A stretch of 64,000 bases of DNA from a virus. A program made the translations under genes and the position numbers. A model generated the notes under the pieces. The model made no database searches. It was given only the letters and a program-made list of their open reading frames with translations, and was not told the origin of the DNA. Below, piece by piece: positions 1-64,000 of this stretch (the stretch's first letter is position 1; each line of letters begins with the position of its first letter). The stretch is from IMG/VR virus record IMGVR_UViG_3300032236_001727, positions 19,144 to 83,143 of that record; one strand, 5' to 3'.

Positions 1-179
1 TCAGAATTTAGCCAATTTTCAGGGAAATAAGTATTAACTTTTATTGTCCTTGTTGTTTTATAAGCTATTATGCCTTCTTTCCTTTTCTTATTTTTTGGAA
101 ACAAACTACAATATTTTATATTGTTTACTGCTCCCAAACTCAAATACTTAATAATCCAAAATATGTTTTTGTTTTTCAT
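1..179 (-). CDS. Hypothetical protein, C-terminus beyond the window edge
   Basis: An open frame starts at the ATG at 177-179 and runs without a stop off the left edge, giving at least 59 residues. The N-terminus is lysine and asparagine rich (MKNKN), followed by a short hydrophobic stretch. The start overlaps the stop of the SET-domain gene as TAATG, which is typical translational coupling in this genome. No family is recognised and the full length is unknown. Confidence 0.55.
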   Translation of the reverse strand, partial: MKNKNIFWIIKYLSLGAVNNIKYCSLFPKNKKRKEGIIAYKTTRTIKVNTYFPENWLNS

Positions 180-586
180 TATTTTATATTTTTTATTGTT
201 TTAAAAGCTTCCCAGTACTGTTTTCCATAAGGACAAAATATTTCATTACCAGCATTTATATTTCTTGTAGCATATAATATTATCTGACTGTCAGCGTTTG
301 CTATTCTTGAATTGTTGCGTTTGGTTGTTTTTATAGGTCCACAACAATCATTTGCATATTTAGCATAACATTTGGATTCATAAGTATTTAAAACATATCC
401 ATTTTCTAAATCAATAGAATATAATGATTCTTCATATGGTATTTTATCTTCTTTAACTTTTCGTCCTGTGAATCTACTTATAACGTCTCCTTTCTTTATA
501 TTAATGTTAGTATAAAGACCATCTCCTATTATTTGAGACTTTTTAACTTCTAAATGTTTTTGATTTATCATTGAACTTTTATTCAT
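179..586 (-). CDS. SET-domain protein (putative lysine methyltransferase)
   Basis: About 135 residues that match the SET fold. A GDGLYT-like turn and an IKKGD segment open the domain. NGYVLNT and AKYANDC lie in the middle. The NSRIAN pseudoknot segment, a LYATRNI strand and a C-terminal IFCPYG-YW segment follow. SET enzymes transfer methyl from S-adenosylmethionine to lysine; the target here is unknown and could be a phage or host protein. The frame can be extended to a TTG at 601, but the ATG at 586 overlaps the upstream stop as ATGAATAA, so I prefer it. Transcription probably comes from the promoter at 985-1017. Family assignment is good; activity is inferred. Confidence 0.75.
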   Translation of the reverse strand: MNKSSMINQKHLEVKKSQIIGDGLYTNINIKKGDVISRFTGRKVKEDKIPYEESLYSIDLENGYVLNTYESKCYAKYANDCCGPIKTTKRNNSRIANADSQIILYATRNINAGNEIFCPYGKQYWEAFKTIKNIK

Positions 587-965
587 ATTTTCCAGACTCA
601 ATCTTTTCTCTTATCATATCAACAAACCTAATTCCGCTGGGTGTGATACCGTTTTCGTTCCACATATAATCTTGATCATGTAATCTTTGAATATTGTGGA
701 GGAATGTTTGTCCTAATTCTTGTAATGATAGAGGTAATAGAAGAAAAACATCGTCATTAGACACTGATGAATCCTCAAATTCACTATCTAATTCTTTAGA
801 TAATTTTTTATCTTCAATAAACCTTCCTATAGCACAACATTTTCCATTACTTTCATTGTAATATTCACAAGAAAATACACCAGTGCTACGTCTATTAGTA
901 TCTTCAGAATAATACTTTACAGTGTCATTGAGAAAGTCAATTTGTTTTTCTTTTATACTTTTCAT
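579..965 (-). CDS. Conserved phage hypothetical protein
   Basis: This 128-residue acidic protein resembles a small family common in phages. Landmarks are a Cys-rich GKCCAIGRF segment, a central acidic stretch, and a C-terminal helix set containing QRLHD and W. No catalytic motif is evident. It is the first gene after the promoter at 985-1017 and is translationally coupled to the SET-domain gene. Function unknown. Confidence 0.7.
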   Translation of the reverse strand: MKSIKEKQIDFLNDTVKYYSEDTNRRSTGVFSCEYYNESNGKCCAIGRFIEDKKLSKELDSEFEDSSVSNDDVFLLLPLSLQELGQTFLHNIQRLHDQDYMWNENGITPSGIRFVDMIREKIESGKYE

Positions 966-984
966 TTTTACTTATTTTTATAAT

Positions 985-1017
985 GTAAATATACGAAAAG
1001 TATTTTTAAAAGCCAAA
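985..1017 (-). promoter_or_regulatory. Bacteroidota-type promoter
   Basis: On the minus strand TTTG (1014-1017) is followed after exactly 20 bases by TATATTTAC (985-993). This fits the Bacteroidota -33 TTTG / -7 TAnnTTTG pattern. It lies about 20 bases upstream of the ATG at 965. Confidence 0.75.
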
Positions 1018-1019
1018 TT

Positions 1020-1256
1020 TTATTGCGAAGGAGGATTTTCAGATTTTTTAGAAAAGAAAAATCCAAGTTTATCTACACAAGTTGCACCTATGCAAGAACA
1101 AACTATTAAAGTTATTGAGTTAACTACTTCTGGTGATGGGGATGTTTTTAGATAAAGTGAACTACACAAAAATATGGTTCCTATAAAAGCTATTATTCTT
1201 TTTGTAGATTGAGTACCTGACTCATCTTGTAGCATAGATTTGATAAATTCTTTCAT
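1020..1256 (-). CDS. Small membrane protein, holin candidate
   Basis: From the ATG at 1256 the product is 78 residues with a short charged N-terminus (MKEFIKSML, then DESG) and two hydrophobic segments: about residues 20-38 and 45-65, the second being Cys/Ile rich. A charged, serine-rich C-terminus follows. This topology matches small class II-like phage holins whose N-terminus includes a DE-G--S--R turn. An endolysin lies in the same region at 3426-3896, which supports a lysis role. The frame extends upstream to a TTG at 1286, but the ATG begins the charged N-terminus expected of the family. Holin function is inferred from topology only. Confidence 0.55.
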   Translation of the reverse strand: MKEFIKSMLQDESGTQSTKRIIAFIGTIFLCSSLYLKTSPSPEVVNSITLIVCSCIGATCVDKLGFFFSKKSENPPSQ

Positions 1257-1287
1257 TTTATTATAAATATTATGAAAGAGTAGCAAA

Positions 1288-1479
1288 CTATATTATATTA
1301 GCGTATTTTTGTGGGTATTCTGTAGTTCCCACATTGGGTATTTTGGTTCCATCTTTTTCTGCAGTGACCCAAAATGATAATGGATTATCACTATAAACAC
1401 TTGCTATAACACATTTATATTCATGGTTCAAAAATCTTACATTGACTTTATCACCTATGTTGTGTTTTTGATGTTTCAT
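1288..1479 (-). CDS. Small hypothetical protein, SH3/KOW-like
   Basis: A 63-residue basic protein. It starts with a GDKVNVRFLNHEY segment and continues with alternating strands (CVIASVY, SFWVTAEKDG), a pattern expected of a small SH3- or KOW-like beta barrel. No catalytic residues stand out. It lies directly upstream of the holin candidate with two bases between them, so the two are probably cotranscribed. Function unknown. Confidence 0.5.
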   Translation of the reverse strand: MKHQKHNIGDKVNVRFLNHEYKCVIASVYSDNPLSFWVTAEKDGTKIPNVGTTEYPQKYANII

Positions 1480-1508
1480 TAAATAGTGGTGTTTAGTTGT
1501 TAAAAAAT

Positions 1509-1612
1509 AAATGAGGAATTGCTTTCAGGATTGAATTAATATTTCGCGTACATTGGTAATTACTCCAACAGTTATTTTATTAACTACCAACTCAATGGTA
1601 CTATCCTCATTT
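1509..1612 (-). other. Structured intergenic element
   Basis: The 155 bases between the 3' end of tRNA-Leu and the next gene contain a perfect 9-base inverted repeat (1509-1517 with 1604-1612) that closes a roughly 100-base region. Inside are further complementary pieces: TACCA with TGGTA and GTTA with TAAC. On the minus strand the closing stem is followed by ATTTTTT, so the element may end as a terminator. It could also be a decayed tRNA. No open frame is convincing here. Confidence 0.35.
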
Positions 1613-1687
1613 AACCTTGGTGTCAATCATAGTTTGGTACCGGGAGCGGGAATCGAACCCGCACGGCCTTTTGGGCCAAGAGATTTT

Positions 1688-2370
1688 CTTACTACTATAG
1701 TTTTCACTACCACTGAACGTGTTTGTAGTCTGGACTATACCTTCACCATACTTTCGTTTAGGTGTTCCGTGTCTAGTCTCTACACCTTCTTCATTTCTGA
1801 AGCTTGGCTCGGTATTACCATTTTAAAGGCTTCACCGAATTTACGGAATTCTACTCCTTAAATTTCTCTAAGGGCACTCAAATTTTGTTTGTTCCTACCA
1901 GCATAAGTAGTTGTTTGTGAATGGCAATTAGGGCATAAAAATCTTAAATTTTCTATTCTATGGTCCCCATTGATTCCATTTATATGATCTAGATGAAGTG
2001 AAATACTCATATTATTCCATTCATTTATACCACATATAGAACACTTATATTCAATTAAACCATTTTTAATTATTTCTTTTCTTACTGAACATCTAGAAGC
2101 ATAATCTTCTATATGTGTTATACGCTTACTAATATTTTTATTTAATCCCTTTCCTGATTGGTTGGGTTTATAACAATCATATTTTAAAGCATATTTTTTG
2201 AAAGAATTAAAATGTAAATTTAATTTAGCAGCAGCTCTAGCCATAGAAGGCTCAGTGTTGCATACTTCTATAAAGTATTCTTTACTTATGCTAGTTATTT
2301 TTTTCATATCTATCAGTTTTATGTATTTACCCATAAATATGAAAAAATTTCAAAGAACTAAAACTCTCTC
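1688..2370 (-). ncRNA. Group I self-splicing intron in tRNA-Leu(UAA)
   Basis: The 683-nt intron follows a U at the 5' splice site and ends in G. P1 is visible: exon GACUU pairs with intron GAGUU (intron nt 5-9) with the diagnostic U-G at the cleavage site and a GAGA loop. Core elements lie at the 3' side. P (1828-1842) and Q (1802-1813) form P4 through UCGGU/ACCGA. The R segment (about 1769-1786, GUAGAGACUAGAC) and the S segment (about 1728-1744, AAGGUAUAGUCC) pair GACUA/UAGUC as P7. An HNH endonuclease gene fills the region between P1 and the core. The site and core resemble the bacterial tRNA-Leu IC3 introns. Confidence 0.92.
1858..2334 (-). CDS. Intron-encoded HNH homing endonuclease
   Basis: A 158-residue protein wholly inside the group I intron. 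The N-terminal half contains a helix-turn-helix-like segment (MARAAAKLNLHFNSFKKYALKY) with an intervening basic GKGLNK stretch. The C-terminal half is an HNH nuclease: CSICG, LHLDHINGI with the catalytic His, a central NLRFLCPNCH zinc knuckle, then a basic tail. Two CxxC pairs would hold zinc. Such enzymes cut intronless alleles and drive homing of the intron. The start ATG at 2334 is 37 bases into the intron and the stop is at the edge of the catalytic core, so the gene occupies the peripheral loop. Confidence 0.9.
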   Translation of the reverse strand: MGKYIKLIDMKKITSISKEYFIEVCNTEPSMARAAAKLNLHFNSFKKYALKYDCYKPNQSGKGLNKNISKRITHIEDYASRCSVRKEIIKNGLIEYKCSICGINEWNNMSISLHLDHINGINGDHRIENLRFLCPNCHSQTTTYAGRNKQNLSALREI

Positions 2371-2406
2371 AAGTCTCTCATGTCTACCTTTTCATCACCC
2401 CGGCAT

Positions 2407-2432
2407 AAAAAAGATGCTGCAGTCATCTTTTT
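2407..2432 (-). terminator. Intrinsic terminator abutting tRNA-Leu
   Basis: On the minus strand AAAAAGATG (2424-2432) pairs with CATCTTTTT (2408-2416) around a 7-base loop, and the 3' arm is a run of T. It follows the gene ending at 2448. The mature 5' end of tRNA-Leu (2404) is only three bases beyond the hairpin, so the hairpin may also be the tRNA 5' leader. Confidence 0.7.
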
Positions 2433-2447
2433 CTCGTTTTCTGTGTT

Positions 2448-2741
2448 TTATTCTATCTCATAATATAAAGCATCTTCAAGTAGTTCTTCTGAGAGATGGT
2501 TTATATATTTATTAAGTTGGCTTATGAAATCATATCCTATTTCTTCTAATTCAGAAATCAAAGCTTCATAATCTGAAAACTTTTTTTCATATTGAGATAA
2601 ATTCTCATCTTCTGATACTATCCAACAAAACAAACTAAATAGTTCAATGTCGATCATGGCGTTTTCTGATGTGAAGCATCGCATAAACCCCGTGTGGTCT
2701 TTGTCAGACATTATGTGCTCGTAATTTGTTATTATAACCAT
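2448..2741 (-). CDS. Acidic hypothetical protein
   Basis: 97 residues, strongly acidic and predicted mostly helical (LSQYEKKFSDYEALISELEEIG). No Cys pair, nucleotide-binding or membrane motif is visible. It is a monocistronic unit: the promoter at 2762-2794 lies directly upstream and an intrinsic terminator follows at 2407-2432. Function unknown. Confidence 0.6.
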   Translation of the reverse strand: MVIITNYEHIMSDKDHTGFMRCFTSENAMIDIELFSLFCWIVSEDENLSQYEKKFSDYEALISELEEIGYDFISQLNKYINHLSEELLEDALYYEIE

Positions 2742-2761
2742 TTACTTAATTTTCTTATAGT

Positions 2762-2794
2762 GTAAATATACGAAAGATTTTTTAAAAAGCCAAA
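2762..2794 (-). promoter_or_regulatory. Bacteroidota-type promoter
   Basis: TTTG (2791-2794), 20 bases, TATATTTAC (2762-2770) on the minus strand. Nearly identical in sequence to the promoter at 985-1017, including the GCTTTT after TTTG and the CG before the -7 box. Confidence 0.75.
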
Positions 2795-2799
2795 TTTTT

Positions 2800-3411
2800 T
2801 TAATTATTTAGATGCTTATTGAAAATCTTTTTCACATCATTTATACCTAATTCAATAGATAATCGTTTATTTGGTTCTTCAAATTTTTTATCAATATCCA
2901 TTGAATCTACTATACAATAATACATTTCATTAGCATTATTTCCTAAGAAATATATTTCAGAATACTGTATGTTTTCAGATTGATATAATCGTTTTAATAA
3001 ACTATTAGGCATATCCTTTATTACTTTATATGTTTGTCCATTCTTTTGAATGTCTATAAGCATATCTACATATGGGCCATCTATTTTTATACTATTGTAT
3101 TTCTGGTATATTTCTAAATCTTCATCAATAGTAGAGGCATATAGCAGTTTTGTAAACATTTCACTACCTGGTTTGGGAATTCCTCCACCGTTTGAAGCTC
3201 TCAATATTAGCACCTTATCGGCACCCGAATCTTGTAATAGTTGTTCTATTATTCTATATATTTGAGATAAGTCTTGTAAATTGTTAGATAATTTTTCAAG
3301 ATGTTTTTTTCTTGTTTTTTCTCTAAAATGATTTATAATTTTTACAAATCCAGCTCCTCCTAAAAAATTCAATATAGCTACAATTATATTACTTACAGGG
3401 AGTATATTCAT
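2800..3411 (-). CDS. Membrane-anchored hypothetical protein
   Basis: 203 residues. An N-terminal hydrophobic segment (about residues 5-24, SNIIVAILNFLGGAGFVKII) precedes a basic, helical stretch (REKTRKKHLEKL). A soluble domain then includes LILRASNGGGIP and a C-terminal helix. The topology is one membrane anchor with the bulk on one side. It lies 14 bases downstream of the endolysin, so a spanin-like or other lysis-associated role is possible. The soluble part also loosely resembles a GAF-type sensor fold. No function is assigned. Confidence 0.55.
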   Translation of the reverse strand: MNILPVSNIIVAILNFLGGAGFVKIINHFREKTRKKHLEKLSNNLQDLSQIYRIIEQLLQDSGADKVLILRASNGGGIPKPGSEMFTKLLYASTIDEDLEIYQKYNSIKIDGPYVDMLIDIQKNGQTYKVIKDMPNSLLKRLYQSENIQYSEIYFLGNNANEMYYCIVDSMDIDKKFEEPNKRLSIELGINDVKKIFNKHLNN

Positions 3412-3425
3412 CTTATTTTCTCTTA

Positions 3426-3896
3426 TTACATAGGTTTAAAATACAAATCTGCTTCAGCCTTTCTTCTGCGAACAAGACCAGGAATTATTTCTTTTCCAGC
3501 ATATACCCATTTAGCAAATTGGTTTCTTATGTCTGGGTTATTTGGGTTTGTGTTTACTTCTTTAAGTAATGTGCTGTATAATAAAGACATTATTCCAAGA
3601 TTATATGCAAAACACATCAAAGCATCAAATTGATTTTGATTTATTTGAGTTTTTATCATATCTGAAACTGATTTGGCTCTTGGGGCTATGTCGGCCATAA
3701 ACAATTGTTCAGCTTGTTGTTCTGTTATAATGTCTCCTGATTTCACTTTTTGCCCATTAGGCATAATGAGAGAACCATATCCAATTGTCCATATTCCTAC
3801 AGAATCTTGATATGATTTTAATTTGTCTCCCTCAAATTCTTTAATTAAATCTATACCAGCTTTACCTATTTGTGTAATTTTTTCCATAGAAAACAT
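3426..3896 (-). CDS. Endolysin, GH24 phage lysozyme
   Basis: 156 residues, the usual length for T4/P22-type lysozymes, which cleave the MurNAc-GlcNAc bond of peptidoglycan. The catalytic triad is visible: Glu22 in KEFEG, Asp31 in YQDSVG and Thr37 in WTIGYG. Downstream helices contain QFDALMCFAYNLG and a basic GLVRRRKAEADLY C-terminus, both family landmarks. There is no signal peptide, so release would depend on a holin such as the candidate at 1020-1256. Translation may start at residue 4 (ATG at 3887), which gives the more typical N-terminus. Confidence 0.93.
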   Translation of the reverse strand: MFSMEKITQIGKAGIDLIKEFEGDKLKSYQDSVGIWTIGYGSLIMPNGQKVKSGDIITEQQAEQLFMADIAPRAKSVSDMIKTQINQNQFDALMCFAYNLGIMSLLYSTLLKEVNTNPNNPDIRNQFAKWVYAGKEIIPGLVRRRKAEADLYFKPM

Positions 3897-3939
3897 ATAT
3901 TATAACAATACATATGTTCCCTATTTGAAAAATACATTA

Positions 3940-4380
3940 CTACATATGCTCTATTTCATCTAAAACATAGTTAGATAATTTAGCATTTTTTAATACAGTT
4001 TCTATTATGCTTCTTGTATTCTTTTTGGATGGATTTTTAATATTATCAAAAACTAACATATTATCTTTTATATAATAATATAGTATATTTGGCTTTGATA
4101 CTATAGATTTCATTAAATCATCTATACTGCTTTTAGTTTTGATTGGGAATAAAAATCCCTGCTGTCTCTCAATCATTTTTCTTTTAGCAGGTATGGCAGG
4201 ACCAAAATGTTTTTCAATTATATCCTTTGCATTCATATGGTTTTGCATATTTGAAATATACATTCCATAATTATTTATGTCTTTAAAGGCCTCTACTATT
4301 TTTGAAATTTCATCACTTGTAATGCAGTAATCATATGTTATCTGTATTTTTTTATTATCTTCTCCTATTTGTATATCCAC
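3940..4380 (-). CDS. Hypothetical protein (GTG start)
   Basis: 146 residues with an apparent GTG start; no ATG occurs near the beginning in this frame. Mixed alpha/beta pattern with a basic middle (AKRKMIERQQ) and a helical C-terminus. No recognised motif. It lies between a small gene at 4392 and the endolysin, in the operon driven from 5028-5060. Function unknown. Confidence 0.6.
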   Translation of the reverse strand: MDIQIGEDNKKIQITYDYCITSDEISKIVEAFKDINNYGMYISNMQNHMNAKDIIEKHFGPAIPAKRKMIERQQGFLFPIKTKSSIDDLMKSIVSKPNILYYYIKDNMLVFDNIKNPSKKNTRSIIETVLKNAKLSNYVLDEIEHM

Positions 4381-4391
4381 TCATATTCATT

Positions 4392-4700
4392 TTATCCAAA
4401 TTTAACAATATCTGTTCTTCGTTTATCTATTCTTTTTCCGTCTTTGTAATTTATTCCTTTTACTACATCTTGTGTAGGAATAATTTCATTGGTTTCATAA
4501 AAGTAAATAGGACCATTATATTCTTCATGATGTACATTTTTAGGGTTTGAAATATTTAATATCCTTCTTTTTCCACCAAAGCTTCTAAAATCTCGTGGAG
4601 TAACACGAGCCCATTTTTCATCAATGAAATTAACCTCTAGACATAACTGTGTAGGGAAATCATATTGTATTTTTACTGTATTGCCTCTTTTTTCAGCCAT
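4392..4700 (-). CDS. Hypothetical protein
   Basis: 102 residues, basic, beta-rich in the first half (NTVKIQYDF, LCLEVNFIDEKWARVT), with a conserved-looking KRRILNI stretch and a basic C-terminus (KRIDKRR). No catalytic or metal-binding residues stand out. Eleven bases separate it from the next gene, so it is part of the operon that includes the endolysin. Function unknown. Confidence 0.6.
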   Translation of the reverse strand: MAEKRGNTVKIQYDFPTQLCLEVNFIDEKWARVTPRDFRSFGGKRRILNISNPKNVHHEEYNGPIYFYETNEIIPTQDVVKGINYKDGKRIDKRRTDIVKFG

Positions 4701-4723
4701 TGTTATTAATGATTCCTTTATTT

Positions 4724-5008
4724 TTAAATGTTGTTTTGAACTTCTTTTTGAAGTTCATCCATTAATTCAGATATGTCAATATCATCGAGGGGCTTAAATC
4801 GTTTTGAATCAAACCATAGTCCTTTTATTTTTCTTTTACATACCTCACAGTAGGACTGCTCAATAAATACTTCTATGTCTACTGATAAAATAATAGGTTT
4901 ATGTTCGCAAAAGCTCATTATACCGTTCACTAAATAAACCTGTCCCTCTCTAATAACGTTCTCATAACTCTCCAAAGCCACCACCTCTTTGCCTACTTCA
5001 AATCCCAT
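4724..5008 (-). CDS. Small conserved protein with zinc-knuckle-like CxxC
   Basis: 94 residues. The N-terminus (GKEVVALESYE) begins a beta-strand domain. A Cys-His pair (FCEHK) and a CEVCKRK knuckle could bind one zinc ion. The end is acidic and helical (PLDDIDISELMDEL). Short proteins of this architecture are frequent in Bacteroidota phages. It is the first gene behind the promoter at 5028-5060. Function unknown. Confidence 0.65.
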   Translation of the reverse strand: MGFEVGKEVVALESYENVIREGQVYLVNGIMSFCEHKPIILSVDIEVFIEQSYCEVCKRKIKGLWFDSKRFKPLDDIDISELMDELQKEVQNNI

Positions 5009-5027
5009 GTTGTTTGATTTTTATAAT

Positions 5028-5060
5028 ATAAAAATACGAAAAATTTTTTAAAAAGCCAAC
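5028..5060 (-). promoter_or_regulatory. Bacteroidota-type promoter
   Basis: GTTG (5057-5060, variant of TTTG), 20 bases, TATTTTTAT (5028-5036) on the minus strand. It would start the operon from the gene at 4724-5008 through the endolysin. Confidence 0.6.
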
Positions 5061-5094
5061 TATTTTCATTAAAATATTATATTTTCAATTGTTT

Positions 5095-5397
5095 TTAATA
5101 TAAGTCTTCTGAGAATAATTCGTCTGTTGAGTAATTCAGTTCACCTCCATTTTCTATATGTAATTTAGCGGCTTCCTCTCTATTCAAAAATCTATTGGCA
5201 GAGGTCAAAAAGCCTTGAACACTTTTGCCCATTTCGTGTTGTTTTTTGCCAAGTAAAGAAGCGCATTGACCGATTATATGATTATGCCTATGACCGCATA
5301 AAACCGTTCCTGAGCTGATGTTTTTCACCTTATACGGATATTCCATAGGATAATCTAAATAGTGAATAGCGGCACATAATATTTTTTCTTTAGACAT
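5095..5397 (-). CDS. Conserved phage hypothetical protein
   Basis: 100 residues belonging, by pattern, to a small family widespread in phages of Bacteroidota. Landmarks are the opening KILCAAIHY, a CGHRHNHII segment with several potential metal-binding His, and the ending GFLTSANRFLNREEAAKLH. The His/Cys cluster is suggestive of metal binding but no reaction is known. It overlaps no neighbour; two bases separate it from the next gene. Confidence 0.7.
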   Translation of the reverse strand: MSKEKILCAAIHYLDYPMEYPYKVKNISSGTVLCGHRHNHIIGQCASLLGKKQHEMGKSVQGFLTSANRFLNREEAAKLHIENGGELNYSTDELFSEDLY

Positions 5398-5399
5398 AA

Positions 5400-5672
5400 T
5401 TAAAATTTTTTAGAAAAGTTAATAAAATAATCTTCTTCTTCAGAAGTTAATCTATCTCTACTAGAAAATATTTTTAAAAGAGCTGCAAAAAGCTCAGTAT
5501 CCATAAGAGTTGGATTTTTATAGACTGGGAGAGAAAATTCGTTTGCAAATTCTACTAAAGGATTTTCGTTATCAAAATCATCTTTTAATAAACGATACAT
5601 CTCTTTTTTCTCATAAGTAGACATTTCATAATATATGTCTTGCACACTTAAATCAATATCGAAATTTGGCAT
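5400..5672 (-). CDS. Acidic hypothetical protein
   Basis: 90 residues, mostly helical and acidic (STYEKKEMYRLLKDDFDNE). The second half carries LMDTELFAALLKIFSSRDRLTSEEE, which looks like a small helical bundle. No Cys, nucleotide-binding or membrane motif. Part of a run of short early-type genes between 5.1 and 6.5 kb. Function unknown. Confidence 0.6.
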   Translation of the reverse strand: MPNFDIDLSVQDIYYEMSTYEKKEMYRLLKDDFDNENPLVEFANEFSLPVYKNPTLMDTELFAALLKIFSSRDRLTSEEEDYFINFSKKF

Positions 5673-5702
5673 ATTTTTATTATTTTTAAAATGATTAAAT
5701 TC

Positions 5703-5954
5703 TTAAACAAGTTTAGTTCCTAGTAGAGTTTCTAACTTATCAACACATTTTATTCTTGTATTTTTAATAATAGGATTTTCTTTGAAAGATTTAGTTATTA
5801 TTAGACAAGTCTTTAATCTTCCAACATTTGCTTCTGATATTAAATTAACCATCTTAGTTTCAACATTTGTAAAATCTTTAGCATCTAATAGCTTTTTGAA
5901 TTCATAATGTAATTTTATCAAATCATCAACTTCTTTTCTAACTTCTTCTCTCAT
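5703..5954 (-). CDS. Small helical hypothetical protein
   Basis: 83 residues, predicted almost entirely helical, starting MREEVRKEVDDLIKLHYEF. The C-terminus is basic with a single Cys. No family recognised. It lies between two equally small genes with short gaps and no promoter signal, so it is probably cotranscribed. Confidence 0.6.
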   Translation of the reverse strand: MREEVRKEVDDLIKLHYEFKKLLDAKDFTNVETKMVNLISEANVGRLKTCLIITKSFKENPIIKNTRIKCVDKLETLLGTKLV

Positions 5955-5975
5955 TGTTTTTTGTTTTAGGTCATT

Positions 5976-6215
5976 TTATAGAATTTTCCCATCATTATTA
6001 TAGACACTTACCGCTTCTTCTGCTGTGTCAAATCTATAAGAATATGACTCCCCATTATGTCTGCCTTCAACTCTGAAATATGTTTCTTCAAACTTTCCAT
6101 GTTTTGTTAGAATGGTTACTACTTGTAGTTCCTTATATCCATTACCACCGCTTGAAGATGCCAATGATTTAACTACTTCGCCTACTAGGTCACTAATTTT
6201 TACTTGATGTGTCAT
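5976..6215 (-). CDS. Small hypothetical protein
   Basis: 79 residues with a beta-strand rich centre (KELQVVTILTK, TYFRVEGRH, SYSYRFDTAEEAV) and a Ser/Gly linker (SLASSSGGNG) near residue 20. The pattern of a strand pair followed by a DTAEEAV helix is common in short phage proteins of unknown role. Function unknown. Confidence 0.6.
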   Translation of the reverse strand: MTHQVKISDLVGEVVKSLASSSGGNGYKELQVVTILTKHGKFEETYFRVEGRHNGESYSYRFDTAEEAVSVYNNDGKIL

Positions 6216-6224
6216 ATTTTTTAT

Positions 6225-6479
6225 TTAAACTTGAGTATTTCCTATATAAAATTTGCAATTAATAAATGAAGGCTCATATTCTCTATGTTCAGCAATCATA
6301 TCCTCTATATCATAGAAAGTGCTATATGAAGCTAATTTTAGGTTATGGTTCACACATATAATTTCGGCTTCATCTCCTCTTATGGGATGTTCATAAAATT
6401 CAATAACCTGACCTAGTCTGTTTGTCATTTCTGAGTATTTTGTAGGTTTTTTAGACATTAGGTTTGAGTAATTGAGCAT
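6225..6479 (-). CDS. Small hypothetical protein
   Basis: 84 residues; a start at residue 8 (ATG at 6458) is equally possible. Features are a QVIEFYEHPIRGDEAEIICV strand pair and a C-terminal FINCKFYIGN strand. Mildly acidic, no recognised motif. It is the first gene downstream of the tRNA-like element at 6511-6584. Function unknown. Confidence 0.6.
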   Translation of the reverse strand: MLNYSNLMSKKPTKYSEMTNRLGQVIEFYEHPIRGDEAEIICVNHNLKLASYSTFYDIEDMIAEHREYEPSFINCKFYIGNTQV

Positions 6480-6510
6480 GTTTATTATGTTTTTTGTTAT
6501 TGGATATTAG

Positions 6511-6584
6511 GATTTAAGAAAGGATTTGAACCTTTACCTCGCGCCTTCTAGTCAGCCCTTATGCTACCGTTACACCACTTAAAT
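6511..6584 (-). tRNA. tRNA-like gene, anticodon arm abnormal
   Basis: A perfect acceptor stem (ATTTAAG with CTTAAAT), a D arm (GTGT, loop with GG, GCAT), variable region GAGGT and T arm (AAAGG, TTCAAAT, CCTTT) are all present; discriminator C, CCA not encoded. The 19 bases where a 17-base anticodon arm belongs do not form a normal stem, and no 7-base loop with U33 and a plausible anticodon can be drawn. It may be a decayed tRNA, or one altered in the anticodon loop. The isotype is left open. Confidence 0.7.
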
Positions 6585-6599
6585 CTTTTCAAATCATTA

Positions 6600-6971
6600 T
6601 TATCTCAACATTGCCTCGAGTTGTTTCTTACTTTTGCTTTTCAGAGATTCTTCTTCTTTATCAGCAATAAGACCCAGAATCTTTTTGTTGTGTTCTTTGA
6701 TTTCTTTTGCTTCTTGAGCTGCTTGTTGTTCTTCTACTTTTGTAGTGAGGATATCTAGAACCACATCAAATTTTAATTTAGATGTTTTATCCTTTTCAGA
6801 TTTTGCAACTACAAAAGATTTCTTACCAGAATTTTTGTGTTGTTCCTCAAGAGAAACAGCCAGTTCATCCAGATCAGTTATTGAGAGGTCCCAAAGTTGT
6901 TCTGTAGAAAGAGAACCTTTGGATGTTTGAAAACGAAGTTTTTGTCTACTAGCTTCTTTGAAATTTTCCAT
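6600..6971 (-). CDS. Conserved phage coiled-coil protein
   Basis: 123 residues. The N-terminal part (KLRFQTSKG, then QLWDLSITDLDELA) is characteristic of a small phage family found next to large proteins of the type encoded at 7087-9198. The C-terminal half is a charged coiled coil (about residues 70-120) ending KKQLEAMLR. The two genes are separated only by the tRNA at 7002-7080 here. The family's role is not known; partnership with the large protein is inferred from recurrent adjacency. Confidence 0.7.
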   Translation of the reverse strand: MENFKEASRQKLRFQTSKGSLSTEQLWDLSITDLDELAVSLEEQHKNSGKKSFVVAKSEKDKTSKLKFDVVLDILTTKVEEQQAAQEAKEIKEHNKKILGLIADKEEESLKSKSKKQLEAMLR

Positions 6972-7001
6972 TTTTTGTTTGTTTTTATTGTTTAATAATA
7001 G

Positions 7002-7080
7002 TTAGCATGACAGGATTTGAACCTGTGACCTCCGCCTTGTAAATGGATGGCGGCACTCTACCAGACTGAGCTACATGCTA
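7002..7080 (-). tRNA. tRNA-Val(UAC)-like with a 12-base anticodon loop
   Basis: Acceptor TAGCATG/CATGCTA, D arm GCTC...GAGT with GG in the loop, variable AGGTC and T arm ACAGG/CCTGT are all regular; discriminator A, CCA not encoded. The anticodon stem CCGCC/GGCGG is perfect. It encloses ATCCATTTACAA, a 12-base loop. Removing the first five bases leaves TTTACAA, a canonical loop with anticodon UAC (valine). The gene is therefore either a valine tRNA with a 5-base insertion or a functional variant with an expanded loop. Total length is 79 nt. Confidence 0.82.
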
Positions 7081-7086
7081 AAGAGT

Positions 7087-9198
7087 TTAGAATTGTATTT
7101 TTACAACTCTTTTATGACTTCCTGATAGTTTTACTATTAGTTCATCTTTTACTGTGGCGTTAAAACCAAGGCCTGAAAGTTGTTTGTCAGTAGGTTCTAT
7201 TTTATTAGTAGCACCTAATACTTCCAATACTTTTCTATGAGTGGCTAATTCAGGGAGAAGATTTTCATTATGGAAACTTCTTATTGCTTCAGGTGCTTTA
7301 CAATTTTCAAGCATAAACAAATAATGTTTATTACCTGTGTTGTTATCACCCCAATGATTTGGAGAAAGGCATACAAGATTTACTTTATGGAACTCATTTG
7401 TATCTAAATTGTATATTTTTCTAGAAGCATTTGTTTCAGGAAGATGATGCTTAATAGTAAATTCAGAGCCTTTCTTAGTTACTGTAGCTATTTGAACATC
7501 ACCTTTAGCTTCACCAGAATATTCATAACAGAACAATTCTCCTTCAAATTCCACTTCAGCTTTGAACCCTGTATTTTTTCCACCATCATAATTTCTGTTG
7601 AAAAATGTATAAGTTCCATCTTTCATAGCAGACTTTTTGGTCCATGTGATATTTTCTACACCTTTTCCTGCTGGTCTAATCATATCTACATCGAGAAATC
7701 CTGACATACGGCTGCTATGCATTTGACCTCTGTAAGTATTAAATGCTATTTCTGTTTTATCAGGTTCTATAGCATGAGCGTCAAAATCACAGATACTTCT
7801 TCCATCATCATTCCACCCTATAGAAAATCTCAAAACACCATCTACTTTACCTCCTGCAGCTTTTACGGCTTCTTTTATTTGGGACTTACCAGCCAAATTA
7901 CCATTGAATGTCCATGAGTAATTATTAGACCATTTGAAAATAGGTTTAGAATTTGGATCATTAGCTGTAGTAAGAGACACCATATGGCCTTCATGTTGGT
8001 TTGTAAGGAAAGCCTCTACAGATGTACAACCAGGCAATATGTCTTTCATAAACTTTTCAATAGAAACTGTCTCTACACCATCAAATTCATTTCGTTTATG
8101 TCTTGTGGAAGTAGATTTTACTCCATCAAAAATAGATACTGTTTTGACTTTTCCTTCACCTACATTGGAATGTAATATTTCAGATACTTTTATATCATCT
8201 ATAGTTGCAAACCTTCTATTGAAAGACTCTACATAACCATTTTCTTCAACAAATTTCTTAGCTTCTTCTATTTGCTTTTTAGTGATTGGTGCTGTAGTTT
8301 TCATGTAATTAACAGGATCTACACGCTTGTTCCATGATTGGCATGCTTTGTTGAGTTCTTCACCTTCAGCAAGTTCTGTACAAAGTACACCTATCAACTC
8401 ATTTTTAAATTTAGCAATAGGTAGATTATAAGATTTTACCCAACACCAGTTTTCTCTTTGTTTTGCAGACAATTCATCATATTCTCTTTTAAGAGGTATA
8501 ATTGATTCTATTTTATAGAGATGTGTTTGCCCATCTAAAAGACTTCCTTGATTAATCAAATCTTTCACCAGTTGTAGTGTGTCTAGAGAAATTATTTCCA
8601 TAGCTTTCTGAAACACATTTTTAGCATCCCTATAACTACCCATTATAGACTCTACAGATGCTCCTGATGTGTTTACAAACTGATTAGAAACGGATAGGTG
8701 CATGTGATTAAATGTAATTATTTGATTAGGTTTTACTACACCATATTTTTCAGCTTCTTCTTTTGTGTACCTTTTCACATTTTGAGCCATACCCAGTCTG
8801 AAAACTAAATTTGATCTGGAGCATGATTCATATGGTAGAGAATTAAGTTCATTGAATGTTTCAAAGAACACTTCAGCTATTTTAGCTTTTTTCAAAGCTT
8901 TAGATATAGCTTTAGCCGAAGCAGCATATTCATCGTCTGCTTCTACATCAAATATTGTTGATATAGAATAATCCGGGTTTACAGCTACTATATTACCATA
9001 TCGTCTTATGAAATTTTTACAGAGGTTGCAGTTATGGGAACTGCTTGATGGGTCCCTGAAAATAGGATCATCTTCTTCTGAAAAGGCCTTTATATAAAGG
9101 TCCCATACTTCATATCCAGACACACTTGATCTGAATAATCTTCCAGTTTCAGACATTTTTTGGAACTGTTCCTGGAGTTTTTGGTTAAATTCTTTCAT
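7087..9198 (-). CDS. Large conserved phage protein with DUF2135-like domain
   Basis: 703 residues. The N-terminal region contains a zinc-knuckle-like HNCNLCKNF (about residues 54-62) and long helices. A central region (about residues 470-600) has the pattern of DUF2135/YfaP-type beta sandwiches: a GWNDDGRSICDFDAHA strand with a D-D-H ligand set, then SGFLDVDMIRP, GVENITW and DGTYTFFNRNY. The C-terminus is mixed. Homologues occur in many large phages as an uncharacterised gene paired with a short coiled-coil protein, here at 6600-6971. It is soluble and has no signal peptide. The biochemical role is unknown; domain resemblance is by motif only. Confidence 0.7.
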   Translation of the reverse strand: MKEFNQKLQEQFQKMSETGRLFRSSVSGYEVWDLYIKAFSEEDDPIFRDPSSSSHNCNLCKNFIRRYGNIVAVNPDYSISTIFDVEADDEYAASAKAISKALKKAKIAEVFFETFNELNSLPYESCSRSNLVFRLGMAQNVKRYTKEEAEKYGVVKPNQIITFNHMHLSVSNQFVNTSGASVESIMGSYRDAKNVFQKAMEIISLDTLQLVKDLINQGSLLDGQTHLYKIESIIPLKREYDELSAKQRENWCWVKSYNLPIAKFKNELIGVLCTELAEGEELNKACQSWNKRVDPVNYMKTTAPITKKQIEEAKKFVEENGYVESFNRRFATIDDIKVSEILHSNVGEGKVKTVSIFDGVKSTSTRHKRNEFDGVETVSIEKFMKDILPGCTSVEAFLTNQHEGHMVSLTTANDPNSKPIFKWSNNYSWTFNGNLAGKSQIKEAVKAAGGKVDGVLRFSIGWNDDGRSICDFDAHAIEPDKTEIAFNTYRGQMHSSRMSGFLDVDMIRPAGKGVENITWTKKSAMKDGTYTFFNRNYDGGKNTGFKAEVEFEGELFCYEYSGEAKGDVQIATVTKKGSEFTIKHHLPETNASRKIYNLDTNEFHKVNLVCLSPNHWGDNNTGNKHYLFMLENCKAPEAIRSFHNENLLPELATHRKVLEVLGATNKIEPTDKQLSGLGFNATVKDELIVKLSGSHKRVVKIQF

Positions 9199-9228
9199 TT
9201 TTTATAACTTTTATTTTAATTCAATTTA

Positions 9229-9666
9229 TTAATAAGTCTCTTCTTCTACTTCAATATCATCTATTTCAATAATATCATATGCTATTACTGGAATTGTTGT
9301 TTCTTCTACAATAGTATCAGGTTCATTTTCCCAGTCACAGTCATGTTCATTTTCTGGTGTGTTATAATCATCAACATATTCCTCCATAATTTCATCATCA
9401 ACATCTCCAGGCAACTCGGCCAACAAACCAGCGTTTTCAACAATAATCCAAACACGGTTCTTCCAAAAATCAAGATTCATTCCTTCTATCAAAATTTGAG
9501 AACCTTCACTTATAGTTATACAGGCTAGAGCTTCTATAAGTTCCATAGCTTTCATATCCAATTCACCTCCAATAGGGAATTTATTGCCATATTTTTCTTT
9601 GTCTCTTTTATAAATGGCTTTAATTTCTTCAAACCTTGGGGATACTTTGTCGATCAGTTTTCGCAT
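9229..9666 (-). CDS. Hypothetical protein with acidic tail
   Basis: 145 residues. The first 90 form a probable helical domain containing LIEALACITISEGS, IEGMNL and WIIVENAG. The last 55 are extremely acidic, ending IEIDDIEVEEETY. The protein at 10607-11032 shares the order LIE-L, G-NL, W-I-VEN and an acidic tail, so the two look paralogous. Acidic tails of this type can mimic DNA or recruit partners, but nothing here proves it. A promoter lies upstream at 9705-9737. Confidence 0.6.
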   Translation of the reverse strand: MRKLIDKVSPRFEEIKAIYKRDKEKYGNKFPIGGELDMKAMELIEALACITISEGSQILIEGMNLDFWKNRVWIIVENAGLLAELPGDVDDEIMEEYVDDYNTPENEHDCDWENEPDTIVEETTIPVIAYDIIEIDDIEVEEETY

Positions 9667-9704
9667 AACTTTTATTTGTTTTTATTGTTAAAAAATCTTA
9701 TGAT

Positions 9705-9737
9705 ATAAAGATACGAAAGAAAATTCTAAAAGCCAAG
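9705..9737 (-). promoter_or_regulatory. Bacteroidota-type promoter
   Basis: CTTG (9734-9737), 20 bases, TATCTTTAT (9705-9713) on the minus strand. It overlaps the 3' end of the small gene at 9726-9896 and would drive the gene ending at 9229. Confidence 0.65.
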
Positions 9738-9896
9738 CTTTTTAAAAATATTTTTATCTATCTCGTACTTTTTTAAATCAGTACTTTTTTTATCATTTTC
9801 GAGCATTTTTGTAGCTAATGTCTCTAAATGTTTAGATTTTATTTTATCATAATTATTTATGATATTTTTATGTTTTTTCATTTGCTTCTTATCCAT
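9726..9896 (-). CDS. Small lysine-rich hypothetical protein
   Basis: 56 residues from the ATG at 9896 to the TAG at 9726, very lysine rich and probably helical (MDKKQMKKHKN start, KKLGF end). It begins two bases after the stop of the HNH-like gene, so it would be cotranscribed with it. Its last codons overlap the promoter at 9705-9737. No family recognised; it could be a small DNA- or RNA-binding protein. Confidence 0.5.
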   Translation of the reverse strand: MDKKQMKKHKNIINNYDKIKSKHLETLATKMLENDKKSTDLKKYEIDKNIFKKLGF

Positions 9897-9898
9897 AA

Positions 9899-10594
9899 TT
9901 ATTTTCTTATAGAAACAATATTAAAACCATTTATTTCAGTTTCAATACTTACTGGTTTAGCAAATATGTTTAGTTCTTGTAATCTAGATAAATGATATTC
10001 GTCAAGTTCAAAATTAGCAACTTCAGATACTTTATTACTATTTTCTTTGAAATTTTCTATATGGTTTATTTCTCTATTAGTGAATACATTCCCTATAAAT
10101 AAGAAATAACAATTATAACATAAAAGTTGCATATTTCCTAGGTTATAATGCCTTTTATCATTATCTTTAAAATGTAATATTAATGGTATTTTGAAATCAA
10201 CAACACGTCTTTCACAAAAACCACATTGATTACATTTCTCCTCAAGAAATCCTTCTGTAATAAGTCTATATTTTATTTTTTCAGGATTAAAAGGTAAAGG
10301 ATCAACTCTACCTTCAATTATATCTAGTAAAGGTGTTTCTCTAGTTCCATCTCTAAGGAATTTAGGTATTCCCTTTCCACATTGATTTTTATGTTCATCA
10401 AATAATGTAGCCCCTGTTTCAGGATTAACATATAATTTAGCGTATTTTTTATAATGCTGGTAACTGCAATTTAGATAACGAGCTGCACTTTTGTTGGATT
10501 TAGTTTTAGCCATTGCAGCTATAACCATTTCTTTAGTTATGGGTTTGGGATGTCTACCTCTGTTTTCTGCAGGTTTTCTATTTAAATCATCCAT
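9899..10594 (-). CDS. HNH-like zinc protein with N-terminal HTH
   Basis: 231 residues. The N-terminal part has a helix-turn-helix-like segment (KSNKSAARYLNCSYQHYKKYAKLY), then a GKG linker, an arrangement also seen in the intron endonuclease at 1858-2334. The second half has CNQCG, a LILHFKDND strand and NMQLLCYNCYF. That is the scaffold of an HNH zinc fold, but the usual catalytic LDHINGD is replaced by LHFKDND, so nuclease activity is uncertain. Alternatives are a DNA-binding regulator or a degenerate free-standing homing endonuclease. Confidence 0.65.
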   Translation of the reverse strand: MDDLNRKPAENRGRHPKPITKEMVIAAMAKTKSNKSAARYLNCSYQHYKKYAKLYVNPETGATLFDEHKNQCGKGIPKFLRDGTRETPLLDIIEGRVDPLPFNPEKIKYRLITEGFLEEKCNQCGFCERRVVDFKIPLILHFKDNDKRHYNLGNMQLLCYNCYFLFIGNVFTNREINHIENFKENSNKVSEVANFELDEYHLSRLQELNIFAKPVSIETEINGFNIVSIRK

Positions 10595-10606
10595 ACTTTA
10601 TTTTTA

Positions 10607-11032
10607 TTATTCATCTTCGTCTTCGTCTTCATCTTCTTCAGAAGACATTTCCATATTTACTAAATCCAAAAGATTCCATAAATCTGATGGGCCGTTCATA
10701 ATGAATTGTTTTCCATCTATTGTTACTAGTGGAATTACTTCTCCTTTTTCATCAAGTCTATCAAATATATACCACATTATTAGATCTGTGGCTTTAGTAC
10801 CATATGTAAATTCTAATAGATTTTCAACAGCAATCCAAAGTGGATCAGTTACATTGGTTAGATTAATACCTCCAACTCCTAATAAAACACCTTCTATTTC
10901 ACAAGATGCTTCAAGAGTTTCAATTAAATTACAGAAAAATTCTTTTTTATTTGCAGAATCTTTTTTCAATATTACATCTACTCCTAGCAATGCGTCAAAT
11001 ATTCTCTTAATATTACTTTCTGGATTTTCCAT
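10607..11032 (-). CDS. Hypothetical protein with poly-acidic tail
   Basis: 141 residues from the ATG at 11032; the frame opens upstream at a TTG at 11038. The body contains LIETLEAS, GVGGINL and LWIAVENLLEF, matching the order of motifs in the protein at 9229-9666. The tail is a pure Asp/Glu run (SSEEDEDEDEDE). Function unknown. The repetitive GAN-type codons of the tail create a serine-rich artefact frame on the other strand. Confidence 0.6.
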   Translation of the reverse strand: MENPESNIKRIFDALLGVDVILKKDSANKKEFFCNLIETLEASCEIEGVLLGVGGINLTNVTDPLWIAVENLLEFTYGTKATDLIMWYIFDRLDEKGEVIPLVTIDGKQFIMNGPSDLWNLLDLVNMEMSSEEDEDEDEDE

Positions 11033-11192
11033 TTTCAAAAATTTCTACTTTAAATATTTTATAAAAATCACTTAGATTTAATTGTTTTTTTATGCATGCC
11101 AACAATGTAGCCTCTACAATATCGTTAGCATAAACAACTCCTACAGCTTGTTTGTCAAGATCGTTTTTTGAGTAGTATTTGTATTTCTTCAT
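11013..11192 (-). CDS. Small conserved hypothetical protein
   Basis: 59 residues from the ATG at 11192, which lies just past the stop of the upstream gene at 11195; an upstream in-frame ATG at 11231 would overlap that gene by 37 bases. Motifs are MKKYKYYSKND at the start and AVGVVYANDIVEATLLACIKK in the centre, a helix typical of short proteins shared among Bacteroidota phages. Its 3' end overlaps the start of the next gene. Function unknown. Confidence 0.55.
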   Translation of the reverse strand: MKKYKYYSKNDLDKQAVGVVYANDIVEATLLACIKKQLNLSDFYKIFKVEIFENGKSRK

Positions 11193-11194
11193 GG

Positions 11195-11500
11195 CTACAA
11201 TGTTTTTATTAGTTCCGCTATATCTATGCATGCATCAAAACTTTCTATTTTTTCGTAATATTTTAAAACATTTTGTAATGCTTTTTTATAATTGTGTTTT
11301 TCAATTTCAATACTAAATGATAAATTTTCTATATTGAATAAAACTATACTACTTGCTTCCTTATTATCTCTTATAGAATTATAAGTACTATCCATTATAA
11401 AATCAATAAATTCTTTTTTAAGCAATAGTTGCTTTATATCTTCCTCAGTTTCACAATATAATTTTATATTAGGAATTTCTTTCACTTTAGTAGTACTCAT
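11195..11500 (-). CDS. Hypothetical protein
   Basis: 101 residues from the ATG at 11500 (MSTTKVKEI). The open frame reaches back to 11572, but that extension is hydrophobic low-complexity sequence translated from an AT-rich leader. The protein is alpha/beta with LYCETEEDIKQLLLKKEF and a helical C-terminus ending in a Cys-containing ACIDIAELI segment. No family recognised. A TATATTTAT at about 11550 in the leader has no matching -33 TTTG. Confidence 0.55.
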   Translation of the reverse strand: MSTTKVKEIPNIKLYCETEEDIKQLLLKKEFIDFIMDSTYNSIRDNKEASSIVLFNIENLSFSIEIEKHNYKKALQNVLKYYEKIESFDACIDIAELIKTL

Positions 11501-11574
11501 ATTTAAGTTTTTATATTTTTTAAAAAAGATACCAATTTTTATTCCATTATAAATATAGAATAAACTAAACAAAT

Positions 11575-12351
11575 TTATAAAAACTTTAAATTATTTTGAG
11601 GGTGTGTTTTAATATATTTTCCCCATTTATATTTGGCATATTCATGACAATTTATTTCATCTTGTTGTGCTTTCTCTATTTGTTCAGGTGATTTAGATGA
11701 TACAGAAACAAAATGATAGAAATGGCAATTATACGCTCTCATCATTTTTAAGTCATTCATTCTACATTTGAGGAAAAAATCCCAATCTGCTACAAATCCT
11801 GCAGAAGATGGATATGATTCATCAAAACCACCTATTTTAATAAAATTATACTTATACATCATAAATGGGAAAGTTGAACCACTTTCTTCTACTTTATTAT
11901 GATTCACACTATCTGCATAATCATAAAAAGCATTTAGATCAAATGTTTTTGGGTCGCGTCCTAGATTTTTTATATTAAACTGGGGGAATATGCTTGGGGT
12001 GGGTTCTATTTGGTTTGGAGTAATAACATATGGCTGTTGTATTTGGGCGTCTAATAAAGCTTCATCCCATTTTCTACAAGCTATATTATCATCATTCATT
12101 ATAAGTACGTTAGAATGACGCGCATTATACACACCTAAATTTATAGCGCGGCATGTTCCGACATTATGCTCTAAATTGAGAATTTCAATGTGTTCTGCAT
12201 GAGTTTCTAATATGGTCTTATTTAAGTTATGATGACCGTCTACAACTACTATTATTTGGTTTTTTTCTACTTGATTTTCAATCAATGATTTGAGACATAA
12301 ATCAAGAGTGTCAGGACTTTTATAAGTTGGAACAATTACACTTAAGGGCAT
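11575..12351 (-). CDS. Glycosyltransferase family 2
   Basis: 258 residues from the ATG at 12351, where the classic GT2 N-terminus MPLSVIVPTYK begins. The frame runs further back to 12399, but that part lies inside the promoter/terminator element at 12368-12404. The GT-A fold landmarks are the SVIVPTY strand, IIVVVDG, NVGTCRAIN and the metal-binding LIMNDDNI (DD as DXD). A C-terminal GGFDESY and a VADWDFFLKCR acceptor-site segment follow. It would transfer a sugar from a nucleotide donor. It lies just after the sugar operon but has its own promoter. The acceptor is unknown. Confidence 0.85.
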   Translation of the reverse strand: MPLSVIVPTYKSPDTLDLCLKSLIENQVEKNQIIVVVDGHHNLNKTILETHAEHIEILNLEHNVGTCRAINLGVYNARHSNVLIMNDDNIACRKWDEALLDAQIQQPYVITPNQIEPTPSIFPQFNIKNLGRDPKTFDLNAFYDYADSVNHNKVEESGSTFPFMMYKYNFIKIGGFDESYPSSAGFVADWDFFLKCRMNDLKMMRAYNCHFYHFVSVSSKSPEQIEKAQQDEINCHEYAKYKWGKYIKTHPQNNLKFL

Positions 12352-12367
12352 ATAATATTTTTTATGC

Positions 12368-12400
12368 TTAAATATAATAAAAAAGGCTTGGATTTCCAAG
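12368..12400 (-). promoter_or_regulatory. Promoter embedded in a terminator hairpin
   Basis: CTTG (12397-12400), 20 bases, TATATTTAA (12368-12376) on the minus strand. The -33 box is the 3'-proximal part of the first stem arm of the terminator at 12383-12404. It would drive the GT2 gene starting at 12351. A near copy of the whole element is at 53617-53653. Confidence 0.65.
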
Positions 12401-12404
12401 CCTT
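12383..12404 (-). terminator. Intrinsic terminator overlapping a promoter
   Basis: AAGGCTTGG pairs with CCAAGCCTT around a 4-base loop (9-bp stem), and on the minus strand TTTTTTATTA follows. It terminates the gene ending at 12427. Confidence 0.75.
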
Positions 12405-12426
12405 ATTAAAAAATATGTTTAAAAAT

Positions 12427-12771
12427 TTATTTTACATTATCTGCTCCAAAAATGGATTTAAGTGTTTCTTTATCTCCATCAACAGACCAAGATTTGCAAG
12501 TTTTTGGTTTTGTTTTATAACACCATATAAATATTTCTTTTCCATCTGGTGTTTCGTAAGCCCAACTAGCTTCAACTTTACTTGGATCATCCATATCAGT
12601 TACATTTGGTTCACCAACTTTTGATATTATATCATCATATGTTGTTGTTAGAATTCCTGTTCTACTTTCACCTGTCTTACGAATTGGGATTAATTCTGTT
12701 TTTATTTCATTCTCATTAAGAAGACCTGCTAATTGCTGCATTCTCTTAAATTCATTGAGTGGTTGTTTCAT
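12427..12771 (-). CDS. Hypothetical protein with amphipathic N-terminus
   Basis: 114 residues. The first 20 (LNEFKRMQQLAGLLNE) form an amphipathic helix of a kind seen at the start of several unrelated small proteins in large marine phages. The rest is beta-rich with a SKVGEPNVTD segment and a Trp/Cys-rich IFIWCYKTKPKTC. It is a single-gene unit with its own promoter (12787-12819) and terminator (12383-12404). Function unknown; a virion-associated role is only a guess. Confidence 0.6.
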   Translation of the reverse strand: MKQPLNEFKRMQQLAGLLNENEIKTELIPIRKTGESRTGILTTTYDDIISKVGEPNVTDMDDPSKVEASWAYETPDGKEIFIWCYKTKPKTCKSWSVDGDKETLKSIFGADNVK

Positions 12772-12786
12772 TTTTATTGTTTTGAT

Positions 12787-12819
12787 ATAAATATATGAAA
12801 AGATAATTAAAACGCCAAA
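12787..12819 (-). promoter_or_regulatory. Bacteroidota-type promoter
   Basis: TTTG (12816-12819), 20 bases, TATATTTAT (12787-12795) on the minus strand, 16 bases upstream of the ATG at 12771. Confidence 0.75.
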
Positions 12820-12824
12820 TTTTT

Positions 12825-13526
12825 TTAAAATTTAGAAAATTCTTCCCAATTTGTTAAGGGAGATAACCATTGTGTTTCTCCATGTGTACTATAACCGGGA
12901 ACACTTGAAATTAATATGAATCCTTTTTCTTGTAATTCCAAGAACATATGAAAATCGTTTGGATGTGAACCTGATGTATGTTTACGTAAAATAGATTCTG
13001 AATTTTTGAGGGTTTTAACAGAGCATGCAAAAGTCATTGTTGTACTGTTTGTAATTTTCCAATGGCATGACTTTGAAATGTATAGTTTAGTAGTTTCACC
13101 ACCATCAACATCTACATAAGGATTACCTCCTAAATTTCCTGGTATATATTTGTCTGGATGGTCATAAAGTGTGATAAAATTTGCCCCTAGTTTTATACCT
13201 TCTTTAATTATTATATTAGAGTCTTTTTTGTGTAGGTAATCATTTTCTAAAAAATAAACTATTTCGTCATCCGGTAGAGTAAGAGCATAATCTAAAGCTA
13301 AATTAAAAGTTCCAGCGCCGTGTCCTACGGATACATGATGTATTTTATCTTCTTCAATATATTTGCAAATCATTTGAGTAGTATCTATAGAACAGTTATC
13401 TGCTATAATATGCCAGTTGCAATCTTTAAATGTATCTAAAGCATTTTTTAAGCAATTTTCATTGTTGATATATTCTGGTTTTACTTTGTTATAGCCAGCA
13501 TCAGAAATACGATATATTATTGTCAT
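12825..13526 (-). CDS. GT-A type glycosyltransferase (putative)
   Basis: 233 residues. Opening strands (TIIYRISDAGY, CNWHIIADNCS with a DNCS turn) and a central DDEIVYFLENDYLH are arranged as in GT2-like GT-A folds. ENDY sits where the DXD metal site is expected. A late HGETQWLSPL segment contains a likely base or acceptor His. The first codons overlap the stop of the methyltransferase gene by four bases. As last gene of the sugar operon it probably adds or modifies a sugar; the exact family is uncertain. Confidence 0.6.
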   Translation of the reverse strand: MTIIYRISDAGYNKVKPEYINNENCLKNALDTFKDCNWHIIADNCSIDTTQMICKYIEEDKIHHVSVGHGAGTFNLALDYALTLPDDEIVYFLENDYLHKKDSNIIIKEGIKLGANFITLYDHPDKYIPGNLGGNPYVDVDGGETTKLYISKSCHWKITNSTTMTFACSVKTLKNSESILRKHTSGSHPNDFHMFLELQEKGFILISSVPGYSTHGETQWLSPLTNWEEFSKF

Positions 13527-14107
13527 TTTGCTCTTTTTAGAATTGTTAAACCGTTGTTGTTGGTGTAACGTTTATGTAATACCCATTCATCTGTAGAATC
13601 TAAAAATTCTTGTACAGCAGCCCATAATCCTTTTCCTGTAGGAGCTTCTCCTTCCCATGCATTTTCAGATGTTAAAGGTTCATCTCTAAACTCATATGAA
13701 GTTGTATCATGCATTATTATATATTTTTTGGCTTTAGATGAATGTCTTTCCAACTCGGCTTTTAGTTGACAATAAGCATGCCATGTATCTAAAAACAATA
13801 AATCTGTTTCTTCAATATCTATATTTAAAACATTTTCTTTTCTAAATTCATAATTTAATCCATAATATTTAGCCACATCACGAACCACATTTATATCAGC
13901 TCCCCATTTAGATGGATATTCAATATCATAGCTTATGAGTTTTTTAGGAGCGGCACCTAAAAAGGCCCAAGTAGATGTTATAGCTCTAACTCCCATTTCT
14001 GTAATATGATCACATTCTGAAGCATATTCAATCAAAGTAGGAATATGTTCATTGATGTCAGATGGTGTTGTGTAAATTTTGTTTACAATTTCTTCCAGGT
14101 TATACAT
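13523..14107 (-). CDS. Class I SAM-dependent methyltransferase-like protein
   Basis: 194 residues. ITEMGVRAITSTWAFL occupies the place of the glycine-rich SAM loop (E-G-R-G pattern), followed by LISYDIEYP (acidic end of strand 2) and TDLLFLDTWHAY (motif of Methyltransf_24 and cephalosporin-hydroxylase-like proteins). IIMHDTTSYE then supplies a typical HDT. Members methylate or otherwise modify sugars in surface-polysaccharide clusters. It overlaps both neighbours by a few bases, so it belongs firmly to the operon. Substrate unknown. Confidence 0.75.
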   Translation of the reverse strand: MYNLEEIVNKIYTTPSDINEHIPTLIEYASECDHITEMGVRAITSTWAFLGAAPKKLISYDIEYPSKWGADINVVRDVAKYYGLNYEFRKENVLNIDIEETDLLFLDTWHAYCQLKAELERHSSKAKKYIIMHDTTSYEFRDEPLTSENAWEGEAPTGKGLWAAVQEFLDSTDEWVLHKRYTNNNGLTILKRAK

Positions 14108-14678
14108 TTTGTTGTTTTATTTGTTTTTTATAATCAATAAGTTTAGGTAAATATTCTTTAAAATCTGTTGAACATAGATAAGGAGACATTTCATTTATAT
14201 AAAAATCATCTAATTCCCACCATTTTAGTTCTAATAATTCTTTTATAGTTTCATCATCAAATCTATTTTTAATTAATTTACATGGATTTCCACCAACAAT
14301 ACTGTATGGTTCAACATCCTTGGTTATTACAGAATTGTTGGCTAATGTAGCTCCATCTCCAATAGTAACACCACTCATTATAGTAACACTAGTTCCTATC
14401 CAAACATCGTTTCCTATTGTAACATTTCCTTTTGTTCCAGGATGACCAGCTCCATCAAATTTACTAAATATACCTTGATTAATATGTCCAAAAGGGTATG
14501 TTGTAGCCCAATCTGTTCTATGATTTCCTCCCAAATAAACAGTTATATGTCCTGATATGGAGCAAAAGCTTCCAATGTCTAGCCATGTTCCTTCACCCCA
14601 ATAGTATATTTCAATATTATGGGCTCCATAAGTATGTTTACCTACATTTCTAATTCTATCTTGATTCTGGAGTACCAT
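14100..14678 (-). CDS. Hexapeptide-repeat O-acetyltransferase (CatB/XAT type)
   Basis: 192 residues forming a left-handed beta helix. Hexapeptide turns are visible as GSFCSISGHITVYLGG, GNVTIGNDVWIGTSVTIMSGVTIGDGATLANNSV and PYSIVGGNPCKLIKNRF. The GGNHRTDWATTYPF segment carries the catalytic His of the xenobiotic acyltransferase subgroup. Such enzymes move an acetyl group from acetyl-CoA to sugars or small acceptors and act as trimers. In this operon the acceptor is probably a sugar of the glycan being built. It overlaps the next upstream gene by 23 bases. Confidence 0.88.
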   Translation of the reverse strand: MVLQNQDRIRNVGKHTYGAHNIEIYYWGEGTWLDIGSFCSISGHITVYLGGNHRTDWATTYPFGHINQGIFSKFDGAGHPGTKGNVTIGNDVWIGTSVTIMSGVTIGDGATLANNSVITKDVEPYSIVGGNPCKLIKNRFDDETIKELLELKWWELDDFYINEMSPYLCSTDFKEYLPKLIDYKKQIKQQNV

Positions 14679-15570
14679 TTACTTTGTTTTTTAGATGATT
14701 TACTAATTGATTCCAGTTTAATTCTTTAGATTCATGTCTTCTATCTATATTGGTAATATATGAAGAGTAAGCTGATTTGCCAAAATATTTTCTATCTTCA
14801 CATATAACTAGGTTTTCAACCTTATATTGGATAGCATTAGGCATATATCTGCAGCATTCTATTATAAATGTGTCTATTGCTCCATATCCTTTAATATCTT
14901 TAGGAAATTCAATCCAGTCTAGTAATTTTTTAGAAAATAGAGTAAACCACCCCCCACCAAATTTGAATATTTTTTGATTATTATATATTAAAGGTTTTAT
15001 AGAAATCTCACCATATATAGGAAAAGAATCATCTATTGGATCATTAATTAATACATAAAAAGGATCATTAGATTTATTTATAAAGTTAGCATTTGTAACT
15101 ACATTCCAGCTTTCATCCCATATTTTAACATACTCTGGTGTTATTATATATTCTGATGTTTGGGATTTTGCTATTAAAGATGCTTCTAATATTGTGCTTA
15201 AAGTGTAAGGATTAAATATTATATCATTATCTAACATTATTGTACTATCGACATCATATTTGTAGATATTATTTATACACATATCGATACAACCCTTTAC
15301 TTCTTTATCTATATAAAAATGACTTTCATCACACCAGTCTCCATATTTTTTAAGGTTTTCGAACTTATTAATGAAATAATCTTGTTTCAATATTGATTTT
15401 TCCCAATCAACAAAATGATCCGATACTGGATAAGTAACATCTAAAATGATGTAAAATTTAGATTTATCTACATAGGATGCATTTTGTCTAAGGAGAACTA
15501 AAGTTCGTTCTAGATTATCTATATCATCCACCATTGGAAATAGATGAATTAATACTTTGTGTTTTTCCAT
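14656..15570 (-). CDS. Putative glycosyltransferase (GT-A-like)
   Basis: 304 residues. VLIHLFPMVDD at the start and LVLLRQNAS resemble the first helix and strand of GT-A enzymes. A TIMLDNDIIF segment has the DND in place of DXD. The later GGGWFTLFSKKLLDWI and GYGAIDTFIIECCR resemble acceptor-side motifs of GT2 relatives. There is no membrane segment, so it would act in the cytoplasm. It lies between the PhyH-like dioxygenase and the acetyltransferase. Donor and acceptor are unknown. Confidence 0.65.
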   Translation of the reverse strand: MEKHKVLIHLFPMVDDIDNLERTLVLLRQNASYVDKSKFYIILDVTYPVSDHFVDWEKSILKQDYFINKFENLKKYGDWCDESHFYIDKEVKGCIDMCINNIYKYDVDSTIMLDNDIIFNPYTLSTILEASLIAKSQTSEYIITPEYVKIWDESWNVVTNANFINKSNDPFYVLINDPIDDSFPIYGEISIKPLIYNNQKIFKFGGGWFTLFSKKLLDWIEFPKDIKGYGAIDTFIIECCRYMPNAIQYKVENLVICEDRKYFGKSAYSSYITNIDRRHESKELNWNQLVNHLKNKVNGTPESR

Positions 15571-15572
15571 AT

Positions 15573-16358
15573 TTAATCTTGATTCTTTTTGTAAAATCTT
15601 TTATGTTCTGGTTGATACCACTCATTTAATGAGGCTGGTACTCTTGAATAATATCCTAAAAATTGTTGTAATTTATCAGAAAGTGAATCCATTTTATCAT
15701 ATCCTATGGCTCTAGGATAATCCAGAAGTTGTTTCATAAAAGATCTACTAACAGTAAATGGTATAGCTTTTCTATCAAATTTGGTTTTATTAGGAGCAGA
15801 TGAATGCCATACATTAGCATTAAACACCAGTATATCACCTTTAGTTCCAACTGCTTGTACAGCATTATTGAAGAATTCTTCATCTGATGGTTTTCTTTCT
15901 TCTAAATGAGATTTAGGCAATAAATAAGTACCTCCATTTTCAACTGTAAAATCATCCAGCATAATTAAACAATTTAACATTACTGGGAATTCTCCAGAAT
16001 AGAATCTAAGATCTCTGTGTACTATTGCTGAGAAATTAGGTTGATTTGGAAGATTATTTAGAGCGCTTAGTGAATTTAATATGCAATTACTGTGGAAAAA
16101 GTTATCTTGTAAAGATTTAATAAATCCATTATCTAATAATATTTTTAAAAAATCAATAAATGTGGGGCTACTTAACAAAGCATGAAGAGCGACTCCTTCT
16201 ATAGCAACATCATTATTGTTTTTTATTTGAATATTTCTATGTTCAATAAAAGCAACATTGACTGCGTCGGTTAATAAGCTTAACCATTCTTCATTTACTT
16301 GATTTTTGATGATTGTATATCCTTGTTCTTTTAGTTCTTTGCTTTGTTCTGTTGTCAT
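15573..16358 (-). CDS. Phytanoyl-CoA dioxygenase (PhyH) family, Fe(II)/2OG oxygenase
   Basis: 261 residues. The iron triad is visible as His114 and Asp116 in VHRDLRF and His185 in NVWHSSAPN. An Arg in the following FDRKAIPFTVSR segment would hold 2-oxoglutarate. TYLLPKSH at about 145-151 is a family signature before the distal His. These enzymes hydroxylate diverse small molecules; in polysaccharide clusters they may modify a sugar or lipid carrier. It overlaps the NeuD-like gene by four bases. Metal binding is well supported; the substrate is unknown. Confidence 0.85.
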   Translation of the reverse strand: MTTEQSKELKEQGYTIIKNQVNEEWLSLLTDAVNVAFIEHRNIQIKNNNDVAIEGVALHALLSSPTFIDFLKILLDNGFIKSLQDNFFHSNCILNSLSALNNLPNQPNFSAIVHRDLRFYSGEFPVMLNCLIMLDDFTVENGGTYLLPKSHLEERKPSDEEFFNNAVQAVGTKGDILVFNANVWHSSAPNKTKFDRKAIPFTVSRSFMKQLLDYPRAIGYDKMDSLSDKLQQFLGYYSRVPASLNEWYQPEHKRFYKKNQD

Positions 16359-17020
16359 TTTAAAAATTTTTCTTTTAATTCTCTACCTCTTATTACTTTA
16401 GCTGGATTTCCATAGGCTAGTACATTGTCAGGTAATGATTTTAAAACCACACTACCAGCTCCTACCACTGTATTTTCTCCAATTTCAATTCTATCCACAG
16501 CTGTTACACCTAAAGTTAAAGCTGAAAATCTTCCTAGTTTAACGTGACCTCCAGTAAGTGAGCCTGCTGATATACTAGAATAGTCAGATATGTAGCAATC
16601 ATGTTCAACATGAGCTCCAGTAGCAAAAAATGTAAAATTTCCAATATAAGCTCCTGGGTTGAAGATACATCCGGCCATGGCTAGTATTCCTGTTCCTAAA
16701 GTAACATTATTGCCAATTACTACAGATGGATGAATTGCATTTATAAACTCAAAATCAGGTTTAATTCTCTCAATAATATTATGAACACAATAACGTGAAT
16801 AATTATCTCCTATAGTAATTAAACCACCTTTAATATTATATTTTTCTATTAATTCTAATAAGCTTTCTTGTCTTCCTATTATTTTATGTTTATATATAGT
16901 ACTTCCTATTTCTTGTTTTGAATCAATTATTCCAATAATATTATATATATTTTGTTTTTCTATAATATCAATTGAATATTGTACTTGATTTCCACCTCCA
17001 ATTAGAACTATATTTTTCAT
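16355..17020 (-). CDS. NeuD/PglD-type sugar acyltransferase
   Basis: 221 residues. The N-terminal Rossmann-like domain starts IVLIGGGNQVQYSIDII and continues with IIGIIDS. The C-terminal left-handed beta helix has hexapeptides such as IGNNVTLGTGILAMAGCIF and the catalytic GAHVEHDCYI (His followed by acidic residue). It ends with the IGENTVVGAGSVVLKSLP and GNPAKVIRGR signature. NeuD acetylates sialic acid; PglD acetylates UDP-4-amino sugars. The adjacent DegT aminotransferase, which would make an amino sugar, favours a PglD-like role. Confidence 0.88.
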   Translation of the reverse strand: MKNIVLIGGGNQVQYSIDIIEKQNIYNIIGIIDSKQEIGSTIYKHKIIGRQESLLELIEKYNIKGGLITIGDNYSRYCVHNIIERIKPDFEFINAIHPSVVIGNNVTLGTGILAMAGCIFNPGAYIGNFTFFATGAHVEHDCYISDYSSISAGSLTGGHVKLGRFSALTLGVTAVDRIEIGENTVVGAGSVVLKSLPDNVLAYGNPAKVIRGRELKEKFLK

Positions 17021-17121
17021 ATTTATTTGCTTGCTTTCGTATAAACGCTGAGTTGTTAAAGTATTAACAGCGTGGGTATGTTAAGAATATTCTATATAAG
17101 GAAAAAAAATACATGAAATAG
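17021..17121 (-). other. Intergenic gap with hairpin potential
   Basis: 101 bases, the only sizeable gap in the sugar operon. On the minus strand CGCT-GTTAA...TTAAC-...AGCG can fold into a hairpin with one bulge about 30-55 bases before the NeuD-like start. There is no TTTG-N20-TA promoter and no U-run after the hairpin, so it is not an obvious terminator. It may separate or tune expression of the two halves of the operon. Confidence 0.3.
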
Positions 17122-17853
17122 CTACTTGAGATTATTTTTTATCCATTCTTCAACTTTTTTGTTTGGGTTCTTTTTAAGTTTTTCTAAAATGTCTTCTTTA
17201 CTATATTTAGTGGGGTTTTGAGAATATATAGGGAACTTAGAAAGATCAGGATAAGGTAGTTCTAAATCATCATTATTTTTAGGAGTTCCTCCATCGTAAA
17301 ATTGATTCATAAGTAATAAACCTCTAGCTGAAAGTTCAGGTTGAAAGTAAAAATTCCATCCAAGCATATCTAGGTTATCTTCATGATAAGAACATTCTCT
17401 TCTACCACTATACCTAGCTCTTTTAAACCACATATATGCTTCTTCACTATCTGTTAATATAGCTCCACCTTTACTTAATTTAAAATGTTTATAAGGTCCA
17501 GTGAATGAAATACACATATGACTTTCAGGTTTATACATATTTGAAGTAAAACACAATGCTGAGTCCCAGACATTACTTCCTTCTAGTTGATATGCTCCTT
17601 TAAGCATTTTACCTTTAACGGGCTTAAATTTTACTTTTAATCCAGCATGAATTATTTCACATGGTACTGAAGGATATGTTCTAGCAGGGATAGTAATTGT
17701 ATCTGTTGTTATTGATTGTTTTACATTTTTTTCATAATATAAAGCTAAAAACAAAGCATTACTTTGATTATCTACTGTAATAACATATGGAGCACCTGTA
17801 TATTCGGCTAAGCGTTTTTCAAATTCTAAAGTAATATCATATACATTTTTCAT
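17122..17853 (-). CDS. DegT/DnrJ/EryC1-type aminotransferase, short form
   Basis: 243 residues; typical members have about 370. The N-terminal domain is recognisable: FEKRLAEYTGAPYVITVDNQSNALFLAL (cofactor-phosphate and substrate region), then TITIPARTYPSVPCEII. ISFTGPYKHFKLSKGGAILTDSEE is the segment around the PLP lysine, with K122, K125 and K128 as candidates. An RARYSGRRE loop follows. The C-terminal subdomain is much shortened. Full-length relatives transfer an amino group from glutamate to 4-keto sugars. Activity of this short form is uncertain, although the frame is intact and its stop is natural. Confidence 0.75.
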   Translation of the reverse strand: MKNVYDITLEFEKRLAEYTGAPYVITVDNQSNALFLALYYEKNVKQSITTDTITIPARTYPSVPCEIIHAGLKVKFKPVKGKMLKGAYQLEGSNVWDSALCFTSNMYKPESHMCISFTGPYKHFKLSKGGAILTDSEEAYMWFKRARYSGRRECSYHEDNLDMLGWNFYFQPELSARGLLLMNQFYDGGTPKNNDDLELPYPDLSKFPIYSQNPTKYSKEDILEKLKKNPNKKVEEWIKNNLK

Positions 17854-18662
17854 ATTAGTTTATTTATTTTAAATGTTTCATTAATTGTATCTATTATGCG
17901 TTTTTCATAATCATAATAACTTAAAGCTCTTTGAAAATTATCTTCAATAGCTTGTTCTAAACTATTATAGTAATCAGCATCTAATTTATTAGATATTCTT
18001 ATAAAATCATCTACACTTTTAAATTCAATAATACCATCTTTGTTAAAAAATTCAGTAATATTTGAACAACCCCAATATATAGGAACCGTTTTTAATAGAA
18101 AACAATCCATTATTTTTTCAGTAAAATAACCACTATGTGAAGTATTTTCTATAACAGCTCCAAACATTGAATCACCAAAGATAAATTCTTTACCTTTTCG
18201 AGCATCTTCAATATTATATCTATCCCCATATGATTCATAAAAATTAGTAGGTATTTTTATTTCGTCTTTTCTAGCTAATAGTTCATGACGGAGAGAATGA
18301 CCATATGTTTTAAGTAGTTTCCCACATAAATGAGATACTTCAAATTTTTTAGTTCGTGGTTTTGAATATTGTTCTTGAGTTATCCAAGTACATCCAAACG
18401 GGAAAAAAGCAGCATTATCACAATTATTTAATACTTTATCACTCCAAGTTAATATGAGAGAAAAGTATTGTTTATTTTGAATAGCCCAATCATGTAAACC
18501 AAAATATTCATTTGGTTCTTGCATCACTAATATGTTTATAGAAGATAAATCATTCTGTGATTTAGGAATATCATCTACAAATAAAGAAAAATCTACATGG
18601 CTTAAATTATTTAAGTCTCTTGTTATTCTATCTTGGTCTAGGTGGTTTACAAAAATCTTCAT
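17850..18662 (-). CDS. GT10 (fucosyltransferase-like) glycosyltransferase
   Basis: 270 residues with the GT10 signature region: AVIENTSHSGYFTEKIMDCF (about 169-188; IEN and TEK typical) followed by VPIYWGCSNI (193-202). N-terminal strands (SINILVMQEP, FSLILTWSDKVL) form the acceptor domain of the GT-B fold. Known GT10 enzymes use GDP-L-fucose, in some cases GDP-L-galactose. The neighbouring epimerase resembles GDP-mannose 3,5-epimerase, which makes GDP-L-galactose, so the two may supply and use the same donor. The gene shares one base with the epimerase gene. Confidence 0.82.
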   Translation of the reverse strand: MKIFVNHLDQDRITRDLNNLSHVDFSLFVDDIPKSQNDLSSINILVMQEPNEYFGLHDWAIQNKQYFSLILTWSDKVLNNCDNAAFFPFGCTWITQEQYSKPRTKKFEVSHLCGKLLKTYGHSLRHELLARKDEIKIPTNFYESYGDRYNIEDARKGKEFIFGDSMFGAVIENTSHSGYFTEKIMDCFLLKTVPIYWGCSNITEFFNKDGIIEFKSVDDFIRISNKLDADYYNSLEQAIEDNFQRALSYYDYEKRIIDTINETFKINKLI

Positions 18663-19672
18663 TATTTGTTTTTTACTTGTGAATTAATCCATTCAAATGT
18701 TGTTTTCAATCCTTCATATAATGGTTTGTTTGGTTCCCACCCCATTTTTTCTTTATAAAGCTTATTATCTGAGTTTCGACCTTTTACTCCGGTTGGACAT
18801 TTGTAACCATATTTGGAAATAAATTCATCACCATATAAATTTTTAATAGTAATATCCTTACCAGATAATTCTATAGCCATATTAGCTAACTGATTTATTG
18901 TGACCATTTCTTCTGATCCTATATTTACAGGTCCTAAAAATTCATCTTGTCTCATAAATCTTAATATAGCTTCTATACATTCATCTATATACAAGAATGA
19001 TCTTGTTTGTTGTCCATCTCCCCAAACTTCAATTATGTCTCCATCTTTAGATTCAGCAGCTTTTCTACACATAGCTGCTGGTGCTTTTTCTTTACCTCCA
19101 GTCCATGTTCCATAAGGACCAAATATATTATGGAATCTAGCCACACGAACATCTAATTTATAATTACGGTTAAAAGCTAAATATAGTCGTTCACTAAATA
19201 ATTTTTCCCAACCGTATTCTGAATCTGGATTAGCTGGGTATGCTGATGATTCTTCACAATTTGGGTTATTAGGATCCAATTGATTATGTTCTGGGTACAT
19301 GCAAGCTGATGAAGAATAAAATATGCGTTTTATTTGTTGCATTACTGCTTCATAAGATACATTTATATTAATTAGGGCAGAATTATGCATTACATTAGCA
19401 TCATTATTACCTGTAAAAATATACCATGCTCCTCCCATATCTGCAGCTAGTTGATATACTTCATCAAATGGAGTTAATGTACATGAAGACATTACTTGTT
19501 TTACTATTAGTGGATTTCTTAGATCTCCTATAATAAATTCATCAGCGTATGTTTTTTCATATTCGGGATGTTTAAGATCTACCCCTCTAACCCAAAATCC
19601 TTCAGATTTTAGTTTTTTTACTAAATGAGAACCAATAAAACCACCAGCACCTAATACTAAAGCATATTTCAT
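18662..19672 (-). CDS. GDP-mannose 3,5-epimerase-like SDR enzyme
   Basis: 336 residues, full length for extended short-chain dehydrogenases. GAGGFIGSHLV is the NAD-binding loop. VYQLAADMGGAWYI, SSSACMYPE (Cys124), SEYGWEKLFSERLYL (Tyr153, Lys157) and RFHNIFGPYGTWTGGKEKAPAA follow. This combination, in particular the ADMGG segment, the active-site Cys and the TWTGG-EKAPAA loop, is typical of GDP-mannose 3,5-epimerase rather than of other sugar epimerases. It would convert GDP-mannose to GDP-L-galactose (or gulose) in the cytoplasm. A general NAD-sugar epimerase is the fallback. Confidence 0.88.
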   Translation of the reverse strand: MKYALVLGAGGFIGSHLVKKLKSEGFWVRGVDLKHPEYEKTYADEFIIGDLRNPLIVKQVMSSCTLTPFDEVYQLAADMGGAWYIFTGNNDANVMHNSALININVSYEAVMQQIKRIFYSSSACMYPEHNQLDPNNPNCEESSAYPANPDSEYGWEKLFSERLYLAFNRNYKLDVRVARFHNIFGPYGTWTGGKEKAPAAMCRKAAESKDGDIIEVWGDGQQTRSFLYIDECIEAILRFMRQDEFLGPVNIGSEEMVTINQLANMAIELSGKDITIKNLYGDEFISKYGYKCPTGVKGRNSDNKLYKEKMGWEPNKPLYEGLKTTFEWINSQVKNK

Positions 19673-20313
19673 ATATTATTGTATAAGTTGTTTTGTTTAA
19701 TTTGTTTTTCTAAAGTTTTGGGATGATATAAACAAAAACGCTCTTCAAAAGGCAAATAAGCATGAGATGCTATTCCTGTAAGAGTTTCATGTACTGCTCC
19801 ACCCCACTTTATGTTAGACTTGTTATGGTATATTCTACCTTGGCAATCAGGATAATTTATATATTTTTGTTCACTTAATCTCCAACCCTGTGATTGAACG
19901 TATTCAATGACATTTTTTTCATCTCCTTCTAAAGTATTAATTCTAGAAACCCATAATAGTTCTACTTGCGGATTATCTTGTAATATTGTATAAATGTTTT
20001 GAATCAAAAATTCATTAGGAATTTCATCAGCATCTATATTAAATATATGTGTTGAATCTTGGGAGCAAAGTGAATTTAATTTATTTTTCCATTCAGCAAA
20101 ATTTCCGGCAAATTCACCTTCATACCATGAAAAACTACCATCAACACAATGTGTTCTAAGATATTCTTCTACAGATTTAGAATTTTTAGATTTATCAAAC
20201 AATACAACTATTTCATCTTGTTGTCTTTTATGTTTTAAAAGATGAGTTATAAGTTTTTGTATTTCTACATATTCATCACATACAGTAATGGTGTATGATA
20301 TTTTTGTTTCCAT
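19669..20313 (-). CDS. Glycosyltransferase family 2 (LPS core type)
   Basis: 214 residues. KISYTITVCDEYVEI opens like LpsB/WaaE-type GT2 enzymes. QDEIVVLFDKS is strand 3. THIFNIDADEIPNE is the DADE metal site typical of lipooligosaccharide glucosyltransferases, and KWGGAVHETLTG is the acceptor-side signature. The first gene of the sugar operon, it follows the promoter at 20325-20357 by about a dozen bases. It would attach a hexose to a lipid- or protein-linked acceptor; the acceptor is unknown. Confidence 0.82.
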   Translation of the reverse strand: METKISYTITVCDEYVEIQKLITHLLKHKRQQDEIVVLFDKSKNSKSVEEYLRTHCVDGSFSWYEGEFAGNFAEWKNKLNSLCSQDSTHIFNIDADEIPNEFLIQNIYTILQDNPQVELLWVSRINTLEGDEKNVIEYVQSQGWRLSEQKYINYPDCQGRIYHNKSNIKWGGAVHETLTGIASHAYLPFEERFCLYHPKTLEKQIKQNNLYNNI

Positions 20314-20324
20314 TTTTTATTTTT

Positions 20325-20357
20325 ATTAATATAATAAGATTTTTTTGGATTTCCAAA
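20325..20357 (-). promoter_or_regulatory. Promoter of the sugar operon
   Basis: TTTG (20354-20357), 20 bases, TATATTAAT (20325-20333) on the minus strand. The -33 region is palindromic (TTTGGAAATCCAAA). No further promoter of this type is visible until 12787, so it appears to drive the whole sugar operon. Confidence 0.7.
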
Positions 20358-20366
20358 TTTATTTTT

Positions 20367-20825
20367 TTAGATGGCACCATCTAACATACCAAGATATTCC
20401 AAAGCATCCATAAAATCCTTTTCATCAAATTGTTTGAGTGTGGTCATATCAGCTTTAGTTTTATAAAATTCTCCAGTTTTTCCAGGTATCGGATATTTTT
20501 TTCTATCTTCTTCTGATACTTCTACTTTTTTCACAGCAGACCATTTCCAACTAGCTGTATTTTTTCCGCTAGCATATACCATTCCTTTTTCATTGTCTAT
20601 AAAAGTAGGCATCCATATTTTACCTTCATCGTCTTCTCCCATCAAAGCTTTATATATGTCTGGGAGCATAGCAAATTGTTCTTCAAAAAATTGTTCACCT
20701 TTTTTCATTAAGGTATTAGTTTGATATCCACATCCCATACAAAAATAGTTTTTCATTTCTGGGGTTACTTGGGTTACGTAGCAGGCATCGCCTGAGCAGT
20801 TTGAGCATGTTATTAGATCTTCCAT
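20367..20825 (-). CDS. Conserved phage zinc-ribbon protein
   Basis: 152 residues. An N-terminal zinc ribbon (ITCSNCSGDACYV, then NYFCMGCGYQTN) precedes an acidic alpha/beta body with WMPTFIDNEKGMVY and WKWSAVKKVEV and a helical end (FDEKDFMDALEYLGML). Close relatives are present as unnamed proteins in many T4-like phages. The paired CxxC motifs argue for nucleic-acid or protein binding. Function unknown. Confidence 0.7.
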   Translation of the reverse strand: MEDLITCSNCSGDACYVTQVTPEMKNYFCMGCGYQTNTLMKKGEQFFEEQFAMLPDIYKALMGEDDEGKIWMPTFIDNEKGMVYASGKNTASWKWSAVKKVEVSEEDRKKYPIPGKTGEFYKTKADMTTLKQFDEKDFMDALEYLGMLDGAI

Positions 20826-20826
20826 A

Positions 20827-21057
20827 TTATATATTGCTTAATGTGATTGAAATTTTGTATTTTATTTTTTCAGCATCTCTAACACCAAAAAAAACATCAT
20901 TACTTTCAATATTTATTATTGGAGGAGTAATTTCTATGCTAGGCATGTTTTTGAGAGCTGTTTCTATTTGTGTAACTAACATATCTGGTATGTCGGTTTC
21001 TACTTCAGTAGGTGTAAAATCTTTAGGGCTGTAGTGTGTTGCTTTGTACTTTTTCAT
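20827..21057 (-). CDS. Small hypothetical protein
   Basis: 76 residues, one base upstream of the zinc-ribbon gene's start. Beta-rich with KKYKATHYSPKDF at the start and KYKISITLSNI at the end. No recognisable motif. It is probably cotranscribed with the thymidylate synthase gene upstream and the zinc-ribbon gene downstream. Function unknown. Confidence 0.6.
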   Translation of the reverse strand: MKKYKATHYSPKDFTPTEVETDIPDMLVTQIETALKNMPSIEITPPIINIESNDVFFGVRDAEKIKYKISITLSNI

Positions 21058-21096
21058 AATGTTTATTGTTTAATGTGATTAAAATTTTATATTTTT

Positions 21097-22311
21097 TTAA
21101 TTTGAAAGTGGTGCTTTTATTGTTGGGTGTGATTGATAATTACTTAGTTGTATGTCTTCTTCTATTAAACATTTACAAACAGTATTATTTTGTAAACTAT
21201 CTAAAATAGATGTTGCACTTAAAGGTCCAACCCCACATTCTCCAGATTCTGTAGGCCAAAATTCTGTGTTGATGTTTAATTTTGGAAGCTGATATGGTTC
21301 TCTACCAATTTGTTCTTTTGCTTGTTCTACATGATTAAGATATAAGTGCGTGTCACCCAAGTTTCCGATTAGTTCGTCTGGAACCATGTTTGTAATCTTT
21401 GCAAGTATCTCTAAAAGTAGGCCATAAGAAGCTATATTGAACGGAAGGCCAAGGAATGTATCGACTGAACGCTGGTTCCACATTAATGAGATTGCTCTGG
21501 TTGGAATATTCTTTTCATCTAAACATTCTTTGATTTTTTTTCTTCTAACATTCTTAAAACTTTGAACTTCTTCATAAATTAGTCTTTGTTCATTTTGAGT
21601 AAGAGTGTCCATTCTTTCTTTTTCACTCAATTCTCTTGTATAAACTTGAAACCCATAATGGCAAGGTGGCAAAACGCAAGTATCAACTTCATCTGGATTC
21701 CAAGCTGTCACTAGCATTCTACGGTCATCTGGATTTGTTTTTAACTTGGTTATGAGGTTTTGTATTTGGTCTATACTATTAAAATGTACACCACTTGTGC
21801 CGTTGTGGTTTTGATGTTTCTTAGAAACCCTACCACCCCAGTCTCTCCATTGTGCCCCGTATATCAGACCTAAATCACCCCAATTATTAGCAAACTCATC
21901 ATCAGTTTTGATTTTATTGATGAATTCTTCTTTTGAATATTCTTCAAATTCATATTCATTGTTTTCGTGGTTGTAATTTGAACTACCGTATTCTATTTTA
22001 TCTCTCTCATCTAATCCCCAATATCGTTTACAATATGATTTATAAGCATCACCATCCCAGATATGACAATCATTCTCTAAAAGATACTTTATATTTGTGT
22101 CTCCTCTTAAAAACCAAAGTAGTTCGGTTATGATACCTTTAAAGTACATCTTCTTTGTGGTAAGCAAAGGAAATCCTTCTGACATCTTATGTCTTATTTG
22201 TCTTCCGAATACTGAAGTGGTTCCAGTGCCAGTTCTGTCTTTTTTTACTGTACCGTTATCAAGAATATCTTGAAGCAGGTCTGTATATTGTTTATCTAGT
22301 TGGTTTTTCAT
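21097..22311 (-). CDS. thyA: Thymidylate synthase, long form
   Basis: 404 residues from the ATG at 22311; an in-frame TTG lies at 22350. ThyA methylates dUMP to dTMP with methylene-tetrahydrofolate. Landmarks are KKDRTGTGT, LLTTKKMYFKGI-TELLWF, the YGAQWRDWGG loop, the catalytic Cys in LPPCHYGFQVY, then LMWNQRSVDTFLGLPFNIASYG and a GDTHLYLNH segment. It is about 140 residues longer than E. coli ThyA. Extra sequence lies before YGAQW (about 110-155 in the extended frame) and as a roughly 50-residue charged insertion between FQVY and LMWNQRS. Catalytic residues are intact. Confidence 0.95.
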   Translation of the reverse strand: MKNQLDKQYTDLLQDILDNGTVKKDRTGTGTTSVFGRQIRHKMSEGFPLLTTKKMYFKGIITELLWFLRGDTNIKYLLENDCHIWDGDAYKSYCKRYWGLDERDKIEYGSSNYNHENNEYEFEEYSKEEFINKIKTDDEFANNWGDLGLIYGAQWRDWGGRVSKKHQNHNGTSGVHFNSIDQIQNLITKLKTNPDDRRMLVTAWNPDEVDTCVLPPCHYGFQVYTRELSEKERMDTLTQNEQRLIYEEVQSFKNVRRKKIKECLDEKNIPTRAISLMWNQRSVDTFLGLPFNIASYGLLLEILAKITNMVPDELIGNLGDTHLYLNHVEQAKEQIGREPYQLPKLNINTEFWPTESGECGVGPLSATSILDSLQNNTVCKCLIEEDIQLSNYQSHPTIKAPLSN

Positions 22312-22642
22312 CTGATAAGTATTTAAGGTGTTCTTTTCCAAATTTATCAATTATCATAACAGTTTCAGCAATATCTGTTTCTGTAAATGTTAATTCATTA
22401 TTATAGTAAGATGATTTATATAATTTACTACCATCACCATGCCTGCATTCTACGTAAGTTGTATTATCATCCCATAACAATATTCGTACAGTATATGAAC
22501 AGTTTGGAAATCTTTGTAAGATATCTTTTTTTACTAGATCTATTTGTCTTTCTATCTCTTTCATAGCATGATTTTCATCAACATAATATGGATTTTTATC
22601 TCCTGTAAAAGGATCAAATTCAGGCATTGAATTATTATTCAT
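22292..22642 (-). CDS. Hypothetical protein
   Basis: 116 residues; alpha/beta pattern with a helical ENHAMKEIERQIDLVKKDIL, then YTVRILLWDDNTTYVECRHGDGS strands. Its 3' end overlaps the thyA start by 20 bases, so expression of the two is coupled. No catalytic motif recognised. Function unknown. Confidence 0.6.
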   Translation of the reverse strand: MNNNSMPEFDPFTGDKNPYYVDENHAMKEIERQIDLVKKDILQRFPNCSYTVRILLWDDNTTYVECRHGDGSKLYKSSYYNNELTFTETDIAETVMIIDKFGKEHLKYLSDEKPTR

Positions 22643-22644
22643 AA

Positions 22645-22893
22645 TTAATACATTTTAAGTGTTGGATACTCTATGATGTCTACATATTTTAACTCAGTAT
22701 TGTATTTTTCCAATAACACTTCATTAAGTAAGCTTTCTTTAGATATATTAGAATAAACTATTTCAATTGTATCACCAAAACCAGCCATACAATGTTTACT
22801 AGCTATTTTCCAACCCCACCATTTTTTTATTTGCATTTTATAAAGAGGAGTGTCTGTGCCTGGTATCTCTATGTATCTTATTTTAAGTGTCAT
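22645..22893 (-). CDS. Small hypothetical protein
   Basis: 82 residues, basic and Trp-rich in the middle (IKKWWGWKIASKHC), then GDTIEIVYSNISKESLL and a C-terminal strand (KYVDIIEYPTLKMY). Two bases separate it from the next gene. No recognised family; not predicted to span a membrane. Confidence 0.55.
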   Translation of the reverse strand: MTLKIRYIEIPGTDTPLYKMQIKKWWGWKIASKHCMAGFGDTIEIVYSNISKESLLNEVLLEKYNTELKYVDIIEYPTLKMY

Positions 22894-22912
22894 ATTATGA
22901 TGATGTTGTTTT

Positions 22913-23080
22913 TTATTTATAAAGTATAGTTAACATCCAACCGTAGCTATTAGAATTTGTATGGATAGATATTATTTCAATAGGTTCATTACTAGCTATC
23001 CAACTATTAAATTGAGAAGTTAAATCATCTCCTGCTTTGTTGTTATTAGGTTCATTATCAGTTGTAAATACTTTTATCAT
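22913..23080 (-). CDS. Small protein, Cse60-like pattern
   Basis: 55 residues from the ATG at 23080 to the TAA at 22913. MIKVFTTD at the start, a helix around DLTSQFNSWI, then EIISIHTNSNSYGWMLTILY. The order (short strand, helix, strand, turn, hydrophobic end strand) resembles the small Cse60/DUF2758 proteins of unknown role. It sits 19 bases upstream of the gene at 22645-22893 and follows the membrane peptide at 23087. Confidence 0.55.
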   Translation of the reverse strand: MIKVFTTDNEPNNNKAGDDLTSQFNSWIASNEPIEIISIHTNSNSYGWMLTILYK

Positions 23081-23086
23081 TGTTTT

Positions 23087-23203
23087 TTATTTATTTAATA
23101 AGTAATCTGTTACAATACAACTACCAACTGCTATAATAATTAAATGGATTATTTCTATAGTTAAAATGACATATAACCACATTTTAATTTTTTTCTTTTT
23201 CAT
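23087..23203 (-). CDS. Small single-span membrane peptide
   Basis: 38 residues from the ATG at 23203. A lysine cluster (MKKKKIK) precedes one continuous hydrophobic helix (about residues 9-30, WLYVILTIEIIHLIIIAVG) and a short end LLNK. The positive N-terminus suggests a helix anchored in the inner membrane. It starts four bases after the kinase-like gene's stop. Function unknown; similar micro-proteins in phages include superinfection and lysis modulators. Confidence 0.5.
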   Translation of the reverse strand: MKKKKIKMWLYVILTIEIIHLIIIAVGSCIVTDYLLNK

Positions 23204-23207
23204 AACC

Positions 23208-23708
23208 CTAATATATTGATGTGTTTAGTTCAACAAAATTTGGCATCTTTTTATCATTTAATGATAATAAAGAAAGATAGTCTTCCCAAATTGTATTAAG
23301 ACCTTTGTTAAAAGAAAGAGCTCTATTTATTTTACTCCCCTCACCATCTTTATTATAAAAATGTTTTATAGTTTCATCATTACATTTAGTTTTAATAATC
23401 ATGTCAGGGTTAAAAATACCTAATTGCATTCCTTTTCTCAGCAAACGAAAACATAATATACCCTCAACAATAAATGGAGCTCCCATTCTCTGATATGTTA
23501 AAACATCATCCATCAACGCATACAAAGATTCATCAGCACTGTTATATTTCACATAATCATCAGATATTAATATAGGTCTACTAAGTTCATTAGCTATTTT
23601 TTTAGCAATGGTTACTTTTCCAGTTTTGGTGTATCCGCATACTACTATAGCGTTTTTATCAGAACATTGTTTTATTAATTCTGGTGTTACTAAATCAGCT
23701 GGGTTCAT
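23208..23708 (-). CDS. P-loop kinase-like protein
   Basis: 166 residues. AIVVCGYTKTGKVTIAKKIA (about 24-43) is a Walker A loop (GxxxxGK-T). LISDDYVKY follows where kinases of the uridine/adenylate type hold an acidic substrate residue. PFIVEGILCFRLLRKG resembles the Walker B/acceptor helix of small-molecule kinases. A basic C-terminal region precedes a short tail. It overlaps the GT-B gene upstream by 14 bases. A nucleoside or sugar kinase is possible; the substrate cannot be read from sequence. Confidence 0.65.
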   Translation of the reverse strand: MNPADLVTPELIKQCSDKNAIVVCGYTKTGKVTIAKKIANELSRPILISDDYVKYNSADESLYALMDDVLTYQRMGAPFIVEGILCFRLLRKGMQLGIFNPDMIIKTKCNDETIKHFYNKDGEGSKINRALSFNKGLNTIWEDYLSLLSLNDKKMPNFVELNTSIY

Positions 23709-25047
23709 TAGTTTGTGGTATTTTAAGTTTTGGTAATTCTATCTTTTTTACACCTGGTGATGCTAATTTAGGTAGGTTAAGAGCTATATGTTTAGGAAAT
23801 TGAGGAATGTTTTTGTTTAATATTTCACCTAATTCTTCTTTCATTTTTTCATAACTAAAATTAGTTCTACTATAATATCCTTGACGTTTACCTTTTGTTT
23901 TCCAATCTTCATAGTTTTCAAATACATCTTTAAGATAATTTCCTATATAACCTGGATCAGGGCTAAACCATTGTGAACCTTCTACAAGCATATCTTTTAC
24001 TTGAGCTGATGGATGTATAGGTTTCAATTCACCAGGTATAAGTGCTGTGAATTCAGGATTTAAAAAGTCAATATGTCCCGACCAATTAGATGTTATTATA
24101 GGTTTGTTAGTAACACTAAATTCAAGTAATGGTCTTCCAAATCCTTCACCTTTAGTAAGATTAACCATAGCTTTCACTTTAGGATGATTGTATAGTTCAT
24201 TTATTTCAGAATCAGAAAATTCACCATGTATTATATATACATTAGGTAATCTTTGAGCAGAAACACTTTTACGAATCATGTCAATCTTCTTTTGTATTTC
24301 TCTTCTATCCATATATGATGCACCAGCACCACTAGTTTTCAGTATTAGAGCAGGAGTATTTAGTTTATTTTTAAATACTTCATAAAAAGCTTTAACAAGA
24401 AGACCTACATTCTTTCTATCTTCGTTAATTTCACCTTGTAACCAATGTCCACAGAACAAATAAGCAAACGATTCAGGAATATCATTTATATCATCATACA
24501 AATCAGTGTATTCAAATTCATTTTTTTCTAATGGTTTATATACATCTAAATTAACACCTTCAAATAATACTTCTATAGGTTTTTCTGTCTTGATATTTTT
24601 TAATAATTGGTGTGTTTTGTTATCTTTAACTTGATATGATGTTTTTAGAAAAACATCTTTAGAATGTTTTGAAGATACTATATTAAGATCCATTCTATTT
24701 ATACCTTCAATCCATTGAGGAGCACATACTGTGGTTTCTATTCCTGCAGTTATAAGACAATTCCATTTCCCAACAGGTTGAGCTTCAGATGGAATAGTTA
24801 TCCAAATCATTATATCAGGTTGATATGAAAGTTGAGGTTCAGGATGGATATATTCTTTAAGCCAAGTCCATTCAGGATTATCATCCAAAAACCCAGCGGG
24901 ACAATTTCCCCACCTACATGGTATGATTTTTACATCCCATTCTTCTTTTTTCAATTCTATGATTGCTTTAACTTTATCACGAGAATTAGCAGAGTATCCA
25001 CTATATATGTCTACAGGAGCATATATTACTACACGAACTTTATTCAT
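23695..25047 (-). CDS. GT-B glycosyltransferase (GT4-like)
   Basis: 450 residues, full size for GT-B enzymes. The N-terminal domain opens VRVVIYAPVDIYSGY with a substrate-entry loop. The C-terminal domain shows LFEGVNLDVYKPLE, LFCGHWLQGE (first strand after the linker), LILKTSGAGA and VKAMVNLTKGEGFGRPLLEF, the E-x7-E-like donor-binding segment of GT4. A proline- and lysine-rich tail (LPKLASPGVKKIELPKLK) follows. It is paired with a second GT-B gene directly upstream. Possible roles are DNA, virion or surface-glycan glycosylation; nothing decides between them. Confidence 0.8.
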   Translation of the reverse strand: MNKVRVVIYAPVDIYSGYSANSRDKVKAIIELKKEEWDVKIIPCRWGNCPAGFLDDNPEWTWLKEYIHPEPQLSYQPDIMIWITIPSEAQPVGKWNCLITAGIETTVCAPQWIEGINRMDLNIVSSKHSKDVFLKTSYQVKDNKTHQLLKNIKTEKPIEVLFEGVNLDVYKPLEKNEFEYTDLYDDINDIPESFAYLFCGHWLQGEINEDRKNVGLLVKAFYEVFKNKLNTPALILKTSGAGASYMDRREIQKKIDMIRKSVSAQRLPNVYIIHGEFSDSEINELYNHPKVKAMVNLTKGEGFGRPLLEFSVTNKPIITSNWSGHIDFLNPEFTALIPGELKPIHPSAQVKDMLVEGSQWFSPDPGYIGNYLKDVFENYEDWKTKGKRQGYYSRTNFSYEKMKEELGEILNKNIPQFPKHIALNLPKLASPGVKKIELPKLKIPQTNEPS

Positions 25048-25079
25048 TATACTTTTATTTTTTATTAATAACTAATTTT

Positions 25080-26513
25080 TTAATAGACTAGAGCATGATT
25101 TAAAACTCTAGGTTCAAGATCTGTGTCTCTAAGAAATTCATATTTTTCACGAGGTTCCCAAGTTGAAAATAATTCATCTAGACCTTCTATAATTTTTCCA
25201 GCCATTTTTTCAGATGTAAACCCTGCTTCATCTCCAGTAGCCCATTCTTTACCTTTTAAACCATTTTGTTTTCTTTTTTCTGGTCCCATATGATACAGTA
25301 CTGATATTTTGCTAGCAGCATCTTCAAAACTACATCTATCATCAAATATATAAGGTGTTGGAACAGAACCAACTAAAGATATGTTAGATGGAAATACAGG
25401 TAATGCCCATTCACCACATTCTTTAAAAGTTGCTCTATGATTAGAAGGTATCTTATCAGATGGAGTATACCATTTTCCTTCATTATCTACAAATCTCATT
25501 TGATCTTGCATTCCACCAGTAACGTTAGCTATAAATGGTGTTCCAGTTAATAGAGCTTCAGTTAATGATAATCCCCATCCTTCATTAGAAGATAATAATA
25601 TAACTCCATCAGCCATATTATATAAATAATTCATATGAATATGATCAAACTTTTGATTAGTGATGATTATATTAGAATCATTATTTGGGAAAAAATATTC
25701 TATATTTGCTGGTAGATCTGTTCCGTTATCGTCTATAGCATCAGTGTGGAGTACAAAAGCACATTTTTCAGATTGTTCTTTAGGTAAATTATCTTTAAAT
25801 ACTTTCCATGCTAATATAGTATCTTGAATACTTTTACGTCTAATGTTTCTTGAGTTAAATAATAAGACAAAATCATATTCTTTTTTTAGTATATGACTCT
25901 TAAATTTTGTAAAGTCTTCATTATTATTTTCTAGTGGGAAAAAGTTCTTATGATTTAAACCATGAGGAACATATTTTATAATCTTACTGTCTGCTTTTTT
26001 CCCTAATACTAGTTTATTAATATTAACAGTTTGTTTAGATATACCTAACAATAGATCACAACTTTCATAAAATTCTCTATTGTATGCTGGTGCTGGGTAG
26101 TCGTCCCATATTTCCAAATATACTATTGGGATACTTTTTCTTATTTCATTTTCCATTTGGAAAACCCATACAAAATATCTTGGATCAGTTATTAAGAATA
26201 TAGCATCTGGTTTTTCAAAAGCTATTAATTGTCTTAACAAATCAGGGCTACCATAACCATCTGAAGGATATAAAAAGATAGAAGCATCATTTATGTCAGC
26301 ATGCTTATTAGCATCTTGACTTATGTCTATTTTTTTCCCTTTATCAGGATGATTAATAGCTCCTGCAATACATGCATAATTGTAGCGATGAGCTGTATTT
26401 AGCACCATCTCTCTAGCAATGTGAGCAATTCCGGATGATACTCTAATATCGTCACAGATTAATAATATTTTTTTTCTTTGATTTTGAGGGACATACCCTG
26501 CTTTGTTGTTCAT
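25080..26513 (-). CDS. GT-B glycosyltransferase (GT4-like)
   Basis: 477 residues. KKILLICDDIRVSSGIAHIA is the N-terminal loop of a GT-B fold. YVPHGLNHKNFFP is the linker that commonly opens the C-terminal domain. FVLLFNSRNIRRKSIQDTILAW is its first strand and helix. MADGVILLSSNEGWGLSLTEALLTGTPFIANVTGG carries the E-x7-E donor motif. It is the first gene after the promoter at 26528-26560 and precedes the other GT-B gene by 32 bases. Donor probably a nucleotide sugar; acceptor unknown. Confidence 0.82.
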   Translation of the reverse strand: MNNKAGYVPQNQRKKILLICDDIRVSSGIAHIAREMVLNTAHRYNYACIAGAINHPDKGKKIDISQDANKHADINDASIFLYPSDGYGSPDLLRQLIAFEKPDAIFLITDPRYFVWVFQMENEIRKSIPIVYLEIWDDYPAPAYNREFYESCDLLLGISKQTVNINKLVLGKKADSKIIKYVPHGLNHKNFFPLENNNEDFTKFKSHILKKEYDFVLLFNSRNIRRKSIQDTILAWKVFKDNLPKEQSEKCAFVLHTDAIDDNGTDLPANIEYFFPNNDSNIIITNQKFDHIHMNYLYNMADGVILLSSNEGWGLSLTEALLTGTPFIANVTGGMQDQMRFVDNEGKWYTPSDKIPSNHRATFKECGEWALPVFPSNISLVGSVPTPYIFDDRCSFEDAASKISVLYHMGPEKRKQNGLKGKEWATGDEAGFTSEKMAGKIIEGLDELFSTWEPREKYEFLRDTDLEPRVLNHALVY

Positions 26514-26527
26514 AGCTTTTATTTAAT

Positions 26528-26560
26528 GATAATATAACTAATTATTTTGGCAATACCAAA
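26528..26560 (-). promoter_or_regulatory. Bacteroidota-type promoter (TATAAT-like class)
   Basis: TTTG (26557-26560), 20 bases, TATATTATC (26528-26536) on the minus strand, upstream of the two GT-B genes and the kinase-like gene. Confidence 0.7.
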
Positions 26561-26562
26561 TT

Positions 26563-26766
26563 TTATTCTTCTTTATTTGGTATACTTTTAGGTACTTGTA
26601 AATTTTGTATTCTTTTTCTAAATTCTATATCAGTATTAAAAAGATACATACAGTGTTCAGTTAATCGTTGAAGTGAGAACTTATATTTGATAGAATTAAT
26701 TTTAAATTCTTCAAATAATGTACTATCTACTTTTACAGATGTTAATTGTTGATTTTCTTTTCCCAT
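26563..26766 (-). CDS. Small basic protein, possibly DNA-binding
   Basis: 67 residues from the ATG at 26766; the open frame goes back to a TTG at 26826 through AT-rich leader. The N-terminal strand (QLTSVKVDSTLFEEFKINSIKY) followed by a helix with LQRLTEHCMYLF looks like a ribbon-helix-helix protein, in which the VKVD strand would contact DNA. That reading is by pattern only. It may regulate nearby genes. A TATATTTAT box lies in the leader but with a poorly placed TTG at the -33 region. Confidence 0.55.
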   Translation of the reverse strand: MGKENQQLTSVKVDSTLFEEFKINSIKYKFSLQRLTEHCMYLFNTDIEFRKRIQNLQVPKSIPNKEE

Positions 26767-26812
26767 AATATTTGTTTTATATATAAATATATGTAAAAAA
26801 TAGAAAATACAA

Positions 26813-27757
26813 TTATTCACTATCAAAAGTAGCAGAACATAAGCTTTTTTTATAAAAAGGACACCATTTACAATTTTTGTTTAATACAGGTTTATGTTCT
26901 GTTTTTTTATACCCATTTTCATCAAAAGCTGTTTCTATAAAATTGTTCAAAACTTCTACAGCTTTATTTGTTTTTATTTTTCCTGAAGCGGGTTGGAATT
27001 CTTGTATGCGAGAGGTAGGGAAATCAGATTTTTCAGGTAATTTACGTTTAAGAATGAAAAAATTAATTTTAATTTTATCAATAGGAACATTAAATTGATG
27101 TGAAAAGAAATGTTTATATAATATTAATTGAAATTGTTTATTTTCATCTTTTTTATCATTATCATACCAACCACGAGTACTAGTTTTAAAATCTATAATT
27201 AAAAATTCATTAGTTGGTTCATGGTATAAAACTATATCTAAATATCCTTGGTAAATTACATTACTAAGTAAATAATGAGGATTAAGAGTAAGAGGTACTT
27301 CACAACCTACTAATACCCATCCTTTTTTACTAAAATAAGATGAACGTTTCTTTTTAAAATATTCAAGTATATTTACTCCGTCTTCATAAAATTCACTTAA
27401 TTCTGTAGAATTACTAAAGTGTTGCTTATTATTTTTATTATACTGTTCTTTATATTCATTCTGGAGAGCTTCTTTGAATATTTGTATTATATCTTCTCTG
27501 TCAGCTGCTGCTCCACTTTGTTCATAAAAAACACTTAAATAATGTTGGATAGCTTTATGAAGAGCACTTCCAAAAATAGTATGAATACTCGAAGTAAATT
27601 GTTTATACCCCTCCACATATTGTAGAGACCACTTTTTAGGACATTCATTAAACATAGACATTTGAGAATATGATATTAATTTTTGGGTACTCCAATTAAT
27701 ATCTTGTTTAGGAAAGTTCCTAATATTCTTAACGATTTGTGGAAGGGTATTACTCAA
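26813..27757 (-). CDS. PD-(D/E)XK nuclease, RecB/Cas4-like with Fe-S Cys
   Basis: 314 residues; the reading frame starts at a TTG at 27757. The first ATG is too far in, because it would remove the conserved LISYSQMSMFNECPKKW region. The nuclease core is GSALHKAIQHYL, YQGYLDIVLY and FLIIDFKTSTRGW (D, then D-x-K). A C-terminal CKWCPFYKKSLC plus the early Cys in NECP would hold a 4Fe-4S cluster, as in Cas4/AddB exonucleases. It lies just downstream of the replication genes, so a role in DNA end processing is likely. No helicase is fused to it. Confidence 0.85.
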   Translation of the reverse strand: MSNTLPQIVKNIRNFPKQDINWSTQKLISYSQMSMFNECPKKWSLQYVEGYKQFTSSIHTIFGSALHKAIQHYLSVFYEQSGAAADREDIIQIFKEALQNEYKEQYNKNNKQHFSNSTELSEFYEDGVNILEYFKKKRSSYFSKKGWVLVGCEVPLTLNPHYLLSNVIYQGYLDIVLYHEPTNEFLIIDFKTSTRGWYDNDKKDENKQFQLILYKHFFSHQFNVPIDKIKINFFILKRKLPEKSDFPTSRIQEFQPASGKIKTNKAVEVLNNFIETAFDENGYKKTEHKPVLNKNCKWCPFYKKSLCSATFDSE

Positions 27758-27758
27758 T

Positions 27759-27977
27759 TTATTTTTTTAAAGTTGTTTTAAGCTTTTCCAAGTATAAGAT
27801 ACCATCCATCAATTCATCTTGAGCATGTGATATCCAAGCTTGAGGATGTAAATCTTCTCTATCTAAAGTAGTATTATACTTCTTTTCACCGTTTTCAGCA
27901 CGCTCAATAAATTTATTAATTATTGAGTCTACTATACTATCTGGAGTGTATTCTGTGTATATTACTTTTTTACTCAT
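27759..27977 (-). CDS. MazG-like small pyrophosphohydrolase (putative)
   Basis: 72 residues, two to three helices. IINKFIERAENGEKKYNTTLDRED is followed by WISHAQDELMDGILYLEKL; the spaced acidic residues (DEL-D) fit the Mg-binding helix of the all-alpha NTP pyrophosphohydrolase superfamily. Relatives of this size are common in phages. If active it would hydrolyse a nucleoside triphosphate. It overlaps the next gene's stop by four bases. Assignment is by pattern. Confidence 0.6.
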   Translation of the reverse strand: MSKKVIYTEYTPDSIVDSIINKFIERAENGEKKYNTTLDREDLHPQAWISHAQDELMDGILYLEKLKTTLKK

Positions 27978-28213
27978 ATAAGATCATTTTTATATTCTTC
28001 TCTCAGATCTACAGGCAATGTAGCTTCAAGTATCTTGTTTGTTTTAGGATCATAAAATACTGGGATAGGAAGAAGTGAGTCTTCTTTTCCACCTACTATG
28101 AATTTAGATACTTTTCTGAGGAGAAATCCTTGTTGAAAAATTTTTTCACCTGATGGTGTTTCTACAGCTGTGGTAGATTTTAGGTCAATGTTTAGTTGCG
28201 GTTGTTGTTCCAT
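27974..28213 (-). CDS. Hypothetical protein
   Basis: 79 residues. An acidic N-terminus, a basic centre (LLRKVSKFIVGGKED) and a PIPVFYDPKTNKILEATLP strand pair. It overlaps the clamp-loader small-subunit gene by 29 bases and the MazG-like gene by four. Its tight place in the replication operon suggests cotranscription; function unknown. Confidence 0.6.
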   Translation of the reverse strand: MEQQPQLNIDLKSTTAVETPSGEKIFQQGFLLRKVSKFIVGGKEDSLLPIPVFYDPKTNKILEATLPVDLREEYKNDLI

Positions 28214-28472
28214 TTTGTTTTGTTTTTGATTTAATGTATGGGAAATATGTTTTATTGCTTTTAGGAATTAGATCACAATATATTCTATATACTTTTTCTT
28301 TATCATCAATGTTTAATCCTTGTACATAGTCTACTAATTCAAGATAATTAGGATTCATACTTAGTAATCTATGTATCATGAATATATCAAATGTATTCCA
28401 ATCCTCTTGTTTGAATTTAGATGCTGGTGGTTTGTTTTTTATAATTTCTATAGGCCAATCAAATAGTTTCAT
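28185..28472 (-). CDS. Clamp-loader small subunit (T4 gp62-like)
   Basis: 95 residues. The sequence FDIFMIHRLLSMNPNYLELVDYVQGLNID followed by VYRIYCDLIPKSNKTYF fits the helical core of T4 gp62 relatives: an F-FM--R-LS--P helix, then -N-LD, then the IPK-K segment. It overlaps by four bases the gene for the large subunit, the same order (44 then 62) as in T4. In T4, one gp62 and four gp44 load the sliding clamp on primer ends. T4 gp62 is 187 residues, so this one is reduced. Confidence 0.72.
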   Translation of the reverse strand: MKLFDWPIEIIKNKPPASKFKQEDWNTFDIFMIHRLLSMNPNYLELVDYVQGLNIDDKEKVYRIYCDLIPKSNKTYFPYIKSKTKQNGTTTATKH

Positions 28473-29386
28473 TTTATAATTTCTGATAGTTTAGCTAAGC
28501 AGCTTGCAATAGTTATTTCTTGATCTACTCTACTTGTTGATCTATATTTATATTCTTCAATTGTTATAATAGCTTCACCTATGTTTTTAGGTGCTATTTT
28601 ATCAACATTTTTGTATAAGAATTTATATAACTCGCTATAGTCAGATAAATTAGTATTAACTAATGTTTGTCGTATATTGTTAATGGATTTAGTTGTTGTT
28701 AATTCTTTTAATATTTGCTCCTTATAATCAATACCATCTAATGATACATTTTCATTTGGTTGTAATTTATTATTTAGAGTAGATTTTTGAGCCGCATTAA
28801 CTATAGAGCGAATATCAGGATAGTTTTGATTAATTATTATTTTTATACTTCCTGTTTCAAATTCAACTTTTTCTTTTACTAATATATCTGATAAATGTTT
28901 AGCTGTTTCTGATTTAGTGGGAGGTTTTAGATCAAATTCTTGTAATCTGCTTCTTAGTGGTTCTATTAAACGTTCGGGAAAATTTCCTGTTAATATGAAT
29001 CTAGTTTTTAAACTAAATGTTTCAATCATATTTAATAATAATACTTGAGATGCTTCTAATATATGAGTTGATTCATCTAATATTACTATCTTTAATGGTT
29101 TAAAAGTACCGGCAGCGGCAAAACCTCCCACTTTTTCTTTTATGACATCTATACTTCTATCTTCAGTAGCATTTATATAAATAAAATCACAATCAATACT
29201 GTTAACTAATATCTTAGCAAGAGTTGTTTTTCCTCTTCCAGCCTTTCCAAACAATCCAATATGGGGAATATCTTGTTTTTTAATATATTCTTCAAATTTC
29301 TGTTTTTGGACTTTATCTAGTAGTAAATCATCTAATGCTTTTGGTCTGTATTTTTCAACCCAAAGTGTATTTTCAGTATTGCTCAT
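28469..29386 (-). CDS. Clamp-loader large subunit (T4 gp44-like AAA+ ATPase)
   Basis: 305 residues. KYRPKALDDLLL at the start is the universal clamp-loader signature. GLFGKAGRGKTTLAKIL is Walker A, KIVILDESTH Walker B (DE), RFILTGN sensor 1, and PLRSRLQEFDL the SR-C arginine-finger region. A helical collar domain follows. With the gp62-like protein it would open and load the clamp encoded at 31684. It lies 18 bases downstream of groEL. Confidence 0.92.
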   Translation of the reverse strand: MSNTENTLWVEKYRPKALDDLLLDKVQKQKFEEYIKKQDIPHIGLFGKAGRGKTTLAKILVNSIDCDFIYINATEDRSIDVIKEKVGGFAAAGTFKPLKIVILDESTHILEASQVLLLNMIETFSLKTRFILTGNFPERLIEPLRSRLQEFDLKPPTKSETAKHLSDILVKEKVEFETGSIKIIINQNYPDIRSIVNAAQKSTLNNKLQPNENVSLDGIDYKEQILKELTTTKSINNIRQTLVNTNLSDYSELYKFLYKNVDKIAPKNIGEAIITIEEYKYRSTSRVDQEITIASCLAKLSEIIK

Positions 29387-29404
29387 TATTTATTTTTTTA
29401 TTGA

Positions 29405-31027
29405 TTATCCAAACATACCTTCCATTCCGCTTAGGTCAGGAGTTACATTTTTATTTTCTTCAGGGAGATCTATAATACATGCTTCTGTTAATAGTATGGT
29501 TGAAGCTACAGCTGCAGCATTTTCAAGTGCAGTACGTGTTACTTTCAATGGATCAATAATACCCGCTTCTTTCATGTTGGTTATATCATCTGTTTTCAGG
29601 TTATATCCATCCCATTTATCTCCTGCTCCTATTACTTTTCCATGTATTTGAGCATCTATGTTATCATAACCAGCATTTGTAAGAATAGTTTCAAATGGTT
29701 TACCACAGGCATCATATACTATTTGGGCGCCTATATCGTTGATTTCTAACGTATTTCTAGCGTGAAGTAATGCAGCTCCTCCACCAGGCACGATACCCTC
29801 TTCAAGTGCGGCTTTAGTAGCATTTAGCGCATCATCTACACGATCTTTCTTCTCATTCATTTCAGTTTCATTATATCCACCAACATAAATTATGGATACA
29901 CCTCCTACCATTTTAGCTAAACGTTCTTGCAATTTTTCTATTTCAAAAGGTGTTGTAGATTTTTCTACCTGTGATTGTAGTTCTCCTACTCTGTTAGCGA
30001 TATCTTCTTCTTTACCTTTACCATCAATTATAGTTGTTTGATCTTTAGTAACAGTAACAGTTGAGGCTTGACCTAACCAATCTTTGTCAAACTTTTCAAG
30101 TTTCATACCTTTATTCTTATCAAATACTTTTCCTCCTGTTAGTATAGCAATATCTTCAAGTACTAATTTTCTACGCTCACCAAAATCTGGTGCTTTAACA
30201 GCTGCTACTTTGATAACACCTCTACCTTTATTTACAATTAATGTTGCTAGAGCTTCATGTTCAATTTCTTCAGCTATAATAAGCAATGATTTGTTTGAAG
30301 TTGATATATATTCAAGTACTGGTAGGAGTTCTTTAGCTGTAGTAAATTTATGATCAGCTATTAGTATGTATGTATCTTTTAGATAACAAGTCATACTGGT
30401 ATTATCTGTGACAAAGAAATGAGATTTATATCCTCTGTCAAATTGTAAACCTTCTACAGTTTTCAGATAAGTTTCATGTGTTTTAGAATCTTCAATATGG
30501 ACAATTCCGTTATGACCTGATTTTTCTAAAGCAGTTGCTATTAGATTTCCAATTTCTACATCATTATTAGATGAAATAGCTGCTACTTGTTTTATTTGAT
30601 CTTCAGATGATATATCTTCAGCAATTTCAGTTCTTAGAGTTTCTACTATTTGTTTTACAGCTTTATCTATTCCTCTTTTTATTTCAACAGCATTTTCACC
30701 ATTGTTAAGAAATTTAAGACCAGATTTAACCATTTCACGAGCCAATAAGGTTGATGTAGTAGTTCCATCTCCTGCATGATCTGCTGTTTTAATAGAAGCT
30801 TGTTTAATAAGTTGTACTCCTAAATCTTCAATGGGATCTTGTAAAGCTACAATTCGTTTAGCTACAGATACACCATCTTTTGTAGATTGAAATACCCCAT
30901 TATTGTTATATATAACATTTCTTCCATTAGGACCTAGAGTTGTTACTACAGCATCTGTTAAGGTATCTATACCTTTCATTAGTTTTTTTCGTGCTTCAGC
31001 ACCAAATTCTACTTTTTGTGTTCTCAT
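29405..31027 (-). CDS. groEL: Chaperonin GroEL
   Basis: 540 residues, essentially full length. VEFGAEARKKLMKG, TTLGPNGRNVIY, GDGTTTSTLLAREM (86-99; ATP-binding Asp) and KSGHNGIVHIEDSKT are in place. So are PGGGAALLHAR (nucleotide-binding glycine loop) and NAAAVASTILLTEACI. The C-terminal tail is short, SGMEGMFG, in place of the usual GGM repeats. It would form the 14-subunit folding chamber with the GroES encoded 18 bases upstream. Phages more often encode only a GroES-like cochaperonin; having both is unusual. Likely clients are capsid or tail proteins, by analogy with T4 and EL phages. Confidence 0.97.
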   Translation of the reverse strand: MRTQKVEFGAEARKKLMKGIDTLTDAVVTTLGPNGRNVIYNNNGVFQSTKDGVSVAKRIVALQDPIEDLGVQLIKQASIKTADHAGDGTTTSTLLAREMVKSGLKFLNNGENAVEIKRGIDKAVKQIVETLRTEIAEDISSEDQIKQVAAISSNNDVEIGNLIATALEKSGHNGIVHIEDSKTHETYLKTVEGLQFDRGYKSHFFVTDNTSMTCYLKDTYILIADHKFTTAKELLPVLEYISTSNKSLLIIAEEIEHEALATLIVNKGRGVIKVAAVKAPDFGERRKLVLEDIAILTGGKVFDKNKGMKLEKFDKDWLGQASTVTVTKDQTTIIDGKGKEEDIANRVGELQSQVEKSTTPFEIEKLQERLAKMVGGVSIIYVGGYNETEMNEKKDRVDDALNATKAALEEGIVPGGGAALLHARNTLEINDIGAQIVYDACGKPFETILTNAGYDNIDAQIHGKVIGAGDKWDGYNLKTDDITNMKEAGIIDPLKVTRTALENAAAVASTILLTEACIIDLPEENKNVTPDLSGMEGMFG

Positions 31028-31045
31028 TTTTATTATTGTTTTTTA

Positions 31046-31351
31046 TTATTTTGCTTCATTTATTTTACCTAATATCTGATTTTCTGGACCTATGAAATAT
31101 TCTTCATATTCAAATTCAAATTTGGTAAATCCCATTGCTGGTAATATTACTACATCATCTGGTTTTAGATATGATGGTATAAGTTGGCCTGTTATAGTAT
31201 AACGACCTGGTCCTACAGTTACTACTTTAGCAATAATGTTTCTGTCTTTTCCCATATCAGGAATTATAATGTTTCCTTGAGTGGCCTCTTCTGGAGAGTA
31301 AGGGATAACGATAACAGCATCGTTTAGGGCTTCTAGTGTTTTGTTTGTCAT
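31046..31351 (-). CDS. groES: Cochaperonin GroES
   Basis: 101 residues. EALNDAVIVIPYSPEEATQGNIIIPD carries the mobile loop whose hydrophobic III tripeptide docks on GroEL. AKVVTVGPGRY and LKPDDVVILPAMGFTKFEFEYEEYFI match the GroES barrel (V-VGPG, GD-V and Y--Y--). The order groES-groEL with a short gap is the normal bacterial one. It would cap the GroEL ring. Confidence 0.92.
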   Translation of the reverse strand: MTNKTLEALNDAVIVIPYSPEEATQGNIIIPDMGKDRNIIAKVVTVGPGRYTITGQLIPSYLKPDDVVILPAMGFTKFEFEYEEYFIGPENQILGKINEAK

Positions 31352-31677
31352 ATTTGTATAGTGTTTATTAAATTATTTATTTGTGTTTCAATTTTTTTAT
31401 ATTCATCAATGTATTCTTTTATAGAAACTATTTCTGATTTTTGTATGCTGGAATGGGATTTCAGTTTGGATATACTTAGTAAAGCGGCTCCTAATGTACT
31501 ATAAAAACCTATTGTTTTTAATGTTTCTTTTCCAGATGCTTCTTTTCCTCCAAAACCACGAGTAGAAACACCTTTTTCTACAACAGTAAAATTATAAGTA
31601 TCTTTTTCAATATAGTATGGCTCTATTAAAGGGTCAACTATATTATAACTTCGAGTATTTTCTTTTATTTGTTCCAT
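31348..31677 (-). CDS. Conserved small phage protein
   Basis: 109 residues. IEPYYIEKDTYNFTVVEKG, then a GKETLKTIGFYSTLGAALLSI helix and a helical C-terminus (EIVSIKEYIDEYKKIETQINNL). This layout recurs in short phage proteins of unknown function lying near replication genes. It overlaps groES by four bases, so coexpression is certain. Function unknown. Confidence 0.65.
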   Translation of the reverse strand: MEQIKENTRSYNIVDPLIEPYYIEKDTYNFTVVEKGVSTRGFGGKEASGKETLKTIGFYSTLGAALLSISKLKSHSSIQKSEIVSIKEYIDEYKKIETQINNLINTIQI

Positions 31678-31683
31678 TTGTTT

Positions 31684-32424
31684 TTATGTTGTTGCTTTTC
31701 TTATTATATAATATTGGCTTAGTATTGTACCACTAGGATATTCACTTATAAATTCTAATTTCATTAATCCTTGATCATTTATTTTCATACTACTTTTTGT
31801 TGCATCTTTATTGGCTTGTAGTATTAGTTTGAATATATTAGAATTAAAATATAGTTTTATATTATCTTTTTTTACATCACCTTTTATTTGATAAATGATT
31901 TTATTACCATGACTAGATTCATCACCAAATATTAATTCACATACAAGAACTTCTTCCATATTCTTATTTGTGGTAACTATCAAATTATCTAAATCAATAG
32001 CTCCTTGAGCCTTTATCATATTATCAATATTTTCAGACTCAAGCTCTAAATCCATATCCCATTCTGGTTCATTTACTGTACCTGTTTTAGGAATTAAAAG
32101 TGGGTCTGCTAATGGATAAACAAGTTCATAATTAGTATCTGCTATTTTAAGTTTAGATGGGATTTTATTTACTTTTTCTATATCAATAAGTAAATCTTCT
32201 TTACATATGCTTATAAGGTTAGATAGTTTTTTAGTATCAAAAATAGCTAATTCACTATCTACTACTTTAAAGTTATCACATGATACTTTTCCTATTACAT
32301 CTCGTGTTGGAGTAGTAAAATCAACAGTTATAGTGTTATTTTTGATTATCCATTTTACTGATTCATTTGACCCGCCTAGGTAATATTTTGATATCAGTTT
32401 ATTTAGTGTGAATTTATTAATCAT
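31684..32424 (-). CDS. Sliding clamp (T4 gp45-like)
   Basis: 246 residues, the right size for a two-domain trimeric clamp. The first domain contains ESVKWIIKNNTITVDFTTPTRDVIGKV and KLSNLISICKEDLLIDI. The second has IYQIKGDVKKDNIKLYFNSNIFKLILQANKDATKSSMKI and ends SGTILSQYYIIRKA. The strand-helix rhythm and the DLLIDIE edge match phage clamps. It would tether the PolB encoded just upstream and bind the loader downstream. The promoter at 32433-32465 lies directly ahead. Confidence 0.88.
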   Translation of the reverse strand: MINKFTLNKLISKYYLGGSNESVKWIIKNNTITVDFTTPTRDVIGKVSCDNFKVVDSELAIFDTKKLSNLISICKEDLLIDIEKVNKIPSKLKIADTNYELVYPLADPLLIPKTGTVNEPEWDMDLELESENIDNMIKAQGAIDLDNLIVTTNKNMEEVLVCELIFGDESSHGNKIIYQIKGDVKKDNIKLYFNSNIFKLILQANKDATKSSMKINDQGLMKLEFISEYPSGTILSQYYIIRKATT

Positions 32425-32432
32425 ATGCTTTT

Positions 32433-32465
32433 ATTATTATAATAAAAAATTTTACAAATACCAAA
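32433..32465 (-). promoter_or_regulatory. Bacteroidota-type promoter (TATAAT-like class)
   Basis: TTTG (32462-32465), 20 bases, TATAATAAT (32433-32441) on the minus strand. It sits nine bases from the clamp start and would drive clamp, groES-groEL and clamp-loader genes. Confidence 0.72.
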
Positions 32466-32470
32466 TTTTT

Positions 32471-33373
32471 TTAAAAGAAATTAAAAAATTTTTCTCTATA
32501 AGGATTAAGTTCAAGAACCCAACCTAAATCGTTATATAAATTTTCAAGCTGGTTTTTCATAATAGAGTCAAACAGTCCTTCTCGATCTATATATTTTTCA
32601 ACTATGTCTATTATTTGTGGGGGATCGTTATAACCATTCAACCCAACTACATCTATTTTATATGGATTGTTTTTTAGATAAGCTATCAACATTTTATCTC
32701 CAATATTGAATTCAGGATATTTATTTGATATTTTCCAATGTCTTATAAAATCATTACTTATTATAGCTGCTTTGGTGTTTATAGGGCATTTATTTTTTAA
32801 TTTTGAAAATAATTCACCAGATGAAGGTTTTCGTTCAATATACTCATTTAATTTTTTTAGTCCTGTTGGTTTTAACAATTTCATCCAGTCAATGCTGTTA
32901 AGTGACTTTTTAAAAACCATTATATCTTCATCTAATTCCTTTTTAGATTTACCAAATAGAATATCTTTTATTAGTTTTTCTCCAAAATTTCTAAATAATG
33001 GAGGAAAATTAGATTTCATTATATCTAAACCTTTTACATCTAATTCAGATACAGGAACTCCCTCTTTATCCACTATGTACTGTGCGTATCTTCGCTTACC
33101 AGCCCAATATAGCTTTTTAATTACATATTCAGGTTTAAGATCGAGATAATGATTTTTTGAATTAAAACATCGTAGTGCGATGGAAGATTGATATTCATTT
33201 AGTTTATCTCCTATTTCTTTTTGAAGTTTTTTTACTTCTACTATCATATCTTCATCACTTATTTCATCATAGTTTGGGAACCTTTTTCTTAAAATAGGCT
33301 CCAAACATATTATGAGTGAATCAGTATCACTACCTAAAACATGGGTGTTTATTTCTTGAGTATTAAATTTCAT
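32471..33373 (-). CDS. Family B DNA polymerase, C-terminal part (split)
   Basis: 300 residues. It begins just before motif C: THVLGSDTDSLII places Asp16 and Asp18 as the catalytic pair. Downstream are the KKLYWAGKRRYAQYIVDKEG segment (KKRY-type thumb-base motif) and LDVKGLDIMKSNFPPLFRNFGEKL, followed by the thumb domain. It supplies everything missing from the product of 34390-36237, so both chains must combine to make an active polymerase. Its ATG overlaps the stop of the intervening endonuclease gene (ATGA), which favours separate translation over splicing. Confidence 0.92.
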   Translation of the reverse strand: MKFNTQEINTHVLGSDTDSLIICLEPILRKRFPNYDEISDEDMIVEVKKLQKEIGDKLNEYQSSIALRCFNSKNHYLDLKPEYVIKKLYWAGKRRYAQYIVDKEGVPVSELDVKGLDIMKSNFPPLFRNFGEKLIKDILFGKSKKELDEDIMVFKKSLNSIDWMKLLKPTGLKKLNEYIERKPSSGELFSKLKNKCPINTKAAIISNDFIRHWKISNKYPEFNIGDKMLIAYLKNNPYKIDVVGLNGYNDPPQIIDIVEKYIDREGLFDSIMKNQLENLYNDLGWVLELNPYREKFFNFF

Positions 33374-34320
33374 ATAAGTTGAGACAAAATATCATTTATT
33401 AGGTGAAATTGATTATAATTTATTTCTATTAATTTTATATCATTCAATATACAATACTTTCTTTTAATTTCATCTCTTTTTTGTAGTTCTTCTAAATCTC
33501 CACTTCGTTGTTTAAAAAAACTACTTTTTTCAAAATGTTGTTTTCCTTGAAATTCAATTACTGTGTTTGTATCTGGTAAGTAAAAATCAAATAGTAATTT
33601 TTTTTCTGTAATTGGGTTTATACATTTTTCAAATGTTTTTTCTCTAGTATAGTTTATGCTGTTTTCTAAAAGAAAATCTTCTATTCTTTTTTCTCCTTTG
33701 GATATCTTATTATTCCCACAGCTTTCACATCCACATCCTCTATAAAAATGATTTATCATCAATTGATAGAACTCACCATGTATTGGGCATATTATTTTCA
33801 ATTTATGCTTATTAGTTCTTTCTATCTTAGGTTGATCAGGATATGTATATTTGTTGTTATGTATTTTTTTAAGTTTATTATATATATTTTCATCAGGGTT
33901 ATTAGATATACGAGTTTGAGAAATTTTATCACCTCTGCAGTTTGGGCACCCATGATTGTTCAAGTGATTGTTAGGATGAATCATAAATTCTCCATGGATT
34001 GGACATATAATAGTTGATTTAATTTTAGCCCCATTATATATAAATTTAGAATAATCATATTTTTCACCATGTATAATTTTTGCTCGTTCTATAAAATATT
34101 CTAATGGATCTTCTACACGTCCAACTCCAGCACATTTTTGACATCCGGACCCATTTACAGAATGATCCGATGGATTACAATGAAATGGACCATGTTTTCG
34201 ACATATTATTTTAATTTTAGAATTAAATCCACTATATGTCGTTTCAGAATAATCATATATATTTCCATGTTTTTTTTGTGCTCTTTCAATAAATTGTTCA
34301 GTAGTTAATTTTTTAGACAT
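33370..34320 (-). CDS. Vsr-like (EDxHD-type) homing endonuclease splitting the polymerase gene
   Basis: 316 residues. Three tandem zinc-ribbon-like repeats begin with FIERAQKKHGN-YDYS and carry IICRKHGPFHCNPSDH...GCQKC, IICPIHGEFMIHPNNH...GCPNC, and IICPIHGEFYQ...GCESC. The C-terminal domain is a PD-(D/E)XK/Vsr fold: EKRIEDFLLENSINYTRE, LLFDFYLPDTNTVIEFQGKQHF, and a last IKLIEINYNQF. This matches the phage family typified by I-Bth0305I. Lying between the two polymerase halves, it probably homes into uninterrupted polymerase genes. Confidence 0.88.
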   Translation of the reverse strand: MSKKLTTEQFIERAQKKHGNIYDYSETTYSGFNSKIKIICRKHGPFHCNPSDHSVNGSGCQKCAGVGRVEDPLEYFIERAKIIHGEKYDYSKFIYNGAKIKSTIICPIHGEFMIHPNNHLNNHGCPNCRGDKISQTRISNNPDENIYNKLKKIHNNKYTYPDQPKIERTNKHKLKIICPIHGEFYQLMINHFYRGCGCESCGNNKISKGEKRIEDFLLENSINYTREKTFEKCINPITEKKLLFDFYLPDTNTVIEFQGKQHFEKSSFFKQRSGDLEELQKRDEIKRKYCILNDIKLIEINYNQFHLINDILSQLI

Positions 34321-34389
34321 TTTACTTATAATTACATTATTTAATATCCATTATAAATATATGTAGTCCAAGTCCAGGTGTAATATACT

Positions 34390-36237
34390 TTATAAAAATT
34401 CTTCATTTATTATCTTATTTGCATGTTTTATTGTTTCTTGAATAGCTCGCTGGCCAAATGTAGTTACTGCTGAAGAAAGAATTTTATGGCCATCTGTAAA
34501 GCGCCAAGAATTGATGGCAAAAGCACCATAAATACTGTTAAGGGCTATTTTGAAAGAGTGTTGTTTCATGTGGAATAGTTCCCCCTTCACCTTATCTCCA
34601 TCTTTATAAGCTTTTTTCATAGCATTTTTAAACTCTTTTCTCATATTAAACCACTCAGCTAGTAATTCAGCAACTATACTAGGCTTATCTGTTGAAAAAA
34701 TCACTCCATTAGCGGATACTGTCCAATTATTTTCAATAATTGTTTCTATAAGATCTTTAATTTTTATTTTTCCAGATTTTAAGGTATATGTTCTTTTATC
34801 TAGTTTTTCTAATGTTACTATTTTTTCAGGGTCTTCTTCTCTTAGCTCTTCTAAACTATACCAACAGTTATAATTTGGGTTGTCTATAACAATCCTAGCT
34901 TTTAATGTTTCTATTCCTAAATTTAATGATCGTATGATTGAAGGATACAAACTAGCAAAGTCGGCATTTATACTCCAGTTATGTAATCCTACTTGAGGAT
35001 CTAAAAGAAATCCACCAGCATATCCTTCTTTTTTTCTAACAGATTTTAAAAATCTAGTTATGAAAGCACCTCCTTTGGTTTTAACAATAACTTGTTTATT
35101 ATCAATTTCATGTACTGTTCCCTCTATAGTAGGTGTTCCTCTTTGGTGTACTACATAATCTCCAACTTCTAATTCTCTTATAGATGGATTAACTGTTGTA
35201 GGTTTGTTAGGGGCTATAATGTTTTTTCTCTTAAGGTAAGTAAGTATAGCACCTTCATTTAATTCAGTGTTATAGTATATTGATTCATAAGGTGTATGAC
35301 ATAGATGTGATATTAGAACAGTTAGTTCAATAAATTTCAATTTATTTTCTAATGCTTCTAATATTTCAACATCTCGTATGTTATACTCTATAAATTTGTT
35401 CTTATTTTCTTTAAATAAGGCATCCAAAGAGCCATTATATTCTATTTTACCTAATTTAACATATTTGGTTCCTATATCTCCTAATTTGTATGATGTTTCC
35501 TCTTTAGTAATATACTTTTTAAATAAAAGCATAAAATCAAGACAATTAATCAAACCTATTTTTATAGGAGATTTAGAATTGTTTAGGTCTTCTGTTATTT
35601 TACCTATAGGGGATAATCTATATACTTCATCACCCATTATCTTTTTTATCCTATAATATAGATATGGCATATCAAAAAAATCACTATTCCAACCTACAAC
35701 AATAGTAGGATCTATTTCTTCCCATTTGCTTAAAAAATTTCTTATTAATGTTTTTTCATCAATACAAGAAATGATATGTTTATTTTCTATAGATATAGAC
35801 TCTATTTCTTTATTTTTATCTAGAATAAAACATATAGTTTGCTTATTATTTACATCTAGTAAAGCAATAGAAGTTATTTCAGCTTTAGCTTCTTTAATAG
35901 TGTATTCATTTAAAGCGCCTATAATTTCAATTTCTATATCTAGATAAACCAGATTATGAAATGAAGGTTTATCATCACTCTTGTAATATTGGTCTCTAAG
36001 TAGTACCAACTCTTTAGAAATATCTTTTTCATATATCGTGGGGTCATTTCTATCATATTTTCCAGTTATTGGGGAACAACGATCTCCAAACAATGTTGTA
36101 TATTCACCATATTGATCTAATTTATATAATGTTGGATTATATTTGAATTTAGAAATGTGTTTCTTATCATCACGTAAGAAGTAATGATAAGCATCTGGAT
36201 CGTTTTTGTCTCGGACATAATAAAGAGCTTGATACAT
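34390..36237 (-). CDS. Family B DNA polymerase, N-terminal part (split)
   Basis: 615 residues. The exonuclease domain shows VYLDIEIE (Asp100, Glu102), VGWNSDFFDMPY and YNIRDVEIL (Asp289). The palm has motif A, NADFASLYPSII (Asp426), and motif B, KIALNSIYGAF. The chain stops at KIINEEFL shortly before motif C, which is on the separate gene at 32471. An extra stretch at about 358-405 (GDYVVHQRGTPTIEGTV..KQVIVKT) interrupts the region before motif A and looks like a small SH3/KOW domain. It is the main replicative polymerase, with proofreading. Confidence 0.94.
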   Translation of the reverse strand: MYQALYYVRDKNDPDAYHYFLRDDKKHISKFKYNPTLYKLDQYGEYTTLFGDRCSPITGKYDRNDPTIYEKDISKELVLLRDQYYKSDDKPSFHNLVYLDIEIEIIGALNEYTIKEAKAEITSIALLDVNNKQTICFILDKNKEIESISIENKHIISCIDEKTLIRNFLSKWEEIDPTIVVGWNSDFFDMPYLYYRIKKIMGDEVYRLSPIGKITEDLNNSKSPIKIGLINCLDFMLLFKKYITKEETSYKLGDIGTKYVKLGKIEYNGSLDALFKENKNKFIEYNIRDVEILEALENKLKFIELTVLISHLCHTPYESIYYNTELNEGAILTYLKRKNIIAPNKPTTVNPSIRELEVGDYVVHQRGTPTIEGTVHEIDNKQVIVKTKGGAFITRFLKSVRKKEGYAGGFLLDPQVGLHNWSINADFASLYPSIIRSLNLGIETLKARIVIDNPNYNCWYSLEELREEDPEKIVTLEKLDKRTYTLKSGKIKIKDLIETIIENNWTVSANGVIFSTDKPSIVAELLAEWFNMRKEFKNAMKKAYKDGDKVKGELFHMKQHSFKIALNSIYGAFAINSWRFTDGHKILSSAVTTFGQRAIQETIKHANKIINEEFL

Positions 36238-36744
36238 TTATTTGTTTGTGCAGTTTTCTATTTCTTCTTTAGTAAAGAATTGTGCTAAATTTGGTCTGAA
36301 ATAGTTTATAGATTTTAGTACTTTTTTATCTCTTTGTCTGTATACTACCCAAACATTTTCTTTTATTTGTTCAAAATAGGTAGCTTCACCTACTCTCTCA
36401 GCTTCATGTTTTGCAGTTTCAATAGCTTCTTGTTCACTACTACATGCTTTAGATAGATTAGAACGTTGTATTTCATTGTATAAATCTTGGAATCTATCTT
36501 TTAGGCCATGTTGCATAATACCATTGCATAAAACATACATTATATCTCCAAGAGCATCAGCTACTTCTATTATATCTCCATCCTCACAAGCTTCTTTATA
36601 TTCATTTAATTCTTCTAAAATAAAATTATAAATGAACATCCAGGATTTAGTATCAGGTATAGTGGGAGTATGACTATTTGATTCAGATTTACCCATGGTT
36701 TCATTAAAAATCTCTACTTCACTAATAAAAGGTATCGTTTTCAT
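36238..36744 (-). CDS. MazG/HisE-superfamily pyrophosphohydrolase
   Basis: 168 residues. The metal site is NFILEELNEYKEACEDGDIIEVADALGDIMYVL, with the E-E-x-x-E and later E-x-x-D pattern of all-alpha NTP pyrophosphohydrolases. The C-terminal third has a strand-rich ENVWVVYRQRDKKVL segment. It could hydrolyse dNTPs or (p)ppGpp-like alarmones, or clear dGTP competing with modified nucleotides. It is adjacent to the polymerase and FolE genes. The family call is solid, the substrate is not. Confidence 0.8.
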   Translation of the reverse strand: MKTIPFISEVEIFNETMGKSESNSHTPTIPDTKSWMFIYNFILEELNEYKEACEDGDIIEVADALGDIMYVLCNGIMQHGLKDRFQDLYNEIQRSNLSKACSSEQEAIETAKHEAERVGEATYFEQIKENVWVVYRQRDKKVLKSINYFRPNLAQFFTKEEIENCTNK

Positions 36745-36755
36745 ATTTCTAGTAT

Positions 36756-37391
36756 TTAAAGGTTATGGCCGTTTTTTGAAATGGCGTGTAAAAATTCTTC
36801 TCGGATCATGTTGTTTGATTCCATAAACACACCACTAAATTTATTAGTAGTCATTGTACTTGTAGGATGTTTAATTCCTCTATTAGAACAACACATATGT
36901 TTAGAAGCAATACTAACTGCTACTGAATTACATTCTAGTTTTTCTGATAGGAATGTATGTATTTGTTGGGTTAATGATTCTTGCATTTGTGGGCGACGAG
37001 CAAACCAATCTACAACGCGGTTAAGTTTAGATAATCCTACTACTTTTTGTGAAGGGACATATGCTACTGATGCATATCCTGTAAATGGTAAATTATGATG
37101 GGCACAAAGTGATACTACAGGTATTCCTGTTTGTATAACAACCCCATCATAATTTTCTTCATTAGGAAATACAGTAATGCTAGGTCCCTCTGTTACAGAA
37201 CCTACAATAAGATCTTTTAACCAGGCTTTAGCTACACGTTTAGGAGTAGATATTGTTTGAGGATCGGCTTCATAATCAAAGCCTACTGCTTTCAAGAATT
37301 CACCATAATGTTCAGATGCTTTTTTAAGCATAAATTCAATTTCAAGAGGAGTACGAGGTTGATTTTCGTTTGCTTTTTTAAGTAATTCCAT
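36756..37391 (-). CDS. folE: GTP cyclohydrolase I (FolE)
   Basis: 211 residues, family length. VVSLCAHHNLPFTGYASVAYVP holds the zinc Cys and the catalytic His pair. VVGLSKLNRVVDWFARRPQMQESLTQQI is the signature helix, and SKHMCCSNRGIKHPTSTMTT provides the second zinc Cys. It converts GTP to dihydroneopterin triphosphate, the first step of 7-deazaguanine (preQ0) synthesis. QueD, QueE and QueC are encoded nearby, so the role in a modification pathway is strongly implied. Confidence 0.95.
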   Translation of the reverse strand: MELLKKANENQPRTPLEIEFMLKKASEHYGEFLKAVGFDYEADPQTISTPKRVAKAWLKDLIVGSVTEGPSITVFPNEENYDGVVIQTGIPVVSLCAHHNLPFTGYASVAYVPSQKVVGLSKLNRVVDWFARRPQMQESLTQQIHTFLSEKLECNSVAVSIASKHMCCSNRGIKHPTSTMTTNKFSGVFMESNNMIREEFLHAISKNGHNL

Positions 37392-37412
37392 TTTTTATTA
37401 TTTATTGTTTAT

Positions 37413-37985
37413 TTATTTTTTTCTATCGTCATATTCTAATACACCTTTTGCTTTAGCATATTCAGATATTTCGTGTTTTCTTTTTAAATTAAAATTGTTC
37501 CATTCTTTAGTAGAAATACTTTCTGCTAAACATTCTGTATAGCAGTTTGGAGTTTCATAGATGGTTACTTTATGTATTTTTAAACCTGTCTTAGAATCTT
37601 TGTATAGAGTATTTGATAGTATTTCCATAGCTAAAAATATTTCTTTAGCAATGTTTTCTACTGATGGATTGCAATATTCATCTGCTCCATTTAGGCTCAT
37701 TAACCATAGTTTAGTTTTATATTCACAGGTAGTTTCTATTAGTTTAGAATCTTTAGGATTTAATATCATTCCATGATCTATTATATCATCTATCCATTGA
37801 CAGAACACACGTTTAATTTCTTTAAAATCAATAGCGTATCCTATTTCTTCCATACTTTCAAAAGAAAAGGTAAGTTCATATAAATAGGTATGACCATGAA
37901 TATTAAAACATTTCATAAATTCATTCATAACTCTATGACCGGAGTCAAAGTTACCTTTACGTGTTATATATTGGGTATTTTTCAT
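37413..37985 (-). CDS. queD: 6-carboxytetrahydropterin synthase (QueD)
   Basis: 190 residues, somewhat longer than bacterial QueD (about 120). FDSGHRV and CFNIHGHTYLYEL supply the three zinc His and the catalytic Cys. AIDFKEIKRVFCQWIDDIIDHGMIL and PSVENIAKEIFLAM are family segments, and VTIYETPNCYTEC ends the core. An extra charged C-terminal tail of about 30 residues follows. It makes 6-carboxy-tetrahydropterin from dihydroneopterin triphosphate, the second step to preQ0. Confidence 0.93.
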   Translation of the reverse strand: MKNTQYITRKGNFDSGHRVMNEFMKCFNIHGHTYLYELTFSFESMEEIGYAIDFKEIKRVFCQWIDDIIDHGMILNPKDSKLIETTCEYKTKLWLMSLNGADEYCNPSVENIAKEIFLAMEILSNTLYKDSKTGLKIHKVTIYETPNCYTECLAESISTKEWNNFNLKRKHEISEYAKAKGVLEYDDRKK

Positions 37986-37986
37986 A

Positions 37987-38232
37987 TTAATTGTTATAAA
38001 AGTTAATTACTTCTTGTTTATTCCTTACACCTGTAAAACGTTTTAATTCAGTACCACTATTTACAAGTACTACTGTTGGCACACTACGGATGTTATATTT
38101 TACAGTTAACACACTATTTTGATCAGTATCAATAAAATCTACAGGTATGTTTTGAGAAACCTGTTGCATAATTGGTTTGAAAGTTCTACATGGTGAGCAT
38201 GTATTAGAACTAAAGTAGAGGAGTTTTTTCAT
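37987..38232 (-). CDS. Thioredoxin/glutaredoxin-like protein
   Basis: 81 residues. KLLYFSSNTCSPCRTFKPIM has the CxxC active site (CSPC). VDFIDTDQNSVLTVKYNIRSVPTVVLVNSG gives the cis-Pro loop and central strands of a thioredoxin fold, and the last helix ends VINFYNN. It could reduce the class I ribonucleotide reductase encoded at 43991-46700, as phage thioredoxins do in T4. It lies two bases upstream of queD. Confidence 0.88.
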   Translation of the reverse strand: MKKLLYFSSNTCSPCRTFKPIMQQVSQNIPVDFIDTDQNSVLTVKYNIRSVPTVVLVNSGTELKRFTGVRNKQEVINFYNN

Positions 38233-38423
38233 ATTATAAAATCTTGTTCTTTAATTAATTCGTTTATTTTGCTTTTAAGATATTTTGTACCAGACATTCT
38301 TACAGGTTGATATTCAGACCAGTCAGAGGAAAAATAAAATTCACCATATCTAAATCCTGCAAATACTTGATTGTATGAATCTAGTACAACGTATAGTTGC
38401 TCTTTTTCTATTTTCTTTTTCAT
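38229..38423 (-). CDS. Small hypothetical protein
   Basis: 64 residues. A KKKIEKEQLYVVLDSYNQVFAGFRYGEFYFSS beta segment precedes a basic helical C-terminus (KYLKSKINELIKEQD). Overlaps the thioredoxin gene by four bases. It is the first gene after the promoter at 38427-38459. Function unknown. Confidence 0.6.
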   Translation of the reverse strand: MKKKIEKEQLYVVLDSYNQVFAGFRYGEFYFSSDWSEYQPVRMSGTKYLKSKINELIKEQDFII

Positions 38424-38426
38424 ATT

Positions 38427-38459
38427 GTAAATATAATAAGAATTTTTGAAAAAGACAAA
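38427..38459 (-). promoter_or_regulatory. Bacteroidota-type promoter
   Basis: TTTG (38456-38459), 20 bases, TATATTTAC (38427-38435) on the minus strand. It would drive the 38423 gene, the thioredoxin, queD, folE and the polymerase. Confidence 0.73.
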
Positions 38460-38460
38460 G

Positions 38461-38796
38461 TTATTGTTTTTCTTTAAAAATATCTTTTAAATCTACACCT
38501 ACTAACTCTGCAACTTTTTTTAGAAGTTCAATTTTTTCTTCTACTTCACATTCAGGTTGGTTATGTATTTCATCATATCTAATTGCTTTTTTAAGCAACT
38601 CTTTCATTTCAAGTACTTCTTTTTTAAGTTCTTGAAATTCTTCGTTTGATACACCTGTTGGCCATCTAAACGTATCTGGTTTTGATACAAATGGGTTATT
38701 ACCTGGAGGTATATTTGTAATTGTAGGTTGAATGTGAGGCTCTACCCATCTCCATTTTTCAGAATAATGATCGCCTACCATAGATACTACGCACAT
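38461..38796 (-). CDS. Conserved phage hypothetical protein with coiled coil
   Basis: 111 residues. MCVVSMVGDHYSEKW is a striking N-terminal signature found in unnamed proteins of T4-like phages. A proline-rich linker (IPPGNNPFV) precedes a coiled coil, EEFQELKKEVLEMKELLKKAI. The C-terminus is a helical VAELVGVDLKDIF. Function unknown; small virion-associated or assembly proteins share this layout. Confidence 0.65.
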   Translation of the reverse strand: MCVVSMVGDHYSEKWRWVEPHIQPTITNIPPGNNPFVSKPDTFRWPTGVSNEEFQELKKEVLEMKELLKKAIRYDEIHNQPECEVEEKIELLKKVAELVGVDLKDIFKEKQ

Positions 38797-38834
38797 ATTA
38801 TTTATTTAATTGTTATTTAATTGTTGTATATATA

Positions 38835-39716
38835 CTAAACATTGAGAGTCTTGTCGTAAGCACTAATATGAAGGCGTGACAAACCAATAAACTTATATTT
38901 TTTAGCCATTTCAAATACAAATTGAGTACGTTCATGAAAGTCGGCTTGTGAATCTAATCCAGGCATGCAAACTACATTCTTCAAAGGGATATTAAAAGGT
39001 TCAATAAAATCTGTAAATACTTCTTTTACATCTTCTTCAGTTGAAATTACAAACTTGAATTGATAATTTTTATGTTCCATTATACGTTTAATAGCTTCCG
39101 GAACAATTCTTTTATTATCTGCTTGTCCTGAATTTTTTAGTTTAGGTGAGCAATTAATTTGGTCTAGTATAAAAAACAATTCATCATTAATATAGATAGT
39201 ACCATTAGTTTCTATTTCGTCATATGTCGGTGTTTTGACAAATTGCTTTCCAGACTGTATATCATAATAACTTTTAATATATTCTAAAGCTTCATTATTG
39301 TCATTTAGTTTATATAAGTAGTCATGAAATTTTGTAATTGCTTCTTGATGTTTAAGCATTGTAGGCTCACCACCAGTCCAAATGATATGTATTAAGCCAC
39401 TGTTAATGTCTTCGTAAATACCTTGAGATTTCCACTCGTCAATTAAATATTGAAAAGTTTTTTCTTCACCTCTCCAAGCCCATTGTGATGTACTATCACA
39501 AGTCCAAGTAGCTTTACCTTCAAGTTCTAAATCACCTTTGAATATTTCACCATCTGCTAATTCTTTATTCTTTTTAAGTTGTCCTAAAAATTTAGCAGAC
39601 ATTCCACATTGAAGATTACATAATGCCAATCTAACAAAATAGGAAGGAACACCTGTAGATTTACCTTCACCTTGTACTGAATAAAAGTCACTTGATATTA
39701 ATAATTTATTTTCCAT
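38835..39716 (-). CDS. queE: 7-carboxy-7-deazaguanine synthase (QueE), radical SAM
   Basis: 293 residues. DFYSVQGEGKSTGVPSYFVRLALCNLQC is the opening, with the first cluster Cys. A long insertion separates it from the later Cys in ATWTCDST, as in phage QueE forms with a non-canonical Cys spacing. IIWTGGEPTML is the SAM/Mg motif, YDEIETNGTI and INCSPKLKNSG are substrate-side segments, and FKFVIS and HISAY complete the barrel. It forms 7-carboxy-7-deazaguanine from 6-carboxy-tetrahydropterin. It belongs to the cluster that also holds QueC and a DpdA-like enzyme. Confidence 0.92.
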   Translation of the reverse strand: MENKLLISSDFYSVQGEGKSTGVPSYFVRLALCNLQCGMSAKFLGQLKKNKELADGEIFKGDLELEGKATWTCDSTSQWAWRGEEKTFQYLIDEWKSQGIYEDINSGLIHIIWTGGEPTMLKHQEAITKFHDYLYKLNDNNEALEYIKSYYDIQSGKQFVKTPTYDEIETNGTIYINDELFFILDQINCSPKLKNSGQADNKRIVPEAIKRIMEHKNYQFKFVISTEEDVKEVFTDFIEPFNIPLKNVVCMPGLDSQADFHERTQFVFEMAKKYKFIGLSRLHISAYDKTLNV

Positions 39717-39921
39717 TTTTCTTAGTTTTTTTAGGCTTAGGTTCAGCTATTGTTGTTTCTGTAACTACTGCTGTTTCTATAACTTGTTTTTTGTTAAAGT
39801 CTCTAATGTTTGTTTTCCATTCGTTTTTTGGACAGTATTTCCATCCTTTTACAGAAACAAATGCTTCAGCTTCTGTTTCATTTACTCTTTTGTACTCCAA
39901 CCCTTTTTTGATAGTCTTCAT
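39706..39921 (-). CDS. Small basic hypothetical protein
   Basis: 71 residues, overlapping the queE start by 11 bases. KGWKYCPKNEWKTNIRDF is followed by a lysine/proline-rich end (EPKPKKTKKNGK). The basic tail may bind nucleic acid. Function unknown. Confidence 0.55.
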   Translation of the reverse strand: MKTIKKGLEYKRVNETEAEAFVSVKGWKYCPKNEWKTNIRDFNKKQVIETAVVTETTIAEPKPKKTKKNGK

Positions 39922-39944
39922 TGTATTTTATTTTTGTTTTGTTT

Positions 39945-40430
39945 TTAAATTTTATTTATTTCAGAAGCAACATACAAAGCATTTGCATATGGGACTCCTA
40001 TTCTTTCAATTACTTTTTGTGCAGTAATAGCATCTATATCAAACATTTCCCTATGATCATTTATTCTGTTTTGATTTAGGTATTTATGAACTTCTTGTTC
40101 TAAATATCTTGAACCATAACATCTAAATTTATATACAGGTATCCAGGGTGTAGGAACACCAGTTGCTGCATTTATTTGTTTAGCTCTTTCTTCTACAGTA
40201 CTTGTTGTCATTCCTATTTTAACCATACCAGGCATTGATTGATTTACTAAAACATATACCCATTCTGGTTTACGGATAGCTCCTGAAGGATCTACAATAG
40301 GTTCATGTAAATATATTATTTCTTCCCATCCGTTTTCTTGTGGAATTCTAGTATAGTATTCCGCGTTATGGGATGAACCATCTGTTGCTTGTATGTACAT
40401 CCATGCTTCTTTAGGTTCAATATATTTCAT
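39945..40430 (-). CDS. GIY-YIG-related protein (T5orf172/MUG113-like)
   Basis: 161 residues. WVYVLVNQSMPGMVKIGMTTSTVEERAKQINAATGVPTPW is the signature of the T5orf172 branch of the GIY-YIG superfamily, with the VYVL strand, KIGMT and the -ERA--IN helix Arg. EQEVHKYLNQNRINDHREMF provides the distal Glu/His region. Members include nucleases and proteins of unknown function in phages and mobile elements. It could act on DNA or be degenerate; the catalytic set appears mostly present. Confidence 0.75.
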   Translation of the reverse strand: MKYIEPKEAWMYIQATDGSSHNAEYYTRIPQENGWEEIIYLHEPIVDPSGAIRKPEWVYVLVNQSMPGMVKIGMTTSTVEERAKQINAATGVPTPWIPVYKFRCYGSRYLEQEVHKYLNQNRINDHREMFDIDAITAQKVIERIGVPYANALYVASEINKI

Positions 40431-40431
40431 T

Positions 40432-41280
40432 TTAAGAATGTACTTTATGTTCTGATAGTACTTCGCTTACATGCTTTACAACATCATTCCAAGAAACAAC
40501 ACCTGTTTCATCTTCATAAGTTATTGGGTCAGGAAGTCCTAGTTTAATAAATGCTTCTATTCTTTCTACTGAAGATGCTGATTTGTAATCACTATTTCCT
40601 GAAGGATATGGTTTATATGATGTACTAGTAAGTTTATATACATCATTAAATTCAAGATTCATTTGTTCACAATATTGTAGACCATGTTGAAGAATTTCAT
40701 ATTTGCCTATTTCTAAAAATGGTGTATAATATGTTACTTTTTCACTTCCCCAATTTCCTAATTTAAAAGCTTCATAATCAGCATCACGAAACTCTTGTCT
40801 ACAATCAGGATAAATTTGGTGATCACCAGCGTGGATTCCTAATGCTACAACACAATTTGTGTTATTTTTTTCAGCTATAGATAAAGCAACGGCTTGAATT
40901 ATACTACTGAATATCTTATTGCGATTAGGTACAACAGTCTCACGCATATTTTCAGCTTCATAATGTCCTTCAGGTACATCATTTCCTCCACTAACTAAAG
41001 ATGAATTTAATAAGCTTGATAGTCCATCTAATTTAATTATTTGATGTTTAATATAGAATGGATAATCAAATGTTTTACTTGATTCATCTACTTCAATATA
41101 ACCATTTAAATGTTTAACTAATTCTGTTGCTCTTTCTAGTTCTACTTTATGTTTTTGTCCATAATCAAATGAGAGGCATGTTACATCATATCCTGAAGCT
41201 AAGAGATGAAGTAAAAGAGTACTTGAGTCCATTCCTCCACTCAACGATAGTACTGCAAACTTTCTGTCTGTGTTTTCCAT
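40432..41280 (-). CDS. queC: 7-cyano-7-deazaguanine synthase (QueC)
   Basis: 282 residues. AVLSLSGGMDSSTLLLHLL is the PP-loop that binds ATP. YDVTCLSFDYGQKHKVELERA follows, then VPNRNKIFSSI (family VPNRN). VVALGIHAGDHQIYPDCRQEFRDA and the TPFLEIGKYEIL segment complete the fold. It converts 7-carboxy-7-deazaguanine to preQ0 (7-cyano-7-deazaguanine). The Cys of the zinc site are less clear than in bacterial QueC. It is the last enzyme of the pathway encoded here before DNA insertion. Confidence 0.93.
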   Translation of the reverse strand: MENTDRKFAVLSLSGGMDSSTLLLHLLASGYDVTCLSFDYGQKHKVELERATELVKHLNGYIEVDESSKTFDYPFYIKHQIIKLDGLSSLLNSSLVSGGNDVPEGHYEAENMRETVVPNRNKIFSSIIQAVALSIAEKNNTNCVVALGIHAGDHQIYPDCRQEFRDADYEAFKLGNWGSEKVTYYTPFLEIGKYEILQHGLQYCEQMNLEFNDVYKLTSTSYKPYPSGNSDYKSASSVERIEAFIKLGLPDPITYEDETGVVSWNDVVKHVSEVLSEHKVHS

Positions 41281-41290
41281 TTTTTATTGT

Positions 41291-41512
41291 TTATTGGTTA
41301 ATATATTTTTCTAAATTAAAAAAAGATTCAATTACTTGTTTTGGATATGTAAAAATTCTACCACCATTATATGCTGAATGGGGGACTATTTTTTCACTAA
41401 TAGGAGCATTGATAGATCTAGCAAAATTATACAATCTTTTTCCAGTTCCATCAGTATCCTTTTTGTTGTTTCTGTACTCATACAGAGACATAAATTCTGT
41501 TTTATTTTCCAT
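41291..41512 (-). CDS. Small hypothetical protein
   Basis: 73 residues between the DpdA-like and queC genes (gaps of two and ten bases). FMSLYEYRNNKKDTDGTGKRLYNFARSI leads to a C-terminal helix with PKQVIESFF. Its place inside the modification cluster suggests a link with it, but no motif supports one. Confidence 0.55.
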   Translation of the reverse strand: MENKTEFMSLYEYRNNKKDTDGTGKRLYNFARSINAPISEKIVPHSAYNGGRIFTYPKQVIESFFNLEKYINQ

Positions 41513-41514
41513 TT

Positions 41515-42309
41515 TTAGTATTTTACAATGTTTCTAAATGCTTTTATATTATAATTTAATATACCCATATTTACTTTTTCTATAGGCATATCAAAGCAAT
41601 TATTCATATTTAATTTAGGTTTTGAATGTATTCCTAAATGATTATAATGAATTCCTTCTAGAGCAGTCATTACTGGATTAGAAGTGTCTATGGAGTGTAT
41701 ACATTCTATGTCTTTATAAAGAGAAAATTCAAAAGGACATGATGTGCCAAGCAAATGTATTCTGTGATATTTATTTATAACATTTTTATCATATAACCAA
41801 GATATAACTTGTACTCGTCCTAAAGCTTTTCTAATATCTTTATCAGGATGGAAATTAAGAGTATCATAATATGGAAGGCCATATGTAAAAGCTAAACGTT
41901 TGTATCCTAAATCTAGATATGTTTGAACACAAGTTACAGTTTCTGTCAAATTATTGGCTTGTACTATAGCTATTTTGTCTACACCTTCAGGAAATTCTAT
42001 TTGAGCCCATTCTCTAGCATTTACTATAGAGTCAGTACATTTACTCCAAACATCAGGAATAAAAAATGCGTTTGGTTTCAATTCATTTATCCAAAATAAC
42101 AAACGATCTTTATCATATGCATGACCTAATTCATGAAGAGAATTATCCATCAATATGTATCTTTCCTTTTCTTTTGATTCATAGAAGAATTTTTTATATC
42201 CTTCATTTGAATCTAATAGGTGAGGAAGGCAATAATCTCCATCTGTTTCTTCTCTTACATGATTCATGAGACATAATGGGGCTTCATGAAATACTTTTAT
42301 TTTTTTCAT
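41515..42309 (-). CDS. dpdA: DpdA-like DNA guanine transglycosylase
   Basis: 264 residues with a TGT-like barrel. RYILMDNSLHELG holds the putative catalytic Asp. KPNAFFIPDVWSK and KIAIVQANN lie where TGTs bind base and substrate. LAFTYGLPYY matches the next barrel strand. HRIHLLGTSCPFEFSLY and CIHSIDTSNPV carry the second Asp, as seen in phage DpdA2-type proteins. Such enzymes exchange guanine in DNA for a 7-deazaguanine. With FolE, QueD, QueE and QueC in the same neighbourhood, the probable product is preQ0-modified DNA, protecting against restriction. Confidence 0.8.
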   Translation of the reverse strand: MKKIKVFHEAPLCLMNHVREETDGDYCLPHLLDSNEGYKKFFYESKEKERYILMDNSLHELGHAYDKDRLLFWINELKPNAFFIPDVWSKCTDSIVNAREWAQIEFPEGVDKIAIVQANNLTETVTCVQTYLDLGYKRLAFTYGLPYYDTLNFHPDKDIRKALGRVQVISWLYDKNVINKYHRIHLLGTSCPFEFSLYKDIECIHSIDTSNPVMTALEGIHYNHLGIHSKPKLNMNNCFDMPIEKVNMGILNYNIKAFRNIVKY

Positions 42310-42320
42310 TAACTTTTATT

Positions 42321-42353
42321 TTTAATATACTAAAACTTTTTTAAGATTCCAAA
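42321..42353 (-). promoter_or_regulatory. Bacteroidota-type promoter (TATAAT-like class)
   Basis: TTTG (42350-42353), 20 bases, TATATTAAA (42321-42329) on the minus strand. It would drive dpdA, queC and queE. Confidence 0.72.
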
Positions 42354-42360
42354 CTATTTT

Positions 42361-43284
42361 TTAGAAAAGTGTATTAAAATTATCATTTTTTCTTATAAGT
42401 CTTGAATCTTCTATTTCTTTTATTACTTCAGGGTCTTCTCTTATTTGTTGAACTATTTGTTCTACATCTTCCTTAGGTTGGGTGTTTGTTTTTTTATTTT
42501 GAGCAAATATAAAATTAGCAGCTATAACCAAAGATATAGCTAAAGGATCAAATACTAATATTATAGTAAGAATTAATATATTAACTATTTCATCCATTGG
42601 AATTTTAGTTAATTTTTCAAGATATTTTAGAGAGCCTAGTTCATTGGTTGTTATAGATTTTGATTTAGTATCAAATACTTGATTTTGGAGATCAAGAATT
42701 TTAGAGTCAATACTATCTAGTCTATTGTTAATATTTTCTTGTCTTGTCAATGAATTATTTAGTTGTTTTTCAAGAGATTTTCTATCAGATTCGGATGAAG
42801 TTACTACTAAATGTCCTTTTGTATCAGTATATGAAAGTTTATTATTTGCTAGTCCTGAACGTAATTCTGATGTACTTTTGCTTATGTTATTTTTTTCAAC
42901 AATATATTCATTTTTTTGTTCATTTAATGAATTTATTTTTGTTTGTATCAATTCTATTTTTAAATCAGTATTACTTAATTTATTTGATGTTTCTTGGTAA
43001 GCTGATGATAAAAATCCATACACACCTATAGAAGTAATTACCATTAATATAATACATGCTATAGTTAGATATGTTTTTAATATCTTATTAATAGAATCCC
43101 AATATTGGTATAATAATGAAGCTATAATTAATTTAGATATTTCAAGTGAAGTAGCCAATATTATTATCCCCACACCAGCTCCAGCAAATAATTTACTAAG
43201 ACCACTTACAGAATAGTATGCTGCAGATCCTGATAATGATAAAGCAGATAATGCTACTATATAAGGAAGTATTTTTTTACTCAT
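42361..43284 (-). CDS. Multi-span membrane protein with coiled coil (DUF4407-like)
   Basis: 307 residues. Three N-terminal hydrophobic segments (about 6-28, 33-55 and 70-92) precede a long coiled coil (about 95-220, KLSNTDLKIELIQTKINSLNEQ). A fourth hydrophobic segment (about 234-258) and a charged tail follow. The layout is like DUF4407 proteins, which bracket a periplasmic coiled coil with membrane helices. Topology suggests an inner-membrane position with the coiled coil in the periplasm. In a phage this may serve superinfection exclusion or a membrane assembly scaffold; not known. Confidence 0.6.
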   Translation of the reverse strand: MSKKILPYIVALSALSLSGSAAYYSVSGLSKLFAGAGVGIIILATSLEISKLIIASLLYQYWDSINKILKTYLTIACIILMVITSIGVYGFLSSAYQETSNKLSNTDLKIELIQTKINSLNEQKNEYIVEKNNISKSTSELRSGLANNKLSYTDTKGHLVVTSSESDRKSLEKQLNNSLTRQENINNRLDSIDSKILDLQNQVFDTKSKSITTNELGSLKYLEKLTKIPMDEIVNILILTIILVFDPLAISLVIAANFIFAQNKKTNTQPKEDVEQIVQQIREDPEVIKEIEDSRLIRKNDNFNTLF

Positions 43285-43285
43285 T

Positions 43286-43972
43286 TTATATATTTATGTC
43301 TTCAATTTTTGTTATAGCTGATGGGGGGATATTATTCATCGTGTAATATCCTTGTTTATAATTTGGGTCTTGATATAGTCTAATATAAGGTGTATAACTA
43401 GTATCAATTTTTAATAAGACCCAATCTCCATTTTTAGTATTAGCTTTAAATTTAGGAACTAAAAATCTAGCATCTTTTTCAGTTTTAGCTAAATATACTC
43501 TGTCAGGATGATAAGATAGTTTAGATCTTGATTTTGGAGTTAATCCTATTTTTTCTATTTTTGCCCAATTTTTTTCAGGAGCAACATGATAAAGAAATTC
43601 AGGTATTTTTTCTATGTAAATATCATATTTAGCTTCAAAATTAATAACAAGAGATTCATCAAACATAATTTTACTTTCACTCCATTTACCTTTATATTCA
43701 GGTGTATACATATAGGCCGGGAACCATCCTAAGTTATTTATAGCTTTTAATAGATCATCAACTTCTTTTTTGTTAGCTTTTTCAATGTTTATATTAAATG
43801 TATTAGCATCTTTATCAATTGTAAATATAAATTTAAATTGTTTTTTTAATAAATGAATTGTTTGATTTATGTCTGTAGTTTTTATTAGACCCTCTTCAAT
43901 ATTGAGTTTCATTTCATCTCCATAATGTTTAAATAATATATCTATTAATTTTAAATCTCTGCTATTTATCAT
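43286..43972 (-). CDS. ADP-ribosyltransferase-like (ART/Tpt1 fold) protein
   Basis: 228 residues. The first 120 form an alpha/beta domain without family. The C-terminal part has EFLYHVAPEKNWAKIEKIGLTPKS, YHPDRVYLAKTEKDARFL, WVLLKIDTS and PPSAITKIEDI. This order (YH-T/A-P strand, I---GL helix, RVYL-- strand) matches the ART/RNA 2'-phosphotransferase fold that binds NAD. Such proteins modify host proteins or nucleic acids, or repair RNA 2'-phosphates. Active-site residues are only partly recognisable, so activity is uncertain. The gene is 18 bases downstream of nrdA. Confidence 0.6.
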   Translation of the reverse strand: MINSRDLKLIDILFKHYGDEMKLNIEEGLIKTTDINQTIHLLKKQFKFIFTIDKDANTFNINIEKANKKEVDDLLKAINNLGWFPAYMYTPEYKGKWSESKIMFDESLVINFEAKYDIYIEKIPEFLYHVAPEKNWAKIEKIGLTPKSRSKLSYHPDRVYLAKTEKDARFLVPKFKANTKNGDWVLLKIDTSYTPYIRLYQDPNYKQGYYTMNNIPPSAITKIEDINI

Positions 43973-43990
43973 GTTTTATATTTTAATAAG

Positions 43991-45715
43991 TTAAGCTTCG
44001 CAACTAACACATTCACTAAGACGTTGTAAATTATCTCCTCTTAATACACTTTCTGTACGAAGATAATATAATGTTTTTATTCCTGATTTCCATGCTTCTT
44101 TATGCACATTGCTTATAAATTTAGGAGAATCATTAGGATCAAAACATAAATTTAAAGATATAGCTTGATCTACATATTTTTGTCTAATGGCGTTTTGTCT
44201 AACAATTTCCATTTGGTTTATTTCTTTAAATGTAAGAAACACTTCTTTTTCTTCAGCGCTTAATATATAATCAGGTAAACCCATTACTGATCCTTTATCT
44301 CTAAGTATTTGATCCCATACACTATCGATATTATATCCTTTTTTCTGTAATATATCTTCTAGCATTTTGTTCTTTTTAATAAAAACACCTTTAGCTGTTT
44401 TTAAATTATAAACATTTGCAGGTAATGCCTCTATTGAAGGTGAAACTCCGCCTGAAATGTGAGCATTAGATACTGTTGGAGCAATAGCCATATGGTGTGT
44501 GTGTCTTAGTCCTGTGTTTTTGCACCATTCTGGTTCACCATATAGTTCGGCTTGATCTTTAGAAGCTTTTAATGCTTCAGTTTGTATAAATTCAGATATT
44601 ATTCGTGTTAATGAATTAGCTTGAATACCTACAAAAGATAAGCCTTTAGACTGTAATAGAGTATGCCATCCTAAAACACCTATTCCTATTGCTCTACCTT
44701 TTATAGCAGAACGAACAGTGTTTTCCATAAATTTCATATTCTTAGCTCTATCTATAAATTCTTGCAATACACCCTCTAAAAACCAACAAGTTAATTCAGG
44801 TAGAGACATATCATTTTCAAACTTATAATCTTTCCATTCATCCCATCTAGCTAAATTCAATGATGATAAACAACAAATAAATGAATGCAGATCATCAGAA
44901 TAAAGTGTTATTTCTGAGCATATATTTGTAAATTCTACATTTAGATTATTATTTTTATATGCTTGTGGGTTATTATTATTTACATTATCTTCATACATTA
45001 TGTAAGGCTCTCCAGTTTCTAGACGAGTCTTTAATATTTCACCCCATAATTTTGAAGCTTTAGCGTCTTTTTTCTCTAATTTATGCATAAAAGTGTCATC
45101 TATAACAACACATTGATGAAGATTCAAACATTGGCGGTTTATATCACCTTTAGGTCTACGAATACCTAAAAATTCTTCAATATCTGGGTGGTTGATGCTA
45201 AGATTAACAGATGCTGCTCCTCTACGGACAGAACCCTGATTAGTGGCTAATACTGTTGAATCATATATTTTACACCATGGAACTACACCTTCAGATACTC
45301 CATTATCTTTAATAGGTTTACCTCTACCTCTAATACGTGAAGTTCCAATTCCAACTCCACCACCTTGGGATGATAAACGCATAAGTTCTGAGTTAGCGTT
45401 TGCTATTCCTTCTATAGAATCTCCAACATTTATACCAAAACAAGAGATAGGCATCCCTCTTTCAGTTCCTAAATTAGATAATACTGGAGATGCTAAGCAT
45501 AGCCAGTTTTTTGTTAAGGCTTCATAAAAGTATGGTTGTAAGTCTTTACGTTTTAGTCTTCGTGCAGCAGCTTTACTAACACGTTTAAAAGCATCAAAAA
45601 CATTTTCGTCTGGTAATAAATAACCTTTTGAGATCATGTTTATTCCTATTTCGTCCATCCAGGTAGGGTAGTCCTTGCCTTTCACCCATTTACTTGTGTC
45701 AATTTCTGCACTCAT
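43991..45715 (-). CDS. nrdA: Ribonucleoside-diphosphate reductase alpha subunit (NrdA)
   Basis: 574 residues. The catalytic barrel is clear: LSNLGTERGMPISCFG, SSQGGGVGIGTSRIRGRG, FTNICSEITLY (Cys and Glu of the radical site), IGIGVLGWHTLLQSKG and APTVSNAHISGGVSPSIEA. The C-terminus SECVSCEA carries the CxxC pair that receives electrons from thioredoxin. The ATP-cone regulatory domain normally at the N-terminus is missing, so the enzyme probably lacks dATP inhibition. It reduces ribonucleotides to deoxyribonucleotides with NrdB (upstream gene), boosting DNA synthesis. Confidence 0.96.
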   Translation of the reverse strand: MSAEIDTSKWVKGKDYPTWMDEIGINMISKGYLLPDENVFDAFKRVSKAAARRLKRKDLQPYFYEALTKNWLCLASPVLSNLGTERGMPISCFGINVGDSIEGIANANSELMRLSSQGGGVGIGTSRIRGRGKPIKDNGVSEGVVPWCKIYDSTVLATNQGSVRRGAASVNLSINHPDIEEFLGIRRPKGDINRQCLNLHQCVVIDDTFMHKLEKKDAKASKLWGEILKTRLETGEPYIMYEDNVNNNNPQAYKNNNLNVEFTNICSEITLYSDDLHSFICCLSSLNLARWDEWKDYKFENDMSLPELTCWFLEGVLQEFIDRAKNMKFMENTVRSAIKGRAIGIGVLGWHTLLQSKGLSFVGIQANSLTRIISEFIQTEALKASKDQAELYGEPEWCKNTGLRHTHHMAIAPTVSNAHISGGVSPSIEALPANVYNLKTAKGVFIKKNKMLEDILQKKGYNIDSVWDQILRDKGSVMGLPDYILSAEEKEVFLTFKEINQMEIVRQNAIRQKYVDQAISLNLCFDPNDSPKFISNVHKEAWKSGIKTLYYLRTESVLRGDNLQRLSECVSCEA

Positions 45716-45746
45716 TTATATTTTGTTTGTTTGTATTAATAAATAT

Positions 45747-46700
45747 TTATAGATCAGACCAATCTGCAATAGATTTAGAATAAGATGTAACTCTTCCTGC
45801 AAAAAAGTCTTGCTGTTCTACACCACTAGTTAAATGTCCGAACCAATCCATTTGTTTTAGTAGATTAGGATCAACATCATTATATATAGCATTATATCCT
45901 AATTCAATCATTTTTTCATTTGCTCTAGCTTTGATGAAGTTTTTAAGTTGTTCTTTAGTTAGATTTTCAAGATTACCCATCTCAAATACTTTATCAATAA
46001 AATCATATTCCAACTTAACAGATAGTTCACAAGCTTCAATTATTTTGTCTCTTAGTTGGGGAGTATTAAGACTAGGTTGCTCTTCTAATAGAGTTCTAAA
46101 CAACCAACATCCGGCTTTTGAATGAAGACTTTCATCTCTTACAGACCATGCTACTATTTGTCCCGTGCCTTTCATTAGATTTCTCAATTGAAAACTCATA
46201 AGCACGGCAAATGATGAGAACAAATTAACTCCCTCAGTAAACGCGGAAAATATCGCTAAAGATTGTGCTTTTTCTTCAATGTTATCATATTTTACTTCAA
46301 GTAAACGTTCTATTTTACTTTTTGAAGCTTCATCTTCCATAAAAGCTTTAAAATCCTCTAGTCCTAATTCTTCATTCAAACGAGCATATGCATGAGCATG
46401 AATAGATTCAAATGAACCAAAGGTTGAAGTCATAGCTACTATTTCAGGTTTAGGAAACCACTGTGAAACTTTAGATGACCAATAATCATTTACATGAACT
46501 TCAGTTTGGGCAAAAGCTTTTAATATGTTTCCTATCAGATTTTTTTCTGAGTCGCTTAGTTTGAGTTTCCAATCATTTAGATCAGATGCAAGAGGTACTT
46601 CGCTAGGTAACCAATGTACCTGTTGTTGTTTTTCATAGAAATCAAAAGCTTGTTGATATTCAAATGGTTTGTAGTAGTGGCGTGGTGTTGTTATTGACAT
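45747..46700 (-). CDS. nrdB: Ribonucleoside-diphosphate reductase beta subunit (NrdB)
   Basis: 317 residues. Metal ligands are visible in AQTEVHVNDYW (Glu in place of the usual first Asp), GSFESIHAHAYARL (Glu, His and the radical Tyr seven residues after the Glu), FTEGVNLFSSFA (Glu) and RDESLHSKAG (Glu, His). It forms the di-metal tyrosyl-radical cofactor that starts reduction in NrdA. The conserved Tyr argues for a radical of class Ia/Ib style. The gene is 31 bases upstream of nrdA. Confidence 0.95.
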   Translation of the reverse strand: MSITTPRHYYKPFEYQQAFDFYEKQQQVHWLPSEVPLASDLNDWKLKLSDSEKNLIGNILKAFAQTEVHVNDYWSSKVSQWFPKPEIVAMTSTFGSFESIHAHAYARLNEELGLEDFKAFMEDEASKSKIERLLEVKYDNIEEKAQSLAIFSAFTEGVNLFSSFAVLMSFQLRNLMKGTGQIVAWSVRDESLHSKAGCWLFRTLLEEQPSLNTPQLRDKIIEACELSVKLEYDFIDKVFEMGNLENLTKEQLKNFIKARANEKMIELGYNAIYNDVDPNLLKQMDWFGHLTSGVEQQDFFAGRVTSYSKSIADWSDL

Positions 46701-46704
46701 TTTA

Positions 46705-48063
46705 TTATACGTTTAATTCAAAAAATTTATTTTTTAATGATTTTTTATCTAGTGTTTCTTTTTCTTCTTTAGCTGATTTAGAATATGTTGCTTCTTCACC
46801 TTCGGTATATTCACCTGTTATTTCAAATTCGCCGATATAAGTATTCACTAACATATTATAAGTCATACCATCAGGACCATAACGGTTTTTCATTATGTGA
46901 AATCTTCCAGTTCCATCAGTTTTATCTTCTTTTTTCCTAGATAATGATATACATACATCAGTAACCATCATTTTATCATAAGATCCAGCAGCTGAAGTTC
47001 CTTCTATAACATTTTCTTTAGCTCCAGTTCTATTTACTTGAGATACTGACCATATAGGTACTGAAAGTTCACGTGCTAAACCTTTTATACTGATGTAAAT
47101 ATCATCTATTTCTTCTTTTCTATCAGAAGTTCGTTTCTTTGTAGATAGTAAGTCTACATAGTCTATAATAATTAAATCTGGTTTGATACCTGAACTAGCT
47201 ACTTTTTTTATGTGAGCTTCTATTGTATATGGTGTGGCTCTATATGCTGGGAATTCTTTTATTATTAGGTTTCCTTTCAATTCAGATACAGTTTGTTCAA
47301 CTTCACTTCTATGTTTAGATATTTCTCTTACATCTATTTCTGTAAAGAAAGAATCATATCTTTTTCCAACATAATCTTCTCCTAATTCTAAAGTATAATG
47401 TATTACATTATATCCTAAAGAAACGGCGCATCCACCTAAAGCTACTAGAGTCCATGATTTACCACCACCAGGATTACCAAATATTAAGCCAAAATCACCG
47501 GTTCCTAATCCACCTTGAAGTAGATTATTTATTTCATCCCATGGAGTAGGAATAACCATTCTGCTGTCTTCTCTAAATCTATATTCTATGTCTTTATTAT
47601 ATTCATGACCCATATTTTTATCTTGACCCGCTTTTAAAGCATTATCTATAAGATGACGAATTGAGTCATAATCACCATTTTTCAATAGATCTACAGAGTT
47701 AAGAAGTGCTTTTTTTAATTGTTGATTTTTACAAAAATTAGAAAATTCTTCTTGTACATACTTCAAATCATCTTCAGAAGCATGATATGATTCTTTTAAT
47801 TGTTCTTTAATAGCTATTTTTAAAATTTCATTGTCTATCTTTTTTAATTCTGTTTTTAAGATTTCTATTGATACATTACAATGATATTTTTCATAGTATT
47901 CTATTATTTCTTTTATAATCCATTTTTGAGCTTGGTTATTGAAATATTCATCACTTAAAACATCATGTATGTTTACAAGAAACTCTTTATGTGTTAAAAG
48001 GGATGATATTACTTTAGTTTGAAAACCTAAACCATACTCTTCCATTGTAGAAAGTGCTGCCAT
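46705..48063 (-). CDS. Replicative DNA helicase (DnaB/T4 gp41-like)
   Basis: 452 residues. The N-terminal helical domain (GLGFQTKVISSLLTHKEFL) precedes a RecA-like core. LIFGNPGGGKSWTLVALG is Walker A at 196-203, PDLIIIDYVDLL is Walker B, and VPIWSVSQVNR is the motif-H3-like Gln/Arg segment. ISLSRKKEDKTDGTGRFHIMKNRYGP resembles DnaB motif H4. It unwinds DNA ahead of the split PolB. It lies between the exonuclease and NrdB genes in the operon starting near 51 kb. Confidence 0.93.
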   Translation of the reverse strand: MAALSTMEEYGLGFQTKVISSLLTHKEFLVNIHDVLSDEYFNNQAQKWIIKEIIEYYEKYHCNVSIEILKTELKKIDNEILKIAIKEQLKESYHASEDDLKYVQEEFSNFCKNQQLKKALLNSVDLLKNGDYDSIRHLIDNALKAGQDKNMGHEYNKDIEYRFREDSRMVIPTPWDEINNLLQGGLGTGDFGLIFGNPGGGKSWTLVALGGCAVSLGYNVIHYTLELGEDYVGKRYDSFFTEIDVREISKHRSEVEQTVSELKGNLIIKEFPAYRATPYTIEAHIKKVASSGIKPDLIIIDYVDLLSTKKRTSDRKEEIDDIYISIKGLARELSVPIWSVSQVNRTGAKENVIEGTSAAGSYDKMMVTDVCISLSRKKEDKTDGTGRFHIMKNRYGPDGMTYNMLVNTYIGEFEITGEYTEGEEATYSKSAKEEKETLDKKSLKNKFFELNV

Positions 48064-48076
48064 TATTTATTTGTGT

Positions 48077-49099
48077 TTATTTTTTTAATTCTTGAAAAGT
48101 TTCTTTCAACCAATAATCTACATTCTTTATTATCCCTCCAATGTTATCTTCATTATACAAAACCTTAAATCTTTCAGGTATAAAATTAGGTAGTTTGGAT
48201 GATGCCATTTCATCTAATACTGCTTTTTCATGTTCATCCACCATAGGATTTGATAAATCCATAACCTTATAATGTGTTTCTAATTCACTTATACTCTGAA
48301 CTATTCTAGAATAAATTACATGATCTTTTAGTTTAGAAGCACTTATGTCATATATATCATCTAAAGTTATTTTTTTATCTGATGCTAGTTCTGGGAATAG
48401 TTTGAGTAGTTTTTTATCTCCTAATCCTTTAACTCCTCTGATTTTATCTGAATTGTCTCCAAGTAGAGTTTTATATATTATAAAGTTATGAGATGGTATT
48501 TTATATTTGTGTCTTATAGAAGTATCTGTAAGTATTTCTTTTTCTAATGGATTATATACTACTACATTTTGATTTATTAGTTGAATATAATCTTTATCTG
48601 ATGAAACTATAAATATTCTGTCGTTAGGATGTTTAATAAGTGATGTACTATAATATGCTATAATATCATCAGCTTCTACTTTGTCTAAAACAGCCATTCT
48701 AACAGGCAGTATTTTCAAATAATGTATTATTCTTACTATTTGATTTACTTTAGACTCATTTTCATCATCTTGATCTTCAAACACATCCCAATTAGTAATA
48801 CGTTGTGTTCTACCAGATTTATATTCAGGAATAAGATTTTTTCTATTATTTGAACCACCAATACCATCAAATATAATATATACTTTTGTTGGTTGTAAAT
48901 GTTTAATTAATCCTCCTAATGATCTAAAAAAACCACCCAACCCGCCAATATGATTTCCTTCAGGATTAATCATATTTAATACAGCAAAATTTCGAAAAAA
49001 TAAATTCAAGGCATCCACAAGAAGTATTCGTTCATTATCATTGTTTTCGTTTTGCTCTTGTATTCCATCAAGCAGGTTGAGTAGGTCTTTATTATTCAT
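48077..49099 (-). CDS. 5'-3' exonuclease / RNase H (FEN-like)
   Basis: 340 residues. ILLVDALNLFFRNF is the first metal Asp. KVYIIFDGIGGSNNRKNLIPEYKSGR is the second, with the arch basic segment. KVEADDIIAYY and RIFIVSSDKDYIQLI are the central acidic cluster. GDNSDKIRGVKGLGDKKLLKLF is the helix-hairpin-helix/H3TH motif. Such enzymes remove RNA primers and flaps during lagging-strand synthesis, as T4 RnaseH does. Its start overlaps the stop of uvsX. Confidence 0.92.
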   Translation of the reverse strand: MNNKDLLNLLDGIQEQNENNDNERILLVDALNLFFRNFAVLNMINPEGNHIGGLGGFFRSLGGLIKHLQPTKVYIIFDGIGGSNNRKNLIPEYKSGRTQRITNWDVFEDQDDENESKVNQIVRIIHYLKILPVRMAVLDKVEADDIIAYYSTSLIKHPNDRIFIVSSDKDYIQLINQNVVVYNPLEKEILTDTSIRHKYKIPSHNFIIYKTLLGDNSDKIRGVKGLGDKKLLKLFPELASDKKITLDDIYDISASKLKDHVIYSRIVQSISELETHYKVMDLSNPMVDEHEKAVLDEMASSKLPNFIPERFKVLYNEDNIGGIIKNVDYWLKETFQELKK

Positions 49100-50199
49100 T
49101 ATTGTTCTGTTTCTGTGTCGCTTATATCAGTTATAGATAAATTTTGTGATTCTTCCCATTCTGAAGTATCTTCTACTATTTCTATTTCTCCTGGGTTGTC
49201 TGTAAACCATTCGCTAGAATGTTGTTTTTTATAATCTGTTATAGCGTATGGAGTATCTGGAATAAATCCATGAGGTGTAACTATTACTGTTGATTTAGTA
49301 GCTATTCCTTCTCCAATATGTATTTTATCTATTGCTATTTTGGTTCTTTTAGCAAATTCTACATTCTTTTTATTTTTAACTGCTTGTATTTTAGAAGTTC
49401 CACTATTTGTAACATTACCAAATGTAAATACTAATGAAGCATCCCAATACATAGTGTCACCCCCTTTATTTGTTCGTTTTGGTTGTTCCATAGGTCTTAA
49501 AGCGGGTTGAACACCAGTTTTATTAATTATAAAGAATGTGTTTGTATATGGATAATTTTCTTTACGAGATAAAGGAAATTTCTGATTTACAAAGTTACCA
49601 AATTGTGTAGCCATAGCGCCTGCATTCCACATCGGATTGTTTTTTCCCTGATCTACACTAAGTTGGCAAGGCATTGATCCTACAGAATCCCATAAAAACA
49701 ATAGGTCATACGGTAAGTTACCTTTCTTTTGCTCATCCAACAAATCGATTATAAAAGCTGCAACATCTTCAATAGTATGTAATGTACTACGGTCAACATA
49801 TATAAAAAATCCTTTATAATTCAACAGCTCTCCTGTTTCTTTATCTACTACTTCTTCAACTTGAAATCCCATTTTTTTAGCATGTTGGAAATCCCATTTC
49901 ATCTCAGTAATAATAAACACAGGCAATAATCCCATACTTTGTCCTTGTGTTGCTGTTTCTATTAACAAAGTAGTTTTTCCAGTATCAGAACCACCTCTAG
50001 CTATTGTTATATGTCCTACTGGTATTCCAGGGATAGATAAAGCATCTTTTAGAGCATCAGATATAGGTATCCATTTTTGTTCTTTAAATTTTGTAGAAGA
50101 TTCTAATCCTTTTTTATTTTTAAAACTATCAAGGTTAAAATCTTTTTTAATTTCTGAGGATGCAGCCTCCGCTAAAGAGGCACCACTCTTTCTTGCCAT
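49099..50199 (-). CDS. uvsX: Recombinase UvsX (RecA-like)
   Basis: 366 residues. GHITIARGGSDTGKTTLLI is Walker A (about 69-77), LPVFIITEMKWDF strand 2, LLFLWDSVGSMP Walker B, and TFFIINKTGVQPALRPM the L2-like segment. KGGDTMYWDASLVFTFG closes the core. UvsX coats single-stranded DNA, pairs it with homologous duplex, and in T4 starts recombination-dependent replication. It neighbours the SSB gene, its natural partner. Confidence 0.93.
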   Translation of the reverse strand: MARKSGASLAEAASSEIKKDFNLDSFKNKKGLESSTKFKEQKWIPISDALKDALSIPGIPVGHITIARGGSDTGKTTLLIETATQGQSMGLLPVFIITEMKWDFQHAKKMGFQVEEVVDKETGELLNYKGFFIYVDRSTLHTIEDVAAFIIDLLDEQKKGNLPYDLLFLWDSVGSMPCQLSVDQGKNNPMWNAGAMATQFGNFVNQKFPLSRKENYPYTNTFFIINKTGVQPALRPMEQPKRTNKGGDTMYWDASLVFTFGNVTNSGTSKIQAVKNKKNVEFAKRTKIAIDKIHIGEGIATKSTVIVTPHGFIPDTPYAITDYKKQHSSEWFTDNPGEIEIVEDTSEWEESQNLSITDISDTETEQ

Positions 50200-50228
50200 A
50201 TTATAAATTTTTAAAATTAATTATTTAA

Positions 50229-51053
50229 TTATTCTTCATCATCATCAAATAAACTGTCAAATTCAGTTGATTTGTTTTTCTTAGTATTATCTTTTAAAGA
50301 ATAACTAGATTTTTTAGGCTCTGGTTTTGTTTCTTTAACTTCTTCAACAGGTTCAGTTACTTTTTCTTCTGGGTTTTCAGTTTCTTCTTCCGGAGTTAGC
50401 CAATCTTGAAGAGCTTGTTTTACTTCTTCAAATGTGAATTTTTTAAATATCTGAAGTGGGTCTGGTTGTTCTTCAAGGAATTTTTTAACTTCTTCTTTAT
50501 CTTCAGATAGAACAGATGTTTTTAATGCTGGACTTATAGTTGTTTTATTATAAGAGGTTCCTGTAACTTCAGGGCCTACAGTATTAAGTTTAATGTCTCT
50601 TCCTTCAAGTATGTTTGTAAAATCACCAATATCATCATCTGCGGCTAGATTTAGAAAGTCTTGATATGTTTCTTTACCAAACTGCCATAGTTTAACTCCT
50701 TCTGATTCTTCACCACGTACAACTACAGGAACAAAAACTCTAGTTTTTGGATCTAATTTTTTAGCAAGGCGCCAATTTTCCTTATCATTGCTTTGACGTA
50801 ATTGTTTAGTAAATTCTTTGATAGGATCCTTATCACCCCAATTAGATGGAGAAGCTAATGATTTGATTTTACCCATCTCATAATAAAAAGCCATTTCTGT
50901 AAATGGAATATCTTTATTGTACTTAGAAGGTACAACTCTGACAACTTGTTTACCTATGGAAGGTTTAAAAAAAACATTTTTCTTTTCACTAGTACTAGAC
51001 CCTTTGGTCTTAGTAAGAGAGTCTAACTTACGTTTTACTTCGTTTAAATTCAT
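50229..51053 (-). CDS. Single-stranded DNA-binding protein (T4 gp32-like)
   Basis: 274 residues. The N-terminus MNLNEVKRKLDSL resembles the cooperative LAST-type region. VFFKPSIGKQVVRVVPSKYN and MAFYYEMGKIKSLASPSNWG are typical strands of far-T4 gp32 proteins. VFVPVVVRGEESEGVKLWQFGK and the RDIKLNTVG strand follow. The zinc Cys of T4 gp32 are not visible. The C-terminal third is an acidic, proline/glutamate-rich linker ending FDSLFDDDEE, the tail that recruits replication partners. First gene after the promoter at 51081-51113. Confidence 0.88.
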   Translation of the reverse strand: MNLNEVKRKLDSLTKTKGSSTSEKKNVFFKPSIGKQVVRVVPSKYNKDIPFTEMAFYYEMGKIKSLASPSNWGDKDPIKEFTKQLRQSNDKENWRLAKKLDPKTRVFVPVVVRGEESEGVKLWQFGKETYQDFLNLAADDDIGDFTNILEGRDIKLNTVGPEVTGTSYNKTTISPALKTSVLSEDKEEVKKFLEEQPDPLQIFKKFTFEEVKQALQDWLTPEEETENPEEKVTEPVEEVKETKPEPKKSSYSLKDNTKKNKSTEFDSLFDDDEE

Positions 51054-51080
51054 AAAATTTTTATTTTGATTTGTTAATAA

Positions 51081-51113
51081 CTTATTATAATAAAAAAAAT
51101 TTGGATTTCCAAA
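51081..51113 (-). promoter_or_regulatory. Promoter of the ssb-uvsX-helicase operon
   Basis: TTTG (51110-51113), 20 bases, TATAATAAG (51081-51089) on the minus strand. The -33 region is palindromic (TTTGGAAATCCAAA), as at 20325-20357. Confidence 0.73.
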
Positions 51114-51131
51114 TGTATTTAAAAGATATGT

Positions 51132-51545
51132 TTAAATATAAATAAAACCTTTTACATTAGGTACCATTTTTTTAATTTCTTCTTTGGTATATTTTTTAGA
51201 TAATGGAGTATATTCTATGAATAAACCACCTCCAACTTTTAAATCATTTGGTAATGATTTTATTAGTGTATCTGTTAAATCTAAACTGTTCTCAACATTC
51301 AAATTTTTTGGCAATGATTGTATTGGTGTATCTCTTAAATCTAAATAACCTCCAACCGTTAAATTATCAGGTAAGGATTCTATTGGTGTATTAGATAAAT
51401 CTAAACTACCTTTGCTGCCATCCTTGATGTATTGTTGAATCTGTTTTTGAACGGCTATAAGATGGTTCTTAGAACGTTCTTCTTTAGAACGCCTTGGGAT
51501 TAAAATGTTCTCATCTTCTAATAATATGTCGAGTAGTTTGAACAT
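51132..51545 (-). CDS. Leucine-rich repeat protein
   Basis: 137 residues. After an amphipathic N-terminus (MFKLLDILLEDENIL) and a basic helix, about three and a half tandem 20-residue repeats follow. Each starts LDL--T-I-SLP--L-V, as in LDLSNTPIESLPDNLTVGG. The DNA is repeated with a 60-base period on the minus strand between about 51220 and 51405. LRR folds bind proteins, so it may interact with a host or virion protein. Expression partners in the operon are small unknown genes. Confidence 0.75.
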   Translation of the reverse strand: MFKLLDILLEDENILIPRRSKEERSKNHLIAVQKQIQQYIKDGSKGSLDLSNTPIESLPDNLTVGGYLDLRDTPIQSLPKNLNVENSLDLTDTLIKSLPNDLKVGGGLFIEYTPLSKKYTKEEIKKMVPNVKGFIYI

Positions 51546-51553
51546 TAAAAAAC

Positions 51554-51901
51554 CTATTTTTTTATTTTAGATGGATCTTTAAGTTTGACTTCTGTTCTTA
51601 TTTTAACGTCAGCACCTTTATCCAATTTTAAGGCTTCATCTTTTACTTTATTAGTTATTCCTGTAATTCCTTGCCCGTCTAAATCTACAACGATTGTATT
51701 AGGTTTAGCACCAGGTTTTATAGAAAATTTAACAGGGTAATCATGTTTTATTTCTGGGCGAGCCATTAGTTTTTCTATATTTGATTTAATATCTTCAGAT
51801 TTACTAGATGATATTATTATACGACGAAATCCTCCGGTAGCAACTAATGCTGGGCTTAGGGCTTCTTTTATTAATCTTTTAATTCTGTTATCTTGTTTCA
51901 T
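51554..51901 (-). CDS. Hypothetical protein
   Basis: 115 residues with a basic amphipathic start (NRIKRLIKEALSPALV). A beta-rich body (KFSIKPGAKPNTIVVDLDGQG) leads to a lysine-rich end. The N-terminal IKRLIKEALS helix is typical of many small proteins in large marine phages. Overlaps the next gene's stop by four bases. Function unknown. Confidence 0.6.
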   Translation of the reverse strand: MKQDNRIKRLIKEALSPALVATGGFRRIIISSSKSEDIKSNIEKLMARPEIKHDYPVKFSIKPGAKPNTIVVDLDGQGITGITNKVKDEALKLDKGADVKIRTEVKLKDPSKIKK

Positions 51902-52329
51902 ATTTCTATTATTTTGTATATTTTTGTATTGAGTTGTTTTAGTCCTCCATTTTGGGTAAGTAATATACTATTTTTATAATTTTTCCAGTCTATTGGGAAT
52001 TGTCTATCAATTACACCATTATTTAAACTTTTAATAAGTTCGTTTATAGAATTAATAGTATATAAAACATTATATTCTTTCTTACGATGTACTAATATTG
52101 TATTATTGATTATGTCTTTAACATTACCGTTGTCTACATTATAGGTACAAGCGTATTCATTATTGTTTTCAATATGAAGTACAAATATTTTATTGTACAT
52201 TATACTGTATCTTGATTTTATATTTTCTAATAAAAAATCTAATTCATCTATGGGGGTAAAAGTGCAAAAAAGTTTATTAGTCATTTCTTCTAACTCTAAT
52301 TGATCATAATCGTATACTATATTATACAT
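51898..52329 (-). CDS. Hypothetical protein
   Basis: 143 residues, alpha/beta, with NIVYDYDQLELEEMTNKLF at the start and QFPIDWKNYKNSILLTQNGG near the end. No known motif. Ten bases separate it from the PolA-like gene upstream, so it may accompany that polymerase. Function unknown. Confidence 0.6.
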   Translation of the reverse strand: MYNIVYDYDQLELEEMTNKLFCTFTPIDELDFLLENIKSRYSIMYNKIFVLHIENNNEYACTYNVDNGNVKDIINNTILVHRKKEYNVLYTINSINELIKSLNNGVIDRQFPIDWKNYKNSILLTQNGGLKQLNTKIYKIIEI

Positions 52330-52339
52330 ATGTTGTTTT

Positions 52340-53599
52340 TTATTTAAAATTATAATTTACACCTTCTTTTATATTAACATTCAAATTGTATTTTTTGAAT
52401 ATATTTATTATATCATTTAATAAAAACGATTCGTTTTCATCAAAATCTAACAAAAATGAATCATAAACATACAATATTAACTTTGTATTTTTATTTCTCA
52501 ATATCTTAAACATATCCCAAATTATATTCACATTATTTACTGTTTCAAATCTTTGTAAAACATAATTTAACAATTTTGATGGATTCATATCTGTTAGCTT
52601 GCTCTTTTCAAACCTATGTTTTGAAATAGGACATTCAACATACCCAGCAACATCAAAATGTTCCCATAACTCATCAGTATAATGCTGGGTTTTCTTAAAA
52701 AATTCTAATTCTTTATATTGGGGAAATATACCTCCATATAATTGCTGGAATGTTATTTCTTTGGCTTTTTTATAATCAACTTGGTACATATCAGCAAAAG
52801 CTTGATGTACATCTGTTTGGCCAAAGTCATGTTTTATTAGGCTTGCAAGTAATGTAGGATGATATGCTTTTATATCTAATTCAATAAACTTACTATTTCT
52901 AGGGATAAAAATTTCCCTAGTATTATCATCTTTATTGAGAGCCGAGTAATTTACTCCGCCGAATCTGTTGGAGGGGCGAGTTGATGTAGTTTTAAAGTTG
53001 TATTGAGTGAAGACATATTCACCTTCAATAGGGTGAAATTTAGTTTGGAATTGTTCTGTTTGTACTCGTACTCCCATCCGTTCAATGGCGTTGAAAACCA
53101 CGGATACTCTATTGTTATAGAATTGGTTAATTGGTTCATGTATATTATGTTTTAGATCATTGTATATTTGTTCACAATATTCATAGTGTTTTACTACTGG
53201 TATGATTCTGTTTATGTCTTTTTTAGTAGAATGATGATTATAAAAATATTCGTGAGCTTTAGTAAAGACTATTTGATAATTTGATTGAAATAAAGTTATA
53301 TCGTATAAGTTTGGTAGTACTATGTAATGTAAAAATTCTTTTTTATCCCTTACATATATTTTCTTTATATCTTTAATAGCATCTATAACATCCTCTTGAT
53401 TTAACAACATAGTTTCACTATGATCAATAGATACTATATATCCTTTAGTACTATTTAATGGTCTTATGTAAATAAGAGATATGTGATTTTGAGCAGGATG
53501 GGTATTATTGTTAAAAGGGATAATTTCAATAAATACTTCTTCAAATTTATTGGACTTAAATTCATCTAATTGATTGTTTTGTTCTATTAGCCAATACAT
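52340..53599 (-). CDS. Family A-like DNA polymerase (compact)
   Basis: 419 residues. KTTSTRPSNRFGGVNYSALNK (about 203-223) corresponds to the family A template/primer segment. FIELDIKAYHPTLLASLI (238-255, Asp242) is motif A. KKAKEITFQQLYGGIFPQY (277-295) is the O helix with K, K and YG. LILYVYDSFLLDF (374-386, Asp380) is motif C. The N-terminal 200 residues lack proofreading DxE motifs but keep a D-LF segment like a decayed exonuclease. The protein could fill gaps or act in repair or replication start. It is distinct from the split PolB. Confidence 0.78.
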   Translation of the reverse strand: MYWLIEQNNQLDEFKSNKFEEVFIEIIPFNNNTHPAQNHISLIYIRPLNSTKGYIVSIDHSETMLLNQEDVIDAIKDIKKIYVRDKKEFLHYIVLPNLYDITLFQSNYQIVFTKAHEYFYNHHSTKKDINRIIPVVKHYEYCEQIYNDLKHNIHEPINQFYNNRVSVVFNAIERMGVRVQTEQFQTKFHPIEGEYVFTQYNFKTTSTRPSNRFGGVNYSALNKDDNTREIFIPRNSKFIELDIKAYHPTLLASLIKHDFGQTDVHQAFADMYQVDYKKAKEITFQQLYGGIFPQYKELEFFKKTQHYTDELWEHFDVAGYVECPISKHRFEKSKLTDMNPSKLLNYVLQRFETVNNVNIIWDMFKILRNKNTKLILYVYDSFLLDFDENESFLLNDIINIFKKYNLNVNIKEGVNYNFK

Positions 53600-53616
53600 A
53601 ACCTTTTATATTTGGC

Positions 53617-53649
53617 GTAAATATAATAAAAAAGGCTTGGAAATCCAAG
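53617..53649 (-). promoter_or_regulatory. Promoter embedded in a terminator hairpin
   Basis: CTTG (53646-53649), 20 bases, TATATTTAC (53617-53625) on the minus strand. It would drive the PolA-like gene. Same architecture as at 12368-12404. Confidence 0.68.
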
Positions 53650-53653
53650 CCTT
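53632..53653 (-). terminator. Intrinsic terminator overlapping a promoter
   Basis: A 9-bp stem (AAGGCTTGG with CCAAGCCTT), 4-base loop, then TTTTTTATTA on the minus strand. It ends the transcript of the gene at 53678. Confidence 0.76.
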
Positions 53654-53677
53654 ATTAAAAAATATATTTAAATTTTT

Positions 53678-53998
53678 TTACCCTAATTCATATGAATTAC
53701 TGAAAAAGTAATAGCTCATTTCTTGTTTAAAGTATCTTTCTATTTCTTTATCAGTAGAATTTTCAGGATGGTTATAATATGATTCAGATTCTATAAATCC
53801 CTTTTCATCATCCATAAAAGCTTCAGCATCTACATCTTTATCATCAAATCTTTTTAAATAATCATACATTTTCTTAGGATCTATATGAAAAACTTCAGGA
53901 TCATGTTCATCTACAACAACATATTTGTTATATACTTGAGTAGATATTGGTTCTCCTTCGGTTAATATGCTTAATAATGATGGTATTTTAAATTTCAT
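53678..53998 (-). CDS. Acidic hypothetical protein with amphipathic N-terminus
   Basis: 106 residues. The start (MKFKIPSLLSILTEGEPIS) is an amphipathic helix. The rest is very acidic with DDKDVDAEAFMDDEKG and a Tyr/Phe-rich C-terminus (EMSYYFFSNSYELG). It is followed by a terminator/promoter element. Function unknown; a virion role is possible because it follows structural genes. Confidence 0.6.
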   Translation of the reverse strand: MKFKIPSLLSILTEGEPISTQVYNKYVVVDEHDPEVFHIDPKKMYDYLKRFDDKDVDAEAFMDDEKGFIESESYYNHPENSTDKEIERYFKQEMSYYFFSNSYELG

Positions 53999-54033
53999 GT
54001 TTATTTAGTTATGATTTACTAGATATAAATATA

Positions 54034-54693
54034 TTAACTCTTTTGAAAAAATTGAGCAAAATTTAATTTTAAAAATAATGCTAATCCTTTTCGCTTTAGA
54101 CGTTGTTCGGTTAATACTACTATTTTTTGATTAATCTTATACACAGATAGCTCGTCATTTCCCGTTAAAGTCCACGTTAAACTTACAGGTATAAATAATT
54201 CCCATAACCAGCTATTACTTTGGCTACTAATTGCATTATACGTGGGAGAATCAACTTCTATCCATGTATTTTCATTTATTTTAGCTAAAAAGTATCGTGT
54301 AAAACTTCCTATATTATAATCATCTTGAGATGGTTTAGGAAAGTATGAATTAGGTACCTGTTTACTTGTATCTGTATTTATATTTATTTTTTTTATAGAT
54401 GTATATTCACTTATTAATGTATCACTATATGATCCTACATTTAATTGGGAATAGTATGATGGTATTTCTGTTACAGCTATTTGAGACGTGCTATTATTTG
54501 TTGTATTATTTGATGTTTGGTTTATTGGTTCTATTTCATCATTAGGCTTCTCATTAGGTGTTTTTCCTGTATAATAAGAACCATCATAGCTTTTCCAGTA
54601 ATATCCTGAATATGGTTTTTGGCTATTTTTATAAATAAATTGACCGCTATAAGCAAATTGATTAGTTATTATTCTGTTTTGAGGGATATACAT
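54034..54693 (-). CDS. Putative virion/baseplate-associated protein
   Basis: 219 residues. An aromatic, Gly/Ser-rich N-terminus (YSGYYWKSYDGSYYTGKTP) looks like repeats seen in phage structural proteins. A low-complexity Asn/Thr/Ser linker follows, then a mixed domain with FTRYFLAKINENTWIEVD and a basic end. It sits directly behind the baseplate hub gene. No enzyme motif visible. Confidence 0.6.
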   Translation of the reverse strand: MYIPQNRIITNQFAYSGQFIYKNSQKPYSGYYWKSYDGSYYTGKTPNEKPNDEIEPINQTSNNTTNNSTSQIAVTEIPSYYSQLNVGSYSDTLISEYTSIKKININTDTSKQVPNSYFPKPSQDDYNIGSFTRYFLAKINENTWIEVDSPTYNAISSQSNSWLWELFIPVSLTWTLTGNDELSVYKINQKIVVLTEQRLKRKGLALFLKLNFAQFFQKS

Positions 54694-54709
54694 GAGTATA
54701 AATATTTAA

Positions 54710-57652
54710 TTATCCATAAATAGGTACATCAGAAACAGTATATTGTAATACTGCAGCTACATATCCTTGAAGGAATGGGTCTGTAGCATTAGGACCTTTT
54801 TGCCATATATACAAACTCTTTCCTTTTTGTTGTAATGATGTTGCTAAAGATTGAGCTTCTTTTTGACTTGATATTCCTTGTACTAGAGCAGAAACAATGC
54901 CATTATAATATCCTCCACTTTTTGTTAATGTATCTGCTGTAGCTTGGACTCCTTGATTTATATCGCTATAATTTTGTACTCCAACCGTATTATATGTTGT
55001 AGATCCAGATAAACGAAGTGTAGTATTGAATGGATTATATTTAGCCATCCCACCTTCAGCTTGTCTCCATGCTTTTAAAAATAATAAATTTCCATCAGTT
55101 TGAGGAGCTCCTAGTTTATTCAATAGTTGTTTATAAAAAGTATCAGTTGCATTTTTGTCTAAAGCATTAGAAGTAGCACCAGATACAGTAGGAGAGGATG
55201 CAACTCTAGTATTAGTTACTGTTGAACGTTTTTGTTCAGGGCGTTTTACTTTATCAGTTTTGAATGCAGGAACAGATAATGTATCTAATTTTGTAGTCCA
55301 TTCTTTAGGGGTTATTTCATGATTTATTCCCCTAATAATAAGATCAACTCCATCCTGAGTATAAGATGGGGGTAGAATATCATCTGTTATTAAGAATTTT
55401 TGGTATAGTACCATTCCTGATAATCCATCCATATTTAAACTGAGATTGAATGGAAGGAAAAATGGTCCTTTTAGGTTTTTACTAATAAAATCTTTAGATA
55501 ATTCACCAGCAACTAGATTAAGATATTGGTTGTTATGGCTTTTTAAATAGCTTATATTTTCTTTACTAAAATCAGGAAGATTTCCTGCTTTTCCTGTAGT
55601 TCCGTTTCCGTATACTTTTTGAAACACACCATTAGTATCAGGATTTATATTTTTATTGAATTCATTTACTAATTCATCTCGTTTACTTGTATTTGCTGCT
55701 GCTGTGGTTGATGTTTTATTTACCTTTTTAGGAATTATTCTATCCACTAATCCAGCATTATATGTTGAAAATGCTACAGCATTTTCTGATAATTGATTTC
55801 CGTTTACTTGGGCTCCAATAGATATCATTGAAGCAAAATCATTTGATAATGTTGTTGTTAAATCAACAGTATGAATAAAGCTTCCTTCTACACCAGGTTT
55901 AACTCCATAAACATTAAAACGAGCATAGCTTCCTGTTGGGGCATCACTGCTGTTTGAGGTAAAGTTTTGAGGTATATCTTCAGTAAATTTTATAAGTCCA
56001 TTATCAACATGGATTCTTATTTTATTTATTCCTCCTAAAGCTTCTGAAATATCAGATATTAATTCTTTAAGAAATCCTAATAATGGAATTGAATTAGTTT
56101 CTTTATCAATAGGAGCTTTACTTAAAACATATTCAATATATTCTATATTAACATATATATTGGCTAAACGTCCTAAATAATCATCATGTTTCCAAGCAGC
56201 TCCATTATCTAATACAGTTTTTAAAGGGTTGTTATTGATGCTATCATATTTTAGCTCACCATCTATACCATAATCCCAAGGAATAAGGCATACTGTAGGG
56301 TCTGAAGAGAATTGTCCTGGAACTCTAAATATATAGTTTTGGTCATTGTCTAATCCATTAAAATCCATATCAAATCTGAAATGGGGTGTTGCTACATTGT
56401 TTGTAATGTTGTATAATAATAATTTATGTTCTATTATAGCTAATAAAGTTCCAAAAGTAATATATACTTGAGGACTTCGTTGGTTTTTATCTTTAGAAGA
56501 AGTCTTGACAGGAACTTTCAATACTCCATTACTTATAGTTAAGGTTGTAGAGCTAAAAGTTCCATCATTTGGATTATATAGAGAAAAATCAGATATTCCC
56601 CAATCACTGGTTGTATTTTGACTAGCTGCTATATTATAAGCTAATACTTTACCAGCATTTGGGTTTTGTGCACTTACTTTTAAAGGTTGTGATTGGGATA
56701 CTTTACTCCAATAAATTAGATATAATTCATTATGTAAGATGGTTTTATCTTTATTGGCTACTAATGGTATATCACTTTTACTACTATCATTATTAGTAGT
56801 AGTAGAAGTTGAGGCTACATTCATTTTTAATGATTCTATCACATCTCCAACTGATGTTAGTTGGATTTGAATATCATATGTTCCATCAGAATTAAATTTC
56901 CATGTAAAATTACTTATTTTACCAAATATAGCTTCATAATTACCATTATGTGTTTTGCGTTCTTCTTTTATTAAATCCCACATCTTATATTGATTCATAT
57001 TAGAAGGGTTTAATAAATTTCTTAAAGGTTCAGTATCAAAAGCTTCAAATGATTGTAAATTACCCTGATTATCAAGATAAAGAGTCCATCCAAATTCTAA
57101 TAAAAGTGTATATCCTGGTCTGAGATATAAAACATCTATTAGTTGAAATTGTTCTTTACTAAAGCATTTAATATCAATAATTGTTTTAGAAAGGGCACCA
57201 TTATTATAATATTGTACTGAGGCTTTGGTTATACCAGGCATAGGAACATATCCTCTATTATTTATTCCACCCCAACCATATGCTCCTTGAAATAAGTTAT
57301 TGGAAGTATTAACCCCATATGCTAAACCTGAAAATTGAGGATTATCAGAAACAGCGCCTCCATGTAATATAAAGTTTTTTGCTAATGTACTTCCTTTAAT
57401 TAAATTTTCAGGTAAAGTTAGCTTTTGCAGAACACTACTTATTTTTTGATCCCCAGCTGTTATAGGATAGGTTCCATCATTAGGTGCTTCGTTTGTCAAA
57501 TCTACAGAACTAGCTAGTCTGAGAAATGGGGTTTTAGCAGAGTAAAATTTAAGAGTATTAGAATCAATATTTGTATATTTTCCTAAAGCAGTTTGTCTAG
57601 AATTTATTTGATCTGTGACCCACTGTTCAAATGGATTTCCTAAAATGTTCAT
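54710..57652 (-). CDS. Large baseplate hub protein with lysozyme-like C-terminus
   Basis: 980 residues. The N-terminal part (FEQWVTDQINSRQ, then a beta-rich region with RLASSVDLTNEAPNDGTYP and LRPGYTLLLEFGWTLY) resembles tail-hub proteins of far-T4 phages. A Ser/Thr-rich linker at about residues 820-845 separates a last domain with FLKAWRQAEGGMAKYNPFNTT and YTVGVQNYSDINQGVQAT. This resembles phage tail lysozyme/transglycosylase domains in which a Glu follows the first helix. It would puncture peptidoglycan during injection. The N-terminal assignment rests on context. Confidence 0.7.
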   Translation of the reverse strand: MNILGNPFEQWVTDQINSRQTALGKYTNIDSNTLKFYSAKTPFLRLASSVDLTNEAPNDGTYPITAGDQKISSVLQKLTLPENLIKGSTLAKNFILHGGAVSDNPQFSGLAYGVNTSNNLFQGAYGWGGINNRGYVPMPGITKASVQYYNNGALSKTIIDIKCFSKEQFQLIDVLYLRPGYTLLLEFGWTLYLDNQGNLQSFEAFDTEPLRNLLNPSNMNQYKMWDLIKEERKTHNGNYEAIFGKISNFTWKFNSDGTYDIQIQLTSVGDVIESLKMNVASTSTTTNNDSSKSDIPLVANKDKTILHNELYLIYWSKVSQSQPLKVSAQNPNAGKVLAYNIAASQNTTSDWGISDFSLYNPNDGTFSSTTLTISNGVLKVPVKTSSKDKNQRSPQVYITFGTLLAIIEHKLLLYNITNNVATPHFRFDMDFNGLDNDQNYIFRVPGQFSSDPTVCLIPWDYGIDGELKYDSINNNPLKTVLDNGAAWKHDDYLGRLANIYVNIEYIEYVLSKAPIDKETNSIPLLGFLKELISDISEALGGINKIRIHVDNGLIKFTEDIPQNFTSNSSDAPTGSYARFNVYGVKPGVEGSFIHTVDLTTTLSNDFASMISIGAQVNGNQLSENAVAFSTYNAGLVDRIIPKKVNKTSTTAAANTSKRDELVNEFNKNINPDTNGVFQKVYGNGTTGKAGNLPDFSKENISYLKSHNNQYLNLVAGELSKDFISKNLKGPFFLPFNLSLNMDGLSGMVLYQKFLITDDILPPSYTQDGVDLIIRGINHEITPKEWTTKLDTLSVPAFKTDKVKRPEQKRSTVTNTRVASSPTVSGATSNALDKNATDTFYKQLLNKLGAPQTDGNLLFLKAWRQAEGGMAKYNPFNTTLRLSGSTTYNTVGVQNYSDINQGVQATADTLTKSGGYYNGIVSALVQGISSQKEAQSLATSLQQKGKSLYIWQKGPNATDPFLQGYVAAVLQYTVSDVPIYG

Positions 57653-57654
57653 TT

Positions 57655-57978
57655 TTATAGACTATTTAATTGGTTATAACTATTTAATACAGCGTTTATG
57701 TTTGTAGGTATTCTTAATTGTGTTCCTTGGGTAATAAATAATGAATCAAAAGATACAGCATCTGGGTTAGCAGCCGCTATTATCCAATACAATGTTACAT
57801 CTTTATAGAACTGGTTTGCTAGTAAGTCTAATCTATCTCCAAAATCAGTTATTACGTATATGTCATTAGGGTCTAAAGGAATTTCAGGATAAAAATTAGT
57901 ATTATCATAAACGATACCTATAGATCTTATATTATCATCTGTTGTTTTTGATGTACGTATGGAAGCATATCTGTTCAT
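57655..57978 (-). CDS. LysM-like baseplate wedge protein (gp53-type)
   Basis: 107 residues. YVITDFGDRLDLLANQFYKDVTLYWIIAAANPDAV followed by TQGTQLRIPTN is a LysM fold typical of T4 gp53 and short tail LysM proteins. A 45-residue N-terminal arm precedes it. LysM proteins of baseplates join wedge or hub parts or contact peptidoglycan. Between the two large baseplate genes, its structural role is well supported. Confidence 0.82.
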   Translation of the reverse strand: MNRYASIRTSKTTDDNIRSIGIVYDNTNFYPEIPLDPNDIYVITDFGDRLDLLANQFYKDVTLYWIIAAANPDAVSFDSLFITQGTQLRIPTNINAVLNSYNQLNSL

Positions 57979-57983
57979 TCTAT

Positions 57984-59987
57984 TTAGTTTTTAGTATATA
58001 AAGGATAAACATCATTGTAATTTCCTTTAGTTCCATCAGCAGATAATGCTATATATCTTTCATCAGCATTATTAGGATTAAGTGCTTTTCTTGTAAGGAA
58101 GTTATGAATAGGAATAAATGATAATCCAGTTACTTTAATCATGTGAGGTAATTCTTTTACGCTTCTATCTTCAAATCCAGAAACATCATATATAGCTCCA
58201 GTTACATTAGTATTATCTGTTATACCTATTTCCCAAGTTGATTCTGATGGGATTTCATAAGTAAGAGATTCAATTATTCCATATTGTTCAAATAAATATC
58301 CTCCTAAACTCATTCTAACTAAATTACCTCTCATATATCCTCCTGAATTATAGTCAGGGGCTAAAGATGAAGCTAAGTAATTTAATTTTCTATACATTGG
58401 TATAAGTTCTGCTTTAGATTGAGCTGCTACTATGAAAGACATATTTATTCTTCTGGTAAAGTTTCCTCCAAATCCATATAAAGGTTCTCCTCTACCAGCA
58501 TAATTAACAGGATTCCATGTTGAACCATATGAATCTGAAAATGAATTTATGAATGCTCTAAAATGCATATATACAGCACTATTATCTGTTTTATTATTGT
58601 CCAATACTGCTATACTAAACTTAACTAAATCGTTTATAGCTAAATTAGTATCAGGTCCAGTACCTTCATACATGGGCATAGCATTTATTTTATCTATAGC
58701 TTTTAATGTGTTGGCTTTTATAGCATAACTAAATACATTTTTTGGACCTCCATTTGTACTATTGTTACCTTTTCCTGGATCTCCTAAGAATACTCTCTGT
58801 TCTATATTATACTTAGAATAATCTAACGCGTTAGATAAAACTTTGGAATATTGGGATGTACTTATAGAAGGATTACTGTCTATAACATCTTGTACAAAGT
58901 TTTTAACATCAGCTTGTAATCCTTGCTCACGAGGTGCTGTTTGATCTATTATATTTTGTTGAGTATAAGTGTATACTCCAGTATTACCTTTAAGTTTAGG
59001 ATCACTTGTTAAAGATCCAGATAGATATACGCTAGTTTGGAATTTTTGTAATCCACCATCATCATTGTTAGTTTTAAAATCATTATCATCCAATAAATCT
59101 CTGCCAAATATAGCAGAATATTGAGCACTCAAAGTTCTAGGATTAAATATTCTAGATCCTTGTAATATTACATGGTTAGGATTAGTAAAAATACTATAAT
59201 CATAATACCCAAATTGTTCACTAGAAAAGAATGAATTTCCATTATTTGGGCTTAAAGTTGAACTGGCTTTTCCAGTTCTTTGTCCTTCTGCAAAATATAT
59301 ATTTGTAGAACCTATTCCTAATTCTGAACCAGGGCCACCACCATATGATAATATTGTAGGATTATATCCTCCTCCAAATATTAGACTAGATAAAGTTTGT
59401 CCGCTTATATCTGGTTGGGTTAGGTTTACTTTAGTATTTAATAGATTTATTAATCTATTGTTATTATTTTCATTATTATGCTTAACTGTTTTTTCATAGC
59501 TGTTTATACCAAAATTAGGAAACAACCCACCAAAATCATCGCTAATAATACTTGTAAAATTAGTTGGGTCTAATCCAAATAAATTAACGTGGGTCCCTAA
59601 AAATCCAGCACCGGCTTGTGCTAATGTAGAAAGGGGAGTATAAGCACCTTGATTGAGAGTACCACCAAGATATCCAGCACCTCTAGATGCTTCAGTTTTT
59701 ACAGAAATTCTAGATAATAAATTTTGTTTGGCTATGAATAATAATCCTTCAGGTGATTTAGTATCACTAAACATTTTAGTTAATCTACTAACATCAGCAG
59801 CAGCGCTTAATGGAGCTAAAAGCCCTCCCCTTAATAGATCATCGGGTGAATCTAAGTTTAAAGAGTCGCTATCTTGTGGGGGGATAGGAGTAGTGATATA
59901 TGGTTGATTACTAGATCCTCCATATGGCCTATCATTCCCATATTTTAAGCTTTTGAGATTAGTAGTTAATGAAACTAATGGTGGCAT
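57984..59987 (-). CDS. Large tail/baseplate structural protein
   Basis: 667 residues. Ser/Gly/Asn-rich with no enzymatic motif. The N-terminal third is low complexity (LSAAADVSRLTK, TLAQAGAGFLG). The later half has KFSIAVLDNN, YMHFRAFINSF, YGFGGNFTRRINMSFIVAA and GNLVRMSLGGYLFEQYGI. This latter order resembles tail proteins that hold LysM partners in place. It is flanked by the LysM gene and the tape-measure gene. A baseplate wedge or hub component is the best reading. Confidence 0.65.
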   Translation of the reverse strand: MPPLVSLTTNLKSLKYGNDRPYGGSSNQPYITTPIPPQDSDSLNLDSPDDLLRGGLLAPLSAAADVSRLTKMFSDTKSPEGLLFIAKQNLLSRISVKTEASRGAGYLGGTLNQGAYTPLSTLAQAGAGFLGTHVNLFGLDPTNFTSIISDDFGGLFPNFGINSYEKTVKHNNENNNNRLINLLNTKVNLTQPDISGQTLSSLIFGGGYNPTILSYGGGPGSELGIGSTNIYFAEGQRTGKASSTLSPNNGNSFFSSEQFGYYDYSIFTNPNHVILQGSRIFNPRTLSAQYSAIFGRDLLDDNDFKTNNDDGGLQKFQTSVYLSGSLTSDPKLKGNTGVYTYTQQNIIDQTAPREQGLQADVKNFVQDVIDSNPSISTSQYSKVLSNALDYSKYNIEQRVFLGDPGKGNNSTNGGPKNVFSYAIKANTLKAIDKINAMPMYEGTGPDTNLAINDLVKFSIAVLDNNKTDNSAVYMHFRAFINSFSDSYGSTWNPVNYAGRGEPLYGFGGNFTRRINMSFIVAAQSKAELIPMYRKLNYLASSLAPDYNSGGYMRGNLVRMSLGGYLFEQYGIIESLTYEIPSESTWEIGITDNTNVTGAIYDVSGFEDRSVKELPHMIKVTGLSFIPIHNFLTRKALNPNNADERYIALSADGTKGNYNDVYPLYTKN

Positions 59988-59996
59988 TTATATTAA

Positions 59997-60287
59997 TTAA
60001 AATACAGCTCCTGGAGGTGCATTATTAGGATAATAATATGATGGAATTACTCCACTTAAATCTAGTAAAGATGGCTGTGGCAATGATCTATTAATACCAA
60101 CGTTATATTGTTGGTAATATAAGTTTACTATTGCTGAGTCATTCCCTGATATAGAATATCCAGGTTGTGTAGGATCATAGTGTAATAAAGATTGAGGTGT
60201 TGCAAGTGGGTTAATAGGTAGTGGTCCACCGTTTACAGCAGATAATCGAGATCCTTGAGTTTGTAATAATAGCTGAACTGATGACAT
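59997..60287 (-). CDS. Small structural protein
   Basis: 96 residues, rich in Pro, Ser, Gln and Tyr. SSVQLLLQTQGSRLSAVNGGPLP at the start and IPSYYYPNNAPPGAVF at the end. No motif; composition and place between the baseplate protein and the tape-measure gene suggest a baseplate or tail component. Confidence 0.6.
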   Translation of the reverse strand: MSSVQLLLQTQGSRLSAVNGGPLPINPLATPQSLLHYDPTQPGYSISGNDSAIVNLYYQQYNVGINRSLPQPSLLDLSGVIPSYYYPNNAPPGAVF

Positions 60288-60312
60288 ATTTTAGTTTATT
60301 TTATTATAAATA

Positions 60313-62847
60313 TTAACCAAGTCTAGAAGTTGCTAAAACCATTGAACGGCCCGCTCTATTTCCATCTATATAGACTCCACTTTCTTTATTTAATATTTGG
60401 GTTAATATAGCTTTCATTTCTCTTACTTCATTTATTAGGGCTGTTGACATATTTCCTCCATTACCACCTGTATCGCTACTACCAAGAGGATTTGTTCCTC
60501 CTATTATTATATCGTCTGCTCTAAATCTTTGAATAGGTTGGCCTGGTCTTGATATGAAATCTTCAGCTTTTGGTTGTTCTTTTCCAAATGCTAAATCTCC
60601 TAAATAATCTCCAAGCATCGAACCAGCAACACCACCTGCAAAAGTACCAGCACCTGGAGCAACTATACTTCCAAGAGCACCACCACCTATACCACCTATA
60701 GTAGATAAAGCAGCTCTGCCTAAACCTTCACCAGTAAAACCATGTTTATATAAATCTAAACCACCTCCAGCTAATGCACCTATCCATCCTAAACTTTTTA
60801 CACCTTTTGTTGAAGCTCTTAATGCTTGGCTGCTTATTCTACCTAAAGCTGTAAGACCTCCACCTATACCACCACCTTCAACTGCAGCTCCTAATCTACC
60901 CATATTACCTAAAATACCACCTCCTGCAGTAACTCCTCCTAATCCGCCTCCACCTCCTCCCATTCCTGGTAATCCACCACTCATGGTTACTACCATGGGG
61001 TTCATAAAAGTTCCTCTAGGATTAATTAAAGAACTAACTAAAGCGGTTAATAAGGTCCCCCCAGCTAAAATTCCTATACCCCCAGCAACAGCTTCAAATG
61101 CTTTTCCTATGCCAGGTATTTTGTCTATTTTATCTATCATTTTTACAGTACCATCTAGCATTTTTCCTAGAGGTCCTTCAATAATAGATGCAAATATTCC
61201 TTTTACTTTTTCAACAGCAGTATTAAATTCTTCTTGGGTACTCAATTGTACTTTAGCTAATTCAAATTCTTTACCTTGATTTCGTTGTTTTTCTAAAGCA
61301 TTAGCTTTATCAATATCTCCTTTATTTATTGCAGCTTTGATAGCTTCATCATATGCTTTTTTATCTTCAGTACCTAATTTATTTATAGCTTGTTGTGTTC
61401 TATAAGCATTAACTAATTCATCAGAAGTCATTCCAATAGATTTTGCTAATGCATTCTGTTGAATAACGTTTAAATTCATAAAATCATTTAGACTACCTAC
61501 ATTACTCATTAATTCAGCTGCAGCTTCTGCTGATTTACCTTGTAATGCTAGGTATCTTGCATTTTCTAAGTTTAACTGTTTTCCAGTCAACAATTCAGCT
61601 TCCATTTCTGAACCTATAGAAGTTTCAAAGTTTAATAACGATTCAGAAGCTTGTTTTGCCTGATTCATTGTTAAACCTAATTTCTGGGTTTGGATAACTG
61701 CTTTGGCTATTTCATCAGGATTAGCTTTGTATTGTGCATATAATTGGCCACTAACTTTAGCTACTTCTTGAAATATTTTTTTATTACTTAATATTCCTTT
61801 ATTTTGTTTAGCTATAGAATTAACAATATCTTCTTGTGATCTACCTGTTGTTAAAGAAAATTCTGTAAATTTAGTAGCTTCTTCGTTTGTTAATCCTAAT
61901 CTTTTAGTTAAATCTATTTGACCTTTTAATGTTTTTTCAGTCAACATAGCACTAGTACCATATGCTTCATTTACGGCTATTGTAGCTTCAAGTAAATTCT
62001 TTTGATTAAACAAAAGATATCCACTTTGCCTAGTAATATCTGAAAAACGTTCATTTAGTATTTGAGCTTCTGCTGTGGTAACACCAAAACTTTTAGCTAT
62101 ATTTGCGGTACGTTCACTAAAATCAAAAGCTATTTGTACTATGGCTTTTAATAATGTAAATAATTTTTCAACTGTAAATGCTAATAATACTCCTGGTCCT
62201 AAACTTTTAGAAAGATTACTACCTAATTGTTTTGCTAAATATACAGATGTTTGAAGATTACTAACATTACCATCGTTTGCTATAACCATTTTTTTAGTAG
62301 CTTCTAAAGCTGAATCAATTCCTAATTTAGCTGATAATACACTAAATCCAACTTTATTTAGTCCGTTTGCAAATCCTTGAGCTAATGGACCTAATAAGCC
62401 CATTTTATTTTCAATTATTTTTTCATTTTGAACAACTTGGTTTAAAGTTTTTGCTATTTCCTCATATATACCATTTTGGTCTTCTAGTAATGAGTTTATA
62501 TTTCCTAAAGTTGTTATTTCTTTAGCATTAAGCGCAGATTTATTTAGTAATAGATCTCTAGAAGTTTCTAAATATTTCTTTTCGGATAATACTTTTTTCT
62601 GGAGAGTTTCTAAATCTTTTGAATTAGCTTTATTTATATTGTTTTGTATATCTAATAAGCTTCCAAATATTCCTGTAAGAGTGGTTACAGATTTAGATGC
62701 TAATTTATAACCAAGAGTTTGATTTTTTATTTCATCTGAGATGGAATTTAATGTACCAAATAGATCCTTTACTTCTTGATTTACATCTCTAAAAGCATCA
62801 TTTAGACCATTAACATCGTTAGCTGAAGGAGGGTTATTGTTAGGCAT
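60313..62847 (-). CDS. Tape-measure-like tail protein
   Basis: 844 residues. The N-terminal half is long helices and coiled coils (about 1-200) followed by a repeat-like helical region (SVYLAKQLGSNLSKSLGP...). The last third carries hydrophobic and Gly-rich segments (GGIGILAGGTLLTALV, then GGGALGSIVAPGAGTFAGG), like the membrane-active parts of tape-measure proteins. Such proteins set tail length and help form a DNA channel. Size suits a tail of about 100 nm or a little more, if the usual 1.5 angstrom per residue holds. Context of baseplate genes agrees. Confidence 0.72.
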   Translation of the reverse strand: MPNNNPPSANDVNGLNDAFRDVNQEVKDLFGTLNSISDEIKNQTLGYKLASKSVTTLTGIFGSLLDIQNNINKANSKDLETLQKKVLSEKKYLETSRDLLLNKSALNAKEITTLGNINSLLEDQNGIYEEIAKTLNQVVQNEKIIENKMGLLGPLAQGFANGLNKVGFSVLSAKLGIDSALEATKKMVIANDGNVSNLQTSVYLAKQLGSNLSKSLGPGVLLAFTVEKLFTLLKAIVQIAFDFSERTANIAKSFGVTTAEAQILNERFSDITRQSGYLLFNQKNLLEATIAVNEAYGTSAMLTEKTLKGQIDLTKRLGLTNEEATKFTEFSLTTGRSQEDIVNSIAKQNKGILSNKKIFQEVAKVSGQLYAQYKANPDEIAKAVIQTQKLGLTMNQAKQASESLLNFETSIGSEMEAELLTGKQLNLENARYLALQGKSAEAAAELMSNVGSLNDFMNLNVIQQNALAKSIGMTSDELVNAYRTQQAINKLGTEDKKAYDEAIKAAINKGDIDKANALEKQRNQGKEFELAKVQLSTQEEFNTAVEKVKGIFASIIEGPLGKMLDGTVKMIDKIDKIPGIGKAFEAVAGGIGILAGGTLLTALVSSLINPRGTFMNPMVVTMSGGLPGMGGGGGGLGGVTAGGGILGNMGRLGAAVEGGGIGGGLTALGRISSQALRASTKGVKSLGWIGALAGGGLDLYKHGFTGEGLGRAALSTIGGIGGGALGSIVAPGAGTFAGGVAGSMLGDYLGDLAFGKEQPKAEDFISRPGQPIQRFRADDIIIGGTNPLGSSDTGGNGGNMSTALINEVREMKAILTQILNKESGVYIDGNRAGRSMVLATSRLG

Positions 62848-62888
62848 TTAAAGTTAATATTGTTTTATAACTATAAATATGATTTGAT

Positions 62889-63167
62889 TTATTTTTTCTT
62901 TGACATTTTGGCAATATATGATGAATCCGCACGATATTCAGCAGGCATTTTGGCTTTATCCTTAATATCTCCTGTATTTATCACAGTAGTATTAGGTTGT
63001 CTAGAATTTTGTATTGAAGCATTTTCTGCAGCTTCATTTTTAGAAGCTATAGCATCTGCTATTTGTTTATGTGTAAAATTCCTTAGCCATATAGGCATAT
63101 CATATATTGTATTCCAATCATATCCTCCTCCACCATAATAAACAATTTCATGGATTTGAAGAAACAT
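62889..63167 (-). CDS. Baseplate/tail assembly protein (gp26-neighbour family)
   Basis: 92 residues. FLQIHEIVYYGGGGYDWNTIYDMPIWLRNFTHKQIADAI is a motif set (I-Y-G-GGY---IY-MP--LR-F) seen in short proteins beside gp26-like baseplate-hub genes in T4-like phages. A charged, Asn-rich tail ends in KKK. It resembles a tail assembly chaperone in size and place (just before the tape-measure gene), though no slippery frameshift sequence was noticed between the two. Function inferred from context. Confidence 0.65.
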   Translation of the reverse strand: MFLQIHEIVYYGGGGYDWNTIYDMPIWLRNFTHKQIADAIASKNEAAENASIQNSRQPNTTVINTGDIKDKAKMPAEYRADSSYIAKMSKKK

Positions 63168-63180
63168 GTTTTTTCTATAA

Positions 63181-63924
63181 TCAAGCGTCAGGCCAAAAAA
63201 AGTTAATCCCTATTGGTATGTCGACATTCTCCTCTATGCCTCTACCGGTGTATGTAAATGTTAAATTAACGTCAGGTTGCGTTAATTTTATGTGGTTACG
63301 TAGTTCTTTCGAGTCACGCGCCAACAAATAATTATCAACGAAATCTCTAATGGTTTTCACGTCAGAATTACCGTCTACTGATGTTATCATATGTTTTAAT
63401 CTTGTAGATAATTCAGGGAGTGTTTGTTTATTTAGTTTTTTAAGACCTTCAAGTTCTTTTTCTATATCTTTAGAATCTTTACCAGTGAGTAATTTATATG
63501 TTATTATAACTCCTGAGCTAGGAAGGGTAAATGAGAATTCATTTTTGCCTTTAGTTATAAGAGATTCATCTATTTTTTTAGATTCTAATATAGACAAGTC
63601 TATCATTATTTTTTCACCATTATAGGTTATTTCATAGTCTTTTCCATAGCCTAAAACACGAGCCGCAATCATAATTGCATTTTTATCTCCTACAATTAGA
63701 TCATCATAATTAATATCAGATACTATTAAGGCTTGAAGCAATTTATCTAAAACTATACCTTGTTTGATATAATTTTGGTTAGTAAGAATATCTTCGTGTT
63801 GTGCAGTCATATATCTCATCTCAACTTTACCACTTGATAATGGATTGTCTTCAGGATATAATAGACCTTTTGAGGGTAACTCTACTATTTCAGTAGGAAA
63901 TTTTGATTTTGTAACTGGTTCCAT
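63181..63924 (-). CDS. Baseplate hub subunit (T4 gp26-like)
   Basis: 247 residues from the ATG at 63924; the frame extends to a TTG at 63957. VELPSKGLLYPEDNPLSSGKVEMRYMTAQHEDILTN and IKQGIVLDKLLQALIVSD at the N-terminus are strong family signatures. So are GDKNAIMIAARVLGYGKDY and the C-terminal IPIGINFFWPDA. gp26 helps build the central hub of the baseplate. Cys residues present in many relatives after the YG segment are missing here. The most upstream gene in the window; a short AT-rich region follows to the right edge. Confidence 0.85.
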   Translation of the reverse strand: MEPVTKSKFPTEIVELPSKGLLYPEDNPLSSGKVEMRYMTAQHEDILTNQNYIKQGIVLDKLLQALIVSDINYDDLIVGDKNAIMIAARVLGYGKDYEITYNGEKIMIDLSILESKKIDESLITKGKNEFSFTLPSSGVIITYKLLTGKDSKDIEKELEGLKKLNKQTLPELSTRLKHMITSVDGNSDVKTIRDFVDNYLLARDSKELRNHIKLTQPDVNLTFTYTGRGIEENVDIPIGINFFWPDA

Positions 63925-64000
63925 AATTTTTATTTGATTTATTAATAACTTTTGCAATTATACATATATACAAGAAAAGAACTATATACATTCTTTTAAT

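What the first reader, a model, noticed from the sequence alone, without database searches (positions are those of the whole stretch)
1635..2404. Phage tRNA-Leu(UAA) with a group I intron at the U34/A35 position, carrying an HNH endonuclease
The exons join into a perfect tRNA-Leu(UAA). The intron has a textbook P1, P4 and P7 core and ends in G. Its site is identical to that of the ancient cyanobacterial and plastid tRNA-Leu(UAA) introns, which usually lack a homing endonuclease. Here the HNH gene sits between P1 and the core, giving a self-splicing, mobile intron in a phage. Phage tRNA introns are rare, so this could be a route by which tRNA-Leu introns moved between lineages.
Basis: partly seen in the sequence, partly recalled or inferred. 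Interest (0 to 1): 0.88.

Follow-up and report, generated by a model that had tools for sequence, protein, structure and literature searches.

The report
Phage tRNA-leucine intron carrying homing nuclease
A virus of bacteria carries a leucine tRNA gene interrupted by an RNA that very likely cuts itself out, with a DNA-cutting gene lodged in that RNA's first loop; such introns turn out to be common in phages, and relatives show the DNA-cutting gene both beside and inside the same tRNA gene, the before and after states of a mobile intron.

Summary
Confirmed. Minus strand 2404-1635 is a tRNA-Leu(UAA) split between U34 and A35 by a 683-nt group I intron (Rfam RF00028, 50.5 bits, cut-off 50) with an intact HNH gene. 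With 24 related phage introns, 29 of 51 core pairs show compensatory changes (0 of 500 shuffles). Two corrections. (1) The HNH gene is most likely inside the P1 loop, not between P1 and the core: the guide shared by all relatives (TTTGAGTGC, 1882-1874) lies in the last HNH codons, and ORF-less relatives run GAGAGT..TTTGAGTGCCC unbroken. (2) Phage tRNA introns are not rare: a truncated viral-contig scan gave 109 distinct matching loci, nearly all split tRNA-Leu(UAA) genes, mostly ORF-less. The nuclease family is tied to this tRNA gene: 23 of 48 free-standing relatives beside a tRNA flank tRNA-Leu(UAA), against 8.4 expected. Its nearest relative (L002, 71% identical, support 100/97) is free-standing 7 bp before an intronless tRNA-Leu(UAA) and shares the leader found in the intron; others sit beside split tRNA-Leu genes, and intronic forms arose repeatedly. 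This fits the published collaborative-homing model. Splicing and cleavage are inferred. A 2014 review reported no phage tRNA introns; later subscription literature could not be searched.

The parts
2371..2404 (-). 5' exon of tRNA-Leu(UAA), 34 nt, ends ..GAGACTT (U34)
   Evidence: ARAGORN intron mode; coordinates and exon sequence
1688..2370 (-). Group I intron, 683 nt, starts GAGAGAG, ends ..GTAGTAAG
1635..1687 (-). 3' exon of tRNA-Leu(UAA), 53 nt, A35 to encoded CCA
1858..2334 (-). HNH endonuclease gene, 158 aa (second Met at 2306 aligns with the start of relative L002); in the P1 loop, its end overlaps the guide and P2
   Evidence: PF01844 E 5.7e-6, phrog_10822 E 5.9e-34
2293..2357 (-). Leader GTTCTTTGAAATTT.. 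to the first HNH codons, homologous to DNA before the free-standing HNH of L002; possible promoter (inferred)
   Evidence: pairwise alignment, homology starts at this motif; same motif in the P1-HNH intron of L331
1874..1882 (-). Internal guide TTTGAGTGC (3' strand of P1)
   Evidence: GAG invariant in 25 of 25 introns; position
1856..1873 (-). P2 hairpin CCTTAGAGAAATTTAAGG
   Evidence: all 7 pairs covary in the family; position
1808..1848 (-). P3 5' strand, P4, P5
1732..1808 (-). P6, P7, P3 3' strand, P8
   Evidence: P3, P7 and P8 covary; positions
1688..1731 (-). P9.0/P9 region and terminal G

Best explanation
This is a tRNA-Leu(UAA) gene of a tailed phage interrupted by a self-splicing group I intron of the tRNA type (IC3-like). 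The intron RNA would remove itself by the usual two transesterifications and release a tRNA that reads UUA, the phage's commonest leucine codon. An HNH homing endonuclease gene with its own leader sits in the P1 loop. The nuclease most likely cuts intronless tRNA-Leu(UAA) genes of co-infecting phages, and repair copies the intron in. The element most likely arose when a free-standing HNH gene that already lived beside tRNA-Leu(UAA) genes was captured into an ORF-less intron of that gene, as the collaborative-homing model proposes. Shown here: gene structure, intron class, covariation, family-wide link of the nuclease to tRNA-Leu, sister relation to a free-standing gene beside an intronless tRNA-Leu, scattered intronic state. 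Inferred: splicing, cleavage and its target, direction of capture.
For: Exact tRNA after removal of 683 nt; RF00028; covariation; same ribozyme at the same site in many phage contigs and in bacteria; intact HNH; HNH family next to tRNA-Leu(UAA) in 23 of 48 loci against 8.4 expected; nearest relative L002 free-standing 7 bp before an intronless tRNA-Leu(UAA) with homologous leader; free HNH beside split tRNA-Leu genes; P1-HNH introns not one clade, AU p 0.0056; cassette splits the P1 loop of ORF-less relatives; UUA is 639 of 1,236 Leu codons.
Against: No splicing or cleavage data. RF00028 score only at its cut-off. HNH families include free-standing nucleases with other targets, and only about half of the free-standing relatives that have a tRNA within 200 bp flank tRNA-Leu(UAA). 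The trees are unrooted, so escape of the HNH gene from introns is not excluded. The adjacency test does not correct for kinship of the loci, and the loci were chosen by likeness to an HNH inside tRNA-Leu. No empty allele of this phage's own locus was found.
Confidence: 0.8

Rival explanations
1. Same intron, but P1 is the proximal hairpin AGACUU|GAGA|GAGUUU, so the HNH gene lies between P1 and P2 and P1 has moved upstream in this intron.
For: The proximal pairing is longer and stronger: 7 pairs, -4.7 kcal/mol, against 4 pairs, -1.9.
Against: The distal guide is kept letter for letter and adjoins P2 as in all relatives; other P1-type HNH introns have no proximal GAG in their first 22 nt; ORF-less relatives also begin GAGAG yet use the distal guide.
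Confidence: 0.2
2. HEG turnover or escape: the ancestral intron carried the HNH gene, and free-standing copies beside tRNA-Leu derive from intronic ones or replaced them.
For: Proposed for other phage loci (PMC10448857); the trees here are unrooted.
Against: ORF-less introns dominate; HNH sits at two different places in the intron; window and L331 proteins have tails read from intron sequence that free-standing kin lack.
Confidence: 0.15
3. The intron is a splicing-dead remnant or the HNH is inactive, so the gene is a pseudogene.
For: RF00028 score just at the cut-off.
Against: Core pairs intact, exons rejoin exactly, HNH motif and cysteines intact.
Confidence: 0.05

Closest known systems
Cyanobacterial (and plastid) tRNA-Leu(UAA) group IC3 introns
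   Same: Same tRNA, same site between U34 and A35, same core; cyanobacterial copies score 126-133 bits with the phage model R1.
   Different: None of the cyanobacterial loci fetched holds this HNH family; they form their own clade.
ORF-less tRNA-Leu(UAA) introns of phages such as Agrobacterium phage Atu_ph07 and huge phage LR756501
   Same: Same ribozyme and site; LR756501 core plus 3' exon 77.5% identical to the window over 248 bases.
   Different: 205-278 nt, no HNH gene; not mentioned in the two papers.
Collaborative homing (free-standing endonuclease joined with an ORF-less intron; PMC2988022)
   Same: Free endonuclease beside the intron's target gene, beside a split gene, and inside the intron, all in one HNH family.
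   Different: Target is a tRNA gene; cleavage not shown.
T4 SegB, a free-standing homing endonuclease of a phage tRNA cluster (PMC2988022 table)
   Same: Phage nuclease gene in a tRNA cluster.
   Different: GIY-YIG family, no intron; different family from HNH.
I-PfoP3I, HNH in a group IA2 intron of a cyanophage DNA polymerase gene (PMC3428280)
   Same: HNH homing endonuclease in a phage group I intron.
   Different: Protein gene and another intron subgroup; not compared by sequence here.

Membership tests
Group I intron | Conserved core P3-P8 with P7 guanosine site | tested here: met
   RF00028 above its gathering score; P3, P4, P6, P7, P8 present and covarying
Group I intron | U.G pair at the 5' splice site and terminal G | tested here: met
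   U34 with G of the guide in 25 of 25; intron ends in G
Group I intron | Self-splicing with GTP | not testable with these tools
   needs an in vitro assay
Subgroup IC3 (tRNA type) | Short P5 without the P5abc extension | tested here: met
   P5 is a 14-nt hairpin, 1830-1817
Subgroup IC3 (tRNA type) | Homology to the tRNA introns of cyanobacteria | tested here: met
   R1 finds cyanobacterial tRNA-Leu introns at 126-133 bits
Subgroup IC3 (tRNA type) | Best score among subgroup covariance models | not tested
   subgroup models not on hand
HNH homing endonuclease | HNH motif with zinc-binding CxxC pairs | tested here: met
   PF01844; motif and cysteines intact
HNH homing endonuclease | Cuts the intronless allele near the intron site | not testable with these tools
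   only the link to tRNA-Leu(UAA) is shown
Collaborative homing pathway | Free-standing relatives beside intronless and ORF-less-intron copies of the same gene | tested here: met
Collaborative homing pathway | Direction from free-standing to intronic | tested here: inconclusive
   trees unrooted; intronic state scattered

The most novel reading that the evidence does not exclude
Phages are a main reservoir and vehicle of tRNA-Leu(UAA) group I introns: an HNH family specific for this tRNA gene moves the introns between phages and was captured repeatedly in the P1 loop, and phage-to-bacterium transfer seeded some of the bacterial tRNA-Leu introns long thought ancient and immobile.
Probability: 0.25. 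Interest if true: 0.85.

Novelty: new variant of a known kind. Interest (0 to 1): 0.62.

Why it matters
A 2014 review stated that all phage introns then known lie in protein genes despite the many phage tRNA genes (PMC3984707). Here tRNA-Leu(UAA) introns prove common in viral contigs, and a nuclease family tied to that gene gives them a plausible motor. Standard tRNA scans miss them, so phage tRNA counts are likely too low. The proposed stages of mobile-intron formation (free nuclease, nuclease beside an ORF-less intron, nuclease inside the intron) are all present at one gene, so the model can be tested directly.

Tried and rejected
Empty allele of the window's own locus through the 203-aa neighbour gene (2800-3411): no relative in viral contigs. 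PDB sequence search with the HNH: nothing; fold search of the AlphaFold model: best EcoKMcrA, E 0.02, TM 0.29, not significant. Synteny of the window with other intron loci: none beyond the intron and HNH, apart from a few distant matches of larger genes at 23-32% identity. Window intron as close kin of cyanobacterial introns: it groups with phage introns, though the alternative is not rejected. Sigma-70 promoter or terminator signals around the intron: no more than in shuffles. TAGTTCTTTGA as a promoter of this phage: not enriched in the window. The first large intron tree held wrongly cut rows (L165, L143 and others) with long branches; it was rebuilt without them. The first HNH tree lacked L002 through a wrong start; rebuilt.

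Full report
What is there. On the minus strand, 2404-1635 is a tRNA-Leu(UAA) gene: 5' exon 2404-2371, intron 2370-1688 (683 nt), 3' exon 1687-1635 with CCA encoded. Default ARAGORN and Rfam scans of the window miss it; ARAGORN in intron mode and an Rfam search of the short stretch find it (RF00028, 50.5 bits, E 1.1e-11; own genome). The window is part of an 83,143-bp IMG/VR virus record with phage-type genes: family B DNA polymerase, DnaB helicase, UvsX-like recombinase, endolysin, ribonucleotide reductase, thymidylate synthase, GroEL. The polymerase is only 26-29% identical to those of T4-like, cyanobacterial and jumbo phages. UUA is the main leucine codon, 639 of 1,236, so this tRNA is useful only if the intron is removed.

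The ribozyme. Twenty-five phage introns were aligned, the window core among them (A1). With P1 and the P7 pseudoknot written in by hand, 96.6% of cells pair, 29 of 51 pairs have compensatory changes, 246 cells are changed on both sides against 71.5 in shuffles, and no shuffle of 500 reached the observed values; sliding the partners by one base drops pairing to 34-42%. The outer pair of P7 alternates A-U and U-A without exception (20 and 5). The model R1 built from this set finds cyanobacterial tRNA-Leu introns at 126-133 bits, alphaproteobacterial and acidobacterial ones at 192-194, and introns of other tRNAs at 105-125. This is the tRNA-type, IC3-like class, at the same U34/A35 site as in cyanobacteria.

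Where the HNH gene sits. In all 25 introns an invariant GAG next to P2 pairs with the exon end. In the window it is in TTTGAGTGC at 1882-1874, inside the last codons of the HNH frame. ORF-less introns L119, L163, L174 and L198 start GAGAGTAAAATTTGAGTGCCC; the window has GAGAGAG, then the HNH cassette, then CAAAATTTGAGTGCCC. So the cassette interrupts the P1 loop. The window protein ends ..GRNKQNLSALREI while L002 ends ..GRNKK: the extra codons are intron sequence. In L009, L018, L036 and L151 the ORF's stop TGA is part of the guide itself, and L331 repeats the window's read-through into P2. A proximal GAGAGAGUUUU could pair better with the exon (-4.7 against -1.9 kcal/mol), but no other P1-type intron has a proximal GAG in its first 22 nt, so I hold it a rival, not the main reading.

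How common. The fetched loci hold 109 distinct matches of this signature. All but a few (such as L122, L134, L142, L171, L173, L193 and L197, whose sequence behind the match does not fit) show a tRNA-Leu(UAA) 3' exon behind the intron's end, most with an intron of about 180-220 nt. About 20 of the 109 carry the HNH inside the intron and about 15 carry it just outside. Among named genomes the intron is in Agrobacterium phage Atu_ph07 (490 kb), LR756501 (735 kb) and LR756511 (595 kb, with HNH); the Atu_ph07 and huge-phage papers do not mention an intron. Cultured Synechococcus myophages have intronless tRNA-Leu genes that match the exons of a split metagenomic copy at about 86-94%.

The nuclease. 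Its relatives live in phage tRNA clusters: 66 of the 80 closest lie within 500 bp of a tRNA. Among 48 non-redundant free-standing loci with a tRNA within 200 bp, 23 flank tRNA-Leu(UAA), against 8.4 expected if tRNAs of the same loci were drawn at random (none of 20,000 draws as high). This test does not correct for kinship. The nearest relative, L002, is free-standing 7 bp before an intronless tRNA-Leu(UAA) and is sister to the window HNH at 100/97. Homology of the DNA begins abruptly at GTTCTTTGAAATTT before both genes, so a cassette with its own leader probably moved. In L034 and L119 the free HNH ends just before a split tRNA-Leu; in L117, L139 and L146 it follows one. L034 and L041 have nearly identical flanks, but the whole tRNA-Leu gene differs and only L034's has the intron: gene and intron were exchanged as a unit. 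AlphaFold gives a helical N-terminal domain resembling a helix-turn-helix and an HNH part, mean pLDDT 76.

History. P1-HNH introns are not one clade (AU p 0.0056) and need at least five changes on the phage intron tree; the P1 class needs at least five changes on starred branches of the HNH tree. HNH genes also sit at a second place, near L6 (L010, L084, L096). Capture therefore happened repeatedly, or the gene was repeatedly lost. Cyanobacterial introns form one clade (100/100); the window intron lies in a phage-only clade (98/94). Phage introns as one clade are not rejected (p 0.36), nor is window plus cyanobacteria (p 0.25), so the deeper direction of transfer is open.

Against the literature. 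The collaborative-homing model proposes that a free-standing endonuclease pre-adapted to an intron's site joins an ORF-less intron (PMC2988022); an alternative by HEG turnover has been proposed (PMC10448857). A 2014 review says all phage introns known then were in protein genes despite many phage tRNA genes (PMC3984707). Ten searches of the open library found no later report of phage tRNA-Leu introns; subscription papers were not searchable. One public record (Microcoleus phage, OR578706) does annotate a 286-bp tRNA-Arg, which model R1 shows to hold such an intron. I therefore call the finding a new variant of a known kind.

Shown and not shown. Shown: gene structure, intron class, conservation, position of the ORF relative to the conserved guide, link of the nuclease to tRNA-Leu, repeated association. 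Inferred: splicing, nuclease activity and target, promoter role of the leader, direction of capture.

Noticed in passing
L323 2449-2664 (Pelagibacter phage HTVC120P) and L325 1947-2125 (marine phage KM23-C739): The same ribozyme (159 and 120 bits with R1) splits a capsid gene, so this intron lineage is in protein genes too.
   Followed up: partly
L324 1814-2099 (Microcoleus phage My-WqHQDG, OR578706): Annotated 286-bp tRNA-Arg holds a group I intron after CCTCCT (127 bits with R1), a second tRNA type split in a phage.
   Followed up: partly
L093, L095, L116, L123, L132, L182, L189, L201: Intron-bearing phage tRNAs with a UAA anticodon but a short variable arm, unlike normal tRNA-Leu.
   Followed up: no
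window 7001-7080, minus strand: tRNA-like gene whose anticodon loop seems 12 nt long (ATCCATTTACAA); ARAGORN reads it as Val(TAC) only with a 5-nt insert.
   Followed up: no
window 6510-6584, minus strand: A second odd tRNA-like gene (39.8 bits) with an irregular anticodon arm.
   Followed up: no
window 9899-10594, minus strand: A second HNH-type protein (phrog_14736, E 6.6e-7), free-standing.
   Followed up: no
L004 5610-6016 and L018 4634-5060: GOLLD RNAs (308 and 239 bits) in the same phage tRNA clusters as the HNH or the intron.
   Followed up: no
L246 (uncultured Bacilli MAG contig): tRNA-Leu(UAA) with a 687-nt intron holding this HNH family, the only one among the fetched genome-contig loci; may be a phage contig in the bin.
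   Followed up: partly
L082 2945, 5128, 5970; L036; L331; L002 648: GTTCTTTGAAA recurs before genes and tRNAs in several of these phages; maybe a shared promoter element.
   Followed up: partly
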